Of a stretch of 64,000 nucleotides of DNA, positions 1 to 64,000 are shown in pieces. Made by a program: the position numbers and the translations under genes. Under the pieces are notes generated by a model that did no database searches, was not told where the DNA came from, and was given only the letters and a program-made list of their open reading frames with translations. This DNA is from Desulfonatronospira thiodismutans ASO3-1 (lineage in GTDB: Bacteria; Desulfobacterota; Desulfovibrionia; Desulfovibrionales; Desulfonatronovibrionaceae), in assembly GCF_000174435.1 (NCBI RefSeq), contig NZ_ACJN02000001.1, positions 609,658 to 673,657 on the forward strand. Direction: 5' to 3'. Numbering within the stretch: position 1 is the first letter of the stretch; each line of letters begins with the position of its first letter.

Positions 1-116
1 TTGAATCTGTCCAGAAACTGGCTTTCCTCCCAGAAATCCAGAAGTTCTTCGTCACCCAGAATCTTTACTTGTTCTTCCAGAGGATAATTGTCAGGATTGC
101 GTAGAAAATAGGCCAT
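1..116 (-). CDS. Partial hypothetical protein, N-terminus only
   Basis: An open frame starts at ATG 116 on the minus strand and runs off the left edge without a stop (38 codons, beginning MAYFLRNPDN and rich in acidic residues). A purine-rich ribosome binding site (GGGAGGG) lies about 11 bases upstream of the ATG on the minus strand. It is divergent from cheW and about 210 bp from it. Too little is visible to name the family; a role in chemotaxis is only suggested by the neighbour. Confidence 0.55.
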   Translation of the reverse strand, partial: MAYFLRNPDNYPLEEQVKILGDEELLDFWEESQFLDRF

Positions 117-326
117 TATTGAATGAACCCTCCCATACTTGAGTTTAAAAAAATATCTCTTACTCCTTGATAACAGATATTAACCACAAGCTGGTTTTTT
201 GGCAACATATTTTGACTTGATAAAATAAAGAAAAAGATTTAGCGCTGTTAACCAGAAAATTCATTATTGATTCCTCTTATAGTTATTGCCGGAAACAATT
301 ATTAAGAACTTACGCAGGAGATAACC

Positions 327-803
327 ATGGAAAATCACACCCAGAAAAAGGATGCCGACCTGCTGCAGATGGTCACTTTCAATATCGGCGGCGAAGAATT
401 CGGTGTGGAGATTCTCACGGTTCAGGAAATCATCAGGATGATGCAGATTACCAAGGTGCCCAAAGCCCCTGATTTTGTAGAAGGGGTGATCAACCTCAGA
501 GGCAAGGTGATACCGGTGATAGACCTGCGCAAGAGATTCGGCCTGGACTCCAGGGGCCATGACAAGAACACCCGGATTGTCGTTGTGGAGATCAACAAAA
601 TGATCGTAGGCTTTATTGTCGATTCCGTCTCAGAAGTTCTGAGAATCCCTGCAGATACTGTCGAACCTCCGCCTCCGGTGGTGGCCGGACTTGATTCGGA
701 ATATATAAGCGGTGTAGGCAAGCTTGAAGACAGGTTGCTCATTTTGCTGGACCTGGACAGGCTGCTAAGCCGGGAAGAAAAAAAGGTCTTGAGTCAGGTT
801 TAA
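327..803 (+). CDS. cheW: Chemotaxis coupling protein CheW
   Basis: CheW is the cytoplasmic scaffold that links chemoreceptors to the histidine kinase CheA. The 158-residue product is a single CheW domain of usual length. It shows the typical start of the fold (residues 15-35, FNIGGEEFGVEILTVQEI), the conserved NLRGKVIPVIDLR strand-turn near residues 57-69, and a second lobe with GFIVDSVSEVL and ISGVGKLEDRLLILLDLD. AGGAG lies seven bases before the ATG. The mfd reading frame begins 30 bases after its stop, in the same frame. No other chemotaxis gene is in view, so it may serve one receptor cluster or act as an orphan coupling protein. Confidence 0.95.
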   Translation: MENHTQKKDADLLQMVTFNIGGEEFGVEILTVQEIIRMMQITKVPKAPDFVEGVINLRGKVIPVIDLRKRFGLDSRGHDKNTRIVVVEINKMIVGFIVDSVSEVLRIPADTVEPPPPVVAGLDSEYISGVGKLEDRLLILLDLDRLLSREEKKVLSQV

Positions 804-833
804 GCAAAACCGGATTGTAATTCGGAATCAAGA

Positions 834-3800
834 TTGTTTGTAGATCCCAGCTTAAAAGAGAAGCTTCTGGATTCAGGCCGGCAATCCAGGCATATCCATA
901 TCCACAAGGCAGGTCCGGCTACTCAGATCTATCTTGCCGAATACCTGCGCCGTCAGGGACACGATGCTGTGCTGGTGCTCCCTCCCAACTCTGATGTAAA
1001 GCAGTACATGCAACTGGCTGAGATATTCAGCCGGACTTCTATGGAAAAGGATAAATTCTGGGAGTCATCCTGGTTTTTCCTTCCTTCACCAGGGCATTCC
1101 AGCAGACCTGCATGGGGCAGGATATGGGCCTCAATGTTCGGGCTTATGCAGCAAAAGGGCAAAGCAGCCGTTTTGACTGCGGATTCCATGCTGAACTATC
1201 TTCCGCCTCCTGACGTGGTCCGGGACGTGTTCCTTCTGCTTATGACCGGTGAGGAAACAAATCCTGGAGACATACTGGATAAGCTCGTTGAATGGGGTTA
1301 TGTCAGGGTTTTTATGGTCACATCACCGGGAGAGGTGTCCCAGAGGGGAGATATTCTGGATATTTATGCCCCTGGTTATCCTCATCCCCTGCGCCTTGAA
1401 TTCTTTGGAAACCACCTGGAAAGCATCCGAACCTTTGAGCCTGTATCTCAAAGGTCCATCCGCCAGCTTGAAGAATGCCTGATACTGCCCGTATCCCCGA
1501 GTCCAATGGAGGACCACCTGGTAAAACAGGCCAGGGACAAGGCGGATTATCTCAAGTCTACCGGTGAAATCAGCAGAGAACTTCGCCAGAGGCTGGAGTT
1601 CAAGCTGGAGGAAAAAGATCCGTTTTATCCTGCCGGTCTTTTCTATTCCAGTCCGGGGGAAATTTCGGAATTCCTGCCAGAGGATGCTCATTTTTTTCTG
1701 GTGGACACCGCGCGTCTTAGAACATCTCTCGAAGAAGAGGAATGGAAGCTCAAACAGTGGGCCGAAGCCGAGGGGTGGCCTGAAAAGCTTTTTTTTCAGC
1801 CTGAAGTCCGGGCCAGGACCATGTGGCACAACAGGCGGCAGGTGGTGTTTGAAAGGCTGGTTATGGGTCAGAAATCCAGGGGTGTTGATCTTGGTGAAAA
1901 AGAGATAAACAGCTTCTCGGATATTTTCTGGAAACCCCAGGACAACCGCAGGCCCTGGCCTGCATTTCTGCAGGCCCTGAAGGAATGGAAAAGGACAGCC
2001 AATCAGGTAATACTGAATTTCAATACGGCCAAGTCCAGGGACAAGTTCCTGGATGTAATCCAAAAGGAGGATATTGAACTAAAGACTTCTTTTGACCCTG
2101 AAGTCCGGGGACTTTACGCCGTGGTGGCGGGAACCGGCACCGGCATGCACATGTCCTGGAATCATATCTACATTCTGGGAGAGGACGTACTGCAGCCCGG
2201 AACCAGGCAGCGTACTGGCCCCACGGGAAGGTTCAAGGGCATTGCCAGGGTTGAGGATATTGAGCCCGGGGACATGCTGGTGCATCGTGATTACGGGCTG
2301 GGGCGGTTCGGCGGGCTGGAAAGGATAAGCACCGATACCCAGGCCAGTGATTACCTGGTTCTGTACTATGCCAATGATGACAAACTGTATGTCCCGGTGG
2401 ACAGGTTTTCCCTGGTCCAGAAATACAAGGGACCGGACGGGGCGGACCCTGCCCTGGACAAGCTGGGAGGGGCCAACTGGAGCAAAACCAAGAACCGGGT
2501 GCGCAAGGCCATTCAAAAAATCGCCAAAGACCTGGTGGACATGTATGCCCAGCGCAAGGTGGTCAAGGGGTATTCCTACAGCCCCCCCGAAGAACTTTAC
2601 CAGGAGTTTGCCAATACCTTTGGTTTCCAGGAGACCCCGGACCAGGAGCAGGCCATCCGGGAAGTCATGCAGGATATGGAGAGCGATGAACCCATGGATC
2701 GCCTGGTTTGCGGAGATGTGGGCTTCGGCAAGACCGAGGTGGCCATGCGGGCGGCCTTTAGAGCGGTTCAGGACGGCAAGCAGGTGGCCCTTTTATGTCC
2801 CACAACCGTACTGGCTGAACAGCATTATCAAAATTTTGTGCAGCGTATGCAGGATTTTGCCATAAATGTGCGCATGCTCAGCCGTTTTGTTCCCCGCAAT
2901 CGGCAGAAAATCATCCTGGAGGGAGCCAGAAAAGGTGAGGTGGATATACTTATAGGTACACACCGAATTTTGTCCCAGGATGTGATTCTGCCCAGACTTT
3001 CTCTGATGATTCTGGACGAGGAGCAAAGATTCGGGGTCAGGCACAAGGAAAAACTAAAACAGTACCGGCAAAATATTGATGTCTTGACCCTGACCGCCAC
3101 CCCCATCCCCAGGACCCTGCAGCTGTCCGTATCCGGAATTCGCACCTTGAGCGTAATTGAGACCCCTCCCCTGGACCGCAAGCCGGTGGAGAGCTCAATA
3201 ATTGAAAGGGACAGGGATTTCCTGCGGCATGCCCTGCAAAGGGAACTGGACCGGCAGGGACAGGTGTTCTGGGTTTACAACCGGGTGCAGGGTCTGGAAA
3301 GCGTCATGGAGTATGTCCAGGATCTGATGCCCGAGGCCAGAGTGGACATGGCCCACGGTCAGATGCCCGAGCGCATCCTGGAGGAGAACATGCACAGATT
3401 CTGGCATCACGAAATCGATATACTTGTCTGTACTGCCATAATCGAGTCCGGGCTGGACTTTCCCCGGGCCAATACCCTGATTGTTGACCAGGCCCATATG
3501 TTCGGCCTCGGCCAGCTCTACCAGCTGCGAGGTAGGGTAGGCAGGTCGCAGGAGCAGGCTTATGCCTATTTCATTGTGCCCTCGGTCAGGGAGCTGGGAG
3601 AAAAATCCAGAAAACGCATGCAGATCATCCTGGATATGGATTACTTAGGCGCTGGTTTTCAGGTGGCCATGGAAGATTTAAGACTCAGGGGTGCAGGGAA
3701 TATCCTGGGTGAAGTTCAGTCCGGTCAGATCGGAAAAGTTGGTCTGGACCTTTTTCTGGAGATGATGCAGGAAGAAGTAGGCAAGCTGAAAGGAGACACT

Positions 3801-4268
3801 TCTTACGGTTCCAGGGACCTGGAAATCAACATTGGTTTTTCGGCTTATATTCCAGAGGATTATATCCCCGATGCTGCAGAGAGGCTCAAATATTACCGCA
3901 TGCTTTCAGGCGGCGCTCAACAGCAGGACTTTGACCAGCTCTCTCAGGAACTCCAGGATCTGTTTGGAAAACTGCCTGAAGAGTTGCATAATTTCATCAA
4001 TGTGTTAAAAATAAAGCACGCCCTGAAAGCTCTGGGGCCACAGAAAGCGGATTTTATGGAAAACAGGCTGAGCATTGAATGGTCGGCGGAGACAGGTGAG
4101 CTGAACCCTGAAAAGCTGGTGCAGTGGATAGAAAAAAACAGCAGCATCGCCAGGCTTGTGCCGCCATCTAAGCTGGAGATCCGTTTGAACAGGGATTCAA
4201 ATGTTCTGAACTTCCTCTATGAACTGCAGGATATTGTTCAGGATTTGACCGATCATCTTAAATCATGA
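834..4268 (+). CDS. mfd: Transcription-repair coupling factor Mfd
   Basis: Mfd is an ATP-dependent DNA translocase that removes RNA polymerase stalled at lesions and recruits UvrA. The 1144-residue product matches the family length (about 1150). Order seen: UvrB-like N-terminal modules (about 1-350), the CarD-like RNA polymerase interaction domain (about 475-545, with VHRDYGLGRF and LYVPVDRFSLVQKY), a RecG-type motor with Walker A GDVGFGKTE (about 630), DEEQ box in LILDEEQRFGVRHKEKLK, and TLTATPIPRTL, then the QLRGRVGRS motif and a C-terminal TRCF domain. The start is TTG 834. There is no ATG before residue 63 and the preceding in-frame stop is the cheW stop, so TTG is the only sensible start; its ribosome binding site is weak. 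Confidence 0.96.
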   Translation: MFVDPSLKEKLLDSGRQSRHIHIHKAGPATQIYLAEYLRRQGHDAVLVLPPNSDVKQYMQLAEIFSRTSMEKDKFWESSWFFLPSPGHSSRPAWGRIWASMFGLMQQKGKAAVLTADSMLNYLPPPDVVRDVFLLLMTGEETNPGDILDKLVEWGYVRVFMVTSPGEVSQRGDILDIYAPGYPHPLRLEFFGNHLESIRTFEPVSQRSIRQLEECLILPVSPSPMEDHLVKQARDKADYLKSTGEISRELRQRLEFKLEEKDPFYPAGLFYSSPGEISEFLPEDAHFFLVDTARLRTSLEEEEWKLKQWAEAEGWPEKLFFQPEVRARTMWHNRRQVVFERLVMGQKSRGVDLGEKEINSFSDIFWKPQDNRRPWPAFLQALKEWKRTANQVILNFNTAKSRDKFLDVIQKEDIELKTSFDPEVRGLYAVVAGTGTGMHMSWNHIYILGEDVLQPGTRQRTGPTGRFKGIARVEDIEPGDMLVHRDYGLGRFGGLERISTDTQASDYLVLYYANDDKLYVPVDRFSLVQKYKGPDGADPALDKLGGANWSKTKNRVRKAIQKIAKDLVDMYAQRKVVKGYSYSPPEELYQEFANTFGFQETPDQEQAIREVMQDMESDEPMDRLVCGDVGFGKTEVAMRAAFRAVQDGKQVALLCPTTVLAEQHYQNFVQRMQDFAINVRMLSRFVPRNRQKIILEGARKGEVDILIGTHRILSQDVILPRLSLMILDEEQRFGVRHKEKLKQYRQNIDVLTLTATPIPRTLQLSVSGIRTLSVIETPPLDRKPVESSIIERDRDFLRHALQRELDRQGQVFWVYNRVQGLESVMEYVQDLMPEARVDMAHGQMPERILEENMHRFWHHEIDILVCTAIIESGLDFPRANTLIVDQAHMFGLGQLYQLRGRVGRSQEQAYAYFIVPSVRELGEKSRKRMQIILDMDYLGAGFQVAMEDLRLRGAGNILGEVQSGQIGKVGLDLFLEMMQEEVGKLKGDTSYGSRDLEINIGFSAYIPEDYIPDAAERLKYYRMLSGGAQQQDFDQLSQELQDLFGKLPEELHNFINVLKIKHALKALGPQKADFMENRLSIEWSAETGELNPEKLVQWIEKNSSIARLVPPSKLEIRLNRDSNVLNFLYELQDIVQDLTDHLKS

Positions 4269-4286
4269 GATAAGCACATTATATAC

Positions 4287-5225
4287 ATGCGCCACTGTTT
4301 TTTTGTCACTGCCCTTGTTTTTCTGGCTGTTCTGGCTTGGGGTTGCTCCCCGGACTCCCCCGAGGAAGGGGTGGTTGCCACAGTAAATGGTCAGCCCATA
4401 TACCTGGATGAAGTGGAGTCCGGGTATGATGCCGATTATTTCAAATGGTCCAGGGGAGTGCCGCCTGATTTGAAGGAAATCAAATCATCCTATGGCAGAG
4501 TGCTGCTGGACCTGGTGGTTCAGAAGTTGATAGAACAGGAACTCAATTCTTCAGGGCATGCAGTTGATCCCGGGGAGGTGGCAAAAATCGAGCGGGAGAT
4601 AAGACAGGATTATCCCGATGGAGGATTTGAAGAGGTGCTTATTGAGGAACATATAGATCTTGAATTCTGGAGAGCCAGTATTCTTAAGGATCTGATGTGG
4701 GACAAGTTCAAGAAGGAAGTATTAAGGCCCCGGATCAGCCTTGATGTGGAAGATGTCAAGGAATACTATCACTACCATATTGAAGATTTTTATATTCCGG
4801 AAAGAATTGTTTTTCTGCACCTTTCCTCCGGTAAAGAAGACAAGCTGCAGGAAGTCCTTGACACTTTCCAGGAAAGCGAAGACATATCCCGCATCCGGGA
4901 AAAATATCCTCAGGTCAATGTGGGGGAGTATGAAATGCGGGTGGACAGATTGCCTCTGGGACTGCAGGATGAATTGACCGGCCTGCAGAAGGGAGAAAAA
5001 AGCCAAATCCAGAAAAACAGGCAGGGACTTTATTACCGGGTGATGGTCATGGACCGCAAGGACAGCAAGCTTTTAAAGCCACACCAGGTATATGATATCA
5101 TTGAAGAAAACCTGGTGCAGGAAAAAATGCACAAGGTTTTTTACAACTGGCTTGAAACAACCGTGGACGAGTCGGATATCAAGATAAATGCCAGGCTGCT
5201 GGAAACCGCTTTTATGGAAAATTAG
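4287..5225 (+). CDS. SurA/PpiC-like lipoprotein
   Basis: A 312-residue predicted lipoprotein. The N-terminus is a short hydrophobic signal ending in a lipobox (LAWGC, Cys about residue 20). It is followed by a SurA-type N-terminal helical region (VVATVNGQPIYLDEVESGY) and a coiled, charged body. The C-terminal half resembles a parvulin-type peptidyl-prolyl isomerase but is degenerate: the usual GGDLG-type signature is not visible. It starts 18 bases after mfd and precedes a clearer SurA homologue. A periplasmic, membrane-anchored chaperone for outer membrane proteins is the likely role, by analogy with PrsA/SurA proteins; isomerase activity is doubtful. Confidence 0.8.
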   Translation: MRHCFFVTALVFLAVLAWGCSPDSPEEGVVATVNGQPIYLDEVESGYDADYFKWSRGVPPDLKEIKSSYGRVLLDLVVQKLIEQELNSSGHAVDPGEVAKIEREIRQDYPDGGFEEVLIEEHIDLEFWRASILKDLMWDKFKKEVLRPRISLDVEDVKEYYHYHIEDFYIPERIVFLHLSSGKEDKLQEVLDTFQESEDISRIREKYPQVNVGEYEMRVDRLPLGLQDELTGLQKGEKSQIQKNRQGLYYRVMVMDRKDSKLLKPHQVYDIIEENLVQEKMHKVFYNWLETTVDESDIKINARLLETAFMEN

Positions 5226-5514
5226 CCGGAAAGGCTGCATCTGACTCAAGACTCTTTCTGAATCAAGGTAAGTTTTCACGGGGTACTCAGTTGTAGTTCC
5301 CGGCACCAGGCCCATGCCCGTGATCCCGGACAAAGATTTGCTCATGCCCGGAATAAAACAGTCCCGGTAACAGGCACCCAAGCCTCGCCTTCTGAAAATA
5401 TTTCCTGCCATGCTTTCCTGCCGCGTGTCTCAGCGTGGTCAGCGTGGTTCTTGTTTTTGTGACAGGGATGCAAAATTAAATATTTGACACAACACTCTAA
5501 TAAAGCGGCAACGT

Positions 5515-6495
5515 ATGGTAAAAACAAATAAATCACTTTCATGCAGGGCGTATTTCTTTTTCAACAGATCACTTATACTGCTGGCGGCTGTATTGTTGGT
5601 CCTTGTTTCCTTCAGACCGGCTGAAGCTTCATCGGTAAACAGGATAGTGGCTCATGTAAATGGAGAAAGCATCACCCTTTTTGATCTGGAAAAAAGGGTG
5701 GAAATGTTTCTGGGTCTCTTCGAGGATATTTCCCTGGATGAACTGCCGCCGGTGCAGCAGGAAGAAACCAGAAGACATGTTCTGGAGCAGATGATAAATG
5801 ACATTCTCATGCGCCAGGAGGCTGAAAGATACCAGATCGAGGTCCGGAACCGGGAAATCCAGGAACATATAGAAAGGGTGAAGCAGAACAACAACATGAA
5901 CCAGGAAGAGTTTGAGCAGCATCTGCGTGCTCAGGGGCTCAGTCTGGAGGATTACAAGGATCAGATCAGGGACTCCATGCTCAGGCAGAGGGTCATGAAC
6001 ATCATGGTCCAGAGAAAAACCGTGGTCACCAGTGACCGCATCAAGGAATACTACGAGGACAATATCCAGGATTTTAAAAAGGAAAGAAAAGTCCATCTCA
6101 AAGTCCTGGTGGTACCCCGGGTGGAAGAGGCGGAAACCCTGCTGGATAAGATCAAAGAGGGTGAATACCAGTTTGCTGAAGCGGCTGAAAATTATTCCCA
6201 GGGTCCGGGGGCTTCGGAAGGCGGAGACATCGGTATGGTCCGCTGGGACAGGATGAGGCCTGAATGGAGAGAAGCCCTGAAGAACATGGAGGCCGGTGAA
6301 ATCAGTGAACCCTTTGCAATGCAGGGGCAGGGCGTTTTGCTCCGTGTCGAGGAGATACATGATGAGGGAGCTGTTCCCTTAGAAGAGGTCGAAGAAGAGA
6401 TTCGCGACGAACTCTTTGATAAAATGCTGGAAAAAAGATTTGATGAATATATCCAGGGACTGCGGGACAGGGCAGTAATAGATATCCGCTATTAG
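5515..6495 (+). CDS. surA: Periplasmic peptidyl-prolyl isomerase / chaperone, SurA-like
   Basis: A 326-residue exported protein with an N-terminal signal (hydrophobic about 18-34, probable cleavage after AEA at about 39). A SurA_N chaperone domain starts at VNRIVAHVNGESITLFDLEK, and one parvulin PPIase domain lies at about residues 185-290 with the GASEGGDIGMV signature and GEISEPF. SurA homologues assist outer membrane protein folding; E. coli SurA has two PPIase domains and this one has one. The 289-bp gap before it carries a remnant of repeat family A near 5278-5305. A TTGACA box at 5484-5489 is too close to the ATG to be a normal promoter for this start. Confidence 0.88.
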   Translation: MVKTNKSLSCRAYFFFNRSLILLAAVLLVLVSFRPAEASSVNRIVAHVNGESITLFDLEKRVEMFLGLFEDISLDELPPVQQEETRRHVLEQMINDILMRQEAERYQIEVRNREIQEHIERVKQNNNMNQEEFEQHLRAQGLSLEDYKDQIRDSMLRQRVMNIMVQRKTVVTSDRIKEYYEDNIQDFKKERKVHLKVLVVPRVEEAETLLDKIKEGEYQFAEAAENYSQGPGASEGGDIGMVRWDRMRPEWREALKNMEAGEISEPFAMQGQGVLLRVEEIHDEGAVPLEEVEEEIRDELFDKMLEKRFDEYIQGLRDRAVIDIRY

Positions 6496-6518
6496 CCCGG
6501 CATCCCTTGGGAGAAATT

Positions 6519-7412
6519 ATGGAAATGCAAGAGCTTGGCAGAAAGCTGTACGAAGAAAGAACTCGCCGGGGTTTGAGCCTGGAACAGGTCCAGGATGAAA
6601 CCAAGATCAGTCTGAACTTTTTAAAGGCGCTGGAAGACGGGGACGTGGAGCAGCTGCCTCACCCGGTTTATGCCAAGGGCTTCATGCAGAACTATGCAAG
6701 GTTTCTGGGCCTGGACTGGCAAAGCATGGGGGAAGAGTTCTCCAAGATATACCATGCTGAAGAAGAAACTGAAAGCCTGGAAGAACTGCCCACGGTCCTT
6801 AAGGAACAAAAAGAGGCCAGGCTTTTTTCCTACACTGTCAAGGCATCAGTGATTATTCTGGCTTTGGTTATCATTGTCGGTTTCGGATGGTTTTTGTATT
6901 CTTCCTTCCAGGAAGAGCCTGCTCAAGAGGAACAGGCCGAACTGGCTGAAGAAATCCCCGAATACGATCATGTCCAGGAAGAGCCCCTGGAAGACGATAT
7001 CCTGGAAGACAGGGCCGTCACTCCGGAAGAACCGGAAATTCCCGGAGACGCTGTACCGCAAGAAGATGTTTTGCTCCGGGAGGACGTAGATGAGCTTCAA
7101 CCCCGGGTAACCCAGCTGGATCTGGAGGCCTTTGCAGTTGAGCCGGATGAGCCCGAGGAAGAAGAAATTCCTGACACAGTGCTGGTGCATATCGAGGCGC
7201 ATGAAGAATGCTGGCTCATGTATGAGACCGATGACGAAAGCCGGGATCATTTTCTGCGTCCCGGTGACAGTATCGAGGTGGAATATACTGGCAGTATGAG
7301 TCTCAGGCTTGGCAACGCCGGCGGGGTAAGCATAAGTCTTAACGGCGAACCCTATGATCTTGACGCCGCCTCCGGCGAGGTAAAGACCCTGGAATTCAAC
7401 GACACCCCTTAA
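6519..7412 (+). CDS. rodZ: RodZ-like helix-turn-helix membrane protein
   Basis: RodZ anchors the MreB cytoskeleton and helps set rod shape. Visible parts: an N-terminal HTH_25 DNA-binding-like domain (ELGRKLYEERTRRGLSLEQV and YAKGFMQNYARFLGLD), one transmembrane helix (about residues 107-126), a long acidic Glu/Pro-rich periplasmic linker, and a C-terminal DUF4115 domain (VLVHIEAHEECWLMYETDD). I chose ATG 6519 (297 residues) because GGGAGA stands six bases upstream; an in-frame TTG at 6507 adds four residues. It follows surA by 23 bases and precedes recO by 19, so it is probably cotranscribed with them. Confidence 0.87.
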   Translation: MEMQELGRKLYEERTRRGLSLEQVQDETKISLNFLKALEDGDVEQLPHPVYAKGFMQNYARFLGLDWQSMGEEFSKIYHAEEETESLEELPTVLKEQKEARLFSYTVKASVIILALVIIVGFGWFLYSSFQEEPAQEEQAELAEEIPEYDHVQEEPLEDDILEDRAVTPEEPEIPGDAVPQEDVLLREDVDELQPRVTQLDLEAFAVEPDEPEEEEIPDTVLVHIEAHEECWLMYETDDESRDHFLRPGDSIEVEYTGSMSLRLGNAGGVSISLNGEPYDLDAASGEVKTLEFNDTP

Positions 7413-7431
7413 CAGCTTTCCGACTGTACCC

Positions 7432-8145
7432 ATGTCGTTTTCGGAAAAAGTCCTTGTTTTGCGCACCGGGAGGTTCAAGGAGCATGACCTCTGGGTGCGC
7501 TTTCTGTCCCCGACCCGGGGGGTGCAGACAGGTTTTGCCTTCGGGGGGTGCCGCAGCAGAAGACGCTTCTGCGGGTGTCTGGACAGTCTGAACCTGGTCT
7601 TGTTCACCATTGGGTACAGTTCCGGTAAAAGATACCTGACCCTGCAGGAGGGAACCCTTGTCAGCGGGTTTCAGGAACTCAAGAACCAGCGTGACAAACT
7701 GGGGATGGCTGTAAACTGCCTGCGTTTTGTACAGAAAATCTGCCCCGAGGGTGATGATTCTTCCCGGATATATCCCCTGATCCTGGAAGTACTGGAAGTA
7801 ATGGAGAACCATCCCGACATTCCCATATTTTTTCCGCTTCTGTTCAAAGCCAGGGCCGCATTTATCCACGGCTACGAACCGGTGCCGGCTGAATGCGCTG
7901 TTTGCGGACTCGGCGCAGAAAATATGCACCTGGGCTTTTTTTCCTTCAGTGATGGGCGAGTATTCTGCCCAGGCTGCATACGGGACCAAAAGGGAACTAT
8001 TAAGACCGGAAGAGAGTCTCTTTTGTTTCTGGACAGGCTGCGAACATCCGGTCCAGGACAATGGCTCGATTGGAACCCGGAACCCGAGGTACTCCAGGAC
8101 TGTTTCCGGGTAATTGATGCCTATGTCCAGTACCATCTGGACTAA
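7432..8145 (+). CDS. recO: DNA repair protein RecO
   Basis: RecO loads RecA onto SSB-coated single strands in the RecFOR pathway and anneals strands. The 237-residue product has the N-terminal OB fold (starting [19 protein letters not shown]) and a helical C-terminal part carrying a four-cysteine zinc site: CAVCGL near residue 156 and CPGCI near residue 181. Length is normal for the family. It lies 19 bases after rodZ. The order recO then glyQ-glyS is common in Desulfovibrionales and agrees with the organism inferred. Confidence 0.9.
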
Positions 8146-8276
8146 ATCTTTGCAAAACCGGAACAGTCCCACCCAAGCAACTTTTTACCCTGAAAGCTGC
8201 TTGCCTGCGCTGTGCGCAAAGTTTTGCTTTAGTGTACTTTTTTCATAGAATTATCATAACCAAACGGGAGACGTGG

Positions 8277-9146
8277 ATGCATTTTCAGGATGTAATGCTC
8301 AATCTTCAGCGCTTCTGGAGCGATTACGGCTGTGTTTTGCACCAGCCGTACGATGTCGAGGTGGGTGCCGGGACATTCAATCCGGCTACTTTCCTGGCGG
8401 TAATTGGCCCTGAGCCCTGGAAAACCGCCTATGTTGAGCCTTCCAGGCGACCCACGGACGGAAGATACGGGGAAAATCCCAACCGGCTTCAGCACTATTA
8501 CCAGTTCCAGGTGATACTAAAGCCCTCGCCGCGGGATATTCAGGATATATATTTAAAAAGCCTGGAGGCCCTGGGAATCGTGCCCCGGGAGCATGACATC
8601 CGTTTTGTGGAGGACGACTGGGAATCCCCGACCCTGGGTGCCTGGGGCCTGGGATGGGAAGTCTGGCTAAACGGCATGGAGATAACCCAGTTCACCTATT
8701 TTCAGCAGGTGGGGGGGATTGACCTGGATCCCGTAAGCGTGGAACTCACCTATGGACTGGAAAGGATCTGCATGTATCTGCAGGAGGTGGAATCTGTCTT
8801 TGACCTGGCCTGGAACCAGGAACTCACCTACGGCGATATTCACCTGCAGGGGGAAAGGGAACATTCCAGGTACAATTTTGAACTGAGCAACGCCGAGATG
8901 CTTCTGGGTCATTTCAACAATTTTGAACAGGAATGCATGAAGCTCTGTGAAAATAAACAGGTCATGCCCGCCTATGATTACTGTCTGAAATGCTCTCATA
9001 CCTTCAATCTTCTTGAGGCCAGGGGGGCTTTGTCCATCACCGAAAGGACCGGGTATATAGGCAGGGTGCGCAACCTGGCCTCCAGGGTGGCTGCACTGTA
9101 CCAGGAACAGCGCCAGGAAATGGGGCATCCATTGATGAACCGATAG
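8277..9146 (+). CDS. glyQ: Glycyl-tRNA synthetase alpha subunit
   Basis: This is the catalytic subunit of the bacterial alpha2beta2 glycyl-tRNA synthetase, which charges tRNA-Gly with glycine. The 289-residue protein begins [14 protein letters not shown], as usual for GlyQ, and shows the conserved [30 protein letters not shown] and [14 protein letters not shown] segments of class II motifs. ATG 8277 was chosen over an in-frame upstream TTG (8232) because GGGAG lies a few bases before it and because of family length. glyS follows after 56 bases. No T-box leader was recognised in the 131-bp gap upstream. Confidence 0.96.
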
Positions 9147-9202
9147 CTGTGGTATTTTGTTTCATGACTATAAAGTTAAAGTTAAACTTGAGGAAATAGC
9201 AG

Positions 9203-11290
9203 ATGCCTGATTTTGTACTGGAAATTGGATTCGAGGAAATGCCGGCCCGTTTTTTGAAGCAAATCACCATTGATTTCAGGCAGTCCCTGGACAAAGAACT
9301 GGAGACTCAAATGCTGGATCACGGACAGGTCCGGACCTGGTCCACGCCAAGAAGGCTTTGTGCTTATGTTTCGGGTCTTTCCGAAGTTCAGACCAGCAAG
9401 GAAGAGATTGTCACCGGCCCCCCGGTTGCCGTGGGGCTGGATGAACAGGGCGGGTACACCAAAGCTGGACAGGGGTTTGCACGCTCCCAGCAGGTGGATG
9501 TTCAGGAACTGATGATTCAGGAGACTGAAAAAGGACGCTACCTGGCTGTACAAAAAAAAGTCGGGGGCGCTCAGACCCGCGATATACTGCCGCAGATATG
9601 CACAGAAGCTGTCAACAGCCTGGGGTTTCCCAAAAAGATGCGCTGGTGGGACCGCTTTACCTTCGGTCGTCCCATCAGGTGGATCCTGGCCAAAATGGAT
9701 GAGCAGGTAATTAATTTTCAGATAGCCGATGTAAAATCCGCGGATATGACTTACGGCCACAGGGTGCTTGGCCCGGGGCCATTCAGGGTGGATCAGGCAA
9801 AGGATTATTTCCGCATTATCAGGGAAGAGGCTGGAGTGATTCTGGACTTTCAGGAAAGAAAGGACATTATCACCAGTGAAGCCTCCAACCTGGCCCGGGA
9901 GATACAGGGCAAAGTTGTGGAAAACGAAAAACTTGCCAGTGAGAATGCCAATCTGGCCGAATTTCCCGGGCCTGTCCTGGGGAGTTTTGATCCAGGCTAC
10001 TTAGAACTGCCCCGGGAAGTCCTTCTTACCAGCATGGAATCCCATCAGAAAAGTTTCGGTGTGGTGGACGATGAAGATCGGCTCCTGCCCAGTTTTGTGG
10101 CGGTCATAAACAACAGGCCCGACAGCAGGGGGCTTATCCGGAAAGGATGGGAAAGGGTCCTGAAGGCCCGCCTTGAGGATGCAAGGTTCTTCTGGAACTC
10201 GGACAAGGCCGCGTCTTTTGATGAATGGATGCAGAAGCTGGAAAAGGTCGTTTTCATGGCTCCTCTTGGTTCCATGGGGGAAAAGTCCAGACGCCTGGAG
10301 CGCATCAGCGGCTTTCTTTGCGACAGGCTGCAGTCTGCGGACAAGAAGGATGTTCAAAAGGCCGCCTTTATCTGCAAAGCGGACCTGGTTTCGGAAATGG
10401 TGGGGGAGTTTGCCGACCTGCAGGGCATCATGGGCGGCATTTACGCCAGCCATGCCGGGTATAACGATAATGTGGCCAGGGCTGTATACGAACATTACCT
10501 GCCCCTGGGCCCGGATTCGGATACACCTTCCACTCCCGAAGGAGCCCTGGTTTCCCTGGCGGACAAGATGGATAACCTGGTGGGCTGCTTCGGCCTGGAC
10601 ATGCTTCCCACCGGGGCGGCAGATCCGTATGCTCTGCGCAGGCAGGCCCTGGGGGTTATCCGGATTATAATCAAGCATGGCCTGCGCCTGGATATTGAAG
10701 AACTTATTTCCTTTACAGCCAAAAGCTATACCGGGGCAACCTGGAAACAGGACCCGGAACAGGCGCTGGAAAAACTTATGCAGTTTTTCGCCACAAGGCT
10801 CAAGGCCTACTGGCAGGGCCAGGGCTTTCAGGGAAAACTGGTTGATGCAGTGCTCCAGAGCGGATTTTCAGACATCTATGCAGCCCAGGGGCGTCTTGAT
10901 GCCATCAGGGAGTTCAGCCTGGATGAAAATTTTGAGGCCGCGGTTTTGACCTATAAGCGCGTGGACAATATTATCCGCAAGCAGGCCGGAGACGCCGGGG
11001 TGAGTCTGAAGCAGGATTATGACCCCGGCCTGCTGCAGGAAGACCCTGAAATAAAACTGGACCGGGCTATCCGGGAAATCATGAACGACTGGGACACTTT
11101 GTGGCAAAATGAGGACTTCAGTTCACTGTTTAACAAGCTTAATGCGTTGAGACCCAGCGTGGATGACTTTTTTGACCATGTCATGGTCATGTGCCAGGAC
11201 GAAAAGCTGAGACAGAACAGGCTTGGCCTCCTTAACTTTCTGTCCCTAAAGTTCAAGAAGCTGGCGGATTTTTCAGCCCTGCAGGTTTAA
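9203..11290 (+). CDS. glyS: Glycyl-tRNA synthetase beta subunit
   Basis: The beta subunit of the glycyl-tRNA synthetase tetramer binds tRNA-Gly and is needed for charging together with GlyQ. The 695-residue product matches the family (about 690). It shows the typical start MPDFVLEIGFEEMPARF, the HD-like region containing GIYASHAGY and ADKMDNLVGCF, and a C-terminal DALR anticodon-binding domain (about residues 560-690). A ribosome binding site GAGGAAAT precedes the ATG. It closes the run that starts at cheW; rpsT probably has its own promoter. Confidence 0.96.
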   Translation: MPDFVLEIGFEEMPARFLKQITIDFRQSLDKELETQMLDHGQVRTWSTPRRLCAYVSGLSEVQTSKEEIVTGPPVAVGLDEQGGYTKAGQGFARSQQVDVQELMIQETEKGRYLAVQKKVGGAQTRDILPQICTEAVNSLGFPKKMRWWDRFTFGRPIRWILAKMDEQVINFQIADVKSADMTYGHRVLGPGPFRVDQAKDYFRIIREEAGVILDFQERKDIITSEASNLAREIQGKVVENEKLASENANLAEFPGPVLGSFDPGYLELPREVLLTSMESHQKSFGVVDDEDRLLPSFVAVINNRPDSRGLIRKGWERVLKARLEDARFFWNSDKAASFDEWMQKLEKVVFMAPLGSMGEKSRRLERISGFLCDRLQSADKKDVQKAAFICKADLVSEMVGEFADLQGIMGGIYASHAGYNDNVARAVYEHYLPLGPDSDTPSTPEGALVSLADKMDNLVGCFGLDMLPTGAADPYALRRQALGVIRIIIKHGLRLDIEELISFTAKSYTGATWKQDPEQALEKLMQFFATRLKAYWQGQGFQGKLVDAVLQSGFSDIYAAQGRLDAIREFSLDENFEAAVLTYKRVDNIIRKQAGDAGVSLKQDYDPGLLQEDPEIKLDRAIREIMNDWDTLWQNEDFSSLFNKLNALRPSVDDFFDHVMVMCQDEKLRQNRLGLLNFLSLKFKKLADFSALQV

Positions 11291-11365
11291 ATAATAATTA
11301 ATCTGCCAGGGTGCAGGCTGAATTTTTTGTCCACCGAAAAATGGTTTGCTGACCCAAATTGCTTC

Positions 11366-11395
11366 TTGACACAGACCAGGCATCAGGGCTAATAA
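11366..11395 (+). promoter_or_regulatory. Possible sigma-70 promoter for rpsT
   Basis: A perfect TTGACA (11366-11371) is followed after 18 bases by TAATAA (11390-11395), a weak -10 match. It lies about 75 bases before the rpsT start in an AT-rich leader. This is a pattern match only. Confidence 0.4.
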
Positions 11396-11468
11396 ATTAA
11401 GTTTGTCAACATCTGGCTATCAAAGCTTATTATAAATTAACTACAATAAATATCAGGAGGATTCGACT

Positions 11469-11741
11469 TTGCCCAACATTAGATCCGCAGCCAAGAGACA
11501 CAGGCAGAATCTCAAAGCCAGGGAAAGAAACAAGGCTGTAAAGACCCGCATCAAAAACGTGACCAAGGCTGTTCACCAGGCAGTAAACCAGCAGGATGCG
11601 GATCAGGCTTCCCGGGCCATCCAGAAGGCAGCTTCCACTCTGGACAAGGCAGCCCAGAAGAGGGTCATCCACTGGAAAAAAGCCGCCCGCAAGATTTCCA
11701 GGCTCAACAGAATGGTCAATACGCTACAAAGTACCCACTGA
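11469..11741 (+). CDS. rpsT: 30S ribosomal protein S20
   Basis: S20 is a primary 16S rRNA-binding protein of the small subunit. The 90-residue, lysine/arginine-rich helical protein starts PNIRSAAKRHRQNLKARERN after the initiator, as in the family. The start codon is TTG, eight bases after a full AGGAGG (11455-11460). E. coli rpsT also uses UUG, where the weak start takes part in autoregulation; the same could hold here, by analogy. A 12-bp hairpin follows the gene. Confidence 0.95.
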   Translation: MPNIRSAAKRHRQNLKARERNKAVKTRIKNVTKAVHQAVNQQDADQASRAIQKAASTLDKAAQKRVIHWKKAARKISRLNRMVNTLQSTH

Positions 11742-11761
11742 TTTAATCCAGCACCTTTTTC

Positions 11762-11798
11762 TACCCCGGGGGTACATTCCCTCTGAACCCCCGGGGTA
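11762..11798 (+). terminator. GC-rich hairpin after rpsT
   Basis: Perfect 12-bp inverted repeat (arms TACCCCGGGGGT at 11762-11773 and its complement at 11787-11798) with a 13-base loop, 21 bases after the rpsT stop. There is no T-run after it on either strand, so it is not a classic intrinsic terminator; it may protect the mRNA 3' end or act with another factor. Confidence 0.4.
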
Positions 11799-11883
11799 AA
11801 AGTCGGACCGGCTTCTCATCTTCCCAACTGTTCACAGGTTTGATTCGTTCTTCTCTTACCCCGTTTTTTACGCAACCTGTCTT

Positions 11884-12015
11884 GATGCGCCTGCAAAAAG
11901 TCGGATTGCGAGCAATTTAGCAATAAAACAAGCTCATAACTCTTTGTTTTTATTGACTCCTGACCCCTGTCTCCTGACCCCTGCAACTGCAAAAAGGACT
12001 TCTTGCAGTTGCATC
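11884..12015. repeat. Family D small mobile element, 132 bp
   Basis: Imperfect terminal inverted repeats (left GATGCGCCTGCAAAAAGTC, right end complementary with two mismatches) flanked by a 6-bp direct repeat TGTCTT (11878-11883 and 12016-12021). A second copy of exactly the same length lies at 46849-46980 with its own 6-bp duplication. No coding capacity. Its right flank touches the mqnA stop codon. Confidence 0.75.
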
Positions 12016-12020
12016 TGTCT

Positions 12021-12863
12021 TCAGCCTTCAAAAAAATCCAGGGCAGGCATGCCAGGAATTTCGTCCATGTCGCTCAGGTATCTGCCAAAGGCAGCCAGGG
12101 CCGCTTTATGTTCCTGTTCCAGCCCGTAATCCATTTTTTGCCAGTAGTCGGTGATCTGCTCCGGGGTAAACTCTGTGCCTGGGTAAAGCATGCTCAATTC
12201 ATGGTATCTGCCCGGCATCGCCCGTCTGGCCTGCAGAAGCTCCCGGGCCAGGCGGGCGAGAACACTTCTCTGCCTGCCCTGCAGATCGCGCCTTAATATC
12301 CACAGGGCAAAAACAAAAGGCAGACCGGTCATTTTGTTCCATTCCCCGGCCAGGTCCAGGACATGCATATTTTGATGCGCATTGAGAAAAATACTCAGGG
12401 CATGATCCCCGATTTCCAGAAATGGTTTCCCTGTAGACAGGCCCTGGCCTGGATCCAGCATTCTCCATCTGGGAGAGGGAAGCTTCCAGTGGTAATGCCA
12501 GAGGATTTTCAAAAGAGCCCGGGATGTATCCGAGGCCCGGGTAAGAAAAATCTCCCCGTTTTGCCCTGCATACCTTTCAAGTTGGTCAAAAGGGAAGGGC
12601 AGGCAGAAAATAACGCTTTGCACCTGAGACGCGGCGCTGATGCCAAGATCCGGCAGGAGCAGGTAGTCCTCTGCCCTGTACAGATATTCAATGGAAGAAG
12701 AAGGGGAGACGTGAATATCTTTGCGGGCCAGGGCCTGGTTGAGCATTGCAGGATGGCCGCTGACGAAGCTCACATCTGTGCAAAGGCTGTTGTTTATGCT
12801 GTGAAACAGGGGCCAGATATTGAGATAGTCTATGCGGCCCACTTTTAGCTGGGAATTGTTCAT
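12021..12863 (-). CDS. mqnA: Chorismate dehydratase MqnA (futalosine menaquinone pathway)
   Basis: MqnA converts chorismate to 3-enolpyruvylbenzoate, the first committed step of the futalosine route to menaquinone. The 280-residue product starts MNNSQLKVGRIDYLNIWPLF, the usual MqnA N-terminus, and contains the substrate-binding-protein-like fold with VSPSSSIEYL and DPGQGLSTGKPFLEIGDHAL. I chose ATG 12863, which gives the family N-terminus; an in-frame TTG at 12905 would add 14 residues. It is divergent from the DUF374 gene. Other mqn genes are not in the window. Confidence 0.88.
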   Translation of the reverse strand: MNNSQLKVGRIDYLNIWPLFHSINNSLCTDVSFVSGHPAMLNQALARKDIHVSPSSSIEYLYRAEDYLLLPDLGISAASQVQSVIFCLPFPFDQLERYAGQNGEIFLTRASDTSRALLKILWHYHWKLPSPRWRMLDPGQGLSTGKPFLEIGDHALSIFLNAHQNMHVLDLAGEWNKMTGLPFVFALWILRRDLQGRQRSVLARLARELLQARRAMPGRYHELSMLYPGTEFTPEQITDYWQKMDYGLEQEHKAALAAFGRYLSDMDEIPGMPALDFFEG

Positions 12864-12943
12864 TAACCTTAAACCGCCATATTTTCTGATTGTCTGTGGA
12901 TTCAATCTTGCCTTAACCGGCCTGAGTCCATAAAATAGCTTTC

Positions 12944-13573
12944 ATGCGCAATATCTATGTAAAGATGACACCTCTGCTGACCTTTTTTGCCGTGGGCTGG
13001 TCCATGAGCATCCGGTATAAAAGGGTCAATTTCGAAAAAATCCAGGATCTGCGTAACCGGAAAAAACCCATAGTCTTTGCCATATATCACAACGAACTCT
13101 TCCCTTTGTGCTACCTGCACCGCAACGAAGGCATCATCGCCGTGGTCAGTGCAAGCAGGGACGGAGAAATCCTGGCCAGGGTCCTGCACAGCATGGGATT
13201 CAACCTGGCCCGGGGGTCCAGCTCCAGGCAGGGGATGAAGGCCATGCTGGCGGCAATGCGCCAGATGCATACAAAGGGCAGGGATGCCGTCCTCACCGTG
13301 GACGGCCCCCGGGGTCCCAGGCACGAGGTAAAGCCGGGGATTGTCTACCTGGCTTCCAGGATAGGGGCTCATATCGTGCCTGTCCGGGTAAGGATGAGCA
13401 CCAGGCATGAGTTCTCCGGGTCCTGGGACCGGTTCAAGCTTCCCTGGCTCTGGTCAGGCTGCGAGGTTGTATACGGTCGTCCGTATAAATTGTCCTCGAA
13501 AATGGGTTCCAGTGAAATCACACAAGAGGCTCTGGAACTTAAACATAAGCTGGGCCTGCTTTCATCTACCTAA
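12944..13573 (+). CDS. Lysophospholipid acyltransferase-like protein (DUF374)
   Basis: A 209-residue protein of the DUF374 family, related to lysophospholipid acyltransferases and found beside lipid A and envelope genes. Visible: a hydrophobic N-terminal segment (MTPLLTFFAVGWSM), the family histidine motif in FAIYHNELFPL (about residue 47), the SASRDGEILARVL and RGSSSRQGMKAM segments, and VDGPRGPRHEVKPG (about 123-136). The substrate is not known. No clear ribosome binding site is seen. The next gene ends three bases later on the opposite strand. Confidence 0.82.
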   Translation: MRNIYVKMTPLLTFFAVGWSMSIRYKRVNFEKIQDLRNRKKPIVFAIYHNELFPLCYLHRNEGIIAVVSASRDGEILARVLHSMGFNLARGSSSRQGMKAMLAAMRQMHTKGRDAVLTVDGPRGPRHEVKPGIVYLASRIGAHIVPVRVRMSTRHEFSGSWDRFKLPWLWSGCEVVYGRPYKLSSKMGSSEITQEALELKHKLGLLSST

Positions 13574-13575
13574 AC

Positions 13576-15594
13576 TCAAAACAGAAACATCCCGTCTGCA
13601 TCAGACTTCTGCCTGGATTCTACGGAATCAAGCCTCTGTTCAGCAGCCTTTTTCTGGCTATCACGCCCGGCATTCCGGATAACCTTTTCAAACATCCTGG
13701 CGGCCACGCTGTACATTTCTCTTTGTTCGTAAATCAGCCCGGCCCGGTACATGGCGGTAACAGCCCATATATTTTCCTCTGGAAACTCCCATGCCAGCCG
13801 CAGATATTTATCCAGGGCATCTTCCAGGCGTCCCTGGTGCTGGGCGCCTTCTCCCAGCCAGAACAGAATCTCTGCCTGGATGCCTTTCTCAAAGTCCTCT
13901 CTTTGCTCCCACATGGAGGATAGGATCTCTTCCGCCTCAGACCACCGTCCCTTTTCCTGGATCATCAGGGCCAGGTTCAACCTGCGCTGAGGTTCAAGTC
14001 GCTGGGGATCCCTGCTTAAAAGGACCTGGTAGGTTTGCAGGGATTCTTCTTCGCGGCCCATATCCATTAGAATACCTGCCTTGGCCTCCAGAACGTCCAG
14101 CTGCTTATCCCCCTGGGCAAACTCCTGGGAAATCTGCTCCAGGTATCTCCAGGCCAGTTCCTTGTGTCCCTGTTCATAGGCATCCTGGGCCAGGAAAAGA
14201 TATGCTGACTGGCCGGCCTGGGCGCTGGGAAACAAAAAAGCCAGGTTGCGGGCGGCTTCGGTATCATCCTGGCCCTGAAACTTTTCCTCCCAGAACAGGT
14301 AGTTAATGCTGTAATCCAGGGGGTAGGAATCTTTAAGGATCTGAAGGTCTTCCTGGTCGTCCCCCCAGAAATCCGCAGAGAACCTTTTTTCGATATTCAT
14401 GCCCGCGGCATTTAAAAGCTCTTTGAAAAAAGGATACTGATTGCCCGGGAGGTCATTAAGATGCTGGTATTCACCGGTTAAAAGGGCGGCGCTCAGATGC
14501 AGGGTAAAGGGCAGATTGACGTCTTTGTCAAGAAGGTCTTTCCAGACGTTTTCAGCCTGCTCAAAGTCCTGATTCTGCAGCGTGAAGATGAACTCAAGAG
14601 AGGTCAGACCGGCCCTGACTTCCTGTGGAAGCAGGGCGGATGTAAGCTCCTGTCTGACGGATTTCAGGGCTTCAGACTCGGACCTGTCCTTGATACGGCT
14701 CAAAAAAGACGGCCATGAGCCCTGATCCGGTGTGCCAAGCTCAAAACTGTTCAGGGCGTACTCCTGCAGGTTCAGGGCGAATATATCCTTGAACCCGCGG
14801 CTTTTGGGATGCTTGAGGTCCCCGGACCACCGGCTGAAGGACTCTGTCTGCAGAAAATCTCCAAGGTTTTTCCAGAAATTGCGCAGGTCCCGGTCCTGAA
14901 TATCCTGCAGATTTCTGTCCGCCATAGACCAGTGCCCCATGCTCCAGGCCGCCAGGACCTGTGAAACCTTTTTTCTATCAGAAGACGATACCCTGTCCAG
15001 GGCAGGGTCCTGGGAAACGTCCTGTGCAGCCTCGGAAAACGGGCCCGCCACTTCCTCCCAGAAGCTTTCCTCCGGCCAGGCCTTGCTTCCCAGGCTAAGA
15101 GCCTGAAGCATGATCTGTTTGCGTCCCTGGCTTATATCGTCCACAGACAGGGAGGAAAAGTACCATCTTTTCCAGACTGCCTGCCAGAGGAAAGAAAGTC
15201 CCTGTTCCTGATGCATAAGTTCGGCAGTCCTGTCCTTTCCCAGGTAATCCGAGCTTTGCACTGCATGCAGGACAGCCTGGTCAAAGTCTTCTTTCTGGCG
15301 GTGACTCCTGGACTGTAAAAAGAGGAGCCGACCCTTGTAGTCATCCCGGTCCTGAGCCTCGATCCGCCCAAGGACTTCCAGGGCCTGGCCTGGATCGCCC
15401 ATTTCCAGCAGGGCTTCGGCGTATTCAAGCTTTTCCGGGGTGCCGGGAGATGCCTGCAAAAGGTTGTGGGCATAGATATCCAACGCGCCGTATTCCTTGA
15501 GCCATTCCAGGTATTCATCCTGGTTGTCCCATCTTTCTGCACCGGCTTGAAGGGGAAACAGGGCCAGGCAAAGGGTTAAAATAATGCGTTTCAT
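13576..15594 (-). CDS. Exported tetratricopeptide-repeat protein
   Basis: A 672-residue protein with a cleavable signal peptide (MKRIILTLCLALFPLQAGA, probable cut after AGA) followed by helical repeats along its whole length. TPR-like units are clearest at the C-terminus (for example GEGAQHQGRLEDALDKYLRLA and AMYRAGLIYEQREMYSVAA). Proteins of this kind act as periplasmic scaffolds. No catalytic motif is seen and no function is assigned. It is convergent with the DUF374 gene, and a 470-bp gap with a hairpin and a terminator lies upstream of its start. Confidence 0.78.
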   Translation of the reverse strand: MKRIILTLCLALFPLQAGAERWDNQDEYLEWLKEYGALDIYAHNLLQASPGTPEKLEYAEALLEMGDPGQALEVLGRIEAQDRDDYKGRLLFLQSRSHRQKEDFDQAVLHAVQSSDYLGKDRTAELMHQEQGLSFLWQAVWKRWYFSSLSVDDISQGRKQIMLQALSLGSKAWPEESFWEEVAGPFSEAAQDVSQDPALDRVSSSDRKKVSQVLAAWSMGHWSMADRNLQDIQDRDLRNFWKNLGDFLQTESFSRWSGDLKHPKSRGFKDIFALNLQEYALNSFELGTPDQGSWPSFLSRIKDRSESEALKSVRQELTSALLPQEVRAGLTSLEFIFTLQNQDFEQAENVWKDLLDKDVNLPFTLHLSAALLTGEYQHLNDLPGNQYPFFKELLNAAGMNIEKRFSADFWGDDQEDLQILKDSYPLDYSINYLFWEEKFQGQDDTEAARNLAFLFPSAQAGQSAYLFLAQDAYEQGHKELAWRYLEQISQEFAQGDKQLDVLEAKAGILMDMGREEESLQTYQVLLSRDPQRLEPQRRLNLALMIQEKGRWSEAEEILSSMWEQREDFEKGIQAEILFWLGEGAQHQGRLEDALDKYLRLAWEFPEENIWAVTAMYRAGLIYEQREMYSVAARMFEKVIRNAGRDSQKKAAEQRLDSVESRQKSDADGMFLF

Positions 15595-15674
15595 AGTTCT
15601 TCCATGAGGATTAAAGGATTAAAGAATCAACTTGCACTTAGGAAATAAGTAATAATAACCTATACGTTGTCTTA

Positions 15675-15741
15675 TCCAGCACTCACTTTTGAATACTATT
15701 ATTTACTTGGCAATTCTCCATAGTCAAAAGTGAGTGCTGGA
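15675..15741. repeat. Family E hairpin (CCAGCACTCACTTTT)
   Basis: Perfect 18-bp inverted repeat: TCCAGCACTCACTTTTGA at 15675-15692 and its complement at 15724-15741, with a 31-base AT-rich centre. The same outer motif recurs at 60621-60676. It lies in the gap between the TPR gene start and the YHS gene; the rest of that gap (15742-16006) is AT-rich and shows nothing else I can name. Confidence 0.7.
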
Positions 15742-16006
15742 TTGAAAAAACCCTGTAAAGATTATTTCTACTTACCGCCTAAGGATTAAACGGGGGGTGA
15801 CCCCTCAACAACTGCTGATAATTTTATAGCCTCCCAAGGAGTCAGGTCAACATTCAAATCACCCTCAGCCAAAGCCGGTCTTTTTCTCAGTCATAAAAGC
15901 TACGGACACATAGGTGGGGTGCAACATATCGATTTTATTGCCAATCCTCTCTTATTCATATAATAAAAGTTTACATAATTTACATTATGAGACAAAAGTG
16001 CAGGGC

Positions 16007-16047
16007 AAAAAAGGGGGGTTGCCGGCTTCAGGCAACCCCCCTTTTTT
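16007..16047 (-). terminator. Bidirectional rho-independent terminator
   Basis: A 17-bp perfect stem (AAAAAAGGGGGGTTGCC at 16007-16023 and its complement at 16031-16047, 7-base loop). Read on the minus strand it ends in a T-run just after the YHS gene stop, so it most likely terminates that transcript; by symmetry it also works on the plus strand. Confidence 0.9.
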
Positions 16048-16064
16048 GATCAATTTCCCCAGAA

Positions 16065-16325
16065 CTATGAATCGGGCTTGATCTTTTTCAGATATTTATC
16101 CCGGCAATCGTAGCTGCAGAAGCAATAAACCTGTCCGTCCTTCTTGATGCGCACATCGCTGTCCTTGTCCACGTATGTCCCGCAGACAGGATCCTTGACC
16201 ATGATCCCGGATGCGGCCAGCTTTTCCTTTTCCTTTAACTGAGCGTCTTTCTTTTTTTTCTGATCATTGGTCAACAGCTTGTACAGAATAAAAAGCACCA
16301 CAGCTATTACTATGAATTTCATCAT
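16065..16325 (-). CDS. Small membrane-anchored YHS-domain protein
   Basis: An 86-residue protein: one N-terminal transmembrane helix (about 3-18), a Lys-rich linker, and a C-terminal YHS/TRASH-like domain with DPVCGTYVDKDSDVRI and YCFCSYDCRDKYL. Cysteines of such domains can bind metal ions; YHS domains occur in copper and heavy metal ATPases. The family's usual role is not established. It is probably cotranscribed with folK upstream (24-base gap) and ends at a strong terminator. Confidence 0.82.
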   Translation of the reverse strand: MMKFIVIAVVLFILYKLLTNDQKKKKDAQLKEKEKLAASGIMVKDPVCGTYVDKDSDVRIKKDGQVYCFCSYDCRDKYLKKIKPDS

Positions 16326-16349
16326 GGCAATTATCCCTGAAGTTACGGT

Positions 16350-16844
16350 TTATGTTTGAAATATCTTATGCCCTTCTAACCTGAATTCAAGCCCCTGTAG
16401 CAGCCTTGCTGCCACTTGTCCGTCCGGGAGCACCAGTTCAGGGAATATCTCCAGAAGCGGAATCAGAACAAAGGCCCTGGACCCCAGACCGTGATGAGGA
16501 AGGATCAGCCCTTCTTCGTTTATTTCCATGCCTGCAAACAGAAGTATGTCCAGGTCAATGACCCGGGGTCCGTTTCGCGGTCCCGGAATACGCCCCATGT
16601 TTTTTTCCAGTTCTTTTAAGGCTGCCAGAAGATCCAGCGGCTGCCAGGAATCACCACAGCGCATCCACATGACCTGGTTGGCGAACCAGGGTTGATCTTT
16701 CATCCCCTGAGGCTCTGTCAGGTAGACAGATGATTTTTTCACCAGAGAAAGTCCTGGCAGATCTGTCAGTAATTGCGCGGCCCTTTCCAGGTTGTCCGCT
16801 GGATTTCCCATATTGGAACCCAGGCTGATAAATATATCCTGCAT
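16350..16844 (-). CDS. folK: 2-amino-4-hydroxy-6-hydroxymethyldihydropteridine pyrophosphokinase
   Basis: FolK transfers pyrophosphate from ATP to 6-hydroxymethyl-7,8-dihydropterin in folate synthesis. The 164-residue form starting at ATG 16844 (MQDIFISLGSNMGNP) gives the standard N-terminus; ATG 16871 is in frame and would add nine residues. Signature segments: SLGSNMGNPADNL, RIPGPRNGPRVIDLDILLF (the PPPK signature with the catalytic Asp pair) and LPHHGLGSRAFVLIPL. Ribosome binding sites are weak for both starts. The other folate genes are not in view. Confidence 0.92.
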   Translation of the reverse strand: MQDIFISLGSNMGNPADNLERAAQLLTDLPGLSLVKKSSVYLTEPQGMKDQPWFANQVMWMRCGDSWQPLDLLAALKELEKNMGRIPGPRNGPRVIDLDILLFAGMEINEEGLILPHHGLGSRAFVLIPLLEIFPELVLPDGQVAARLLQGLEFRLEGHKIFQT

Positions 16845-17031
16845 AAACTCTGAACAGTCAGAATATTTCATTTAATATCTTGTAGTTATTATATTTGTCT
16901 GCATTTTTTCAGAAGATTCAGGGCAAGCTTGCAGACGAATACAATTATTTCAACATGTTACTGTTACACAAGAAAAAGCAGACGCACATTTATTGAAGTG
17001 ATGCTCAAGGACTTATTCGACCTCCACATCC

Positions 17032-17370
17032 GTAACCATTCAGGGGGCACTCAGTTGTGGTTCTGGCCATTGCGCCAAGGTCTGGGGACTGTCCCCGCTA
17101 AGTACTATCTTTGAAGGATCGTATCTGTTTAGCGCTTTTAAGGAAAGCAGGGGACAGGCACTCCGGGACCCACTTGAGCATCATTTTGTGCTTAAAACAT
17201 CTCATTTTTTGGGACAAGTGGGTCCCGGAAGAGCCAGTCCCCATGCCACATGCAAAGCGCTAAACAGATACGAAGGATCACACAACTTAGCGTTTGTCAT
17301 ATTTTAATTGTGCAGGAAAGGTGTCGCGGGGACTGTCCCCTGGCCGTTGCGGCACCTCCTGAAGGGTTAC
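17032..17370. repeat. Family A element, interrupted by a family B element
   Basis: Ends GTAACCATTCAGGGGG (17032-17047) and a complementary right end stopping at 17370, flanked by the 8-bp direct repeat CCACATCC (17024-17031 and 17371-17378). Internal GGGGACTGTCCCC cores are present. A family B element (17121-17271) is inserted within it. Removing that insert and one 8-bp duplicate gives a sequence that aligns end to end with other family A copies. Confidence 0.88.
17121..17271. repeat. Family B element nested in family A, 151 bp
   Basis: Perfect 18-bp terminal inverted repeats (GTATCTGTTTAGCGCTTT at 17121-17138, complement at 17254-17271). It is flanked by the 8-bp direct repeat GAAGGATC (17113-17120 and 17272-17279). 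The interior has GGGGACAGGCAC and GAGCCAGTCCCC arms that can form a long hairpin. No coding capacity. Confidence 0.9.
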
Positions 17371-17485
17371 CCACATCCCGTGCATTAAAAACCTATATTT
17401 TTCCTCTTGAAGGTGCAAGCCCGGAAAGGTAAGCTGGATTCGATAATTACTTACGAACTTTCATATTTTCCGGAGTAAACCTTCA

Positions 17486-18418
17486 TTGTCCATTCTCGCC
17501 CAAGAGCACCCTCATGCCCGGTCCTTTCTGGAGCATGCCCTGGTCATCAAGGGACTGGCCCATCAGACCGTGGCAGCGTACACCGAGGACCTGTCCACCT
17601 TTCTGGAATTTTTGCAGGAAAAAGGCAAGGATGTCTTAGATATAAATGACCAGGTGCTCTTGGTATATCTCATGTTTCTGCGCCGCAAAGGACTTCAGAG
17701 CCGCAGCCTGGCCAGGCATATGGCCAGCCTGCGCGGGTTTTACGCTTATCTGCATGAACAGGGGCTCTTGAAGGATAACCCGGCTGAAATGCTTGAAAAT
17801 CCCAAGCTGCCGCAGCTGCTTCCCAGGGTTCTGTCCATCCCGGAAGTGGAGAGCATCCTATCCCAACCTTCCACAGGGGACAAGCTCGGAGCCAGGGACA
17901 AAACCATGCTGGAGATGCTTTATGCAGCCGGACTAAGGGTATCTGAACTGATAAACCTCAAGGTCCTGGACTTCGACCCCCAGGCGGGTATAATCAGGGT
18001 GTGGGGCAAAGGTGCCCGGGAACGCCTGGTGCCTTTGCACTTCAGCTGTATGCAGTGGCTGGATTTTTACCTACAGCACTGGCGCAGCTCTTTCTCACCC
18101 CGGGTGGACAAGGTTTTTATCAATCGCTCAGGAAAGGCCCTGTCCAGACAGGGCGTATGGAAGATAATCAAGAAATACACCGTGATGGCCGGGATTAAAA
18201 AAGATGTTTCCCCGCATACCCTGCGCCACTCCTTTGCCACTCATCTGCTGGAGGGAGGAGCCGACCTGCGCACTGTCCAGGTACTTCTGGGACATTCCGA
18301 CATAACAGCCACCGAGATATACACCCATGTCCAGAGCGACAGGCTCAAGTCCGCTCACGATTTTTTTCATCCCAGGTCAAAAAATACAGGAAAGCCGGTT
18401 CATGCAGAAAAAAGATAA
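17486..18418 (+). CDS. xerD: Tyrosine recombinase XerC/XerD
   Basis: Xer recombinases resolve chromosome dimers at dif. The 310-residue product has the N-terminal SAM-like DNA-binding domain (about 8-95) and the catalytic domain with Arg in AAGLRVSELINL (about 155), Lys in GKGARERLVPL, the HTLRHSFATHLLEGGADL box, and the Tyr in ATEIYTHV (about 284). Length and motifs fit XerD/XerC. The start is TTG 17486 with CGGAG about ten bases upstream. It overlaps the next gene. No dif site was identified. It is more likely a housekeeping Xer than a phage integrase. Confidence 0.9.
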   Translation: MSILAQEHPHARSFLEHALVIKGLAHQTVAAYTEDLSTFLEFLQEKGKDVLDINDQVLLVYLMFLRRKGLQSRSLARHMASLRGFYAYLHEQGLLKDNPAEMLENPKLPQLLPRVLSIPEVESILSQPSTGDKLGARDKTMLEMLYAAGLRVSELINLKVLDFDPQAGIIRVWGKGARERLVPLHFSCMQWLDFYLQHWRSSFSPRVDKVFINRSGKALSRQGVWKIIKKYTVMAGIKKDVSPHTLRHSFATHLLEGGADLRTVQVLLGHSDITATEIYTHVQSDRLKSAHDFFHPRSKNTGKPVHAEKR

Positions 18419-21098
18419 ACTCAAGGCTCCAACGGTAATAACCTGTCATGTGAACGCCGATTTTGATGCCCTTTCTTCCATGATTGCAGCCAGCAAGATG
18501 TACCCGGAAGCAGTACTCATCTTTCCCGGCAGCCAGGAGAAAAATCTGAAAAATTTTTTCATCCAGAGTGCTACCTACCTGTACAATTTCAAATCCTTCA
18601 AGGACATCGATCCGGAGTCGGTACAAAGGCTGGTGGTGGTGGACACCAGGCAGAAATCCAGGGTCAGGCACGTGGAACAGCTTCTGGATAAAGAAGATTT
18701 AAGCATTCACCTGTACGACCATCACCCGGACTCGGAAGAAGACCTCAAGGGAGACCTGGAAGAGGTGCACCCGTGGGGATCCACCATCTCCGTTATTTCC
18801 AGGTTGCTCAAGGATCAGCAGATCCAGCTTACCGATGATGAAGCCACGATAATGGGTCTGGGGGTATACGAGGATACCGGCTGTTTCACCTTCAGGTCCA
18901 CCACTACCCATGATTTTTCAGCCGCTTCATGGCTGCTCTCCCAGGGCATGGATCTCAATGTGGTCTCGGATCTGATCACCCGTGACCTGAGCGCCGAACA
19001 GGTCTCCATACTCAATTCCATGCTGGAGGCGGCCACAACGCACAAAATTAAGGGGATCGACGTGGTGGTCACGGAAATCTCCCTGGATCATTATGTAGGT
19101 GATTTTGCCCTCCTGGCCCACAAGCTCCTGGATATGGAAAACATTCGGGTTCTTTTCGCCCTGGGGCGCATGCACGACCGGGTGCACCTGGTGGCCAGAA
19201 GCAGGACCGCTGATGTGGATGTAGGTCAGATATGCTCTTCCATGGGAGGCGGCGGACACTCTTTTGCCGCCTCGGCCAACCTCAAGCATAAGACCCTGAC
19301 CCAGGTCAAGGACGAACTGTTCGGTCTGCTCTATTCCCAGATCAACCCCCAGATACTTGTTTCGGATCTCATGTCCAGGCCTGCGGTAACCATAGAAGAG
19401 AATAAAAGCATCAACCTGGCCTCTGAGGTCATGACCCGTTTCGGGCTCAAGGCCATCCCCGTAACTGACAAAAATGGCCGGGAATGTGTGGGCATACTGG
19501 AGCATCAGCTGGCCGACAAGGCCATCGGTCACGGCCTGGGAGAAATTCCCCTGAGCGAGTACATGATCTCCAATGTTTTCAGTTTGACTCCCGGCGATGA
19601 CATTTACCAGGTGATGGAAATCATCATCGGTCAGAGACAACGCCTCATTCCGGTAATGGAGAATGGTGCAATCACCGGGGTGGTGACCCGGACAGATTTG
19701 ATCAACAATCTCATTAATGAACCGGCCCGCATCCCCGAGTCTTTGCTTCCGGAAAAAAAGCGGGAACGCAACATTAGACGCATGCTCAAAGAAAGGCTGC
19801 CCGGGGAAATATATTCCCTGCTCAAGTCCGCCGGCCACCAGGCCCGGGATATGGGATACCAGGTCTACTGCGTGGGAGGATTCGTGCGCGACATTCTCCT
19901 GGGCAGGTCAAATCTGGACGTAGACCTGGTGGTTGAAGGGGATGGAATAAAATTCGCCAGAGCCCTGGCCGAAAAACTGGATGCCCGGGTAAGAGAGCAC
20001 CAGAAATTCAGAACGGCAGTGATTATCTGCGCTGACGGCCGGAAAATTGACGTAGCCACCGCCAGGCTGGAATATTACGAGCATCCGGCGGCCCTGCCCA
20101 TGGTGGAACTGTCCTCCATCAAAATGGACCTGTACCGTCGTGATTTCAGCATAAACGCCCTGGCCGTACACTTAAACCCCCAGAATATGGGCAGGCTGGT
20201 TGATTTTTTCGGCGGACAGAGGGATTTAAAAGACAAGGTCATCCGGGTGCTGCATTCTCTCAGCTTTGTGGAGGATCCCACCAGGATTGTCAGGGCTATC
20301 CGCTTCGAACAACGATTCGGCTTCAGAATCGGGGCCCAGACGGAAAAACTTATTAAAAACGCCCTGGAGTTGAACATATTCCATCAGCTTTCCGGGAGCA
20401 GGATTTTCCACGAACTGCAGATGATTTTTGAAGAGGACACCCCCCTGCCCTGCCTCATCAGGATGGAAAATTACGGGCTTTTGAAGCATATCCACCCCAT
20501 GCTCAAGCTCAGTTCCAATGTAAAGAACATCCTGACCGAGACGGAAAAAGTCATAAACTGGTTCCAGCTTCTTTACCTGGAGGAAAAGATTGACAAGTGG
20601 ATTCTTTATATGCTCGGCCTGTTGAATCATATAAATGAGGTCCAGGCCGGCATCATCATGCAGCGCTTCAATTTTTCCCAGAAAAAAACCAGGCATATCT
20701 TTTCCCTGCGCTCCCAGATAAACAGTGCCATGAGCAGTATTTCCGCCTGGCATCAGGACCAGGGCAAGCTGAGTTCGCTTTATTTTATATTAAACCCCCT
20801 GCCCCTGGAAGGGCTTCTTTTCCTCATGGCCAGAGTGCAAAAGGAGGAATTGCGCAAATACGTATCCCATTACATTACCCATCTGCGGGACATCCAGCCC
20901 CAGATCTCAGGCAGGGATCTAAAAAAAATGGGGCTTACCCCCGGTCCGGAATTCGGCCGCATCCTGAAGGAACTTAAAGCGGCACAGATTGACGGGGTGG
21001 CATGCGACAGGCAGGAACAAAAGGAATGGGTAAGACAGAAAATAGCTGAACAGTCTCTTCAAGGAGGCAAGGAAAAAAGGGCATCCGGGAAGAATTGA
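18402..21098 (+). CDS. DHH-CBS-tRNA nucleotidyltransferase fusion (CCA- or A-adding)
   Basis: An 898-residue multidomain protein. The N-terminal part (about 10-310) is a DHH/DHHA1 phosphoesterase-like module with NADFDALSS, VDTR, DHHPDSEED and GGGGHSFAAS. Two CBS domains follow (about 315-455), then a class II nucleotidyltransferase/poly(A) polymerase head (about 480-640: VGGFVRDILLGR, LDVDLVVEGDG, RRDFSINALA) and its RNA-binding region (VEDPTRIVRAIRFEQRFG). This architecture is known for bacterial CC- or A-adding enzymes that share CCA synthesis between two proteins. Which activity it has cannot be read by eye. I chose ATG 18402, overlapping xerD by 17 bases; ATG 18327 would overlap by 92. 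Confidence 0.88.
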   Translation: MQKKDKLKAPTVITCHVNADFDALSSMIAASKMYPEAVLIFPGSQEKNLKNFFIQSATYLYNFKSFKDIDPESVQRLVVVDTRQKSRVRHVEQLLDKEDLSIHLYDHHPDSEEDLKGDLEEVHPWGSTISVISRLLKDQQIQLTDDEATIMGLGVYEDTGCFTFRSTTTHDFSAASWLLSQGMDLNVVSDLITRDLSAEQVSILNSMLEAATTHKIKGIDVVVTEISLDHYVGDFALLAHKLLDMENIRVLFALGRMHDRVHLVARSRTADVDVGQICSSMGGGGHSFAASANLKHKTLTQVKDELFGLLYSQINPQILVSDLMSRPAVTIEENKSINLASEVMTRFGLKAIPVTDKNGRECVGILEHQLADKAIGHGLGEIPLSEYMISNVFSLTPGDDIYQVMEIIIGQRQRLIPVMENGAITGVVTRTDLINNLINEPARIPESLLPEKKRERNIRRMLKERLPGEIYSLLKSAGHQARDMGYQVYCVGGFVRDILLGRSNLDVDLVVEGDGIKFARALAEKLDARVREHQKFRTAVIICADGRKIDVATARLEYYEHPAALPMVELSSIKMDLYRRDFSINALAVHLNPQNMGRLVDFFGGQRDLKDKVIRVLHSLSFVEDPTRIVRAIRFEQRFGFRIGAQTEKLIKNALELNIFHQLSGSRIFHELQMIFEEDTPLPCLIRMENYGLLKHIHPMLKLSSNVKNILTETEKVINWFQLLYLEEKIDKWILYMLGLLNHINEVQAGIIMQRFNFSQKKTRHIFSLRSQINSAMSSISAWHQDQGKLSSLYFILNPLPLEGLLFLMARVQKEELRKYVSHYITHLRDIQPQISGRDLKKMGLTPGPEFGRILKELKAAQIDGVACDRQEQKEWVRQKIAEQSLQGGKEKRASGKN

Positions 21099-21111
21099 CT
21101 CCCGGATGCCC
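21073..21111 (-). terminator. Intrinsic terminator of the glutamate synthase-like gene
   Basis: A perfect 12-bp stem (21079-21090 and 21100-21111, arm GGGCATCCGGGA) with a 9-base loop. On the minus strand it is followed by a run of six T (complement of 21073-21078). It lies just after the stop of the minus-strand gene and inside the last codons of the opposing gene; that gene's TGA is in the loop. Confidence 0.85.
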
Positions 21112-21125
21112 CTCTACCTGGTCCC

Positions 21126-22766
21126 TCAGGAATTGAGGATTTCTTTGGCTGTGTTGTCCTGGGCCTCGGTAATAAACGGCAGCCCGGTTTCCATGGCTGT
21201 CTCCCGGTTGCCCGCGGCCAGGTCGCCGCGGTCGATTTCTGACAGGGCGAATTTCCTGGAGCCGGCCATAAACTGCTGCAGCCCTGCCTTGAGCTTGTCC
21301 GCCATGGTCCAGAAGGCGATGGCTCCAAAGGGTATATCTGCCATTTCATCCTTGCCTACCTTCTTCTGGACATCATAGTAGCCAGCAAAAACCTCCTCCG
21401 GAGAAGATCCGAAATCGGAAACGGTCTTGGGAAGCTTATCCCAGTTCCCACCGATTTTTTCTTTTTTCTCCGGCTGGAGTACTCCCTGGATGTTGCTTCC
21501 CAGGAATCCGGATATCATAAGAGCCCTGCCCATGCACACCAGCTTGCTGTAAGGGGCGCCCAGGGCTATGGCTTTGAAAATATGGTCCTCCTGGGCAAAA
21601 CCTCCGGCAAAGGACATGTCCGGGACGTTCTCCCCTTTTTCGTCCAGGATCCGGGCATATTCGTAGGCCTTGGAATGCAGAAGTATGGACGGGACTCCCC
21701 AGGACTGCATCATATGCCAGGGGCTCATACCGGTTCCCCCGCCGGCTCCGTCGATGGTCAGCAGGTCGATGTTGTTTTCCCCGGCCAGTTTGATGGCCAT
21801 GGCCAGGGCCTCCATACCGTAGGCCCCGGTTTTCAGAGTGATGCCTCTGATTCCCAGTCCACGCAGGTACTCTACGGTGGCCTTGAAGTTGCTGCGGATG
21901 TCTTCATATTTTTCAAAATCGGTAAATCCCAGGCGGCTGTGCCGGGCAAATGCCTTGATGGAGCCTCTCTTGAATGCTTCCTGCACTTCGCTCAGTTCCG
22001 GGTCTGGATCCACCACGTAACCTCTTTTCTTGAGAAAAAGGGCCTGTTCCAGACTGAAGACCTCGATTTCTCCACCGATATCCTTGGCCCCCTGCCCCCA
22101 CTTGAGCTCTATCAGGACTTTGTCTCCACCGTATTTTTCGGCCACATAGTCAGCCACACGGTTGCGGCCGTCCTCAACATTCAACTGGACCAGCACAGCC
22201 CCATGGCCGTCAAAATAACGCATGTAGGTCTGTATTCGACGATCCAGTTCAGGGGCGTCCACAATACGCCCGTTTTTCATCCTGGAATTGCGGTCCACTC
22301 CTACCACATTTTCCCCGATGACAATGGGGACACCTACCAGGGAGCAGCCCACTGCAAAGGAGTCCCAGTAGGTCTCCGCAATCTTGGTGGACCCCAGGGC
22401 TCCGGTCATGATGGGCATTCTGGCCTGGATTTTCTTTGTTCTGCCAAATGAAGTGCTTACGTCTGCACCGGGAAAAGTGCAATTATCCGGATCATTGCTT
22501 ACGCCCTGAGGAAGACCGCTTGATCCGTAGTTGTATCCCTGGATGCGCAGGGAATTGTAAGATACCCCCACGTGAGTGGTGTTGTCCGCTCCGGCGGTTA
22601 CTTTTCCATAATCCCTGGGATAGAGCACTTCCCGGCCCTTGAGGCTGGCAAGCCAGGTTTCGCATTTTCCTGCACAGTCCGCCCTGCAGAGTGTACACAG
22701 CCCGGACTCGGCTGGACTGCCCCGGTTGACAGTACCCAAAACGTCATTTGACTTGGAAGCTTTCAC
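21126..22766 (-). CDS. Archaeal-type glutamate synthase-like FMN protein
   Basis: A 546-residue protein of the GltB central/FMN-binding domain family, without the amidotransferase domain of classic GltB. Seen: an N-terminal cysteine cluster (CTLCRADCAGKCETW, about 23-37), a long TIM-barrel domain with LLTIDGAGGGTGMSPWHMMQ (about 340-360) and KLVCMGRALMISGF. Such stand-alone proteins are predicted to make glutamate from 2-oxoglutarate with separate amidotransferase and electron-transfer subunits, or to act on related substrates. The start is GTG 22766 with AAGGAGG nine bases upstream. No partner subunits are adjacent. Confidence 0.85.
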   Translation of the reverse strand: MKASKSNDVLGTVNRGSPAESGLCTLCRADCAGKCETWLASLKGREVLYPRDYGKVTAGADNTTHVGVSYNSLRIQGYNYGSSGLPQGVSNDPDNCTFPGADVSTSFGRTKKIQARMPIMTGALGSTKIAETYWDSFAVGCSLVGVPIVIGENVVGVDRNSRMKNGRIVDAPELDRRIQTYMRYFDGHGAVLVQLNVEDGRNRVADYVAEKYGGDKVLIELKWGQGAKDIGGEIEVFSLEQALFLKKRGYVVDPDPELSEVQEAFKRGSIKAFARHSRLGFTDFEKYEDIRSNFKATVEYLRGLGIRGITLKTGAYGMEALAMAIKLAGENNIDLLTIDGAGGGTGMSPWHMMQSWGVPSILLHSKAYEYARILDEKGENVPDMSFAGGFAQEDHIFKAIALGAPYSKLVCMGRALMISGFLGSNIQGVLQPEKKEKIGGNWDKLPKTVSDFGSSPEEVFAGYYDVQKKVGKDEMADIPFGAIAFWTMADKLKAGLQQFMAGSRKFALSEIDRGDLAAGNRETAMETGLPFITEAQDNTAKEILNS

Positions 22767-23174
22767 TATAACAACCCTCCTTGAATTTTTTCATCTTAAA
22801 TGTGAGGTAGCATTGGATAACAGAGTTTACGTATGAATTCAGCCTGCACTGCAGGCACAAAGCTCTGCTCCGGCCCGACGAGACAGTCCTTTATCAAAGG
22901 GGGCGAGATTACTCAATGGCCAAAACCAAATTTATAGTTACATTTTTGTAAAACTATTTTTATGTCAGAGACGTATGCAGCAAAATAAACTGGCTCAACC
23001 AGTCCTTCCTGATCAGAAAAACATGTCTGAGGACCGGGGGGCACTTCAAATCCCCCTTTTCAGCGCTGCAGGGCTTGCATTTTTTGCCGCATTGAATAGG
23101 ATGCTTTTTTCACGCACAAATCTTTACAAGGTTCTCTCAGGCAAAATCAATATTAAACACTTAAACAATTCACA
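22767..23174. other. Divergent intergenic region, 408 bp
   Basis: It lies between the minus-strand glutamate synthase-like gene and a plus-strand hypothetical gene and must hold their promoters. The stretch 22930-22965 is AT-rich. I see no convincing promoter pair, riboswitch or repeat. A 69-codon frame at 22975-23184 has no ribosome binding site and is not called. Confidence 0.5.
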
Positions 23175-23615
23175 ATGGTTTTAACTTTACTCAAGATTTC
23201 ACGGGAAGCCGTTCAACCTGTTTTTGATGCGGATGAGATGAGGTTCTGCTGGAAGGTGAACATGCAGCAGTATCTGGATGGGCAGGGAAGACTGGACCCT
23301 TTTCTGCCCAGGTCTTCATTTATCATGGCCGATTATTTCGGCAGGATTGTCTGGGTGGCCACAAGGGATGCCACTTTCGGGCCGGTATTCACAGAAATAG
23401 GCTGCCGCAGAAGACCGCACAGGTATCCATGCAGGGGGAGACTGGAGATAATCTACGTGGACTACCTCTGTAACGGGCAGATTTACTGGCGTTGCTCCTC
23501 CTGCAGCGACAAGGGGATAATAATCGGATGGGAGGGCTCGTGCTGGGACATGATGGCCAGGGAGCCCGGGCATGTGCTTTCCAGGGCCGAGGAGAAACCC
23601 GGGCGGGATTTCTGA
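23175..23615 (+). CDS. Hypothetical protein with cysteine-rich C-terminal half
   Basis: A 146-residue soluble protein of unknown function. The C-terminal half holds IGCRRRPHRYPCRGRL and then YWRCSSCSDKGIIIGWEG (CxxC type, about 108-125) followed by a further Cys, which suggests a small zinc-binding or rubredoxin-like knuckle. The start context is poor, with no clear ribosome binding site before ATG 23175, so the start is uncertain. It is convergent with tgt. Base composition is like the neighbouring housekeeping genes. Confidence 0.6.
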   Translation: MVLTLLKISREAVQPVFDADEMRFCWKVNMQQYLDGQGRLDPFLPRSSFIMADYFGRIVWVATRDATFGPVFTEIGCRRRPHRYPCRGRLEIIYVDYLCNGQIYWRCSSCSDKGIIIGWEGSCWDMMAREPGHVLSRAEEKPGRDF

Positions 23616-23671
23616 CCCGGCAAGACATCTTATATAGATGCTTGCAATAAATTGCAGGCGACCCCGCAAAA

Positions 23672-25451
<1,780 letters not shown>

Positions 25452-25467
25452 GGGGACCGACTAGGGT

Positions 25468-26364
25468 TCAACTTGCCCTGTCCACAATATACTGGGCCAG
25501 TCTGTATAGAAAGTCCCTGCCCTGCCCCTGGTAATCCCTCAGGCACGTCTTTGCCTCGTCAGCTGCTGTCTGGGCCAGTTCCCGGCTTTTTTCCAGCCCC
25601 AGAAACCTGGGGTAGGTGGATTTATTTACCGACTCGTCGCTTCCCACAGGTTTGCCCAGGGATTTTTCATCGCCTGTCACATCCAGGATATCATCTACGA
25701 TCTGAAAGGCCAGGCCGATGTTGCTGCCATAATTGTATGCGTTCAAGGTGTCCCTTCCATTTTCGGGATCTGAACCGGCAAGTATGGCTCCGCTGCAGCA
25801 TGCAGCTCTCAGCAGAGCCCCGGTCTTCATGGCATGCATGCCCTTTAGATCCACGAGCTCCATGCTTTCCCGGCCGGTGGCGCGCATGTCAATGCACTGC
25901 CCCCCTACCATGCCGGCGGGACCGGCCGCCTGGGCCACAGTGCCGGCGGCAGCCAGGACGTTTTCCGCCGGGAACGAGGTCTTGAGCATCATGGCGAAGG
26001 CCTGGGTCAAAAGGCCGTCCCCGGCCAGAATGGCCAGGGCTTCGCCGAATTTCTTGTGGCTGGTGGGTTTGCCCCGCCTCAGGTCGTCATTGTCCATTGC
26101 CGGCAGGTCATCGTGTACCAGGGAGTAGGTGTGGATCATCTCCAGACCAGATGCAAAGGGCAGTATATCTTTTGTGCATGCCCCGGTCATCTCTCCCCAG
26201 GCCAGGCATAGAACAGGTCTGACCCTTTTTCCCCCGGCCATGAGGCTGTACTCCATGGCTTGCTGCAGTTCACCGGGAACCCCTTCAAACTGCAGACAGC
26301 TTTCAAGGTAATCTTCTATCTCCTTTGCCCTGGAGGCCAGTTCCTGTTTAAACTCCCTGTTCAT
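25468..26364 (-). CDS. ispA: Polyprenyl synthetase (farnesyl/geranyl diphosphate synthase)
   Basis: This enzyme joins isopentenyl and allylic diphosphates to make farnesyl diphosphate for quinone and lipid-carrier synthesis. The 298-residue product has GGKRVRPVLCLA, the first Asp-rich motif HDDLPAMDNDDLRRGKPT, KTGALLRAAC and the second Asp-rich motif FQIVDDILDVTGDE. The start is one of two tandem ATG codons; 26364 is preferred, with GAGG five bases upstream. It overlaps the xseB end by 17 bases, typical of the conserved xseB-ispA pair. Confidence 0.94.
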   Translation of the reverse strand: MNREFKQELASRAKEIEDYLESCLQFEGVPGELQQAMEYSLMAGGKRVRPVLCLAWGEMTGACTKDILPFASGLEMIHTYSLVHDDLPAMDNDDLRRGKPTSHKKFGEALAILAGDGLLTQAFAMMLKTSFPAENVLAAAGTVAQAAGPAGMVGGQCIDMRATGRESMELVDLKGMHAMKTGALLRAACCSGAILAGSDPENGRDTLNAYNYGSNIGLAFQIVDDILDVTGDEKSLGKPVGSDESVNKSTYPRFLGLEKSRELAQTAADEAKTCLRDYQGQGRDFLYRLAQYIVDRAS

Positions 26365-26575
26365 CATTTCCTCTCGGTGTCTGCGCATCCTCGGCTAAAA
26401 CAGTGATCTCGTGCCGGGCTTTTTCCAGTTGTTCCCGGCATGTCCTGGTTATTTCCATACCCTCTTTGAAAAGCTGCACGCCTTTTTCCAGGGGCAGGTC
26501 CTTTTTTTCCAGCTCCTGTACAATCTTTTGCAGCCTCTGCATCTTTTTGTCGAAGTCTCCCTGCTTAGCGGGCAT
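26348..26575 (-). CDS. xseB: Exodeoxyribonuclease VII small subunit
   Basis: XseB pairs with XseA to form exonuclease VII, a metal-independent single-strand DNA nuclease. The 75-residue helical protein has the family pattern FDKKMQRLQKIVQELEKKDL then LEKGVQLFKEGMEI. It overlaps ispA, as in many bacteria. xseA is not in the window. Confidence 0.92.
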   Translation of the reverse strand: MPAKQGDFDKKMQRLQKIVQELEKKDLPLEKGVQLFKEGMEITRTCREQLEKARHEITVLAEDAQTPRGNDEQGV

Positions 26576-26706
26576 ATAAATATCCTGGTGTTCAGTTGAA
26601 GTTTGACAACCTTACAAGACAACAAGTCCAGACGCGCACAGCCGGCATCAGGAGCCTCCTGAGCGGTTAGGCGGTTTAAATGCAGGCCTTAACGTGTCTT
26701 AAGGGT

Positions 26707-26735
26707 TTGACACCCCATCCCTCTTTAATTATGAC
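26707..26735 (+). promoter_or_regulatory. Likely sigma-70 promoter of the REC-TPR gene
   Basis: TTGACA (26707-26712), a 17-base spacer, then TATGAC (26730-26735, four of six matches). It lies about 105 bases before the preferred start of the REC-TPR gene, in the divergent gap after xseB. Confidence 0.5.
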
Positions 26736-26839
26736 CCATGAAACCAAACATACTTGGTAAGTATGCATTTGCAGGCCGCATGCCACGGCATAAGGACTGC
26801 CGCACCAGCATCTCTGCATTTGCAGCAAGGGTAAACAGC

Positions 26840-28189
26840 ATGGATGAAAACAAAAAAAAGCTCACTATTTACGAAAAAATTGTCAAGTTTTTTCTTACGG
26901 ACGGAAAGGGCTGTATCATAGCCGTAAGCCAGGACTCCCTGCTTATCAAGGCTGTCAAAGCCATGTACAAGGCCCTGGGAATCGACGCCAACTCTTTTTT
27001 CCACAAACAGAACCTGGAAAAAGCCGGGGCTGACGCCAAGTCATTGTTGACACGCTTCAACCAGGTGGTTTTCTTAGTGGAATCTTCAACAGACGGTGCC
27101 AGCAATGTTTTAAATATCAAAAATTTCAAGAACATACTGGGGCACAAGTGCAAGGTCATTGTCATGACCTCCGAGACTGATCGCAGCAATATCATTCAAA
27201 TGTACGAAATGGGCGCGGACAACGTCATAGTCAAACCCGTATCCGTCAATTCTTTGATACAGAAAATAGCTCTGACTCTCAATCCCAACAATGAACTGGC
27301 CCAAAAGGTGGACGAGGCCAAAGCCCTGCTTATGGAAAATCATCTGGACCAGGCGGAGAATGTGGTCCAGGAAATCATAAATCAAAAGCCCGACAGCGCT
27401 ATAGCCTATATCCTCAAAGGAGACATAGCCAAGAAAAGAAAGAATTTTGAGGCCGCGGAGAAATTTTACATCCAGGCTTCGGGTACCAGCAAGATGTACC
27501 TGGAACCCCTGAAAAAACTCGCCCGGCTTTACTCGGAAATGAACAACCTGGAGAAAAAGCTGGAGTACCTGAAAAAGCTGGACAAGCTTTCTCCCCTGAA
27601 TCATGAACGTAAAATAGATCTTGGTGATACTTACCTGCGTATGGACAACGAAGAAGAAGCAAAGGCCAATTTCGACCAGGCCATAAGGCAGGTACAGAAG
27701 CAGGCCAGAGACTTGATCAGCTCCACCATCATGCAGATCGCAAGGAAAGTCCGGGATGAACGCCCGGACCTGAGTTCCCAGTACGTGGCCAAGGCCATAG
27801 AACACAAGGGCAGCGCCCTGAGCAGAGAAGACATATGGATGTTCAACGAGATCGGGATAAGCCTCAGGCAGCAGGGCAAATGGGAGGAAGCTATTGGATA
27901 CTACAGTCAGGGCCTCAAGATTGCACCCATGGACGGTGGTCTGTATTACAATGTAGGCATGGCCTATGCCCAGGGCAAACAGTACTACAAGGCCCTGGAA
28001 AACTTCCAGAAGGCTGTGGAAGTCAGCCCGGAGTTAGTGGACCAGTATTCCAGCGTTGCGTTTAATATGGCCAAGGTTTACCAGGCACTGAACAGACCCG
28101 GCGATGCGGTGAAGTATCTTAAAAAAGCACTGGAAGTGGACCCGGAAAACCAGAGTGCACAAAACCTTCTGGCAAAGCTGACCAGCTGA
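26840..28189 (+). CDS. Response-regulator-like receiver domain with TPR repeats
   Basis: A 449-residue cytoplasmic protein. The N-terminal part (about 20-145) resembles a receiver domain (GCIIAVSQDSLLIKAVKAMY, VIVMTSETDRSNI, MGADNVIVKPVSVNSLI). The usual acidic pocket is not clear, and Val-Glu-Ser stands near the phosphorylation position, so it may be a pseudo-receiver. The remainder is TPR repeats (about 155-445), clearest in IGYYSQGLKIAPMDGGLYYN and YLKKALEVDPENQSAQ. I chose ATG 26840, with AAGGG eight bases upstream, over ATG 26738. It may be a scaffold in a signalling complex; partners are unknown. Confidence 0.8.
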   Translation: MDENKKKLTIYEKIVKFFLTDGKGCIIAVSQDSLLIKAVKAMYKALGIDANSFFHKQNLEKAGADAKSLLTRFNQVVFLVESSTDGASNVLNIKNFKNILGHKCKVIVMTSETDRSNIIQMYEMGADNVIVKPVSVNSLIQKIALTLNPNNELAQKVDEAKALLMENHLDQAENVVQEIINQKPDSAIAYILKGDIAKKRKNFEAAEKFYIQASGTSKMYLEPLKKLARLYSEMNNLEKKLEYLKKLDKLSPLNHERKIDLGDTYLRMDNEEEAKANFDQAIRQVQKQARDLISSTIMQIARKVRDERPDLSSQYVAKAIEHKGSALSREDIWMFNEIGISLRQQGKWEEAIGYYSQGLKIAPMDGGLYYNVGMAYAQGKQYYKALENFQKAVEVSPELVDQYSSVAFNMAKVYQALNRPGDAVKYLKKALEVDPENQSAQNLLAKLTS

Positions 28190-28192
28190 AAC

Positions 28193-28292
28193 TCTTTGTT
28201 TTTACTGACCTCTGACTTCTGCCACGCGTCCTGCCACGCGCCTCGCGTGGTCAGCGTGGTCAGCGTGACAAAACTGACTTTTTGCAGTCACA
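28193..28292. repeat. Family D element, left end missing
   Basis: It shares CTTTGTTTTTACTGACCTCTG and the right end GACTTTTTGCAGTCACATC (28274-28292) with the two 132-bp family D copies; the left terminal repeat is absent. An internal insert with CGCGTGGTCAGCGTGGTCAG is unlike the other copies. The right end supplies the TGA stop codon and the last codon of larC. Confidence 0.6.
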
Positions 28293-29451
28293 TCTTTTCA
28301 GCATCCCCTTCTCCTGAAAGCCGGATCTGTACCACTGACTCTTTGCATTTGTCTGCCAGGCCTGAAAGATCATTCATTTCCGGTCGCACATAAGTCCTGC
28401 CGTCAAAAAATACTTCCTTGGCCTGGATACTCTGGTTTTTAATCTTAACTTGTGTGCTTCTTCGCGGCAGAAAAATGCGCTCCTGCAGCTGGACCCTCAG
28501 CCCCAGGGTGAGCGAATGCCTGAAAAAAGCTTCCTGAATACTTTTTAACTCATGAGGTCTGCACATGACCTGCACCTGGCATCCGGGACGGTTTTTTTTC
28601 ATTGTCCCGGGCAGGTGGATCACATCCAGAGCTCCGGCCTGCATTATATTTTCCAGTAAAAACCCCAGTTCTTCTCCTGTAAGATGGTCTATGTTTGTGG
28701 TAAGCACCCAGACTTTATCCTGGCCGTATTTATCAGGGTTTTCCTCCATCTCTGCCAGGAAGATACGCAGACCGTTGAAACCCGCCTGTTTTTCACCGAA
28801 GCCTGTGCCTGACTTTTTAAGTATTCCCGGAAAACCTGTAGTGTATTCCTGCACCAGTTGATCCAGAATCAAGGCACCGGTGGGGGTAATAATTTCCCAG
28901 TCATACCCGGAGGGCTTTATCTTCTTGTTCTCAAGGAGCACAGCCGTAGCCGGAGCAGGCAGGGGTAGCTCCCCGTGAGCGGTCTGAACCTTTCCACTGA
29001 ACCAGGGAACGGACGAAGCCCACACGCGACTGACACCCAGGCTTTCCAGCCCCCAGAAAGCCCCGACAATATCCATGAGAGTGTCCAGGGCCCCTACTTC
29101 GTGAAAATGTACCTTATCCACATCCATGCCGTGTACAAAGGCTTCCACCCGGGCAAGGCGCTCAAAGGCATGCCTTGAACCTGATTTTACAGACTCTGAA
29201 ACAGGCAGTCTCTCCAGCAGGTCATGAATATCGCGCATAAGTCTCAATGGCTGGTCTGACTCCCAGCTGAAATCAGCCCTTTTGCCTGTGATACCGTTTC
29301 TGGAGTCTCCGGCGAATTTCATCTTGACTCCCAGTTCCAGGCTGTTAAAGGCTTCTTCAAGAGGGGTGAAATCCACCCCAAGGTCTGAAAGAGCCGAGAC
29401 AAACATATCTCCGCTGATTCCGCACTCCAGGTCCAGGTAAAGTAAAGACAT
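28288..29451 (-). CDS. larC: Nickel pincer cofactor biosynthesis protein LarC
   Basis: LarC inserts nickel into the pyridinium dithiocarboxylate cofactor of lactate racemase-type enzymes. The 387-residue product begins MSLLYLDLECGISGDM, the family N-terminus, and contains VDKVHFHEVGALDTLMDIVG, EIITPTGALIL, SGTGFGEK and TTNIDHLTGEELGFLLENIM. I chose ATG 29451, with GGAG seven bases upstream; an earlier in-frame ATG at 29523 overlaps the divergent PspC gene. In some bacteria larC is read by a frameshift; here it is one continuous frame. larA, larB and larE are not present, so the target enzyme is unknown. Confidence 0.9.
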   Translation of the reverse strand: MSLLYLDLECGISGDMFVSALSDLGVDFTPLEEAFNSLELGVKMKFAGDSRNGITGKRADFSWESDQPLRLMRDIHDLLERLPVSESVKSGSRHAFERLARVEAFVHGMDVDKVHFHEVGALDTLMDIVGAFWGLESLGVSRVWASSVPWFSGKVQTAHGELPLPAPATAVLLENKKIKPSGYDWEIITPTGALILDQLVQEYTTGFPGILKKSGTGFGEKQAGFNGLRIFLAEMEENPDKYGQDKVWVLTTNIDHLTGEELGFLLENIMQAGALDVIHLPGTMKKNRPGCQVQVMCRPHELKSIQEAFFRHSLTLGLRVQLQERIFLPRRSTQVKIKNQSIQAKEVFFDGRTYVRPEMNDLSGLADKCKESVVQIRLSGEGDAEKM

Positions 29452-29508
29452 GGCCTCTCCGTGATTTGAATTGACTGTTGACGATAAGCAGCTTGCTGAA
29501 TTTAAAAG

Positions 29509-29940
29509 ATGATAACGATACAAAAAAATTTACAAGACGCCCTTCTGGCAGGTGTGCTGGCAGGACTGGCTCATCACTGGCAAGTCAGCAGGTCCCTGTT
29601 GCGCATCCTGTTTTTCCTGGCGTTTGTTTTATTGAATTTTATGCCCTTTATGGGCTTGTGGGCCTCCATGGCTCCGGTGCTTCTGTATGTTCTTTTGTGG
29701 CTGGCCATGCCTGAGCCATCCGGTGAGCTTACTGAAAAGGAGCAGGAAGAAAAAGCCGCCAGGACCAAAACATTTTACAATTACACCATGCTCGGGGTTG
29801 TGCTCAACCTGGCTCCTTTTCTGTTTCTGGCCCTTTTCAACCCGGACCAGCTGTTCATTTTGCTTCTGAGCGTACCTGCGCTTTTTCTCCTTTTGCCTGC
29901 CACACTTTTTATCATAACCGGGATAATAAAGGCATCATAG
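29509..29940 (+). CDS. PspC-domain membrane protein
   Basis: A 143-residue inner membrane protein with a PspC domain at the N-terminus (ALLAGVLAGLAHHWQVSRSLLRILF, about 11-35), two adjoining hydrophobic helices (about 35-67), a charged loop, and two further helices (about 93-142). PspC proteins act in envelope stress responses, but no other psp gene is nearby. The start ATG 29509 has no strong ribosome binding site. It is divergent from larC. Confidence 0.8.
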   Translation: MITIQKNLQDALLAGVLAGLAHHWQVSRSLLRILFFLAFVLLNFMPFMGLWASMAPVLLYVLLWLAMPEPSGELTEKEQEEKAARTKTFYNYTMLGVVLNLAPFLFLALFNPDQLFILLLSVPALFLLLPATLFIITGIIKAS

Positions 29941-30234
29941 GCCTGTCTGCTGAAGAGGCATGCCCGGTCAACAGGTGAGCGGTCAAAACTGACCGTTGAA
30001 CGGCTGACTGCATGGAGTGTGCATTGCCGCTCTTTTCAGGCATCCTTACATCCCTTTTAACTCCGTTTATCTAAAACAGGATGCAGGTCAAAATAGACTG
30101 TCTGTATTGTTCATAACATATCAGGCACGCAAACCCTGGTGAACAGCAGCACTTTTGACGCAACCCGGAGGGAAAAACGTGCCGCATTAAAACCAGCTCA
30201 ATCAATCAAAAGTTGTTCCGGCAATGGGTTGATC

Positions 30235-30436
30235 GTAACCATTCAGAGTGTCCTGGGTATTGATTGCTGGCACAAGGCCTGGGGACTGTCCCTCGCTGTG
30301 TTGGTCTGTGCAGGATCACGGTATTTTGCGCTTGTAATTCTGGTGATTGTGAAGGCAAGGTGTCGCGGGGACTGTCCCCAGTCACGGTCCCCAGTCACGC
30401 CAGAGGCGTGATTCCGGCACCCCCATGAATGGTTAT
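30235..30436. repeat. Family A element, 202 bp
   Basis: Left end GTAACCATTCAGAGTG; the right end GAATGGTTAT is a one-base variant of the family end. It is flanked by the 8-bp direct repeat GGTTGATC (30227-30234 and 30437-30444). It holds GGGGACTGTCCC cores and an extra GTCCCCAGTCACG tandem near the right arm. The 294 bases before it (29941-30234) show nothing recognisable. Confidence 0.88.
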
Positions 30437-30553
30437 GGTTGATCAACCCCCTGCTGTTGAATTGCTACTTAATTTTCGTGGTGTTTCTGTGCCAGAAGCC
30501 TTTTTTCGACTGTAGCGCCGTATCTTTTAATTAAATCAATTCAAGAGAACAAG

Positions 30554-32491
30554 ATGTTTGGACAGAAAAAAGAAGGCCTGCAGGCCCATGACCCGGATAT
30601 GGTGGTGGACTTTCTCCAGGGTGTCCTCCCCTTTAAGGATCTGGAGCACAGTACTCTGGTAAACCTGGCCAAGAACGCCAATGTGGATTTTTATCCCAAA
30701 GGCACCAGGGTTCTTACCCAGGATGTGTCTGAAGTAAATTATGTTTACTTGATCCAGAAAGGAGGTGTCAAAATTTATCTCCAGGACCAGGCCGGGGAGA
30801 TAAGCCTCAAGGACTACCGTGGAGAGGGCTCGGTTTTTGGGGCACTGGCGGTGATCCGGGGATCAAGGTCCAGCATGACCGTAGAGGCTGTGGAGGATAC
30901 TTTCTGCTTTCTTTTCCCCAAAAAGTCCTTTCTGGAGCTTTTAAAAACCCATCCAGGATTTGCCCAGCATTATCTCAAGGTTTTTTCCAGGGATTATGTT
31001 CAGAAGTCTCTTGATGAACTGCGCAAGGAAAGACTCACCCCCAAAACCGAAGGTTCGCTGTATCTTTTTACGGTAAAGGTTAATGACGTCATCCGCAGAA
31101 AACCGGAAATCATCACCCCTGTCCAGAGTGTGCAGCAGGCTGCTCAACGCATGTCTGATCTGGGCATAGGGTCTTTGCTTATCAGGAACGAATACGGAAA
31201 AGTTTCCGGGATCATCACGGACAAGGATATACGCTCCAAGGTCGTGGCTAAGGGTCTGCCCTACTCCACAGAAGTGGAAAAGGTTATGAGTTCGCCGATA
31301 AAAACCATATCAGCCCAAAGGGTCTGCTTTGATGCCCTCCTGGACATGATGAGCAACCGCATTCACCACCTGGCGGTGCAGGACGAAGACAGGATCATCG
31401 GAGTAATTACAAGTCACGACATCCTGGTTCTCCAGGGTGAATCCCCTGTTTATCTTTTCAAGGAGATAATGCACCAGAACAGGATTGAAAGGCTTTACGA
31501 GCTGTCCCTGAAAGTCCCCCTGGTGGTCCGTCCTCTCATTGAAGAAGGGGCCAAGGCCAACAATATCACCAGGATGATCACCATCCTCAACGACCTGATA
31601 CTCACAAGGCTTCTGACACTTCTCCAGGAACAGCTGGGGCCGCCTCCGGTACCTTTCTGCTGGCTGCTCATGGGCAGCGAAGGGCGCAAGGAGCAGACCT
31701 TCCGCACAGACCAGGACAATGCCCTGGTCTACCAGGATCCAGAAAATGAAGAGCAGAAACAAAAGGCGGAAAAATATTTCGAGACCTTCGGAGAGGAAGC
31801 CATAAATCACCTGGTTAAATGCGGCTATCCTCTGTGCCAGGGAGGCAACATGGCCTCCAACCCCAAGTGGCGGCAACCCCTTTCCGTGTGGAAGCAGTAT
31901 TTCTCCAGATGGGTAAACAGGCCCGAGCCCCAGGAGGTCCTCAATTCAACCATATTTTTTGATTTTCGCCCGGCCTACGGTGATATGGTGCTGGGCCAGG
32001 AGCTCAAGGACGAGCTGCAAAGCCTGGTAAAAGGCAAGGACATGTTCCTGCGCTACCTGGCCCAGGACTGTTTTCGCACCAAACCCCCTCTTAGTTTTTT
32101 CAAAAACTTCATTGTGGACCGCGATGGAGAACATAAAAACCGCCTGGATCTGAAAGCCAGGGGGCTGGTACCCTTCTGGGATTTTGCCCGGGTCATGGCT
32201 TTGAAGCATGGAATAATGGAAACCAACACTCTGGAAAGACTGGAGATGCTTGACCGGGAAGGGCATATGCCTCACAACCTGTTTGTGCGGGCCAGGGAAT
32301 CCTATGAATTTCAGATGCAGCTTAGATTCGTAAACCAGCTAAAGCTCATGGAGGCAGGTGAACAGCCGCACAATTATATTGACCCTGCAGAATTAAGCGA
32401 CCTGGAAAAACAGACCCTCAAGGGGGCCTTTTCGGTCATCAGCAACCTGCAGAGCTTTCTTAAAGAAACCTTCAAGCTGAACATGGGTTGA
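30554..32491 (+). CDS. cNMP-binding / CBS / DUF294 nucleotidyltransferase protein
   Basis: A 645-residue predicted signalling protein. Domains in order: cyclic-nucleotide-binding-like (about 20-140), two CBS domains (about 180-300, with DLGIGSLLIRNEYGKVSGI and HHLAVQDEDRIIGVITSHD), a GlnD/GlnE-like nucleotidyltransferase domain (about 375-400, LLMGSEGRKEQTFRTDQDNA, metal-binding TDQDNA) and the DUF294 C-terminal domain. Proteins of this kind are encoded beside solute/sodium symporters, including ActP, and are thought to control them; the modified target is not known. A second protein of the same architecture lies at 49572-51434. A DEDD exonuclease and a symporter follow on the same strand. 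Confidence 0.86.
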   Translation: MFGQKKEGLQAHDPDMVVDFLQGVLPFKDLEHSTLVNLAKNANVDFYPKGTRVLTQDVSEVNYVYLIQKGGVKIYLQDQAGEISLKDYRGEGSVFGALAVIRGSRSSMTVEAVEDTFCFLFPKKSFLELLKTHPGFAQHYLKVFSRDYVQKSLDELRKERLTPKTEGSLYLFTVKVNDVIRRKPEIITPVQSVQQAAQRMSDLGIGSLLIRNEYGKVSGIITDKDIRSKVVAKGLPYSTEVEKVMSSPIKTISAQRVCFDALLDMMSNRIHHLAVQDEDRIIGVITSHDILVLQGESPVYLFKEIMHQNRIERLYELSLKVPLVVRPLIEEGAKANNITRMITILNDLILTRLLTLLQEQLGPPPVPFCWLLMGSEGRKEQTFRTDQDNALVYQDPENEEQKQKAEKYFETFGEEAINHLVKCGYPLCQGGNMASNPKWRQPLSVWKQYFSRWVNRPEPQEVLNSTIFFDFRPAYGDMVLGQELKDELQSLVKGKDMFLRYLAQDCFRTKPPLSFFKNFIVDRDGEHKNRLDLKARGLVPFWDFARVMALKHGIMETNTLERLEMLDREGHMPHNLFVRARESYEFQMQLRFVNQLKLMEAGEQPHNYIDPAELSDLEKQTLKGAFSVISNLQSFLKETFKLNMG

Positions 32492-32493
32492 TG

Positions 32494-32558
32494 GTAAACA
32501 TTCAGAGTGTCCCCGGTGTTCATTTATGGCCGGCTTAGGCATTACCCTGAATGGTTAC
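32494..32558. repeat. Short family A derivative, 65 bp
   Basis: Ends GTAAACATTCAGAGTG and CCTGAATGGTTAC, with near-perfect 8-bp flanks GGTTGATG and GGTTGATC (32486-32493 and 32559-32566, one mismatch). The interior is mostly deleted. It sits directly after the stop codon of the preceding gene; the left flank contains that TGA. Confidence 0.7.
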
Positions 32559-32597
32559 GGTTGATCAAGGCCACTACATCTCCTGGATAATATTTCC

Positions 32598-32769
32598 GTA
32601 ACCATTCAGGGGGACCTCGGTGGTGGCTGATGGCACAAGGCCAGGGGACTGTCCCCGCTAAGTTATGATTATGATGCTTCACAAAATTTTGCGTCTGTAC
32701 TTTTCAGTTGTGCAGTAAAAGTGTCGCGGGGACTGTCCCCTGGCCGGTATCTGTCCCCTGAATGGTTAC
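32598..32769. repeat. Family A element, 172 bp
   Basis: Ends GTAACCATTCAGGGGG and CCTGAATGGTTAC, flanked by the exact 8-bp repeat ATATTTCC (32590-32597 and 32770-32777). It holds two GGGGACTGTCCCC cores separated by an AT-rich centre. Confidence 0.92.
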
Positions 32770-32845
32770 ATATTTCCAGTGCATTTTTTTCCTGCAGGCT
32801 GCTGATCCCTATACCCGGACGTACAGCAATTAAAAGAGGCATAAT

Positions 32846-33595
32846 ATGGCTTCGTTGAACCTACTTACTCAAAATATCCTGTCAGGATTTGCCTGGCCCT
32901 TCAGCAGAGAAGACAGCCGGCCTGCTCATCCCCTGCTGGCCCGGAGCAAAGAATATTTCGATGCCCTGGATCAAAGCAGGCCCCTGAATGAGTACGATTT
33001 TGTGGTTCTGGATACGGAACTTACAGGCTTAAACGTCAAAAAAGACGAGATAGTTACCATAGGAGCTCTGCGCATAAGCGAAATGCGCATAGACATGGAA
33101 CAGAGCTTTTACTTCTGTGCCTGTCCCACCAGGGACGTTCCCAAGCAAAGCATAGTTATTCACGGAATTACTCCTTCAGAGGCCCAGAAGGCCCCTCCAC
33201 TCAAAGAAGCCCTGCAGGGTCTGCTGGATTTCTGCGGAAACTCCATAATAGTCGGTCACAATATCAACCTGGATATAAGTGTAATCAACAGGGAACTGAA
33301 AAAAGAATTCGGAGGAGAACTTCACAATCCCTGCATTGACACCATGCGTCTGGCCAGGCAGTACCGTGAAGGCCAGTGGACGGGCGCTTATGAATGCTAC
33401 GAGGAATATTCCTATAACCTGAGGAAACTGAGCCGGGAATTCGGGCTGCCGCTGTTTACTGAGCACAATGCCTTTACCGATGCCCTGCAGACGGCATACC
33501 TGTTCATCTATCTGGTGCACAAGATGCAGGTCAATGCTGCCTGGACCTTGAAAGACCTGTGCAGGGCGGGCTGTATCAGGCGACGCTTTTTCTAA
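32846..33595 (+). CDS. DEDD-family 3'-5' exonuclease (DnaQ/PolC type)
   Basis: A 249-residue exonuclease-like protein. The three DEDD motifs are visible: ExoI DFVVLDTELTGL (about 51-62), ExoII IIVGHNINLDISV (about 135-147), and ExoIII EHNAFTDALQTAY (about 212-224, with His and Asp). Stand-alone proteins of this type occur beside cNMP/CBS/nucleotidyltransferase and symporter genes, as here. The substrate is not known; it is unlikely to be the main replicative proofreader. It is preceded and followed by family A elements. Confidence 0.85.
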   Translation: MASLNLLTQNILSGFAWPFSREDSRPAHPLLARSKEYFDALDQSRPLNEYDFVVLDTELTGLNVKKDEIVTIGALRISEMRIDMEQSFYFCACPTRDVPKQSIVIHGITPSEAQKAPPLKEALQGLLDFCGNSIIVGHNINLDISVINRELKKEFGGELHNPCIDTMRLARQYREGQWTGAYECYEEYSYNLRKLSREFGLPLFTEHNAFTDALQTAYLFIYLVHKMQVNAAWTLKDLCRAGCIRRRFF

Positions 33596-33678
33596 AACAG
33601 GACAGGCAAAACATTCACAAGGACCAGGAAAGGCGGGAAGAGCGTTTTATTCTCCCTGCTCTTCCTGGTCATCTATTT

Positions 33679-33843
33679 GTAACCATTCAGGGGGTCCTCG
33701 ATGGTGACTAACGGCCCAAGACCAGGGGACTGTACCCGCTAAGTTCTAATTATGCAGTTTCACAAAATTTCGCGTCTGAACTTTTTGTATTGTGCAGGAA
33801 AAGTGTCGCGGGGACTGCCCCCCTGTGCCCCCTGAATGGTTAC
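33679..33843. repeat. Family A element, 165 bp
   Basis: Ends GTAACCATTCAGGGGG and CCTGAATGGTTAC, with exact 8-bp flanks ATCTATTT (33671-33678 and 33844-33851). One core reads GGGGACTGTACCC, a point variant of the usual palindrome. It lies 47 bases before the symporter start. Confidence 0.92.
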
Positions 33844-33890
33844 ATCTATTTTATTTACAGACAAGTTATACTAAAAGGAGGTTAAGGAGG

Positions 33891-35672
33891 ATGGAGATCG
33901 ACACAACGTGGGTATGGGTTTTTCTTTCCCTGTACATTATTTACTGTTTTTCCTGGGGCTTGAAGGGTTTTTTCACGGAAAAAACCTCCTACGGCTATTC
34001 CATAGGCGGACGCCAGATCCCCATGATTGCCTTTCTCATGGCCGCAACAGCAGCTTCCTTCAGCGGCTGGACCACTATCGGCCATCCGGGGCTCATCTGG
34101 CAGTACGGGCTTGCTTATGGCTTTGTATCCTTTTATGCCCTGACCATACCATTGACAGGGTCCTTTTTCGCCAAAAGGGCCTGGCTCATGGGCAAGAGAT
34201 ACGGTTTCGTCACCCCGGGAGACATGTACGCCTATTATTACAACCGGGAAGGAGTACGCTGGCTTGCAGTGCTCACGGCCATTCTTTTCGGGATTTTTTA
34301 TGCAGCCATCCAGCTCATGGCTGCAGGCGCCCTCTTTCACTGGGTGACCGGCTTCCCTCTTTCCTGGGGAGCCATTCTCATGGCCTTTATTGTCTGGTTC
34401 TACGTGGTCACCGGAGGTCTTAAGGCCAGCACCTGGGTGGGCGTGGTCCAGTTTATCCTGCTCATGGTGGCCATGTTGACTGTTGGAGCTTATGTCCTGG
34501 TCCATTTCGGTGGCTGGAGCCATATGAGTCAGGAAATACAAAACATGCCGGACAAATTTCTGGAAATACCAAGCATAATGGAATTCACTGTGGGACAGGA
34601 GAAATGGACAGCCCTGATGATTCTTACCTACCTCTTCTCTCTCATGGGTATTCAGTCTTCACCGGCCTTTACCATGTGGCAGTTCGCCAACAAGAATCCC
34701 AGGCCTTTCGCCTGGCAGCAGGTTTTCATGTCCGCATTCCTGGTGGGCTTCGCCATGTTTTTCTTTACTGCCTTTCAGGGACTGGGAGGCCAGATTCTGG
34801 ACATGCAGGGCCTCATTGATCCGGCCAGGGATTCAGACGTTGTGCCTATGCTCATGGCCAAGTTTCTTCCGCCCTTTGTGCTGGGCATCTGCTTTATCGG
34901 ACTCATCGCGGCCATGCACTCCACGGCAGCCCCGTACATAGGCACTGCCGGTTCCATGCTGCTGCGCGATGTCTGGTGGCTCAAAATCAGAAACAAACAG
35001 GGCGGCCATGCCGAGCAGATCTGGATGAACCGCCTTTTTGTGACCATTCTGACCATACTGGCCCTGATTGTGGGGCTGACCTCCCAGGCGGCTCTGGTTA
35101 TCCTGGGGGCCCTGGCCACAGCCCTGGGTTTTATCATGTACATCCCTCTCATGGGCACCCTTTGGGGATTCCGCTGGCCTTCCATTGGAACGGTTCTGGG
35201 AATCCTGGCCGGGCTTATAGCAGTATTCATCACCTATTACGTCTTCCCCAATCCCCTGACCATTCACTGCGCGGCCTGGGGTATAGGAACCGGGCTGCTG
35301 GTTGCCTACCTGAGCAGGTTTCTGGGAGGAACCGACAACCAGGCTACCATGGACAGGCAGAAAGAAGTACGCTCCTGGCTGGACAACATTGAAGAGCCAG
35401 GCCCCAGAGGCAGAACCTGGCGTAACTCAATGAAATACATTATACCCGTGTGGTTTCTCTTTGCCGCCGGTCCCCTGGCCATGATGAGCAACTGGGGTCT
35501 TTTTTCCTTTGCCGGCTTTCCTGCGGCCTGGTCATGGCAGATAGTCTGGTGGATCCTGGGGATTATCATGATGTGGGCTCTGTGCTTCAAGGCGGAAATG
35601 GCCACCATTACCAATGACCAGATCCGTCGGGCTGAAACGGAATCCAAAATTGTTGTCCACGAGGTGACCTGA
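33891..35672 (+). CDS. Sodium:solute symporter family permease
   Basis: A 593-residue inner membrane protein of the SSS family (SLC5-like, Na+-coupled import of organic acids, proline, sugars or similar). It has about 13 hydrophobic helices; characteristic segments are GYSIGGRQIPMIAFLMAATA (first core helix), GLIAAMHSTAAPYIGTAGSM (about 345-365) and a C-terminal soluble tail with EEPGPRGRTWRNSM. I chose ATG 33891 with AAGGAGG nine bases upstream and a second one abutting it. A 28-codon membrane miniprotein gene follows. The substrate cannot be told from sequence; the context parallels acetate permease modules. Confidence 0.88.
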   Translation: MEIDTTWVWVFLSLYIIYCFSWGLKGFFTEKTSYGYSIGGRQIPMIAFLMAATAASFSGWTTIGHPGLIWQYGLAYGFVSFYALTIPLTGSFFAKRAWLMGKRYGFVTPGDMYAYYYNREGVRWLAVLTAILFGIFYAAIQLMAAGALFHWVTGFPLSWGAILMAFIVWFYVVTGGLKASTWVGVVQFILLMVAMLTVGAYVLVHFGGWSHMSQEIQNMPDKFLEIPSIMEFTVGQEKWTALMILTYLFSLMGIQSSPAFTMWQFANKNPRPFAWQQVFMSAFLVGFAMFFFTAFQGLGGQILDMQGLIDPARDSDVVPMLMAKFLPPFVLGICFIGLIAAMHSTAAPYIGTAGSMLLRDVWWLKIRNKQGGHAEQIWMNRLFVTILTILALIVGLTSQAALVILGALATALGFIMYIPLMGTLWGFRWPSIGTVLGILAGLIAVFITYYVFPNPLTIHCAAWGIGTGLLVAYLSRFLGGTDNQATMDRQKEVRSWLDNIEEPGPRGRTWRNSMKYIIPVWFLFAAGPLAMMSNWGLFSFAGFPAAWSWQIVWWILGIIMMWALCFKAEMATITNDQIRRAETESKIVVHEVT

Positions 35673-35697
35673 TCCAACTGGCTGAAACTGACAGACC

Positions 35698-35731
35698 GTC
35701 CCCGGGTTCCATAATCCCGGTGCCCGGGGAC
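35698..35731 (+). promoter_or_regulatory. GC-rich hairpin between symporter and miniprotein genes
   Basis: Perfect 9-bp arms GTCCCCGGG (35698-35706) and complement (35723-35731), with a second CCGGG/CCCGG pairing possible inside. No T-run follows. It stands 35 bases before the miniprotein start and might tune its expression relative to the symporter. Confidence 0.4.
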
Positions 35732-35766
35732 GAATTTATTATCATAACCACCAAGGAGATATAACA

Positions 35767-35853
35767 ATGAAATCAGAAGATATCTGGTTGATCGCAGTAC
35801 TGGTTTTCATCCTTTTATGGCTGGTGCTTCTGGGCACGGGCGCCCTGGGATGA
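35767..35853 (+). CDS. 28-residue single-helix membrane miniprotein
   Basis: A very short frame (ATG 35767, TGA 35851-35853). The product starts MKSEDIWLIAVLVFILL and ends LLGTGALG: a short charged N-terminus then one hydrophobic helix of about 19 residues. A strong ribosome binding site (AAGGAGAT) lies seven bases before the ATG. It follows the symporter gene by about 95 bases on the same strand. Several transporters have small accessory membrane subunits, so a partner of the symporter is plausible; this is an inference from position only. Confidence 0.68.
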   Translation: MKSEDIWLIAVLVFILLWLVLLGTGALG

Positions 35854-35864
35854 ACCCAGCTGAA

Positions 35865-37151
35865 TCAGGCAGGCGGCGGTGCTTTTTCTTTTCCCTCTGC
35901 CGCCTGCTCCAGGGCACCTATACGCTCCATCAGAGTCGGGTGCGAGTAGTAAAAACCACTGTATAAAGGATGCGGGGTCAGGTTGGCCAGGTTTTCTGTA
36001 CCCAGCCTGGTCAACGCCCTGATCATGGGTTGCACGTCTCCCAGTTGCTTTGCAGCAAAACTGTCAGCCTGGTATTCGTGTTTCCTGGATAGAGCACCCA
36101 TCAAAGGACTGAGCCAGAAAGCAACCACCCCGGCCAGCAGAGCAAAAAGCAGGAGTGCAGGGCCCGGACCTGCATGCTCCGGCTGAAATCCGAAAGCCTG
36201 GATGAAGGCCGGGGTTTCAAGCAGCCAGGCAGCCAGGGCGAAGCCGGCCAGGAACATGGCTGCGGAAATAGCCAGCATTCTTGGCACATGCCCTTTTTTG
36301 TAGTGACCTATCTCATGGGCCAGCACTGCCTCGAGTTCCCGGGGTTCAAGCTGCTCAATCAGTGTATCAAAAAATACGATACGCCTGAACCTGCCGAAGC
36401 CGGTGAAAAAGGCGTTGGAATGCCCGGACCGTTTGCTTCCGTCCATGACCTGGATGGTTCTGGCCTTGAACCCTGCCCTGTCGGCAAGATTCATGAGCCT
36501 TTGCCTGAGTTCCTCATCAGGCAACGGAGTCAGCCTGTTGAAAAGGGGCAGAATAAGCATGGGGTAAAGGACCATCATCACCAGCTGAAACAAAGAGACC
36601 AGTGCGAAGGCCCATACCCACCACAGGCTGCCTGCCATGATTATCAGCCAGATAATCAGGCTTAAAAGCGGTACGGTGATAACCAGAGCAATGACCAGGC
36701 TTTTGAACTGGTCTGAAATCCACAGCCCCATGGTGCTTTTGTTGAATCCAAATCGTTCTTCCAGCCTGAAGCTGGAATAAAAATCCAGGGGGAGTCCTGC
36801 AAGGAAAAAGACGACATATACGGCTGCCAAAAAAAGGCTTTCATTCAGGATATGCAACTCGCTGCCGGATTCAAATAAATTGTGATAAAACCAGGGAACA
36901 ATCCCGGAAAAAAGAAGCACCGCCAGTATAACTGTACCATACCATATGCTCCAGAGCTCAAACCTGTTTTTGGCCAGGGTGTAATCTACTGACTTGTCAT
37001 AAGTCTCCCGGTCCATTACTCTGAACACCGATTCAGGAGGATGGTGCCTCAAGCTCAGGACCCGGGTACGGTTCAATACGGCCAGCACGGTCTGCCAGCA
37101 GGCCCTTGCCGCCAGCAGAGCAGCTGCACCCAGAAATATAATTGTCTGCAA
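35865..37151 (-). CDS. M48 zinc metalloprotease, Ste24/CAAX prenyl protease type
   Basis: A 428-residue multi-spanning membrane protease. It carries the zinc-binding HEIGH motif in AVLAHEIGHYKKGH (about 280-293) and the third ligand in KHEYQADSFA (about 358). The Ste24-type N-terminal helices include a long hydrophobic stretch (LVIALVITVPLLSLIIWLII) and the motif FFLAGLPLDFYSSF. Bacterial members probably act in membrane protein quality control. It is convergent with the miniprotein gene (11-base gap) and divergent from the UbiB-like gene. Confidence 0.9.
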   Translation of the reverse strand: MQTIIFLGAAALLAARACWQTVLAVLNRTRVLSLRHHPPESVFRVMDRETYDKSVDYTLAKNRFELWSIWYGTVILAVLLFSGIVPWFYHNLFESGSELHILNESLFLAAVYVVFFLAGLPLDFYSSFRLEERFGFNKSTMGLWISDQFKSLVIALVITVPLLSLIIWLIIMAGSLWWVWAFALVSLFQLVMMVLYPMLILPLFNRLTPLPDEELRQRLMNLADRAGFKARTIQVMDGSKRSGHSNAFFTGFGRFRRIVFFDTLIEQLEPRELEAVLAHEIGHYKKGHVPRMLAISAAMFLAGFALAAWLLETPAFIQAFGFQPEHAGPGPALLLFALLAGVVAFWLSPLMGALSRKHEYQADSFAAKQLGDVQPMIRALTRLGTENLANLTPHPLYSGFYYSHPTLMERIGALEQAAEGKEKAPPPA

Positions 37152-37273
37152 ACTTTTCTCCTTATATCCTGCAAGTAACCCTGCAACGACACTTAGAAAA
37201 TGGGTTGCTTGTGACTACCTGATAAATATGCAACAGTTGATAAAAATAATCAATCCCGTGTACTGATGGCAAT

Positions 37274-38824
37274 ATGCTTGAGCACTACTCGCCAAAACGC
37301 GTTTTGAAAACGTTTCGCTTTCTCCTGACTGTGTTCTTGATTTTCAGGCAGAAGCAAAGTCTTCTGGGCATTAAGCCCCTGGAACCGGGAGATCTGAAAG
37401 CAGTCATTCTTGAGCTGGGAGTCAGCTTTATAAAACTTGCCCAGGTTCTGGCAACAAGGGCTGATTTTTTCACAGAGGACTATCTAAGACAATTACGCGC
37501 CATTCATGATGAAGTAGAGCCCATGCCTGAAAAAGATCTGAGCAGTATGCTTTCCAGGGCCTATAGCCGGGAGTTCCCTTTTGCCTCGTTTGATCGCCAT
37601 CCCCTGGCCAGCGCTTCCATCGGGCAGGTGCACCAGGCTGAATTAAAAGACGGTACTCGGGTGGCTGTGAAAATCAGACGTCTGGACATAGAAAAAAAAG
37701 TCCGTATCGATGCAGGCCTCCTCAAATTTTTTCTCAAGGTTTTCCAGCCGTTTTTCACCAGCCATACCAGAAATTCCCTGCAGGCGGTTCTGAATGAATT
37801 CTCGGCAATGCTGCTCAAGGAAGTGGACATGGCCATGGAACTGGACAACCTGCGCAAGTTCAAAGAAACTTATGAAAATGAAACCATTTCAATGCCGGAG
37901 TACTATCCCAAATACTGCAGTCATGATGCACTGGTCATGAGCTTTGAAAGCGGCCTGCGCGTCGACGACAAGGCCGGAATACAGCAGCGCGGGATTGCCT
38001 TTAAAAAGGTCATGGAAAACCTTATTTCCTGGTACGCCAGCCAGATGCTGGTCAAGGGACTGTTTCACGCTGATCCGCATCCCGGCAATATTCTGGTACA
38101 GGACGATGCTTCCTTGACCATTCTGGACTTCGGAATGGTCAAACGCCTGCCCAATTCCACCAGGGTGGCCATGATTGAACTGGTCAAGTCTGCTCATGAG
38201 CGCGACTTCGAGATGTTTGCCTCAGCCTGTGAACGTATGGGGCTTGTGACATCCACGGCTTCCCCTGATGAAATACGTGAATTGGCTGAACGTATGTTTG
38301 ATATCTTCAGCAACGTCAACCTCAGCGCAGCCAATATGCAGGCACTGGCTTTTGAAGTCCTGGACTCCATGAAGGATTTTCCCTTCAAGCTGCCCCAGGA
38401 AGTGGTTTATGTCATGCGGGCCAGCACCCTGATAGAAGGCCTGGGCACAACATACATAGAAAATTTCAACGGCATAAAGGATATTCTCCCGGTCCTTCAA
38501 AACAGGCTGCCTGAGGCCCTGGGCATGGAAGAAGGGTTCGCATCGGTTGCCAGAAGAGAAATAACCGCCCTGCCTTTTACCATAAGCAGGTTCAAATCAG
38601 TTCTTACGGATATGAGTGACGGAAACTTGAATGTACGTCTGTCGCGTAAGACACTGGAAGCGCTGGATGAACATATCCGGGCATTGCTGCGCCCTCTGGG
38701 GGTCGGTCTGGTGCTTTTGGCCGGTTCTTTTTTCATTCTTTTTCTGGAGTTCCACCTGAGCCGCGTTCTGGCAGGATTTGTTTTCCTTGTGGGAGCTTTC
38801 AAGATATGGAGTACGCTCAGGTAG
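37274..38824 (+). CDS. ubiB: UbiB/AarF atypical kinase-like protein
   Basis: A 516-residue membrane-associated protein of the ABC1/UbiB atypical kinase family, needed for ubiquinone synthesis or related isoprenoid-lipid handling. Seen: a KxGQ-like segment LGVSFIKLAQVLATR (about 53-67), the Ala-rich nucleotide loop ASASIGQVHQA (about 113-123), AVKIRR with the invariant Lys, GLFHADPHPGNILV (about 260-273), LDFGMVKRL, and two C-terminal hydrophobic helices (about 475-515). The presumed host is an anaerobe with menaquinone, so a role in quinone or lipid transport rather than ubiquinone is likely. The ribosome binding site is not obvious. Confidence 0.88.
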   Translation: MLEHYSPKRVLKTFRFLLTVFLIFRQKQSLLGIKPLEPGDLKAVILELGVSFIKLAQVLATRADFFTEDYLRQLRAIHDEVEPMPEKDLSSMLSRAYSREFPFASFDRHPLASASIGQVHQAELKDGTRVAVKIRRLDIEKKVRIDAGLLKFFLKVFQPFFTSHTRNSLQAVLNEFSAMLLKEVDMAMELDNLRKFKETYENETISMPEYYPKYCSHDALVMSFESGLRVDDKAGIQQRGIAFKKVMENLISWYASQMLVKGLFHADPHPGNILVQDDASLTILDFGMVKRLPNSTRVAMIELVKSAHERDFEMFASACERMGLVTSTASPDEIRELAERMFDIFSNVNLSAANMQALAFEVLDSMKDFPFKLPQEVVYVMRASTLIEGLGTTYIENFNGIKDILPVLQNRLPEALGMEEGFASVARREITALPFTISRFKSVLTDMSDGNLNVRLSRKTLEALDEHIRALLRPLGVGLVLLAGSFFILFLEFHLSRVLAGFVFLVGAFKIWSTLR

Positions 38825-38904
38825 GTTTTGTACATAACTCACTGATATGTTGTGCACTCAAACATAACTGATTTTTGACCCCGGGGACAGGCAATAAAAT
38901 TTCA

Positions 38905-39093
38905 TTAACCATTCAAGGGGGTACCGGAATCAAGCCTCTGGCGTGACTGGGAACAGTCCCCGCGACACCTTGCCTTCAGAATCACCAAAATTACAAGCGC
39001 AAAATTCCGTGATCCTGCACAGACCTAAACAGCGAGAGACAGTCCCCAGGCCTTGTGCCAGTAATCAAGCACCGAGGACCCCCTGAATGGTAC
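38905..39093. repeat. Family A element, inverted, about 189 bp
   Basis: Ends TTAACCATTCAAGGGGG and CCCTGAATGGTAC, each a point variant of the family end. The interior is in reverse orientation to the 30-34 kb copies (GGAACAGTCCCCGCGACAC first). No clear target duplication (AAATTTCA versus TTCAATCT). The rest of the gap to 39316 holds a 50-bp stretch near 39183-39233 resembling one near 60818-60870; nothing else is seen. Confidence 0.8.
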
Positions 39094-39316
39094 TTCAATC
39101 TCTTATATCTGTGTCAATTTGCCTGCCCGGTGAAATAGACGAAGTCTCAGCGCAGCGGATTTCACTGGGTGTGATCTGTGGGCAAAAAACTCTTTTTTTA
39201 TCTGGGTTGCGGGCACAGGCCAGCGTGAGAAGAAGCTTTTACTGTCAATAACGAGCCGGCCCTATTTCTTATTGTACCACAGTGTCTCAGGTTAAACAGA
39301 AGCTGCCATAGAATGT

Positions 39317-39613
39317 CTATGCAGCGTAGGTCTTAACTTCAAGATCCAGCCGGTCGCCAAGTCTCTTACGTGCTTCTTCCAGATTAAAATCTTCTTGCAA
39401 ACCCAGCCAAAATTTCTCGGAGTTTCCAAAATATCGAGCTAATCTGATAGCTGTGTCAGCCGATATGGATCTCTTGCCGTGGACAATTTCGTTGATGCGA
39501 CGTGGAGGAACGCTCAAAGAGCGAGCAAGTCTATTTTGGCTTATGCCAAGAGGTAGAAGAAATTCCTCCAGTAGAATTTCTCCGGGATGAATATTGGGCA
39601 ATCGCTGATTCAT
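39317..39613 (-). CDS. higA: HigA-type antitoxin (XRE family)
   Basis: A 98-residue helix-turn-helix antitoxin of the HigA family, which binds its toxin and represses the operon. Visible: NIHPGEILLEEFLLPLGIS then NRLARSLSVPPRRINEIVHG (helix-turn-helix) and GNSEKFWLGLQEDFNLEEA. I chose ATG 39613 because AAGGAG lies eight bases upstream, overlapping the end of the toxin gene; a longer in-frame start at 39697 would overlap the toxin. The toxin-first order is typical of higBA. Confidence 0.9.
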   Translation of the reverse strand: MNQRLPNIHPGEILLEEFLLPLGISQNRLARSLSVPPRRINEIVHGKRSISADTAIRLARYFGNSEKFWLGLQEDFNLEEARKRLGDRLDLEVKTYAA

Positions 39614-39617
39614 ATCA

Positions 39618-39905
39618 TCACTCCTTATGATAATCGATGATTTCGACATTGTATGCATCACCTTCTCCCCATTCAAAACATATTCGCCATTGATCATTAA
39701 TCCGAATGCTGTATTGATGATGTTTTTTTCCTTTCAGTTTTTCCAGGCGATTACCCGGAGGAATGCGCAGATCGTTTATATTTTGGGCGTTGTTGATCAT
39801 CCGGAGTTTTCTTCGAGCAATGCGCTGGATATCCTGGGGCAAGCGTGTCGACCCTTGGCCATTCCAGACCCTCTTGGTTTCTTTGTCCTGTATTGAGCGG
39901 ATCAT
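39618..39905 (-). CDS. higB: HigB-type toxin
   Basis: A 95-residue RelE-superfamily toxin that cleaves mRNA on the ribosome. The family pattern is clear: MIRSIQDKETKRVWNG, RIARRKLRMINNAQNINDLR, PPGNRLEKLKG and YSIRINDQWRICFEW. It ends four bases before higA. A TATAAT hexamer overlaps the ATG (complement of 39904-39909) and TTGACA lies 27 bases further upstream, so the promoter layout is unclear; the transcript could have an extremely short leader. Confidence 0.9.
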   Translation of the reverse strand: MIRSIQDKETKRVWNGQGSTRLPQDIQRIARRKLRMINNAQNINDLRIPPGNRLEKLKGKKHHQYSIRINDQWRICFEWGEGDAYNVEIIDYHKE

Positions 39906-40040
39906 TATAAATTTTTTAATGCCGCGCGTTATAGACTGTCAAGAGATGATGTCGCAAGAGGGTCAAAATACACGTCTCCTGCCAGCATTTCAACCGGACG
40001 AGTACACTTAACCTGTTACCATTTAACTATTCAGCACATA

Positions 40041-41141
40041 CTAACTGACACCCGGCAGAAAAACACATATAGTTGTCTGCCCCGGAGTAGATGTATCCAG
40101 TTCAATGTCTCCCTGCAAAGCTCTGGCCGCCAGTCTGGATGAATAGCTCCCCAGTCCGGTGCCGCCGACCTTGCCCTGGGTGACAAATTTATCAAAAAAG
40201 TTGTCACGGATATCTTGCGGAACTTCGCCTTTGTTTTCTATGTAAACGCACGTCCTGGGACCGGTAAAGATGCTGATGCTGACCACCTGGCCTCGTGGTG
40301 AGGCCTCGATGGCATTTTTGTAGATATTATCAAAAATAGAGCGGCAGAGCAGATCTTCACTCAGGATGTTGACCTGGTCCTGGGAATCAGGTTGATTTCC
40401 GTTCACAAGAAGTCTGCATGAAACCCCGTACTGTTTAGCCAGCTGACTCAATTCAGAGGTTGTGTTTCTTAGAAGCGCCAGAATATCCAGTTTCTCCAGC
40501 ACAGGTTCATAATCACCATACTCGATTTTCAAAAGAGTCAGGGACATGTTGATCATGTCCAGCATCCGCCTGCCTTGTTCATTCATCAGCTGCAGGGTTT
40601 CCCGCTGCTCTGTTGTGAGATTGTCATCCATGAGCAGGATATCCGGCAGTCCTGTCATGGCTGTAAGAGGACTTTTGAGGTCGTGGCGCATGATATGCTC
40701 AACCTCATCGCGCATGCGCGCTGCCTCCATCAGGGACTTGTTCTGGGCGGCAAGGCGTTGCCGGGCCTGGTACAGATCAAGGTGAGTCCTGACCCTCTGC
40801 TTGAGTACGGCTGGATTGATGGGCTTGGTAATGTAGTCTACAGCTCCCAGCTTAAGGCCCCGGGTTTCATCATCGGGACAGTCCATTGAAGTCAGAAAAA
40901 TTATGGGGATATGAGCAGTTTTCTGGTTTTCCTTGAAACGGGCACAGGTTTCAAATCCGTCCATGCCGGGCATCACCACATCCATCAAAACAAGATCCGG
41001 TCTGGTTGTATCGGCGATCCTGCCGGCGGACTCTCCGTTCAAGGCAAAAAGAACTTCATGTTCATCTTCAAAGATATCAGCAATCAGCTGGACAATATTG
41101 GCATCATCGTCCACCACCAGAATCCTGGCTCCTTGTTCCAT
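40041..41141 (-). CDS. Response regulator-histidine kinase (REC-HisKA-HATPase)
   Basis: A 366-residue cytoplasmic signalling protein. An N-terminal receiver domain (about 6-120) has the acidic pair at 11-12, phosphorylatable Asp54 in VLMDVVMPGMDG, and Lys in DYITKPINP. A coiled linker leads to a HisKA domain with His in EHIMRHDLKSPLTAM (about 152) and an HATPase domain with N-box IFDNIYKNAIEAS and GxG box GGTGLGSYSSRLAA. AAGGAG lies ten bases before ATG 41141. It lies downstream of the large hybrid kinase on the same strand, separated by a family C element, and may act in its phosphorelay. Confidence 0.9.
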   Translation of the reverse strand: MEQGARILVVDDDANIVQLIADIFEDEHEVLFALNGESAGRIADTTRPDLVLMDVVMPGMDGFETCARFKENQKTAHIPIIFLTSMDCPDDETRGLKLGAVDYITKPINPAVLKQRVRTHLDLYQARQRLAAQNKSLMEAARMRDEVEHIMRHDLKSPLTAMTGLPDILLMDDNLTTEQRETLQLMNEQGRRMLDMINMSLTLLKIEYGDYEPVLEKLDILALLRNTTSELSQLAKQYGVSCRLLVNGNQPDSQDQVNILSEDLLCRSIFDNIYKNAIEASPRGQVVSISIFTGPRTCVYIENKGEVPQDIRDNFFDKFVTQGKVGGTGLGSYSSRLAARALQGDIELDTSTPGQTTICVFLPGVS

Positions 41142-41192
41142 AGCACCTGCTCCTTACAAGTTATCTTAATGAACATGTATCTGTGGTAACCA

Positions 41193-41344
41193 TTAACACT
41201 ACAGCTAAACTTATTTATTGACCTCCGGGGACTGGCTCTTTTGCCGCCGAATTTTCGAAGCATTTGCAAATTTGCAACCGGCAAAAGTGCCTGTCCCCAG
41301 TTTAGACAGGTTGAAAAATTTTATAAGTTTCGCTGTAGTGTTAA
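41193..41344. repeat. Family C element, 152 bp
   Basis: A long inverted-repeat element with ends TTAACACTACAG and CTGTAGTGTTAA, and an inner hairpin built from GGGGACTGGCTCTTTTGCCG and CGGCAAAAGTGCCTGTCCCC. It is identical to the copy at 48076-48225 except for one base (T versus G in the left end). No target duplication is evident. Just to its right, 41373-41400 is a remnant of a family A end. Confidence 0.85.
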
Positions 41345-41412
41345 GGGTACGTCGGAAACGGCCTGGGGACTGGAAGTACAACTGAGTACCCCCTGGATAC
41401 TTAAATGTGAAG

Positions 41413-45276
<3,864 letters not shown>

Positions 45277-45411
45277 ATTGTGGGATAAAAATTCTTAATG
45301 ACTAATCCCCAGACTTGCAAGCCTTTCCCGCCTCATATTGAAAATCATTCCAGGACATTTTTACCGGTAAACGCACGCTGGAGTTGCGTTAATCTCATAG
45401 TAGTGTTCAAC

Positions 45412-45548
45412 GTAAAAGTTTAGCCATTTGCATGTGGCATGGGGACTGGCTCTCCCCGCACTTATTTTAAAACCTGTCAATCTTCCTTTAGAAAAATAAG
45501 TGTGGGGGTGCCTGTCCCCTGCTTTCCTTAAAAAAGCTAAACTGTTAC
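45412..45548. repeat. Family B element, 137 bp
   Basis: Ends GTAAAAGTTTAGC (left) and the complement of GTAACAGTTTAGC (right), with 8-bp flanks TGTTCAAC and TGTTCAAT (45404-45411 and 45549-45556; seven of eight match). The interior carries GGGGACTGGCTCTCCCC and GGTGCCTGTCCCC arms. Confidence 0.78.
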
Positions 45549-45621
45549 TGTTCAATAGATATGCAGTTCATGGGTAAGACCGGTCAGACCATCTTTTAAA
45601 GCACAGGTCCGGATCTTTCCC

Positions 45622-45669
45622 GTAACCATTCAGGGGGGGGGTGACGGAATCGGCCTCCTGAATGGTTAC
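45622..45669. repeat. Short family A remnant, 48 bp
   Basis: Both ends are present (GTAACCATTCAGGGGG and CCTGAATGGTTAC) but almost all of the interior is gone. No target duplication is seen. It lies between the family B element and the gene starting at 45956; the remaining bases (45670-45955) show nothing recognisable. Confidence 0.7.
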
Positions 45670-45955
45670 TCTCAATATTTCCGGACAATTTCTTTGTAGC
45701 CAAATTCACACCATAATGGTCTCTTTATTCCCTGGCATCTCCGCTTTCCTGAAAAGGCACTTTACAGCAATAAGCAGTTCGGTTAGACCGTTTACACCAC
45801 AATAAAAACAGAGCCCTTTTACGATTTTGTGGACCACCAAGTGTCACAGCTGGCCCGGATTTTCGACAGTCGTTTGCCTGGATAAAGGGCAATGGGGTAA
45901 ATGTACCTATGGCTTGTTTGCAGTATTTTGATTTTTTACCAGGGAGCATTGGAAT

Positions 45956-46720
45956 ATGGATAAAGACCGGATAAAAGAACTTGCTGAAAATCCGGATTTT
46001 ATACCTGGAATCTATAACTATTGCGATCGGTGGTGCGAAAGATGTGCCTTTACCTCCAGATGTATGAACTTTGCCGTGGAGAAGGAGTTCTTTCAGGAAC
46101 AAGAGAGTTCGGATGAGATGAACGCCGCTTTCTGGGAGACCATATCCAGCACTTTTGAAGTGACCATAAGCATGCTTTATGATCTGGCCCAGGAACGGGG
46201 GATTGACCTGGATGCAGTCGGAGAGGACCAGGACGCAGGGCATGAACTGGCTATGCAAAGAGCCAGGGAGCATATCTGCACCATTCTTGCAAAAAAGTAT
46301 AGGGAGATGGCCAAAGAATGGCTGGAGAGTTCGGAGGTCTGGACACAAGATGTGGCGGTCAAAATCCCTGGTGTTATTTCAGCCGGGGAGGCTCCTGGAC
46401 TGCAGGAATCCAAAGAGATTATATCCTGGTATCTGTTCTTGATTGAGGCCAAGATCGTGCGGGCCTTGCACGGCAAGGCTGAAGAAGAGGAATGCGAACT
46501 GGAAAGCTATGATCGAGATGCAGACGGTTCAGCCAAGGTGGCCTTGATGGGCATTGACCGTTCTCTGGCTGCATGGGGTGTGGTTCATGCGAACATAGTC
46601 CGCGACAGGCAGGGTGTGCAGGATATACTGTTCTGCCTGGATCGTTTGCGCCGGAAAATGGAAACTGTCTTTCCTCAGGCCCGAAGTTTTGTTCGGCCTG
46701 GTTTTGACGATGGTCAGTAA
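45956..46720 (+). CDS. Conserved hypothetical protein with N-terminal cysteine cluster
   Basis: A 254-residue soluble, acidic, mainly helical protein. The N-terminus contains YNYCDRWCERCAFTSRCMNF (about 20-39): four cysteines spaced C-x3-C-x2-C-x5-C, a likely zinc- or iron-sulfur-binding site. I have an impression that this N-terminal motif is conserved in other bacteria but know no assigned function. GGAAT and GGGAG lie just before the ATG. It follows two repeat elements and stands alone on the plus strand before the DIP1984 locus. Confidence 0.75.
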   Translation: MDKDRIKELAENPDFIPGIYNYCDRWCERCAFTSRCMNFAVEKEFFQEQESSDEMNAAFWETISSTFEVTISMLYDLAQERGIDLDAVGEDQDAGHELAMQRAREHICTILAKKYREMAKEWLESSEVWTQDVAVKIPGVISAGEAPGLQESKEIISWYLFLIEAKIVRALHGKAEEEECELESYDRDADGSAKVALMGIDRSLAAWGVVHANIVRDRQGVQDILFCLDRLRRKMETVFPQARSFVRPGFDDGQ

Positions 46721-46848
46721 TGGATGGTGATCATTTGCAAATTAAGGGCTGGCCTGTTCTGTAGCGTACGGATGGGTGCTGTGACATGACAACATGCGGG
46801 CAAGGTTAGTCACAGACATATCGATTCCAAAGAACATTTATATTCATA

Positions 46849-46980
46849 GATGCACCTGCAAAAAGTCGGGGAATGCAAAATTCAGGAACAAACCAATTCT
46901 GTAACCATTTGTTTTTACTGATCTCTGTCACTTGTCTCCTGACTCCTGCGACTGCAAATAAGACTTTTTGCAGTCGCGTC
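46849..46980. repeat. Family D element, 132 bp
   Basis: Ends GATGCACCTGCAAAAAGTC and GACTTTTTGCAGTCGCGTC, flanked by the 6-bp direct repeat TTCATA (46843-46848 and 46981-46986). Same length and internal order as the copy at 11884-12015. A degenerate family B element begins a few bases later. Confidence 0.78.
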
Positions 46981-46989
46981 TTCATACCT

Positions 46990-47117
46990 GTCAGTGCGTT
47001 GCCATGTAGCATGGGGACTGGCTCTCCCCGTACTTATTTTTTAAATAGGCTGAAATGCCCTGTAGCAAAAACAAGTGCGTCGGGATACTTGTCCCCGCTT
47101 TCCTTAAAATCCCTGAC
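46990..47117. repeat. Degenerate family B element
   Basis: It contains GCATGGGGACTGGCTCTCCCC and CTTGTCCCCGCTTTCCTTAAA arms like other family B copies. The ends have diverged (GTCAG on the left, CTGAC on the right) and no target duplication is visible. It abuts the right flank of a family D element. The boundaries are approximate. Confidence 0.6.
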
Positions 47118-47190
47118 ATGATACCATATTTCTTTGGCTCGCACTTTGAATATTCTGGTGATTTTCCTGCGTAGAGAGGAGGTAAGGAAG

Positions 47191-47643
47191 ATGAAGCTTG
47201 CAGAATTGCTCAATGAAAGAAAGAATGTAAAAGAAGAAATCAAGAAGGTTAAAGAACGACTGTATCTCTCGGCAAAAATGCAGGAGGGTGATACGGTTCC
47301 GGTTGAGCCTCCAGAGGATCTGAAGAATGAACTGATTAGGCTTTATGAGCGACTCAATGAATTAATTATTTTAATCAATAAGACCAATATGACTACAATG
47401 GAAAGCGGCAAGAGTCTTATGGAACTTATTGCTGAACGTGACAAGAATACGGGTATTGCCGAGATCCTTCATAGATTAGCTGATAGCGCAACGCCTAAGT
47501 CCGAAAGGTTTTCCAGAAATGAGATCCGGTTTATACCGGCTGTGGATGTCAAAGCGATTCGTAAGGAGGCCGATAGTTATGCACGAATTGCACGCGAGAT
47601 AGATAATCAGATTCAGGCAGCGAATTGGAATATAGAGATTTGA
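47191..47643 (+). CDS. DIP1984-family protein
   Basis: A 150-residue helical protein matching the DIP1984 family (sometimes labelled septicolysin-like), whose function is not established. It is strongly charged with coiled-coil character at the N-terminus (LLNERKNVKEEIKKVKERL) and has the family segments LIILINKTNMTT and RNEIRFIPAVDVKAIRKEAD. I chose ATG 47191, with GGAAG close upstream. This gene and the next 400 bases are visibly richer in A+T than the surroundings, suggesting acquisition. It lies just before a tRNA-like RNA and a small frame. Confidence 0.85.
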   Translation: MKLAELLNERKNVKEEIKKVKERLYLSAKMQEGDTVPVEPPEDLKNELIRLYERLNELIILINKTNMTTMESGKSLMELIAERDKNTGIAEILHRLADSATPKSERFSRNEIRFIPAVDVKAIRKEADSYARIAREIDNQIQAANWNIEI

Positions 47644-47664
47644 TCAGGACTTAGCTGGTAGCTT

Positions 47665-47752
47665 GGAAAAGTGTCGGGGATGCACCCTGGCAGTTCATGA
47701 CTGCTAAGGGCCCAACTGATAATTGGGACATCGAGGTTCAATTCCTCTTTTA
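47665..47752 (+). ncRNA. tRNA-like RNA element
   Basis: The stretch shows several tRNA hallmarks in order. A D-arm-like hairpin (GCAG at 47690-47693, CTGC at 47701-47704, 7-base loop). An anticodon-arm-like hairpin (CCCAA/TTGGG, 47711-47727) whose 7-base loop CTGATAA has T33, a GAT anticodon and A37. A 5-base variable region. A T-arm (GAGG/CCTC, 47733-47747) with loop TTCAATT, which fits the TTCRANY consensus. The acceptor stem is only AAAA/TTTT, there is about 18 bases of extra sequence before the D-like arm, and no CCA end. It is not a normal tRNA; a tRNA mimic of the bacterial Y-RNA kind, or a decayed tRNA, is more likely. Expression is not shown. Confidence 0.45.
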
Positions 47753-47780
47753 TTGTAACAGATGATTGTTACAAAAGTAG

Positions 47781-48011
47781 GTGAGAAACCGTATTAATGT
47801 TATTGTCACAACCAGCATCCAGGCAGTTAACCTAGTGAGGGAGGGCACGGGGAGTTTTAAGATCCTGATGAATGATAAGAAGTTGCTCTGCGGTGAACGG
47901 TTTGATTGCCTGGACAGCATCATAACCCGCAGCAATAAGGACATGGCAAACATGTTGCTGAATAATCTGGTCAATATAGAGGCGCAGGCTATCAGACATG
48001 TGATTTTCTAA
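47781..48011 (+). CDS. Small hypothetical protein
   Basis: A 76-residue frame starting at GTG 47781, right after an 8-bp hairpin (TTGTAACA and complement, 47753-47774) that could cover its ribosome binding site. The product has an N-terminal strand-like region (NRINVIVTTSIQAVNLV) and a helical C-terminus. I do not recognise it. It follows the DIP1984 gene and the tRNA-like element in the same AT-rich patch. Confidence that it is translated is moderate. Confidence 0.4.
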   Translation: MRNRINVIVTTSIQAVNLVREGTGSFKILMNDKKLLCGERFDCLDSIITRSNKDMANMLLNNLVNIEAQAIRHVIF

Positions 48012-48075
48012 TGACAGACTGATGAAAGAGGAACTTTGATCCCAAAAAAGGTATCCTGATGCAATTTTAAGGTCC

Positions 48076-48225
48076 TAACACTACAGCGAAACTTATTTAT
48101 TGACCTCCGGGGACTGGCTCTTTTGCCGCCGAATTTTCGAAGCATTTGCAAATTTGCAACCGGCAAAAGTGCCTGTCCCCAGTTTAGACAGGTTGAAAAA
48201 TTTTATAAGTTTCGCTGTAGTGTTA
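48076..48225. repeat. Family C element, 150 bp
   Basis: Ends TAACACTACAGCGAAACTTA and complement, with an inner hairpin of GGGGACTGGCTC and GTGCCTGTCCCC arms. It matches the copy at 41193-41344 at all but one position. Immediately to its right, 48226-48288 reads as the tail of a coding frame (ends AAQITSPEN then stop), so it may have cut a gene whose 5' part is not recognisable. Confidence 0.85.
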
Positions 48226-48294
48226 AATGAAATCAAGAAAAGGGAAGCAAGCATTATCGCAGCCCAAATTACAAGCCCGGAGAACTAGTCGATC

Positions 48295-49478
48295 ATGAGC
48301 GAATACCAGTATTATGAGTTTCTAACTGTAGAAAGAAAGCTGACCTCTAAAGAGATGTCCGCTTTACGCAACATATCTTCCAGAGCACATATCACCCCGG
48401 TAAGTCTGACCAATGTATACAATTTTGGTGATTTCAAGGGGAACCCGACTGATTTGGTCCGGAAATTTTTCGACGCCCATGTATACATGGCCAACTGGGG
48501 AACCGCAGTGTTTATGATCAACCTGCCCCTGGAAGCCATTTCCAGGGAAACGGTGGAAACAATGCAGGCGGAGGACTTTCTGGATTTCAAGGCATTCCAG
48601 AATCACTGGGTGATTACCTGGAGCCTGGATGAAGAACCAGAAGATTTAGATCGTTTCGTCATGGACGATGGAACAAGCTGGATGCAGCGCCTGCTTCCCA
48701 TCAGAGACGAGCTGTTGCGCGGAGACTTGCGAAGCCTGTATATCGGCTGGTTGGCTGCAGTGACCAAGGAAATGGTAGATGATGATGAGCTTGAACCCTT
48801 AAGCTTAGAAGGACTGAAGAGCCTGACTCCTGCACAGCAGGCACTTGCAGAGTTTCTGGAGGTGGATCCAGATCTTTTGGCAGCAGCTGGAATGGGCAGC
48901 ACAGATGCAGAGGATCCCGAGCGGAAACAGGAGATGATGGAAAAATGGCTGAACACTATGTCCCATGAGAGATTGGTGAGTGTTTCGCGTCTTCTTTTGA
49001 CCGGCCAGAGTCAGCAGGCAGAAAGAGAACTCAAGAATGAATACTATGCCTGGATGCGTAGCTTATCAGATGGATCCAGCCGGAAAGATTTGCGCACAGT
49101 GGAAGAACTTCGAGAGAATGCCGATTCTGCGCAAAAGATACGTCTGGAAAAGGAGCGGCTGAAAAAGAAGAAGGAAGAGGAAAACGCCGCCAAAAAAGAC
49201 AAGCCCATCTCAAGGAGCTGGCCCAGAATTGCTACCAGGAATGGAAAACAATTCAAAGTACTGTGGCCCGTGGTTCCGGGGTGGCTTACCAGGAAGCGTG
49301 CCAGGCCCTTGTTGACCTATCTGAGGCCTGTGCCAACTACCGGGATCCAGAGACTTTTCAGCAGGAGCTCAATCAATTCGTGGAAGATAACATGCGTCGC
49401 AAAGCACTTATCAATCGCTTGATAAAAGCCGGTCTTTTGGATCAGGCTATGCGAGCCAGGAGACCAACTGGTAAATGA
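48295..49478 (+). pseudogene. Conserved hypothetical gene with a -1 frameshift
   Basis: The first frame (48295-49422) encodes a protein starting MSEYQYYEFLTVERKLTSKE, an N-terminus I believe is conserved in other bacteria although no function is known to me. At a run of six A (near 49194-49199) the sense shifts by -1. The continuation AHLKELAQNCYQEWKTIQS runs into the frame ending at 49478 (MRRKALINRLIKAGLL near the end). The repaired protein would have about 393 residues, with a Lys/Glu-rich coil just before the shift. One missing A in a homopolymer is the simplest cause: mutation or sequencing error. It is not a good programmed-shift heptamer in this phase. Confidence 0.65.
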
Positions 49479-49571
49479 CTGAAAAAGTCAGGCAGGTTGT
49501 CCAGGAACCATAACTGAGTGCCCCCAGAATGGTTACAGCCCGTTTATTCAGCTGGAGTCATCAAAAAACTG

Positions 49572-51434
49572 TCAGGTCAGCAGGCGCAGGCTGTATTTAT
49601 TGCTCAATAATGACTGAAATTCCATGACCACCTTGAAACAGTCCTTTAATCTGTCCCGTTCCATGATCGAAAGTCTGTCCGGGGATATGAAATTATCAGG
49701 TATTGCCTGGCTATTAATTTGTTGGGCCTGGGTCCTGACCCTTAGGGTCTGAAGGAACTCAAAAGACTGCCTGAGACCTGCGGCAAAACCTGTTGAGAAT
49801 ACGCCCTGTTCATGCAAACGGGAGATTCGTTCTTCCGTGGGTGTTTCCAGGACTGCATGCTCCACTGCAAGAGTTCTGATTCCGTGGGTCAGGGGGAAAA
49901 CACCTCCCATCTTTATGTCCAGCCTGCCCTTGTTCCTACCGCTTTTATCCACCACCAGCTTGTTGAAAAACCCCAGTGGAGGCTTAAAACGCACGGCTTC
50001 ATGGGCCATGTATTTCAACAGCAGATTGCTTCTGCGGATCCGCTTGAACAGATAGGACTTGAGCATTCCGGCCAGGGTGCCGTCCCCGGCTACATGGCGC
50101 ATATCCAGCAACAGGGAGGTAACAATGATGCTGTTCATGTCCGCAGACTGGGCCATGTCGTCAACCAGATCCAGGGCCTGGTCAATGCTCATGCGCCATT
50201 TGGAGTTGCTCAGCATGACTTCATGGGGACATGCAGGAAAGCCAAGATCAAGCAGAGCTCCAATGAATTTTGAAGAAAAATCCTCAAAGAAAGACAACTG
50301 GGTTTTCCCGGAAGCCTCGGAATAAATAAGGGCATTGTCCTGGTCCGTGGCCAGATACTGTTCCCTGCGGCCTTCACTTCCCAGGGCCAGAATGCAGAAT
50401 GAAGCGGGGGCAGGCTGTTCCATTTCAGCCAGGATCAGATCATGGACACGGACCTGGATCTGATGGTGCATTTCACTGATCAAACGTCCCAGTTGAAAAA
50501 CACCCACTCCTTCGGCCACCGAGCGCAGGACCATGTTCCGGACCTGTTGAAACACTCTTTTCAGTTCCGAAAAATCTCCGGCCCGAACTATCTCTCTGGA
50601 CAGGTAGACAGGGTTCTCCCCTTTCACCGAAAGCAGATCCCTTTCCTCGATAATCCCCCTGGGGTCTGTCCCGCTGTCCTGGACCACCAATCTGTGGATT
50701 CCCCGGGAAACCATTCTGGAAAAAGCCTGAAAAAGCAGTTCATGCGATGCCACGGTAATCAACGGAGAAGACATTACCCCTTCTACCGTAATACTCCCGG
50801 GATCCAGGTCCCGGGCCACCACCTTTTTCAATATGTCCTGCTGGGTGACTATCCCCAGGAACTTACCTTCCTGTCTGACCAGGCAGGCCGTAGTCCCTTC
50901 CTGCAACATGATTCTGGCGGCCAGAGACACAGATGTGTCCATCTGCACAGTTACGGGAGCCTTTACTGATACATCCTGCAGGGTCAGGCACATATAGGGA
51001 TCCATGCGGGAAAAGCTTCGCCATTGCCGGATATCCTGAATCCTGTTTCGTAAGATCCCGGCTTTGCTTTGAAAAAAACTGTTCATCCGGTCATGGCCAA
51101 GAAAGAGCCTGAAGTCGTCTCCGCTTATGGCGCACAGGGTGCTCTCCCGGATGGCTATTGCAGCCTGGCCCTGGGGGGGTAAGAAAAAAAACGACTCGTA
51201 ACCGAAAAACTCTCCGGAAACCAGGGTGTCCACGACTTCGTTGTCGGACAGGATCTGCATAACGCCGTCCAGAATGAGATAGAGATAGTCGTGGTCCTTT
51301 TGATCCAGAAGGATCATCTCGCCAGGTGAAACTTCTTTCCGGCCTGCACGGGCTCCGGCCTTTTTAAGTTCTTCAGCCGAGAGGCCGGACAGAGGATGGA
51401 CTCCGGCCAGAAAATCGGCAATCTCGCTGCTCAT
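49572..51434 (-). CDS. cNMP-binding / CBS / DUF294 nucleotidyltransferase protein
   Basis: A 620-residue paralogue, in architecture, of the protein at 30554-32491. It has a cyclic-nucleotide-binding-like domain (about 10-130), two CBS domains (about 160-285), a nucleotidyltransferase core with [20 protein letters not shown] (about 357-376, metal-binding TDQDNA), and the DUF294 C-terminal domain. Its ATG overlaps the actP stop by four bases, so it is translationally coupled to the permease. The likely role is control of acetate uptake; target and nucleotide are unknown. Confidence 0.88.
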
Positions 51435-52981
51435 TCAGATCCAACACCCAGGTAGTTCCTTATTTTCTGTTCGTCGTATCTGCTTGAAGCTTCTGCATCA
51501 GGCCTCAGCCTGGAGCCTATGTATCCGGCTGCAAAAGCTCCGGCTACGGAGATGATGGCCGGATTGGACAGGGGGAAAATGGCCGTGGGATTGCGCAGGA
51601 GGTCAACCCAGACCGTGGGACTGAGGACAATCAGGCCTACTGCCAGTGTCGTGCCCGTGGCAATGCTTGCAACCGCTCCGAACGTGGAATAGTTTCTCCA
51701 GAGAATGGACAGGACCAGGGCGGGAAAATTGGCGCTGGCAGCCACGGCAAAGGCCAGACCTACCATGAAGGCCACATTCTGTCCCTGAAAGATGAGCCCA
51801 AGTACAATGGCCAGGACTCCCATGGATAAAGTGGCGATCCTGGCCACCTTGACCTCTTCTTCTTCGGTGGAACGCCCGGCTCGGAACACTCCTGCATAGA
51901 GGTCATGAGACAGGGTGCTGGCACCGGCCAGGGTCAGGCCGGCCACCACCGCCAGGATTGTGGCGAAGGCCACGGCGGCCATGAAACCTAGAAATACCGC
52001 CCCTCCTGTGGCCTCAGCCAGAAGCATGGCAGCCATGTTGCCTCCGGAGTCAATGGCCGAAATAATATCCTGACCTACAATGACCATTGCTCCAAAACCG
52101 ATGGTAAAGGTCAGAATGTAGAAAAAGCCAATGAATCCAGTGGCATAAAAAACGGATTTTCGGGCTGTCTTGGCGTCGCGCACAGTATAGAAGCGCATGA
52201 GTATGTGCGGCAGGCCGGCTGTTCCAAACATGAGGGCGATGCCCAGGGATACAGCGTCCATGGGACTGGCCACCAGCCCGCCGGGCTCCAGCACCCTGTC
52301 TCCGTAGCTCATGGCTGCCTGGCTGAACAGTTCACCATAGCTGAATCCGAAATGCAGCATGATCAGGAAGACCAGGATGGAGCCCCCGCTCAAAAGCAGC
52401 ACCGCCTTGATGATCTGTACCCAGGTGGTGGCCAGCATCCCTCCGAAGAGCACGTACATGATCATGACCATGCCTACGATCACCACAGCTATCTCATAGG
52501 GCATTCCGAAAATCATCATGATCAGGGTCCCTGCTCCCACCATCTGGGCGATGAGGTAAAAGAACACAGTCATAAGAGAACCCACAGAGGCAGCAATGCG
52601 GATGGGCTTTTTGGAGAGACGGTAGGCCAGCACATCCACAAAGGTGAATTTCCCGAGATTGCGCAGGGGTTCGGCAATGAGAAACATAAGGATTGGCCAT
52701 CCCACCAGAAAGCCGATGGAATAGATGAGCCCGTCGAAGCCACGCAGGGAGACAAGTCCGGCGATACCCAGAAAAGAGGCAGCGCTCATGTAGTCCCCGG
52801 AAAGGGCCAGACCGTTCTGCAGACCGGTTACCCCCCGGCCTGCGGCGTAAAACTGGGAAGCAGACTGGCTTTTTTTGGCTGCATAATAGGTAATGCCCAG
52901 TGTAGCACAGATAAAGACCAGGAAAAACAGGATGGAGGTGGTGCTTGGTTCTCCTATGGCTGTATCCACTACTTCCATCAC
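51431..52981 (-). CDS. actP: Cation/acetate symporter ActP
   Basis: A 516-residue sodium:solute symporter of the ActP type, importing acetate and similar short acids. About 13 hydrophobic helices are seen. Diagnostic segments are [20 protein letters not shown] (about 41-60), [37 protein letters not shown] and [17 protein letters not shown]. It lies in a tight three-gene operon DUF485-actP-nucleotidyltransferase with 4-bp overlaps at both junctions, the yjcH-actP order of E. coli. An acetyl-CoA synthetase gene is not present. Confidence 0.93.
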
Positions 52982-53286
52982 TTTCTCCTCATGCTTTGCA
53001 GGATTTCCTGGACAGATTTGTCATAATAAGAATTGGACCAGAAGACATAGATGCCGGTGAGAATAAAGGCCAGGACGATGACGAAAATGCCCACTGGAAT
53101 ACCCAGGGTCATATGTTCACCTATCTTCACGGACAGAAGATGGGGGGCATAGGCCAGAACCAGGATAAATCCGAAGTAGGCCAGCATCATTATGGCGGTC
53201 AGGCTCAGGGAGACCTTCCACCTGTTGACTACAAGCCTGCGGAATTTCTCTTTGTCCATGGAATCCGGAGAGGGAGGCGGCTGCAT
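52978..53286 (-). CDS. DUF485 membrane protein (YjcH-like)
   Basis: A 102-residue inner membrane protein with two transmembrane helices (about 28-50 and 63-85). It has the DUF485 pattern: [20 protein letters not shown]-like first helix, [19 protein letters not shown], and [10 protein letters not shown] at the end. It is the first gene of the actP operon and overlaps actP by four bases. DUF485 proteins accompany ActP and are presumed accessory subunits. A family A element is inserted just upstream and may affect its promoter. Confidence 0.9.
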
Positions 53287-53303
53287 TGTTGGCTCCTTGG
53301 GAT

Positions 53304-53479
53304 GTAATCATTCAGGGGGTGCCGGAATCGGCCAGGGGACAGTCCCCGCGACACATTGCCTTTACAATCACCAATATTACAAGCGCAAAATTCCGTGATC
53401 CTGCACAGACCTACACAGCGAGGGACAGTCCCCAGGCCTTGCGCCAGTTATCAACATCGAGAACCACCTGAATGGTTAC
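53304..53479. repeat. Family A element, 176 bp, inverted
   Basis: Ends GTAATCATTCAGGGGG and CCTGAATGGTTAC, flanked by the exact 8-bp repeat CTTGGGAT (53296-53303 and 53480-53487). It lies 18 bases upstream of the DUF485 start, between that operon and the insertion sequence. Confidence 0.93.
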
Positions 53480-53665
53480 CTTGGGATTATGGTGGGGGTA
53501 CAATCGGCTCGGTCAGAATAAATATAGAATTATTCGGAAAAAATATCAAGTACTGCCAGGTATCTGTTCAGGGCCAATTTATGCTCACAAAAAAATTCAA
53601 AAAATTTATAGAATTAACCCCAAATCCTGGACAAGTGCTCGAAAGTTTGTTACAAGGGGCTCGCC

Positions 53666-54739
53666 ATGCACACAAAGCCCCGTCCTTCATATTTGCTCAG
53701 CGTAAGGCTGCAACCAATCAAAAGGGAGCAGGAAAGCCTGTTCAAGTCTTTGATGGCCAAGTATCACTATCTTGGAGCCTCGCCTAAAATCAGCGAAACG
53801 CTCTGGTATGTCGCCACCTACTCTGATCAGTGGGTTGCCCTGCTTACATTCTCGGCTGCAGCCTTGAAATGCGCGGCCAGGGACCGTTGGATTGGATGGG
53901 AATATCGGCATCGGTTTGACCGCTTGAAGCTTCTGGCCAACAACACTCGTTTTCTTATTCTGCCGGGCTGGAATCTGCCAAACCTGGGATCTCGCATCCT
54001 ATCGCTTTGTGCAAAGCGCATCTCTTTTGATTGGCAACAACATTTTGGCCATCCACTGCTGCTCCTGGAAACCTTTGTCGATCCCAGACGTTACACAGGC
54101 ACTGTATACCGCGCCTCAAACTGGACAGAGCTTGGACTGACCAAAGGCTTTAAAAGAGTCGGCCAAGGATACAGTGCCAAACCTTCATCCCCCAAACTCA
54201 TCTTTGTCTTGCCGCTTCAAGCCAACGCCAGAAAACTGTTGTCTTGTGCCATTCTTAACGCAGCATATCAAAAAGGAGAACCCAAAATGACCATGAATGC
54301 TAAACAGATGGAATCACTCCCGGATTACTTCAAAACTGTCACCGACCCTCGAAGAACACATGGACGCCGTCATCGAATCTCTACAGTTCTGTCCATTGCA
54401 GCAGCAGCCACCCTGTGCGGAATGAAAGGCTACAAGGCCATTTATGGCTGGGCCAACAAACTGGGACAAAAGGCCCGGCAACGGTTTCGGTGCCGCAAGG
54501 AAAATGGAAAATATGTTATCCCCAGTCAGTTCGTCATACGTGATGTTCTAGTCCGTGCGGACCCAGTTGAATTAGATCTGGCTATGCAACGCTTTAACGA
54601 AGATCAAGGCCTCGAAGACACTTGTCTGGCTTTTGATGGCAAAACCATGAAAAACGCCATTGATGAAAATGCCCGGCAAACCCATATTGCCAGTGTTGTT
54701 GGCCATGAATCCAAGACCACCCACACCCAAAAAAAGTAG
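53666..54739 (+). CDS. DUF4338 (DruA-like) domain fused to ISAs1 transposase N-terminus
   Basis: A 357-residue product from ATG 53666, with AAGGGG about seven bases upstream. Residues 1-205 match the C-terminal core of DUF4338, the family of DruA from the Druantia anti-phage system: YLGASPKISETLWYVATY, CAARDRWIGW, NNTRFLILPGWNLPNLGSRI, HPLLLLETFVDPRRYTGTVY. Residues 208-357 are the ISAs1 N-terminal domain (DYFKTVTDPRRTHGRRHRIS) plus the first catalytic Asp in LAFDGKTMK (about 325). It stops at TAG 54737-54739 right after A AAA AAG. A -1 shift would give a 598-residue full fusion. DUF4338 biochemistry is not known. Confidence 0.8.
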   Translation: MHTKPRPSYLLSVRLQPIKREQESLFKSLMAKYHYLGASPKISETLWYVATYSDQWVALLTFSAAALKCAARDRWIGWEYRHRFDRLKLLANNTRFLILPGWNLPNLGSRILSLCAKRISFDWQQHFGHPLLLLETFVDPRRYTGTVYRASNWTELGLTKGFKRVGQGYSAKPSSPKLIFVLPLQANARKLLSCAILNAAYQKGEPKMTMNAKQMESLPDYFKTVTDPRRTHGRRHRISTVLSIAAAATLCGMKGYKAIYGWANKLGQKARQRFRCRKENGKYVIPSQFVIRDVLVRADPVELDLAMQRFNEDQGLEDTCLAFDGKTMKNAIDENARQTHIASVVGHESKTTHTQKK

Positions 54740-55461
54740 GTGCTCTGCCTGCAGAGGATGATGACCAAGAAACGAAGCAGACAAACGAAATCGGGATGTT
54801 TATCCCCATCCTGGAACAAATAGAAATCTCCGGGAAAACTATCACCGCCGACGCGCTTCTTACTCAGAAAAAACTGGCCGAATACATCGTTGGGCGCAAC
54901 GCAGCCTACCTTTTTACCGTCAAAAAAAACCAGCCCACTCTCTACTTCGACATCAAGAAATACTTTGAACACCGCAAAGAACCTGACTATTGCCTCCAAG
55001 ATCCACCAGGTCATGGCCGAATAGATACCCGCTCCATATGGACTACCACCGAGCTAAATGAATACCTTGAATTTCCCCATGTTGGCCAGGCGTTTTGCAT
55101 TCATAAAAAAAGCTATGACCCAAAAACCAATAAAGTCTGTGAAAACACTTTTTATGGCGTAACCAGCCACCATCCAAATAAGGCTGATCCGGCCAGAATA
55201 TTACAAATCCATCGTGGACATTGGAGTATTGAAAACAGCAAACATTATATCCTTGATTGGACTTATGACGAAGACAGAAACAGAATAAGAACCGGAAACG
55301 GCCCTGCAAATACAAATCGCTTGAGAGGTTTTGCCATAGGCTTGCTCAAGTCCAAAGGAGTTAAGGACATCGCTCAAAAAGTGAGAGACCTGCACCAACA
55401 AATCAGGCCCGTTCTGGACTATTTCAAGATGACAAAAAATTCTCAAAAACACAGAACATAA
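54287..55461 (+). CDS. ISAs1-family DDE transposase made by -1 frameshift
   Basis: ATG 54287 has its own strong ribosome binding site (AAAGGAG, eight bases upstream) and gives the normal ISAs1 start MTMNAKQMESLPDYFKTVTD. Reading shifts -1 at 54730-54736 and ends at 55461, giving about 391 residues, a usual ISAs1 length. Catalytic triad: Asp in LAFDGKTMK, Asp in ITADALLTQK, Glu in HWSIENSKHYILDW, followed by the family motif DEDRNRIRTGNGPANTNRLR. The ATG is in frame with the upstream DUF4338, so one gene can give a fused and a free form. If shifting does not occur, the element is a decayed IS. Confidence 0.75.
54730..54756 (+). promoter_or_regulatory. Programmed -1 frameshift signal: A AAA AAG plus hairpin
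   Basis: The heptamer A AAA AAG (54730-54736) is in the correct phase for a tandem -1 slip and is followed directly by the zero-frame stop TAG. Six bases after it begins a hairpin (CTCTG at 54743-54747, CAGAG at 54752-54756, 4-base loop). This is the same heptamer used by E. coli dnaX and several IS elements. Confidence 0.72.
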
Positions 55462-55485
55462 CAAAGGAGAACAAATTTGCCGTGG

Positions 55486-55607
55486 GTATCTGTTTAGCGC
55501 TTTGCATGTGGCATGGGGAATGGCTCTCCCCACACTTATTTTTTAAACCTGTCAATCTTCATAATAATAATTACTGGAGTGCCTGTCCCTGCTTTCCCTG
55601 TAAGGGT
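55486..55607. repeat. Family B element, right end lost, target of the IS
   Basis: It starts GTATCTGTTTAGCGCTTTGC and continues with CATGTGGCATGGGGAATGGC and GGAGTGCCTGTCCCTGC arms, but the right terminal repeat is missing after CTTTCCCTG. The first bases are shared with the IS target duplication; the left flank of the element continues at 53551-53558. Confidence 0.7.
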
Positions 55608-55651
55608 CCGTCAAGTTGAGACGCTTGAATTTGTTTCCTACATACATATTA

Positions 55652-55948
55652 TCAAAACTTCTGATATTCTTCCTTCAGTCTTTCAAAAAGATTGCAGAGC
55701 GCAATATAGCCTGGATCAGATCTGTCCGGGTACTCCCTGGGGTCTTTCAAAACATCCTCAATTACATCCAGCAGGCAATCAAAATCCCAGGAGTACAATC
55801 CAAGTGGCCGCTTACCCTTGTAATTCTCTATACGCCTATCCAACCCGAAGGCTTCTGCCATGCAATGAGTATGCCGCTGAAGCTCTTCCAGCTCCTTTCC
55901 ACTTATCAAAATATTGAGTTTGATGTCATGCTTGCCTGGTTTTATCAT
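55652..55948 (-). CDS. Hypothetical protein, 98 residues
   Basis: A small acidic soluble protein (starts MIKPGKHDIKLNILISGKEL; central HTHCMAEAFGLDRRIENY and KRPLGLYSWDFDCLLDVIED). AGGAAC lies eight bases before ATG 55948. I recognise no domain. It stands between the IS and the pRiA4b-like gene on the same strand as the latter, 70 bases after its stop. Confidence 0.6.
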   Translation of the reverse strand: MIKPGKHDIKLNILISGKELEELQRHTHCMAEAFGLDRRIENYKGKRPLGLYSWDFDCLLDVIEDVLKDPREYPDRSDPGYIALCNLFERLKEEYQKF

Positions 55949-56021
55949 GATTTGTTCCTGGAGTTAGTCTTTGGAATGCTGAAAATGAAAAGTGCCGGCT
56001 ACCAGAGAGTCTGACCATAAT

Positions 56022-56645
56022 TCAAAGGACATCATTCTTCCAGAAAGGCTTTTTTCCATCGGGTTGTGGGACTGGAAAAGCGCACTTTCTCAGGGCGAAA
56101 CTCATGTCAGGATTATAGGGGTAATATTTTTTAAGATGCCCTTTCAGCCAGGCAACCATCTCTTGATGGTCTTCATGGTCTGGATCATTCAAGATATCCA
56201 GTAATTGATAATATCCGCGCACGCCCCCGCAATCCTCCGGCGGACAGGCCCTTTCGCCCCCTAAGCATTTAGGATATTTACTCCCTTTCTCTTTGACCAG
56301 CAGGCCTTCAAACAAGGCATCATGCATCCATCCATCTCCAAAATCGTATTCATATTCAAACCATTGTCCGGGCTGGTGCAAATAAGAATCAAGCTTTATG
56401 TCCCATCCAGGCAAAGTTTCCAGGTCATCCCACTTCTCAGATGGAATACCGATTTCTATGACATCCCGCTTATGTTTGGGACGGAATCTAAAAGCGTGCA
56501 GATGATAGTCCAGCCAGCCCATGGCATCCTGAATAGCAACGTGCAGCCCCCAGAAAGTGTAGGTATCAGGGACCTGAATTCTTCGCCATATGGGCGGTTC
56601 AATCTCTTGAAGCCTGATGTAGAACTGGTAAATCAATTGGCTCAT
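56022..56645 (-). CDS. Plasmid pRiA4b ORF-3 family protein
   Basis: A 207-residue protein of the PRiA4_ORF3 family (function unknown, common on plasmids and genomic islands). Seen: the family start YQFYIRLQEIEPPIWRRIQV, TFWGLHVAIQDAMGWLDYHL, FEYEYDFGDGWMHDALFE, and a Cys pair in ACPPEDCGGVRGYY. I chose ATG 56645 because GGAGGG lies a few bases upstream and the family begins here. The reading frame is open further upstream through a fused remnant of a four-helix-bundle gene. Confidence 0.86.
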   Translation of the reverse strand: MSQLIYQFYIRLQEIEPPIWRRIQVPDTYTFWGLHVAIQDAMGWLDYHLHAFRFRPKHKRDVIEIGIPSEKWDDLETLPGWDIKLDSYLHQPGQWFEYEYDFGDGWMHDALFEGLLVKEKGSKYPKCLGGERACPPEDCGGVRGYYQLLDILNDPDHEDHQEMVAWLKGHLKKYYPYNPDMSFALRKCAFPVPQPDGKKPFWKNDVL

Positions 56646-57235
56646 TACTGCCCTCCCCTTTTGTCTCTTGGATGGATACCTGAAAAGAACCTTTGCCTGG
56701 TTGCCGGCTGCATAATCCAGCATCCGGCCCAAGATTTCGTGCCTGATCCTGCTGTCCGAGCTGTGCTCGATCTCCACATAATCCAGGCGGAGTTCTTCCA
56801 GACTGGCCCTTGCCACGTTGGTCAGTTTCAGTTCGATCTTTTTGGACGTTCCACTGGCCTTACTGCCTTCCGCTATGTTTTGCACACCCGACCTGGCCGC
56901 CTGGATCATCTGTAACCATTCAGGAGGTCCTCGGTGGTGATTACTGGCACGAGGCTTGGGGACTGTCCCTCGCTAAGTACCGGCTGTGCTGGTACACAAA
57001 ACTTCGCGTCTGTAATTTTTGTAATTGTGCGTAAAAGGTGTCGCGGGGACTGTCCCCAGGCCGGTTCCGGCACCCCCTGAATGGTTACGATCATCTGATC
57101 CTTTGTCCTGCTGAACCGGTTAATGTAGCGGTCGCAGAATCGAACAGTTACATCATATACCAGCTGGGCCAGCTGAAAACTTTTGAGATTTCGATAACCG
57201 CCGTGCTTGGGTATGAGGGTTTCTCGCTGAGGCAA
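56646..57235 (-). pseudogene. Four-helix-bundle (S23-like) gene, split by a family A element
   Basis: The 5' part (TTG 57235 down to 57097) encodes HGGYRNLKSFQLAQLVYDVT and the 3' part encodes GVQNIAEGSKASGTSKKIEL then NVARASLEELRLDY, the four-helix-bundle family known from 23S rRNA intervening sequences. A family A element (56912-57088) with duplication GATCATCT lies between. Removing it and one duplicate restores the frame exactly (KDQMIQAARSG). After RLDY the sequence changes to VEIEHSSDSRIRHEILGRML, a piece from another gene, and runs in frame into the pRiA4b gene, so the gene was also chimeric. Confidence 0.85.
56912..57088. repeat. Family A element inserted in a coding gene, 177 bp
   Basis: Ends GTAACCATTCAGGAGG and CCTGAATGGTTAC, flanked by the exact 8-bp repeat GATCATCT (56904-56911 and 57089-57096). 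It disrupts the four-helix-bundle gene. It is the only copy in the window whose empty target can be rebuilt from protein sequence. Confidence 0.95.
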
Positions 57236-57319
57236 TCCCGACCTACATCAACAAATCAACTTTCACCATCTGGCAAACTCCTGAGGCAGTCATTTGTGGA
57301 CCTGACTGTTCTCACTACC

Positions 57320-57601
57320 TCAGTGTCCGCCATATACATTTTTTCTATTACCCACCCTGACTACCAGGACGACAAGCTCTTGGTCCCGAATTTCAACAAT
57401 AATCCGGTAGCTCCCCACCCGATATTTCCAGAATCCGGCCAAGTCCTTGCGCAAGGGGTCGCCGTATATCCTGGGATCTTCAGCAGGAGCTATACGGTTC
57501 AAGAGATACGACCAAATATCAGCCTGGCCTTGACGGTCAAGGCTTAGAAGCTCCTTTTTTGCGTGCCTGTCAAATCTAATCTTCCAGGAAGCCAAGCTCA
57601 C
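57320..57601 (-). CDS. RelE/ParE-family toxin
   Basis: A 93-residue RelE-superfamily protein, probably a ribosome-dependent mRNA interferase. Seen: WKIRFDRHAKKELLSLDRQG, DPRIYGDPLRKDLAGFWKYR, VGSYRIIVEIRDQELVVLVV and a C-terminal GNRKNVYGGH. The start is uncertain: GTG 57601, or TTG 57595 which gives the usual ASWKIRF beginning. It overlaps the antitoxin gene by 20-26 bases. Confidence 0.88.
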   Translation of the reverse strand: MSLASWKIRFDRHAKKELLSLDRQGQADIWSYLLNRIAPAEDPRIYGDPLRKDLAGFWKYRVGSYRIIVEIRDQELVVLVVRVGNRKNVYGGH

Positions 57602-57806
57602 GTCCCACTTCTTCTAAACTGTAGGTTTCGCTTCTCCCGGCCCGGAGGTCCTCGCTTCGTTTTTGAGCCAAGTATATATCCTCCAGGTCCTCCAGGTACT
57701 CGTTGAGGGCTTCCTTGATATAGTATGCCTTGGTTCGTCCAGTGGCCTCGGCCAGCTCGGTCAAGCGTCTATTAATATCGTCAGGTATTCGTATTGAGGT
57801 TGGCAT
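57576..57806 (-). CDS. Ribbon-helix-helix antitoxin (RelB/CopG type)
   Basis: A 76-residue antitoxin with an N-terminal ribbon-helix-helix domain (TSIRIPDDINRRLTELAEAT) and a toxin-binding acidic tail (LEEVGRELGFLED). AAGGAGG lies seven bases before ATG 57806. It is the first gene of the pair and likely represses its own promoter through the palindrome just upstream. Confidence 0.9.
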   Translation of the reverse strand: MPTSIRIPDDINRRLTELAEATGRTKAYYIKEALNEYLEDLEDIYLAQKRSEDLRAGRSETYSLEEVGRELGFLED

Positions 57807-57824
57807 TTTTGTCCTCCTTGTTAT

Positions 57825-57840
57825 GTGATAAATGTATCAC
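57825..57840 (-). promoter_or_regulatory. Probable operator of the RelE-type operon
   Basis: A perfect palindrome, GTGATA and TATCAC with a 4-base centre. An overlapping inverted pair GTATC/GATAC lies at 57834-57849. It is 19 bases upstream of the antitoxin start, where RelB/CopG autorepressors bind. Confidence 0.6.
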
Positions 57841-57972
57841 GCTAGATACCGTAAAGTCAACTTGGCCTTATTCAGGAAATAGGGGTTTTTATTGTCGAAA
57901 TTCACTGTATCCTTAAGCAGTTAACGTCCATTTAACCTCATCTTTTTATCCGTACGATGTACTTTAAGGTTG

Positions 57973-59133
57973 TCATCGCCCGCAAAACAAGGCTGCTGCA
58001 GGGATCAGCCGGACATCTTCCACGGTTTGGTATTCTTCTCCAAGATAGAACAAAAACCGTTTTACCTTCAGATTTTTTTTCGGTTTAAAGTTCATCAGGC
58101 TGGTAATGTCACTTCTTCCTGGATGCCTGGTGGATTTGACCTCAATTGCGTACAAACAGTCCCTGGTTTCAAAGATCAGGTCTATTTCGTGGCCTGAAGC
58201 GCTTTTGTAGTAGCAGAATTCGTCTGTGGGAATAAATCCCAGCTTACGACGCTTTTCCAGTTCGGAAATGACGAAGTTTTCCAGAAGGGCGCCCGGCCCG
58301 GCCTGCGTCCTGAGACTGAAGATGATGCCGTTATCTGCAAAATATGTTTTGGTTGCTTTAATATAACGCTTTGCAGGCCCGAAATTGTATCCCCTCAATT
58401 GAAAGGTCAACTGGGCCTGGTTCAGGGAGTTCAGATATTTTTTCGCGGTTGGATGGCTGACTCCGGATTCCCTGGCAAAATTGGACACTTCAAGGTGAGA
58501 TCCAAGGCAGTGGACCAGGTTGTGCATAATCCCCAGCAGACCCTGAAGGTTTTCAATGTTGGACAGCTGCATGAGATCCCTGGTGAAGTAGGAATTTTTG
58601 TAACGGATCAGTATCTTTGCCTTCCCTTCTTCATTCTTCTGTGCAGCCACTTCCGGAAATCCGCCGAAGGTTACGGCCTGATCCAGCATTCTTGCCCCCT
58701 GCTTGAGCTGAACATGATTTGCTTCATCAATGAAAACATTATGGGTTGGCCGACCAAGTTCCTCCCCCCAGCAAAGTGCAGGCAATGACAGAATTTCAAT
58801 CCTTCCGGCCATGGTGTCTGCTGCAGCATCCAGCAGTCCGATTGAACTGGAGCCGGTCATAAAAATTTTTGCATCCCTCTGATCAATGGCATGCTTGACC
58901 GCAATGGTCAGCCTGGGGGAGCGCTGAATTTCATCTATTATGCAGGAATTACCCAGATCCTGGACAAAACCTTTTGGATCGCGTTCAGCCCAGTCCAGAT
59001 AATCCAGGTCATCCAGGGTGGTGTAGTTTAAATCAGGGAACAATCCCCTGAGAAGGGTTGTCTTGCCTGACCGGCGAGGGCCGATGAGCAGACAACTTTT
59101 ATATGAAGGAATGGTCAGCCATCTTGAAAACAT
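57973..59133 (-). CDS. AAA ATPase with DUF4143 domain
   Basis: A 386-residue protein of the widespread AAA_14-DUF4143 family. Walker A is in LLIGPRRSGKTTLLRG (about 15-30), Walker B in SCIIDEIQRSPRL (about 63-75), a sensor in IFMTGSSSIGLLD, and the C-terminal DUF4143 part has a PD-(D/E)xK-like pattern (ASGHEIDLIFETRDCLYAIE, then VKSTRHPG). The role is not known; such genes behave as mobile accessory genes, often beside toxin-antitoxin loci, as here. The ATG 59133 context is AT-rich. Confidence 0.86.
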   Translation of the reverse strand: MFSRWLTIPSYKSCLLIGPRRSGKTTLLRGLFPDLNYTTLDDLDYLDWAERDPKGFVQDLGNSCIIDEIQRSPRLTIAVKHAIDQRDAKIFMTGSSSIGLLDAAADTMAGRIEILSLPALCWGEELGRPTHNVFIDEANHVQLKQGARMLDQAVTFGGFPEVAAQKNEEGKAKILIRYKNSYFTRDLMQLSNIENLQGLLGIMHNLVHCLGSHLEVSNFARESGVSHPTAKKYLNSLNQAQLTFQLRGYNFGPAKRYIKATKTYFADNGIIFSLRTQAGPGALLENFVISELEKRRKLGFIPTDEFCYYKSASGHEIDLIFETRDCLYAIEVKSTRHPGRSDITSLMNFKPKKNLKVKRFLFYLGEEYQTVEDVRLIPAAALFCGR

Positions 59134-59626
59134 AGTTTAAAAATATCATGGATATTTTAAAAGTCAAGTTTAAAATTATCCAGGCTGAGTGGTCAAAAAA
59201 TCCAGATCTGATTTTTAATCAATGCTTTCAAAGTTGTCCTGGGAGTTCATCTCTTGGCGAATTTCAGCATAAATTCCTTTTTAAGACATCTATGGGTTAT
59301 TTACCCACACATGCGACGGCACAGACGGGGACAAGAACCGCAAACTCATGCCTTATCTGGAGTATGCCGAACCCGGTACCTGATGATCCGCAAAAAAGCA
59401 GCCCGTTGCCATACCCATTGGCGGCAGAAGTGGCCGGTCATGGCAAAGATTATCTGTCTTTGGGTCTTTTATAGGATATGGGTCCGTCCTCGTAGCCCAC
59501 TTGCTTCAGCCACCAGGCTGGATATGGCACGGGCTGGGCAATGGCCCCTTTCTGGTATTTTCTGTATCATATCAAGCTGTTGACCTGACCCGGCTCCGCA
59601 TTTAATTGGAAAAGTGTAGATTGGTA
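59134..59626. other. 493 bp without a recognisable gene
   Basis: AT-rich near the left end, GC-richer towards the right. A 109-codon plus-strand frame at 59254-59583 has an unusual composition (many Arg, Trp and Cys) and no convincing ribosome binding site, so I do not call it. No repeat of the families seen elsewhere. Confidence 0.5.
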
Positions 59627-59869
59627 TCAGGAAAGACTATCCAGAAGCTCAAAATATCTTGTTCTGGATATTCCGGCAGTAGTCAAGTTAGTACGGATAT
59701 GTGTGGTGGGTACATTTCCGGGGCTGGTTTTGATTACCAGCGGACGATTGATCCCTGGCTTAGTCATGATTATATGGTCGCCTCTTTGTCTTTTTACAGT
59801 GAAGCCTTCAAGCTCAAAAAGGCGGATCAGGGTCTTGTGATGAACAGGTACAATCTTACGCGTGCTCAT
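59627..59869 (-). CDS. hicA: HicA-type toxin
   Basis: An 80-residue HicA (YcfA-like) mRNA interferase with a double-stranded-RNA-binding-like fold. It has the family pattern HHKTLIRLFELEGFTVKRQR followed by the catalytic His in GDHIIMTK, and VPTTHIRTNLTTAGISR near the end. It overlaps hicB by one base (TAATG). The order hicB-hicA is the less common one but well known. Confidence 0.9.
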   Translation of the reverse strand: MSTRKIVPVHHKTLIRLFELEGFTVKRQRGDHIIMTKPGINRPLVIKTSPGNVPTTHIRTNLTTAGISRTRYFELLDSLS

Positions 59870-60135
59870 TAAATTGCCAGAGCAACCCGTTCTTCTATAA
59901 CAGTCTCTCTCGGTTTCCAGGTTTGATTATCTCTGGTAAAACCTGATTCTTCGAGAACTTGATCAAGTGTTCCCATTTCGGAACATTCCTCAATAAAGAT
60001 TTCTAAAGCTTCTACAAGGGATTTTTTGGCTTCCTCTATTGTCTCTCCAAAGCTGGAAACATTTAATGAGGGACAAAGTGCTACATAGATGTCGTCTTCC
60101 TTAAAAATTTCAACCTTAATATTTAGCTGCTGCAT
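59869..60135 (-). CDS. hicB: HicB-type antitoxin
   Basis: An 88-residue HicB antitoxin with the degraded RNase H-like fold (VEIFKEDDIYVALCPSLNVS, GETIEEAKKSLVEALEIFIE). I chose ATG 60135, with AGGAGGT about nine bases upstream; a longer frame from 60195 lacks such a site. No C-terminal DNA-binding domain is visible, so another factor may repress the operon. Confidence 0.88.
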   Translation of the reverse strand: MQQLNIKVEIFKEDDIYVALCPSLNVSSFGETIEEAKKSLVEALEIFIEECSEMGTLDQVLEESGFTRDNQTWKPRETVIEERVALAI

Positions 60136-60353
60136 TTTTGACCACCTCCTGCTGGACTTAACCAGATATTTAGAGCACGCATCACCTTTTGACAACCCTG
60201 TTGATCCTGCTTCACCCCACCAAGCCTCTTAATCAGCTGCAAAGCAACCTTCACGAAGGGTTTAAGGGGAAGAACTAAATCAACCCCGATGTTTTCTGAT
60301 GAATCATTCATAAAAAGATCTTCAAAGCCCTCAAAGCTGTCAGTCACAGTCAA
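60123..60353 (-). CDS. Small hypothetical frame upstream of hicB
   Basis: A 76-residue frame from GTG 60353 that overlaps the hicB start by 13 bases and contains the hicB ribosome binding site in its last codons. The segment LPLKPFVKVALQLIKRLG is amphipathic. No family is recognised. It could be a gene fragment or translationally coupled to hicB. Confidence 0.3.
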   Translation of the reverse strand: MTVTDSFEGFEDLFMNDSSENIGVDLVLPLKPFVKVALQLIKRLGGVKQDQQGCQKVMRALNIWLSPAGGGQKCSS

Positions 60354-60493
60354 TTTTACTTCGCTGTCCAGAACCTGTAAGTGCTTTCGGCCGCACTTGA
60401 TCCTGGCCTGCTTTCAAGTTTAGTTGTGACAACCTAAAATTGACCACCCTCAAGTCAGTGGCTTACTCCTGAAACCTTGTCATAAAAAACAAG

Positions 60494-60772
60494 AACCACG
60501 CCAAAGACGCGTGGCAGGCATAGATTGACAGGATAAGCAATCAGCGGCCCCGGTGAAATCAGCTGCGCTGTCCTTCGGAATTTCACAGAGCAAGCCGGAA
60601 GCCGCAGATTGCATTAACCATCCAGCACTCACTTTCTTCCGACATTTATGAGTGCCGGAAAAAAGTGAGTGCTGGAGTGACAACCTTTTGGCCTGGCTTC
60701 CGGCCAGGACAAAATGATTTTTCTCTTAATCCATCTCTTAATCTATGCCTGCCACGCGTCTTTGGCGTGGTT
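60494..60772. repeat. 279-bp long inverted repeat with 33-bp perfect arms
   Basis: The left arm (60494-60526) begins AACCACGCCAAAGACGCGTG and the right arm (60740-60772) is its exact complement. Inside lie AGCCGGAAGCC near 60593 and GGCTTCCGGCC near 60697, and at the centre the family E hairpin. No coding capacity and no direct target repeat found by eye. Confidence 0.8.
60621..60676. repeat. Family E hairpin
   Basis: TCCAGCACTCACTTT (60621-60635) and its exact complement (60662-60676). The same motif forms the hairpin at 15675-15741. It is at the centre of the long inverted repeat. Confidence 0.7.
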
Positions 60773-60988
60773 AATCCTGCCTGCCCCGTGTATATTCTTC
60801 CAATACACTGGGGTCAAATAGCTCTTTTCTTTATTGGGTTGTGGGCCAGGCCCGCGTTAGAGCATAGAACCTTAGAACTGCTTTTTCCATATCAAAATGG
60901 CGGTTCCAAGACTCAAAATCAAGCAAAAAACGAACTTTTCTCAAATATTTTCAATATATTGGCTGGGTCAGACCCGAATAAAGCAAAT

Positions 60989-62377
60989 TCACTCCGGCAG
61001 CCAGGCGCAATCCACCCAGTGCTCTATATAGCGTTTCACAAAGTCCTTCATCTCCCGGATGTTGGCCGCAGGTTCGCGGCAGGCCCGGGCACAGGTAGAA
61101 ACGACATCCCGGTAGAACTCCGGAGCTACAGCCCTGATGCCTTCATAATTCAAAAGCAACTTCGGAAGGCGCTCTGTGATTTTGGCTCCGCGAGGTGCCA
61201 TCACAATGCTCGGAGGCTCACCATACGTGTTGATCAAAATGTATCGCCAACTTGGGTCTGCGGGTCCCTGGCGCGGGACAATTTCACAGGAGCATGCATC
61301 CCCGCCGCCGGAAATGGATTCGTAGATCTCCTTGATGGCCTGGGGTTTGTGGGCCACCAGGGCATAAGGTCCGACCCCTGCATAAACACCCATGCTTTTG
61401 TCGTATTCGATGCCGAGCAAGGCTTCCAGGTCAAAGCGTGCATGCCGGTCAAGGGGAGTTTTCCCTGAGATAAACCATTGAAGTTGCCGCAGGGTGATCC
61501 CGGCACACCCGGCAATCTCTGCGGGCGGATTGGGCCAGCACGCCACGAGGTTCCTGGCGATTTCGGCCGCGTTGTCCCAGTCACTGTCGGTCCAAAAATC
61601 ATCGTCGTCTATATCCTCCGGTACCATCTCACCTGTCAGCAGCCAGGTACTGCCATCAAACCCGTCGTGGTTGAAATATCGGGGCTGATCAGGGGGTAGA
61701 GAAGTCTCCCAGGATGACAGCCATGGACCGGGTTCCCAGTCGAGTCCACCGGTCACTGTCGGCACCGGAACTCGTGCTGGTAAAGCCAGCCAGCATTGGA
61801 TCCTGTCTACAACCTCACGGCTGTGCACGCCCCTGAGAATACGACCACCACTGACAAAAAAATCGTGGTCTTCTTGAGCGTTTCGGCAAAGGTCCTGTAC
61901 GGACCCGGCAAGAGACCGGTCTTTTCCGTCGTGCTTCCTCGGCAGCCACCGGCTGGAGTCCTGGGCGGAGCGCAGGGAAGCCGGAAGGGATTTCTCTTTT
62001 GCACCGGCGACCTCGACCTGAACTCCGATTTTTGCCATTTCCTCAGCCAGTTCAGGGCTGGCCGCCGCCAGGTGACGGTTGACCCGCAGAATGTCCGGTT
62101 GGCCATTCAAGCCCTCGGCATTACCCCACGCCTCCAGAAGAACATCCCGGAAGGGTCTGGGCTGATCGACCGGAGTGAAGGTCATCCACCGAATGGGTAA
62201 CCCGGCAACGGTCAATCCATAAAGTATGAGCGGGCTGAGCCCGTATCGCCCTGCATCCTTGAGCCTGATCGGGTCCCGCACTGATACGATGCCATGCTGC
62301 GAGTGGTGAAAAAGGAACTTGGCTATCGCAACGTAAAAATGATGCTCTCTTGGTGATGGCTGCGTCTGCTGATTCAT
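60989..62377 (-). CDS. Uncharacterised 462-residue protein next to the ATPase/TOPRIM pair
   Basis: A soluble protein with no domain I recognise. It has a short helical N-terminus (HHFYVAIAKFLFHHSQHGIV), a middle region rich in Trp and Asp (DIDDDDFWTDSDWDN), a possible helix-turn-helix (NPPAEIAGCAGITLRQLQWF, about 298-317), and cysteines in ACSCEIVP and CARACREP. AGGAGG lies close before ATG 62377. It is 184 bases downstream of the DUF4276 gene on the same strand and could be a third component, or unrelated. Confidence 0.72.
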   Translation of the reverse strand: MNQQTQPSPREHHFYVAIAKFLFHHSQHGIVSVRDPIRLKDAGRYGLSPLILYGLTVAGLPIRWMTFTPVDQPRPFRDVLLEAWGNAEGLNGQPDILRVNRHLAAASPELAEEMAKIGVQVEVAGAKEKSLPASLRSAQDSSRWLPRKHDGKDRSLAGSVQDLCRNAQEDHDFFVSGGRILRGVHSREVVDRIQCWLALPARVPVPTVTGGLDWEPGPWLSSWETSLPPDQPRYFNHDGFDGSTWLLTGEMVPEDIDDDDFWTDSDWDNAAEIARNLVACWPNPPAEIAGCAGITLRQLQWFISGKTPLDRHARFDLEALLGIEYDKSMGVYAGVGPYALVAHKPQAIKEIYESISGGGDACSCEIVPRQGPADPSWRYILINTYGEPPSIVMAPRGAKITERLPKLLLNYEGIRAVAPEFYRDVVSTCARACREPAANIREMKDFVKRYIEHWVDCAWLPE

Positions 62378-62561
62378 GCTCCCTCCTGGGGAAATGCGAG
62401 CTTTCCCCGAGAATTATTGTAAAGTACTCCTGTCATTTTCCGGGTCAGCCCGACGGTTTCACTTTGCCTGGGGGAAAATATCTATTGGCTCTGATCATGT
62501 TTTCTTACATCTATGTTTTTGGCCCTGTTCGACCCCGAGTCTGAACATAGATCTGTCATTC

Positions 62562-63236
62562 TCATAAACTTTCCAGCCTGTGGAGCCATCGGTCCAGCCA
62601 CGGGCATTTACTCCGCAGAGTGGAAAGCCCTACTTCTTGGACTGTCAAAACCCCACATGCAACCTTGTCGTAATTGGACACAAGCTGAATAATCCTCATG
62701 GAGGGAGCATTTTCCGGAGAATCGTCAATCATCTCCACCTGTCCAGCAAAACTACTCTTTATCTCTTCCAGTTCTCTGGTGATTTTCTGGGAAGAAACGG
62801 TCATACCGGTGACACTCTGTATGACTCGGGCTGTAGTTTCGGGGTCAACAAAGAGAAGACTTTCAAATTCATGCAGTTGGACACAAGGATGAAACAAGCC
62901 TCCAAGTTCGGGAAGATCATCAATCAAGGCTTCTTCAACGTAACGACCTCGACTGGACAAGGGTTGTTTGGATGCATCATCTCGTCCCGGCCAGGAATGT
63001 GGCATCCGAAAATAATAGATTAAAAGGCTGACGTGCCGTCCTGTTCTTTGCCTGGCCAGACGTATCAGCTCTTTGCGATATACGGACCAGTTTTTCACAC
63101 CACCTCGTTTTTGTTGCGGTCTTCCAGCCAGAGTACCCTGAACCGCCACTCCCCGGGATGCGATATAGGGGGCAACCACACTTTTGCAGAATTCTCGCTC
63201 GGTGTGACCCTCACAGAGTACAAGAACATCAAGCAT
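62562..63236 (-). CDS. DUF4276 TOPRIM-like protein
   Basis: A 224-residue DUF4276 protein, a TOPRIM-fold family usually encoded directly after an AAA ATPase and related to OLD/AriB-like effectors. Seen: the first acidic motif in VLVLCEGHTEREF (about 5-17), LHEFESLLFVDPE (about 125-137), and NYDKVACGVLTV near the end. The stretch LLIYYFRMPHSWPGR carries Tyr where other family members, as I recall, have the conserved Asp of a DYY motif, so nuclease activity may be lost. I chose ATG 63236, overlapping the ATPase stop by eight bases. Confidence 0.82.
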   Translation of the reverse strand: MLDVLVLCEGHTEREFCKSVVAPYIASRGVAVQGTLAGRPQQKRGGVKNWSVYRKELIRLARQRTGRHVSLLIYYFRMPHSWPGRDDASKQPLSSRGRYVEEALIDDLPELGGLFHPCVQLHEFESLLFVDPETTARVIQSVTGMTVSSQKITRELEEIKSSFAGQVEMIDDSPENAPSMRIIQLVSNYDKVACGVLTVQEVGLSTLRSKCPWLDRWLHRLESL

Positions 63237-64000
63237 AGTTGATCCCGCCCCCGACATTGCCCTTGAGCCATAACTCTCCCAGACTGAACTCCTGCAGCCA
63301 TTCTGCCAGTTCTTTGCTGTCCAGGCGCGTCAGCCTGGTTGCGCCTTCTATCTGATCCACCGTTATGACCTGCTCAGGCTCGAATTCGCTTAAAAATATG
63401 GGAGCCTGGGTACAGATGATGATTTGCATCCTTGAAGACGCGGAGCGGACCAGACCCGCCAGGATAACCAGGGCCTCGGGATGCAGACCGAGCTCTGGCT
63501 CATCGATAATGATCGTGGAGGGAGGGCAAGGTTGAAGAAGCGCGGTGATCAGACATAAAAAGCGAATGGTCCCGTCTGAGAGATGACCAGGGGAAAAGAT
63601 GTAGTCTTTGTCCTTTTGACGCCAGGTAAGGCGCACCTGATCCTCGGTTTTGTTCTTGCGCACTGTCAATTCAAAATCGTCAAAAAACGGAGCCATGCGC
63701 TGCATTGTTCTGCGAATGACCTTGATACGTTTCAGGATGTTTCTCTCTCAGGCCATACAAAAAAGCCGCCAGGTTTTCCCCATAAGGATCCAGCCTCTTG
63801 GTCTGCTCAACTCCGGAGTCCCGCCGCATACCTGCGGTCATGCTGGTGTCATGAAAATGATACACCTGCCAGCTGGAGACTGAATTCCATACGTACCAGT
63901 TGGTACCCAGCCTGGCAGTAAAACCGGGCTCGTCTTTGCAATCCTTCAAAACCGATTCCAACCGTCCCTCAGCAAGGGTAAAAAGAGAGCCGTCCCCAGT
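63229..64000 (-). pseudogene. AAA_21 ATPase, frameshifted and cut by the window edge
   Basis: The C-terminal half (63705-63229) encodes the signature helix GHLSDGTIRFLCLITALLQP, Walker B STIIIDEPELGLHPEALVIL, and ICTQAPIFLSEF. The preceding part (64000 to about 63706) encodes GTNWYVWNSVSSWQVYHFHD and LDPYGENLAAFLYGLREKHP in another frame. The two join near HPETYQ / VIRRTMQRM, where one extra or two missing bases break the frame. The N-terminus with Walker A lies beyond the right edge. With the DUF4276 gene it forms an ATPase-TOPRIM pair like PARIS/OLD-type defence systems. Confidence 0.8.

Follow-up and report, generated by a model that had tools for sequence, protein, structure and literature searches.

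A nested pair of elements between folK and xerD

The window that we analyzed is a stretch of 64,000 nucleotides (contig C1, positions 609658 to 673657) from the 4.1-Mb genome of Desulfonatronospira thiodismutans ASO3-1, which is in five contigs. Between folK (16350-16871, minus strand) and xerD (17486-18418, plus strand) lies a divergent promoter region that houses two short elements, one inside the other. The outer element, which belongs to family A, spans 17032-17370, starts with GTAACCATTCAGG, and ends with CTGAAGGGTTAC. Its left part (17032-17120, plus strand) includes the left copy of the duplication made by the inner element, its right part (17280-17370) has the same orientation, and each part contains the palindrome GGGGACTGTCCCC (17084-17096 and 17328-17340, both plus strand). 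The inner element, from family B, is complete (17121-17271, plus strand; 151 bp), and six other scored copies match it at 100%. The 18 bases at one end of it are the exact reverse complement of the 18 at the other, and the 8-bp target duplication GAAGGATC flanks it on both sides (17113-17120 and 17272-17279). Its core (17150-17242, plus strand) is a long hairpin that consists of GGGGACAGGCAC, the stem CCGGGACCCACTTG, a loop, the stem again, and GAGCCAGTCCCC. There is no open reading frame of at least 100 amino acids inside 17032-17370.

The original prediction, which was made from the sequence alone, had described the B element, its perfect 18-bp ends, and its duplication on both sides; all of these coordinates are exact, and the nested pair is confirmed. 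The original prediction did not mention the footprint of A itself: direct reading of the flanks shows the 8-bp duplication CCACATCC at 17024-17031, and the right copy is at 17371-17378. It is very probable that these are two MITEs, with A inserted first and B inserted into A later. A putative transposase acting on GTAACC... ends would have put A between folK and xerD, leaving the 8-bp duplication that is seen there. Later, a transposase acting on GTATCTGTTTAG ends would have put B into A at GAAGGATC, with the second 8-bp duplication as its footprint.

The same spacer in relatives does not provide an exact empty site. Two congeners (G002 and G003; loci L263 and L262) have a folK-xerD spacer without either A or B, but what is missing corresponds to window positions 16847-17387 or so (about 540 bp, including about 180 bp of other sequence), which is more than A plus B. 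In another relative, G004, the folK-xerD spacer has its own A copies with other flanks.

Repairing the outer element

If B landed in A, then removing B and one copy of GAAGGATC should leave a continuous A element. The repaired element is 180 bp long. The original prediction was that it would align along its length with the uninterrupted A copy at 32598-32769 (plus strand, target duplication ATATTTCC). Overall it does (138 identities, 33 mismatches, and 10 gaps, or 81% of aligned bases), but the exact centre is weakly supported by that copy. The alignment to the copy at 56912-57088 (plus strand, target duplication GATCATCT) has 143 identities, 30 mismatches, and 11 gaps.

We then compared the repaired element to 35 copies of A, namely those from 30 loci in the same genome, two from the window, and three from relatives. 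The best match was from a relative (L256:1195-1385), with 93.1% identity across aligned columns, or 81.3% if gaps are counted; the score against this copy was 261 for the repaired element and 98 for the unrepaired one. L256 is continuous across the junction and has GAAGGTTC at the position of GAAGGATC. The 40 bases around the junction scored 76 of a possible 80 against L256 (38-39 of 40 bases are identical) and 68 against another copy from a relative, L230, while the maximum in 300 shuffles was 35. Against A copies from the same genome, the junction scored 36 or less. The exact centre of A, whose failure to match family A would have argued against nesting, is thus supported by two copies from relatives.

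These results bear on whether there was any nesting at all, as recombination between hairpin-rich repeats might have placed a B-like sequence between unrelated fragments of A. A and B do have the motif GGGGACWG in common, and recombinants between the families exist (see below). However, B has lost no base from either TIR, and its exact 8-bp duplication lies outside of any shared motif. Furthermore, the two halves of A form a single element that matches L256 and L230 across the junction, and A has its own matching duplication. We consider recombination without nesting to be highly improbable. The insertion of A followed by B, the order that had been predicted for this locus, is supported by the separate duplications CCACATCC and GAAGGATC as well as by the alignments of the repaired element.

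Families A and B

Family B has 121 first-look candidates in this genome, of which we scored 40: 33 were at 98% identity or more and seven were at 100%. Allowing up to one mismatch, we counted 92 TIR ends, compared to 0 in a reversed control. For the best 30 of the 40 scored copies, 26 have an exact 8-bp target duplication, compared to 0 of 30 in a control with the right flank shifted outward by 20 bases. The exceptions are L024, which has one mismatch, and L003, L007, and L028, which fail at their nominal ends. The median pairwise identity of these 30 copies is 99.3%, so family B is a recent burst of near-identical copies. The window also contains a B-related element (45412-45548, plus strand) with TIR GTAANAGTTTAGC, stem CCCCGCACTTATTTT, and flanks TGTTCAAC and TGTTCAAT.

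Family A has 242 candidates in the genome, of which 40 were scored, and 226 exact TIR ends (0 in the control). Of 30 loci, 17 have an exact 8-bp duplication and 13 do not, including four with one mismatch. Further copies in the window are at 33679-33843 (plus strand, target duplication ATCTATTT) and, inverted, at 53304-53479 (minus strand, target duplication CTTGGGAT). The median pairwise identity of 30 copies is just 86.7%, compared to 99.3% for B, so B is the younger spread and A is older.

Both A (about 175 bp, with GTAACCATTCAGG ends) and B have TIRs, a target duplication of fixed length, many copies, and no transposase gene. Both are therefore non-autonomous MITEs that need a transposase from elsewhere. 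When folded as single-stranded DNA, the whole B element has a free energy of -49.7 kcal/mol (z = -11.4). A search of Rfam gave only two matches, both far below the gathering scores, so no RNA function is indicated, and promoters and terminators are not in excess relative to shuffled sequences.

The original prediction viewed A and B as two separate mobile families. Could they instead be subfamilies of a single type of element that share an enzyme, in which case the nest would be a self-insertion within a family? A and B have duplications of equal length, both start with GTA, and they share the inner motif. On the other hand, their TIRs diverge after GTA (GTAACCATTCAGG for A versus GTATCTGTTTAGC for B), their shells do not align outside of the inner motif, and searches with A and with B return separate sets of loci. 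Their distributions also differ. The 15-mer end of B is found in 5 of 18 genomes from the family, representing two genera (72 ends in G000, 256 in G004, 7 in G005, 80 in G008, and 21 in G009), while the 16-mer end of A is found in 4 of the 18, all from one genus. Among the 80 matches listed for the 18-base end of B in public genomes, almost all are from Desulfonatronospira or from Desulfonatronovibrio MAGs; the exceptions are single contigs in three MAGs that are labelled otherwise. Overall, a single element type seems unlikely. Nevertheless, the two families are not wholly separate, as the 8-bp duplications, the GTA start, and the GGGGACWG module are common to both.

Candidate transposases

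GTAA ends and 8-bp duplications are typical of the IS66 family. It is plausible that A and B were moved by an IS66-type enzyme, as their ends begin with GT and their duplications are 8 bp. The genome contains 16 IS66 matches with two types of ends, GTAAGCGTCC and GTGTNCTTTC, and the resident elements begin with GTA or GTG. In the first group (ends GTAAGCGTCC), 5 of 9 copies have exact 8-bp duplications; in the second group, we saw an 8-bp duplication by eye in one of three copies. The 8-bp duplications and GTA(A) ends of A and B thus have a likeness in the first resident group. Nevertheless, neither type of end matches those of A or B, so the resident IS66 elements were rejected as parents. 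Because of this difference, we do not call A or B an IS66 MITE, and only the claim that they work like IS66 is plausible.

We looked for an autonomous partner in several ways. First, among 260 loci, in which some but not all of the A ends were read, no pair of A or B ends that were 500 to 8000 bp apart had a credible duplication. Second, 20 stretches of G008, a related genome, yielded no transposase-bearing partner. That genome does have three B-shell elements with duplications (487, 514, and 717 bp) and a fourth that lacks a duplication (1369 bp), but none of these contains an open reading frame of more than 126 codons. Third, IS66 proteins had no match by tblastn in the B-bearing loci of relatives. 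Three A-like pairs of 2.0 to 2.7 kb were also considered and set aside: their ends have several mismatches and their duplications have one. The DruA/ISAs1-like IS of the window was rejected as a partner because it does not have A or B ends.

This IS (53569-55484) has one open reading frame with DruA and DDE_Tnp_1_assoc domains and another with DDE_Tnp_1. It lies within the left TIR of a degraded B-type element (from 55486 on), with a 10-bp duplication (GGTATCTGTT), and there are three near-identical or 99% identical copies elsewhere in the genome. DruA-like proteins were seen in two other kinds of element. An IS66 group of about 3.5 kb with ends GTGTNCTTTCGGC (L108, L109, L110, and L111, in G000) has a DruA-like protein upstream of the transposase. 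At L104, L105, and L106, a DruA-bearing element has ends CCCCTCCTTRGCYAAGG, and nearby repeats of about 106 bp share these ends; judging from the sequence, these repeats are possibly MITEs of that element.

A hairpin core shared by three families

The inner hairpin module GGGGACWG...CWGTCCCC is found not only in A and B but also in a third family, C. In B, the order of the core is GGGGACAGGCAC, stem, loop, stem, and GAGCCAGTCCCC. The window has two copies of C (41196-41341 and 48078-48223, both plus strand), each with ends ACACTACAGC, TA on both sides, and a core that has the frame of the B core but a different stem. In the window, almost all occurrences of the motifs GGGGACTG and GGGGACAG and their complements are inside A, B, or C elements. 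While the target duplications of A and B are 8 bp, that of C is TA: we found 43 C pairs that are bounded by TA, in a search that required identical flanking dinucleotides. In this respect, C is a candidate for an IS630/Tc1-mariner MITE.

To describe which cores occur in which shells, we classified the stems at all loci assembled for this comparison, after deduplicating by flanks, as s1 (GGGACCCACTTG), s2 (CCGCACTTATTTT), s3 (CTTTTGCCG), or s4 (the CGCTAAG...GTGTCGC core). Of 101 B pairs, 67 have s1 alone and 17 have s2 alone. The 43 C pairs include 17 with s3 alone, 17 with s2 alone, and two with s1 alone, and the 63 A pairs include 32 with s4 alone and two with s2 alone; in each family, the rest are mixed, short, or empty. 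Near-identical s2 cores are found in B and C shells (up to 79 of 80 bases). In the folK-xerD spacer of G004 (L264, about 1160-1466), an A with an s2 core is followed by a partial A with an s4 core and the same tail. A hairpin centre that is shared by elements with different ends is the unusual part of these results and deserves follow-up.

The shells of A come in steps of size: 61-65 bp without the inner motif, 88-92 bp with the motif, and about 175 bp with a longer core. In particular, the shells of 88-90 bp have GGGGACWGTCCCC only, and those of 61-62 bp are without the inner palindrome (L015:579-666, L240:5501-5588, L194:6987-7076, L045:143-204, and L251:256-316). From these sequences, A shells seem to have grown or shrunk in steps at the palindrome.

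The steps, and the presence of the same stems in B, C, and A shells, might also be explained if the GGGGACWG core were itself mobile and inserted into MITE shells, for instance as a target of Y1 (RAYT) transposases. The genome has 31 matches to Y1_Tnp, and one RAYT group has GGGGACAG close to its left edge, yet most of 30 Y1 loci do not contain the motif. A mobile core should also be found by itself, but of 32 further core sites in this genome, 31 are in a B- or C-type shell or half-shell (as judged by eye) and the remaining one (L317) is 4 bp from an A end, which leaves no clean solo core. Moreover, for 50 of 66 s2 cores, the most similar core lies in a shell of the same type, which counts against the exchange of cores. 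A core that moves by itself is thus quite improbable, and the evidence for a RAYT origin of the core is only suggestive.

REPs and REPINs, which are moved by RAYTs and are the subject of PMC3116915 and PMC2817692, resemble these elements in having palindromic pairs, and RAYT-like Y1 genes are plentiful in this genome; the difference is that A and B have TIRs and 8-bp duplications and C has TA. The RAYT-like genes are densely clustered in G000 (C2:18576-30322 and C3:275906-293603). At L112 and L113, a Y1 transposase gene lies between inverted GGTTTGGGGTCGGACCTAA repeats, and these two copies are 97% identical.

Hybrid elements and the order of insertion

With GGGGACWG inner repeats common to A, B, and C, a nest is open to recombination between these repeats and can thereby lose sequence, which would leave a hybrid. 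Hybrids of the expected form are found elsewhere in this genome and in relatives. We examined the flanks of 254 cores with the B/C frame: both flanks are of type B for 148 cores and of type C for 52, another 16 have a B flank and a C flank, and the remaining 38 had a flank that we could not assign. The 16 cores that join a B half-shell to a C half-shell show the pattern expected from nesting followed by deletion between shared cores.

Some hybrids suggest which element landed in which. Four C elements (L162:4207-4356, L168:3163-3344, L171:5645-5813, and L195:2572-2735) have the whole left half of a B in their left arm, then one core and the right arm of C; their sequences suggest that B landed in C and that the stretch between the two cores was then lost. 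Conversely, L237:7425-7591 and L236:2024-2124 have the left half of B, one core, and the right end of C, after which come TA and the final bases of B, as if C had landed at a TA inside the end of B before a loss between cores. L253 and L203 are similar but without the TA. Two A shells contain only half of a B-type element (L167:4747-4879 and L220:3262-3423), and L230:1211-1486 has a piece of A inside C.

Clean nests, in which both partners have duplications, are rare: among 343 loci, we found one B in A (17032-17370) and two C in B. The nest in the window, in which two insertions at a single promoter region can be cleanly ordered, appears to be the undeleted form of the kind of event that gives rise to hybrids, and so an intact example of an arrangement whose deleted forms occur here and in relatives. 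By itself, it is unremarkable: with about 46 B copies and about 113 A copies (each about 150 bp) in a genome of 4.1 Mb, roughly 0.2 nests of B in A are expected by chance, and more if insertions avoid genes. The insertion of one MITE into another is known and ordinary, and finding about one such case is no surprise.

It had been proposed that other nested cases could be used to build a relative timeline. We found B in A, C in B, B in C, and a piece of A in C, and these do not support an order of the families. The hybrids, with B halves in C and an A piece in C, imply that the families were active over overlapping times. Since B and C nest both ways, the order of arrival is valid for 17032-17370 but not for the families.

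The GGGGACWG core might be a selfish or selected module that passes between the MITE shells of different transposition systems (8-bp and TA), with nesting, as at 17032-17370, bringing two cores together and so creating new combinations of shell and core. This is a tentative idea that we think is more probably wrong than right. If hybrids do arise by deletion within nests, bacterial MITE families would not only mutate from a parent IS but also swap parts across transposition systems, which would explain why the parents of many MITEs are unrecognizable from their inner sequence.

A, B, and C resemble bacterial MITEs as portrayed in the main text of a review (PMC10969869) in that they are short, lack a transposase gene, have TIRs, target duplications, and many near-identical copies, are intergenic, and form hairpins; they differ in that families with different duplications share one inner core. 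Nested or hybrid MITEs go unmentioned in that main text, which does not include "nested," "chimer," or "mosaic." The Tn3-derived TIMEs, as covered in PMC4133298, are MITEs that form hybrids or composite non-autonomous elements by recombination. However, TIMEs have 38-bp Tn3-type IRs, 5-bp duplications, and gene capture, whereas A and B have 8-bp duplications, C has TA, and it is a hairpin core that is exchanged. Our literature search, whose scope was journals other than subscription journals, found no paper on families A, B, or C and no occurrence of the 13-mer GGGGACTGTCCCC.

Cores of A-like and B type were also seen together beyond the genus: two loci in G008, which belongs to another genus, have B-shell elements with an A-like inner core beside the B core (L293:969-1482 and L294:773-1259).

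What the first reader, a model, noticed from the sequence alone, without database searches (positions are those of the whole stretch)
53569..55484. Insertion sequence with a DruA-like (DUF4338) domain fused in frame to its transposase
One frame runs from a DUF4338 domain straight into the N-terminal domain of an ISAs1 DDE transposase. An internal ATG (54287) with its own strong ribosome binding site could release the transposase part alone. DUF4338 is the family of DruA in the Druantia anti-phage system, whose biochemistry is not known. Finding it inside an IS with matching ends and target duplication suggests a transposition-accessory role that may be the ancestral function.
Basis: partly seen in the sequence, partly recalled or inferred. 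Interest (0 to 1): 0.75.

Follow-up and report, generated by a model that had tools for sequence, protein, structure and literature searches.

The report
Jumping gene fused to DNA-modifier-like enzyme
A small bacterial jumping gene has its transposase fused to a domain related to the anti-phage protein DruA; the domain is predicted to fold like a virus enzyme that chemically tags DNA, and the full transposase is made only if reading slips back one letter at a signal kept in dozens of distant relatives.

Summary
Window 53569-55484 is a 1,916-bp ISAs1-type insertion sequence with imperfect terminal repeats and an exact 10-bp target duplication. Its first ORF (357 aa) joins a DUF4338/DruA domain to the transposase N-terminal domain. 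But that frame stops before the catalytic core. The rest lies in the -1 frame, right after CA[A AAA AAG]TAG, a classic -1 slippery signal. The same signal, in the same place and frame, occurs in 41 of 44 non-redundant relatives from several phyla, and nearly identical copies in one Accumulibacter genome have transposed with it. So it is very probably a programmed frameshift, not decay. A ribosome-binding site plus in-frame start at the domain junction is also conserved (36/44). The DruA-ISAs1 fusions form one clade. DruA-like domains also sit beside or are fused to IS66, ISKra4, IS4/Tn5 and IS701 transposases. The predicted domain is a GNAT fold whose best solved match is phage Mu Mom, a DNA-adenine modifier. 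Best reading: the element carries its own Mom-like DNA-modifying domain, aimed at its ends by the transposase's DNA-binding domain. The enzyme activity is inferred. Whether the IS role is ancestral to Druantia stays open (unrooted tree).

The parts
53569..55484 (+). ISAs1-type insertion sequence (1,916 bp) carrying the DruA-transposase fusion
   Evidence: Repeat analysis and sequence; second full copy at 99% and partial copies in the same genome; TIR/TSD scan
53559..53568 (.). left target-site duplication GGTATCTGTT
55485..55494 (.). right target-site duplication GGTATCTGTT
53569..53586 (+). left terminal inverted repeat CAGGGCCAATTTATGCTC
   Evidence: 14/18 identical to the right end
55467..55484 (-). 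right terminal inverted repeat CACGGCAAATTTGTTCTC
53666..54739 (+). ORF1, 357 aa: DruA (DUF4338) domain + transposase N-terminal domain + first catalytic Asp; stops at TAG 54737-54739
   Evidence: AF2 model: GNAT domain, then helical domain aa 212-315; tail 316-357 mostly below pLDDT 50
53687..54250 (+). DUF4338/DruA domain, GNAT fold closest to phage Mu Mom (aa 8-195)
   Evidence: PF14236 96 bits; AF2 pLDDT 91.3; Foldseek/VIA best match 8bv8 Mom; weak Pfam Mom and PHROG Mom-like hits
54273..54278 (+). internal Shine-Dalgarno AAGGAG
   Evidence: Shine-Dalgarno plus in-frame start at the junction in 36 of 44 elements
54287..54289 (+). internal in-frame start ATG (M208), where the transposase part begins
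54730..54736 (+). -1 slippery heptamer A AAA AAG in the zero frame (CAA AAA AAG TAG)
   Evidence: 41 of 44 non-redundant elements
54743..54756 (+). candidate stimulatory hairpin CTCTG-CCTG-CAGAG, 6 nt after the slip site
   Evidence: modest; not universal
54736..55461 (+). ORF2 in the -1 frame: rest of the ISAs1 DDE catalytic domain; joined to ORF1 by frameshift gives 598 aa

Best explanation
This is a mobile ISAs1-type insertion sequence whose transposase carries an N-terminal Mom-like GNAT domain (the DruA/DUF4338 family), with output set by recoding. Normal translation gives a 357-aa protein: GNAT domain plus the transposase's N-terminal, presumably end-binding, domain, but no complete catalytic site. 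A -1 ribosomal slip on A AAA AAG gives the 598-aa complete transposase, probably as the minor product. A conserved internal start at the domain junction can give the same pair without the GNAT domain. The most likely role of the 357-aa product is to bring an acyl-CoA-dependent base-modifying activity (Mom modifies adenine) to the element's own ends or copies, protecting or marking them and so tuning transposition. Shown by sequence: the IS, its recent mobility, the fusion, the conserved slip site and internal start, purifying selection, and a confidently predicted Mom-like fold. Inferred: that the shift is ribosomal, that the N-terminal transposase domain binds the ends, that the domain modifies DNA, and the purpose.
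For: Mobility: 10-bp duplications at several sites in this genome; 13 intact copies in Accumulibacter ACC003 with target duplications (one imperfect); Methylotuvimicrobium x2 and others. Frameshift: heptamer in frame in 41/44 non-redundant elements, P about 2e-25 under free Lys codon choice (elements are related, so a rough figure), down to 52% identity; a 71%-identical complete element keeps it. Internal start: 36/44 against 25/829. Fusion in frame across lineages; ISAs1 fusions form one clade. Fold: AF2 pLDDT 91.3; best PDB match Mu Mom 8bv8, Foldseek E 9.2e-9, VIA Z 15.5 over 172 residues (rmsd 3.8) against 13.2 for the next; 16/25 members hit Pfam Mom, the only other Pfam family hit (best 5.2e-7); PHROG 'Mom-like DNA modification protein' 1.2e-6 for L040 and 0.0014 for the window. 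Invariant polar residues H34, R72, N93, R95, E135, T136, Y148, K177 across all IS types look enzymatic. Selection: dN/dS about 0.1 on the DruA part.
Against: No experiment. Mom similarity in sequence is below Pfam's cut-off (17.1 against 27.1 bits for the window; 27.0 for L040). Many GNATs match the fold at Z 12-13, and a shared fold does not fix the substrate. The hairpin after the slip site is not universal. The GNAT domain could be non-catalytic. L010 and L165 are unbroken single-frame fusions, so frameshifting is not essential to the fused design.
Confidence: 0.5

Rival explanations
1. The frameshift is decay or an assembly error in a dying element.
For: ORF1 ends in TAG straight after a homopolymer run, a typical error site.
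Against: Same run, position and -1 direction in 41/44 lineages; nearly identical ACC003 copies carry it (all but one, L160) and have transposed; purifying selection downstream of the shift.
Confidence: 0.02
2. The GNAT domain acts on a protein or small molecule (for example acetylating the transposase, a host DNA-binding protein or a polyamine) and not on DNA.
For: Most GNATs do this (general knowledge); protein and polyamine acetyltransferases match the model at Z 12-13.
Against: Mom is the best match by structure and the only other family hit by profile; fusion to or pairing with DNA-acting transposases of several unrelated families suggests a DNA substrate.
Confidence: 0.22
3. The DruA domain is a non-catalytic DNA-binding or target-choosing module of the transposase.
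For: Fused to or next to many transposases; target choice often depends on extra transposase domains (general knowledge).
Against: The conserved polar set H, R, N, R, E, T, Y, K is more than a scaffold needs; Mom is an enzyme.
Confidence: 0.2
4. The IS carries DruA as anti-phage cargo for its host.
For: DruA names a Druantia subunit; defence DruA exists elsewhere, e.g. in an operon with a DEAD/DEAH helicase on a Nitrosococcus plasmid.
Against: No other Druantia gene in the element; own genome lacks a strong DruA1 match (best E 7.8e-6); it is fused to the transposase; IS-borne and Druantia DruA separate at support 100.
Confidence: 0.05
5. The shift comes from transcriptional slippage on A7, not from the ribosome; the rest of the explanation stands.
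For: A run of A can slip at some rate in transcription (general knowledge).
Against: The conserved feature is the ribosomal heptamer A AAA AAG in fixed phase, and A7 is short for transcriptional slippage (general knowledge).
Confidence: 0.15

Closest known systems
ISAs1 family of insertion sequences (NCBIfam NF033564)
   Same: DDE transposase, TIRs starting CA(G/C)GG, 10-bp target duplications
   Different: Extra N-terminal DruA/GNAT domain, and transposase split by a frameshift; DruA-free ISAs1 such as L217, L024 and L025 read in one frame
IS3 / IS1 elements with programmed -1 frameshifting
   Same: A slip site gives a minor full transposase and a major truncated product (general knowledge; PMC3281130 reports such motifs in subgroups of IS3 and IS5)
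   Different: Different transposase family; the shift falls inside the catalytic fold between the first and second Asp; the truncated product carries a GNAT domain
Druantia DruA (PF14236; PADLOC DruA1)
   Same: Same Pfam family, 96-99 bits against cut-off 27
   Different: No Druantia partner genes, Pfam match starts only at profile position 50, separate group by a long branch, very weak PADLOC match (E 0.06)
Phage Mu Mom DNA modification enzyme (8bv8, PF25680)
   Same: Best structural match; similar motif ETFVD..G.VYKAANW ~ QSFADERC..GVVYQASNF (itself not significant); Mu, which carries mom, also moves by a DDE transposase (general knowledge)
   Different: 18% identity; below Pfam cut-off; substrate untested; fused to the transposase

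Membership tests
ISAs1 family | transposase matches NF033564 above cut-off | tested here: met
   135.4 bits, cut-off 70, for the -1-frame part
ISAs1 family | terminal inverted repeats and 8-10 bp target duplication | tested here: met
ISAs1 family | single uninterrupted transposase ORF (usual, not defining) | tested here: not met
   -1 shift at 54730-54736
programmed -1 frameshifting | slippery heptamer X XXY YYZ in the zero frame with overlapping -1 ORF | tested here: met
   A AAA AAG
programmed -1 frameshifting | conserved downstream stimulatory structure | tested here: inconclusive
   hairpins stronger than shuffles on average (p 8e-4) but absent in some
programmed -1 frameshifting | measured frameshift product | not testable with these tools
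   needs reporter or mass spectrometry
DruA / DUF4338 (PF14236) | profile match above gathering score | tested here: met
   98.8 bits for the domain alone
Druantia defence system | neighbouring Druantia genes (DruE helicase and others) | tested here: not met
   element holds only the fusion; own genome has no strong DruA1
Mom family | GNAT fold closest to Mom | tested here: met
Mom family | Pfam PF25680 above gathering score | tested here: not met
   17.1 bits for the window, 27.0 for L040, cut-off 27.1
Mom family | DNA adenine modification | not testable with these tools
   needs LC-MS of DNA

The most novel reading that the evidence does not exclude
DruA/DUF4338 is a family of Mom-like DNA-modifying enzymes repeatedly taken up by insertion sequences of at least five transposase families (ISAs1, IS4/Tn5, IS701, IS66, ISKra4), which chemically mark their own DNA; Druantia DruA would then be a DNA-modifying subunit too.
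Probability: 0.3. Interest if true: 0.88.

Novelty: new variant of a known kind. Interest (0 to 1): 0.72.

Why it matters
It gives a testable biochemical hypothesis for DruA, a defence protein listed as of unknown function, through a small autonomous IS. It shows a recurrent partnership between a Mom-like GNAT domain and unrelated transposases that I found in no paper of the open library searched. It adds conserved frameshifting to an IS family where I found no earlier report (one search). And it warns that proteins named 'Druantia DruA' by PF14236 alone may often be IS genes: in one phylum, 49 of 395 sampled genomes matched the fusion profile (mostly in the DruA part), while 5 of 247 had a strong DruA1 match.

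Tried and rejected
A single-sequence scan of genome contigs found nothing; the alignment A1 then gave 533 relatives, 80 kept. Profile searches of solved structures by sequence alone found no significant relative; Mom appeared only at E 0.43 with L040, so the Mom link rests on structure plus Pfam/PHROG profiles. A universal hairpin after the slip site was looked for and not found. Decay or assembly error was rejected. 'Ancestral IS function' could not be tested: no outgroup roots the DruA tree. Plasmid records hold few relatives. Open-library searches on DUF4338/DruA with transposase, ISAs1, IS66 or family terms gave no paper on IS-borne DruA; subscription papers are not covered. The papers on Mom's active site that I tried are not held, so I claim no mapping of Mom's catalytic residues. 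VIA-align only re-ranks Foldseek's list, so other folds are not excluded by it.

Full report
What is there. ORF1 runs 53666-54739 (357 aa). It matches PF14236 DruA at aa 13-162 (E 2.5e-27) and DDE_Tnp_1_assoc at aa 220-310. The NCBIfam ISAs1 model matches its end weakly and the following -1 frame strongly (38 and 135 bits; cut-off 70). The element spans 53569-55484, with TIRs 14/18 identical and a perfect 10-bp duplication GGTATCTGTT. The same genome holds a second full copy (99%) with its own duplication CCCCTTGCCC, and a third, split copy with GAGCTAAGGC. Seventeen substitutions between the two full copies leave both ORFs open.

The correction. ORF1 ends ...CAA AAA AAG TAG. The catalytic domain continues in the -1 frame, so a full transposase needs a -1 shift on A AAA AAG at 54730-54736. 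L086/L101 (the same Desulfonatronum contig, fetched twice; 71% nucleotide identity end to end) keeps the heptamer, phase and break. In 44 non-redundant related elements, 41 have AAA AAG in the zero frame at that point. Lys codons elsewhere in these ORFs are 52% AAA, so free choice would give this with probability about 2e-25 (the elements are related, so this is only a guide). Hosts named in the record titles include Desulfobacterota, Beta- and Gammaproteobacteria, Nitrospira, Acidobacteria and Chlorobi (many are metagenome bins). A hairpin often follows, stronger on average than in shuffles (p 8e-4) but not everywhere.

The unit moves as such. In Candidatus Accumulibacter ACC003 thirteen intact copies of about 1,908 bp, 99-100% identical, are flanked by 9-10-bp repeats (one repeat is imperfect). 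One of these copies (L160) has lost an A and is fused in frame. A scan found TIRs plus matching duplications in 29 loci, including Methylotuvimicrobium buryatense (2), Desulfoferrobacter, Acidithiobacillus marinus (3) and Thiodictyon plasmids (2).

Internal start. The ATG at 54287 with AAGGAG upstream is where the transposase part begins. Among 44 elements, 36 have a Shine-Dalgarno plus in-frame start in that 16-codon window, against 25 of 829 other windows of the same ORFs. So both fused and free transposase products are probably made. DruA and transposase parts are both under purifying selection (dN 0.17/dS 1.65 for the DruA part, dN 0.23/dS 3.2 for ORF2; dS is near saturation).

A second solution. 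Other DruA-ISAs1 fusions ('clade B' here for convenience, not shown to be one clade: Firmicutes, Acidithiobacillus, Thiodictyon, Myxococcota, Acidobacteria) lack the A AAA AAG site. Many instead break by +1 further on, at TTT TCC CCC TGA, TTT CCC CCC TGA/TCA or TTT CCC CCT CA(A/G), reminiscent of known +1 sites (general knowledge). Three A. marinus copies and two Thiodictyon copies with target duplications carry it. L010 and L165 are unbroken single-frame fusions. All ISAs1 fusions sampled, plus one viral-contig sequence, form one clade (support 99), and the -1 group is one clade within it (98).

A wider pattern. HMM scans show PF14236 fused in one frame to an IS4/Tn5-type transposase (760 aa, L082; more copies in this genome) and to an IS701 transposase (663 aa, L040). 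DruA-like ORFs also sit directly upstream of IS66 (L051, L094, L012, L038) and ISKra4 (L085, L093, L091) transposases. In the DruA tree the IS66- and ISKra4-linked rows do not form single groups, though exchange between transposase types is not forced by the strong branches.

What the domain is. AlphaFold2 with 65 family members gives pLDDT 91.3. Foldseek's best PDB match is phage Mu Mom 8bv8 (E 9.2e-9); VIA-align gives Mom Z 15.5 over 172 residues (rmsd 3.8, 18% identity), the next GNAT 13.2. By sequence profile, 16 of 25 members hit Pfam Mom, the only Pfam family hit besides DruA (best 5.2e-7), and PHROG 1384 'Mom-like DNA modification protein' hits L040 at 1.2e-6 and the window at 0.0014. 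The window alone is below Pfam's cut-off, so this is a relationship, not membership. PMC10853773 had already called DUF4338 a GNAT domain; PMC7824862 describes Mom as an acyltransferase on adenine N6. In the ORF1 model the GNAT domain and a helical transposase domain (212-315) fold, and the truncated catalytic strand (316-357) has mostly very low confidence, as expected of a product whose DDE fold is cut.

How it probably works. The zero-frame protein couples a Mom-like GNAT domain to the transposase N-terminal part; the shifted protein adds catalysis. The simplest purpose is to bring base modification to the IS ends or to fresh copies, protecting or marking them, as host Dam methylation regulates IS10/IS50 and Mom protects Mu (general knowledge). 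Steps shown: element, mobility, fusion, slip conservation, internal start, selection, predicted fold. Steps inferred: ribosomal mechanism, end binding, DNA as substrate, purpose.

Druantia. Defence-type DruA (for example Nitrosococcus pNWAT01, in an operon with a DEAD/DEAH helicase; HerA/NurA-like neighbours in L214-L216, judged by eye) splits from IS-borne DruA with support 100 and a branch of over 2 changes per site. The direction of descent is open.

Noticed in passing
L167, L171, L172, L166, L173, L174, L169, L176-L179, L047, L099 (about 20 codons after VKDNQ): A second, different recoding site in DruA-ISAs1 relatives: +1 shift at TTT TCC CCC TGA and similar C-runs, carried by some copies with intact target duplications.
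   Followed up: partly
L082, L083, L084 (own genome C2:390871, C3:522043, C3:186803): A 760-aa in-frame fusion of a fuller DruA to an IS4/Tn5-type transposase in two nearly identical copies; a third copy is frame-broken.
   Followed up: partly
L040, L189, L190, L196: DruA fused in one frame to IS701 transposases in several genomes.
   Followed up: partly
L038, L039, L048, L096, L097 (own genome): A 3.5-kb element with DruA directly upstream of an IS66 transposase in several copies; one appears to be inserted inside a DruA-ISAs1 copy (L004/L005), splitting it.
   Followed up: partly
L160 (Accumulibacter ACC003): One copy has A6 instead of A7, which fuses the two ORFs in frame: a natural constitutive-transposase variant.
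   Followed up: no
L201-L205 (viral contigs): DruA-like proteins in viral contigs; L202 and L204 group with Druantia DruA, L201 with IS-borne ones on a long branch.
   Followed up: partly
L214, L215, L216: Defence-type DruA genes next to what look by eye like NurA/HerA-type genes and not the classical Druantia set.
   Followed up: no
window 56022-56909 and 51431-53286: By eye only: the IS sits between an ORF that looks like a plasmid pRiA4b ORF-3 type protein and an acetate-permease-like operon.
   Followed up: no
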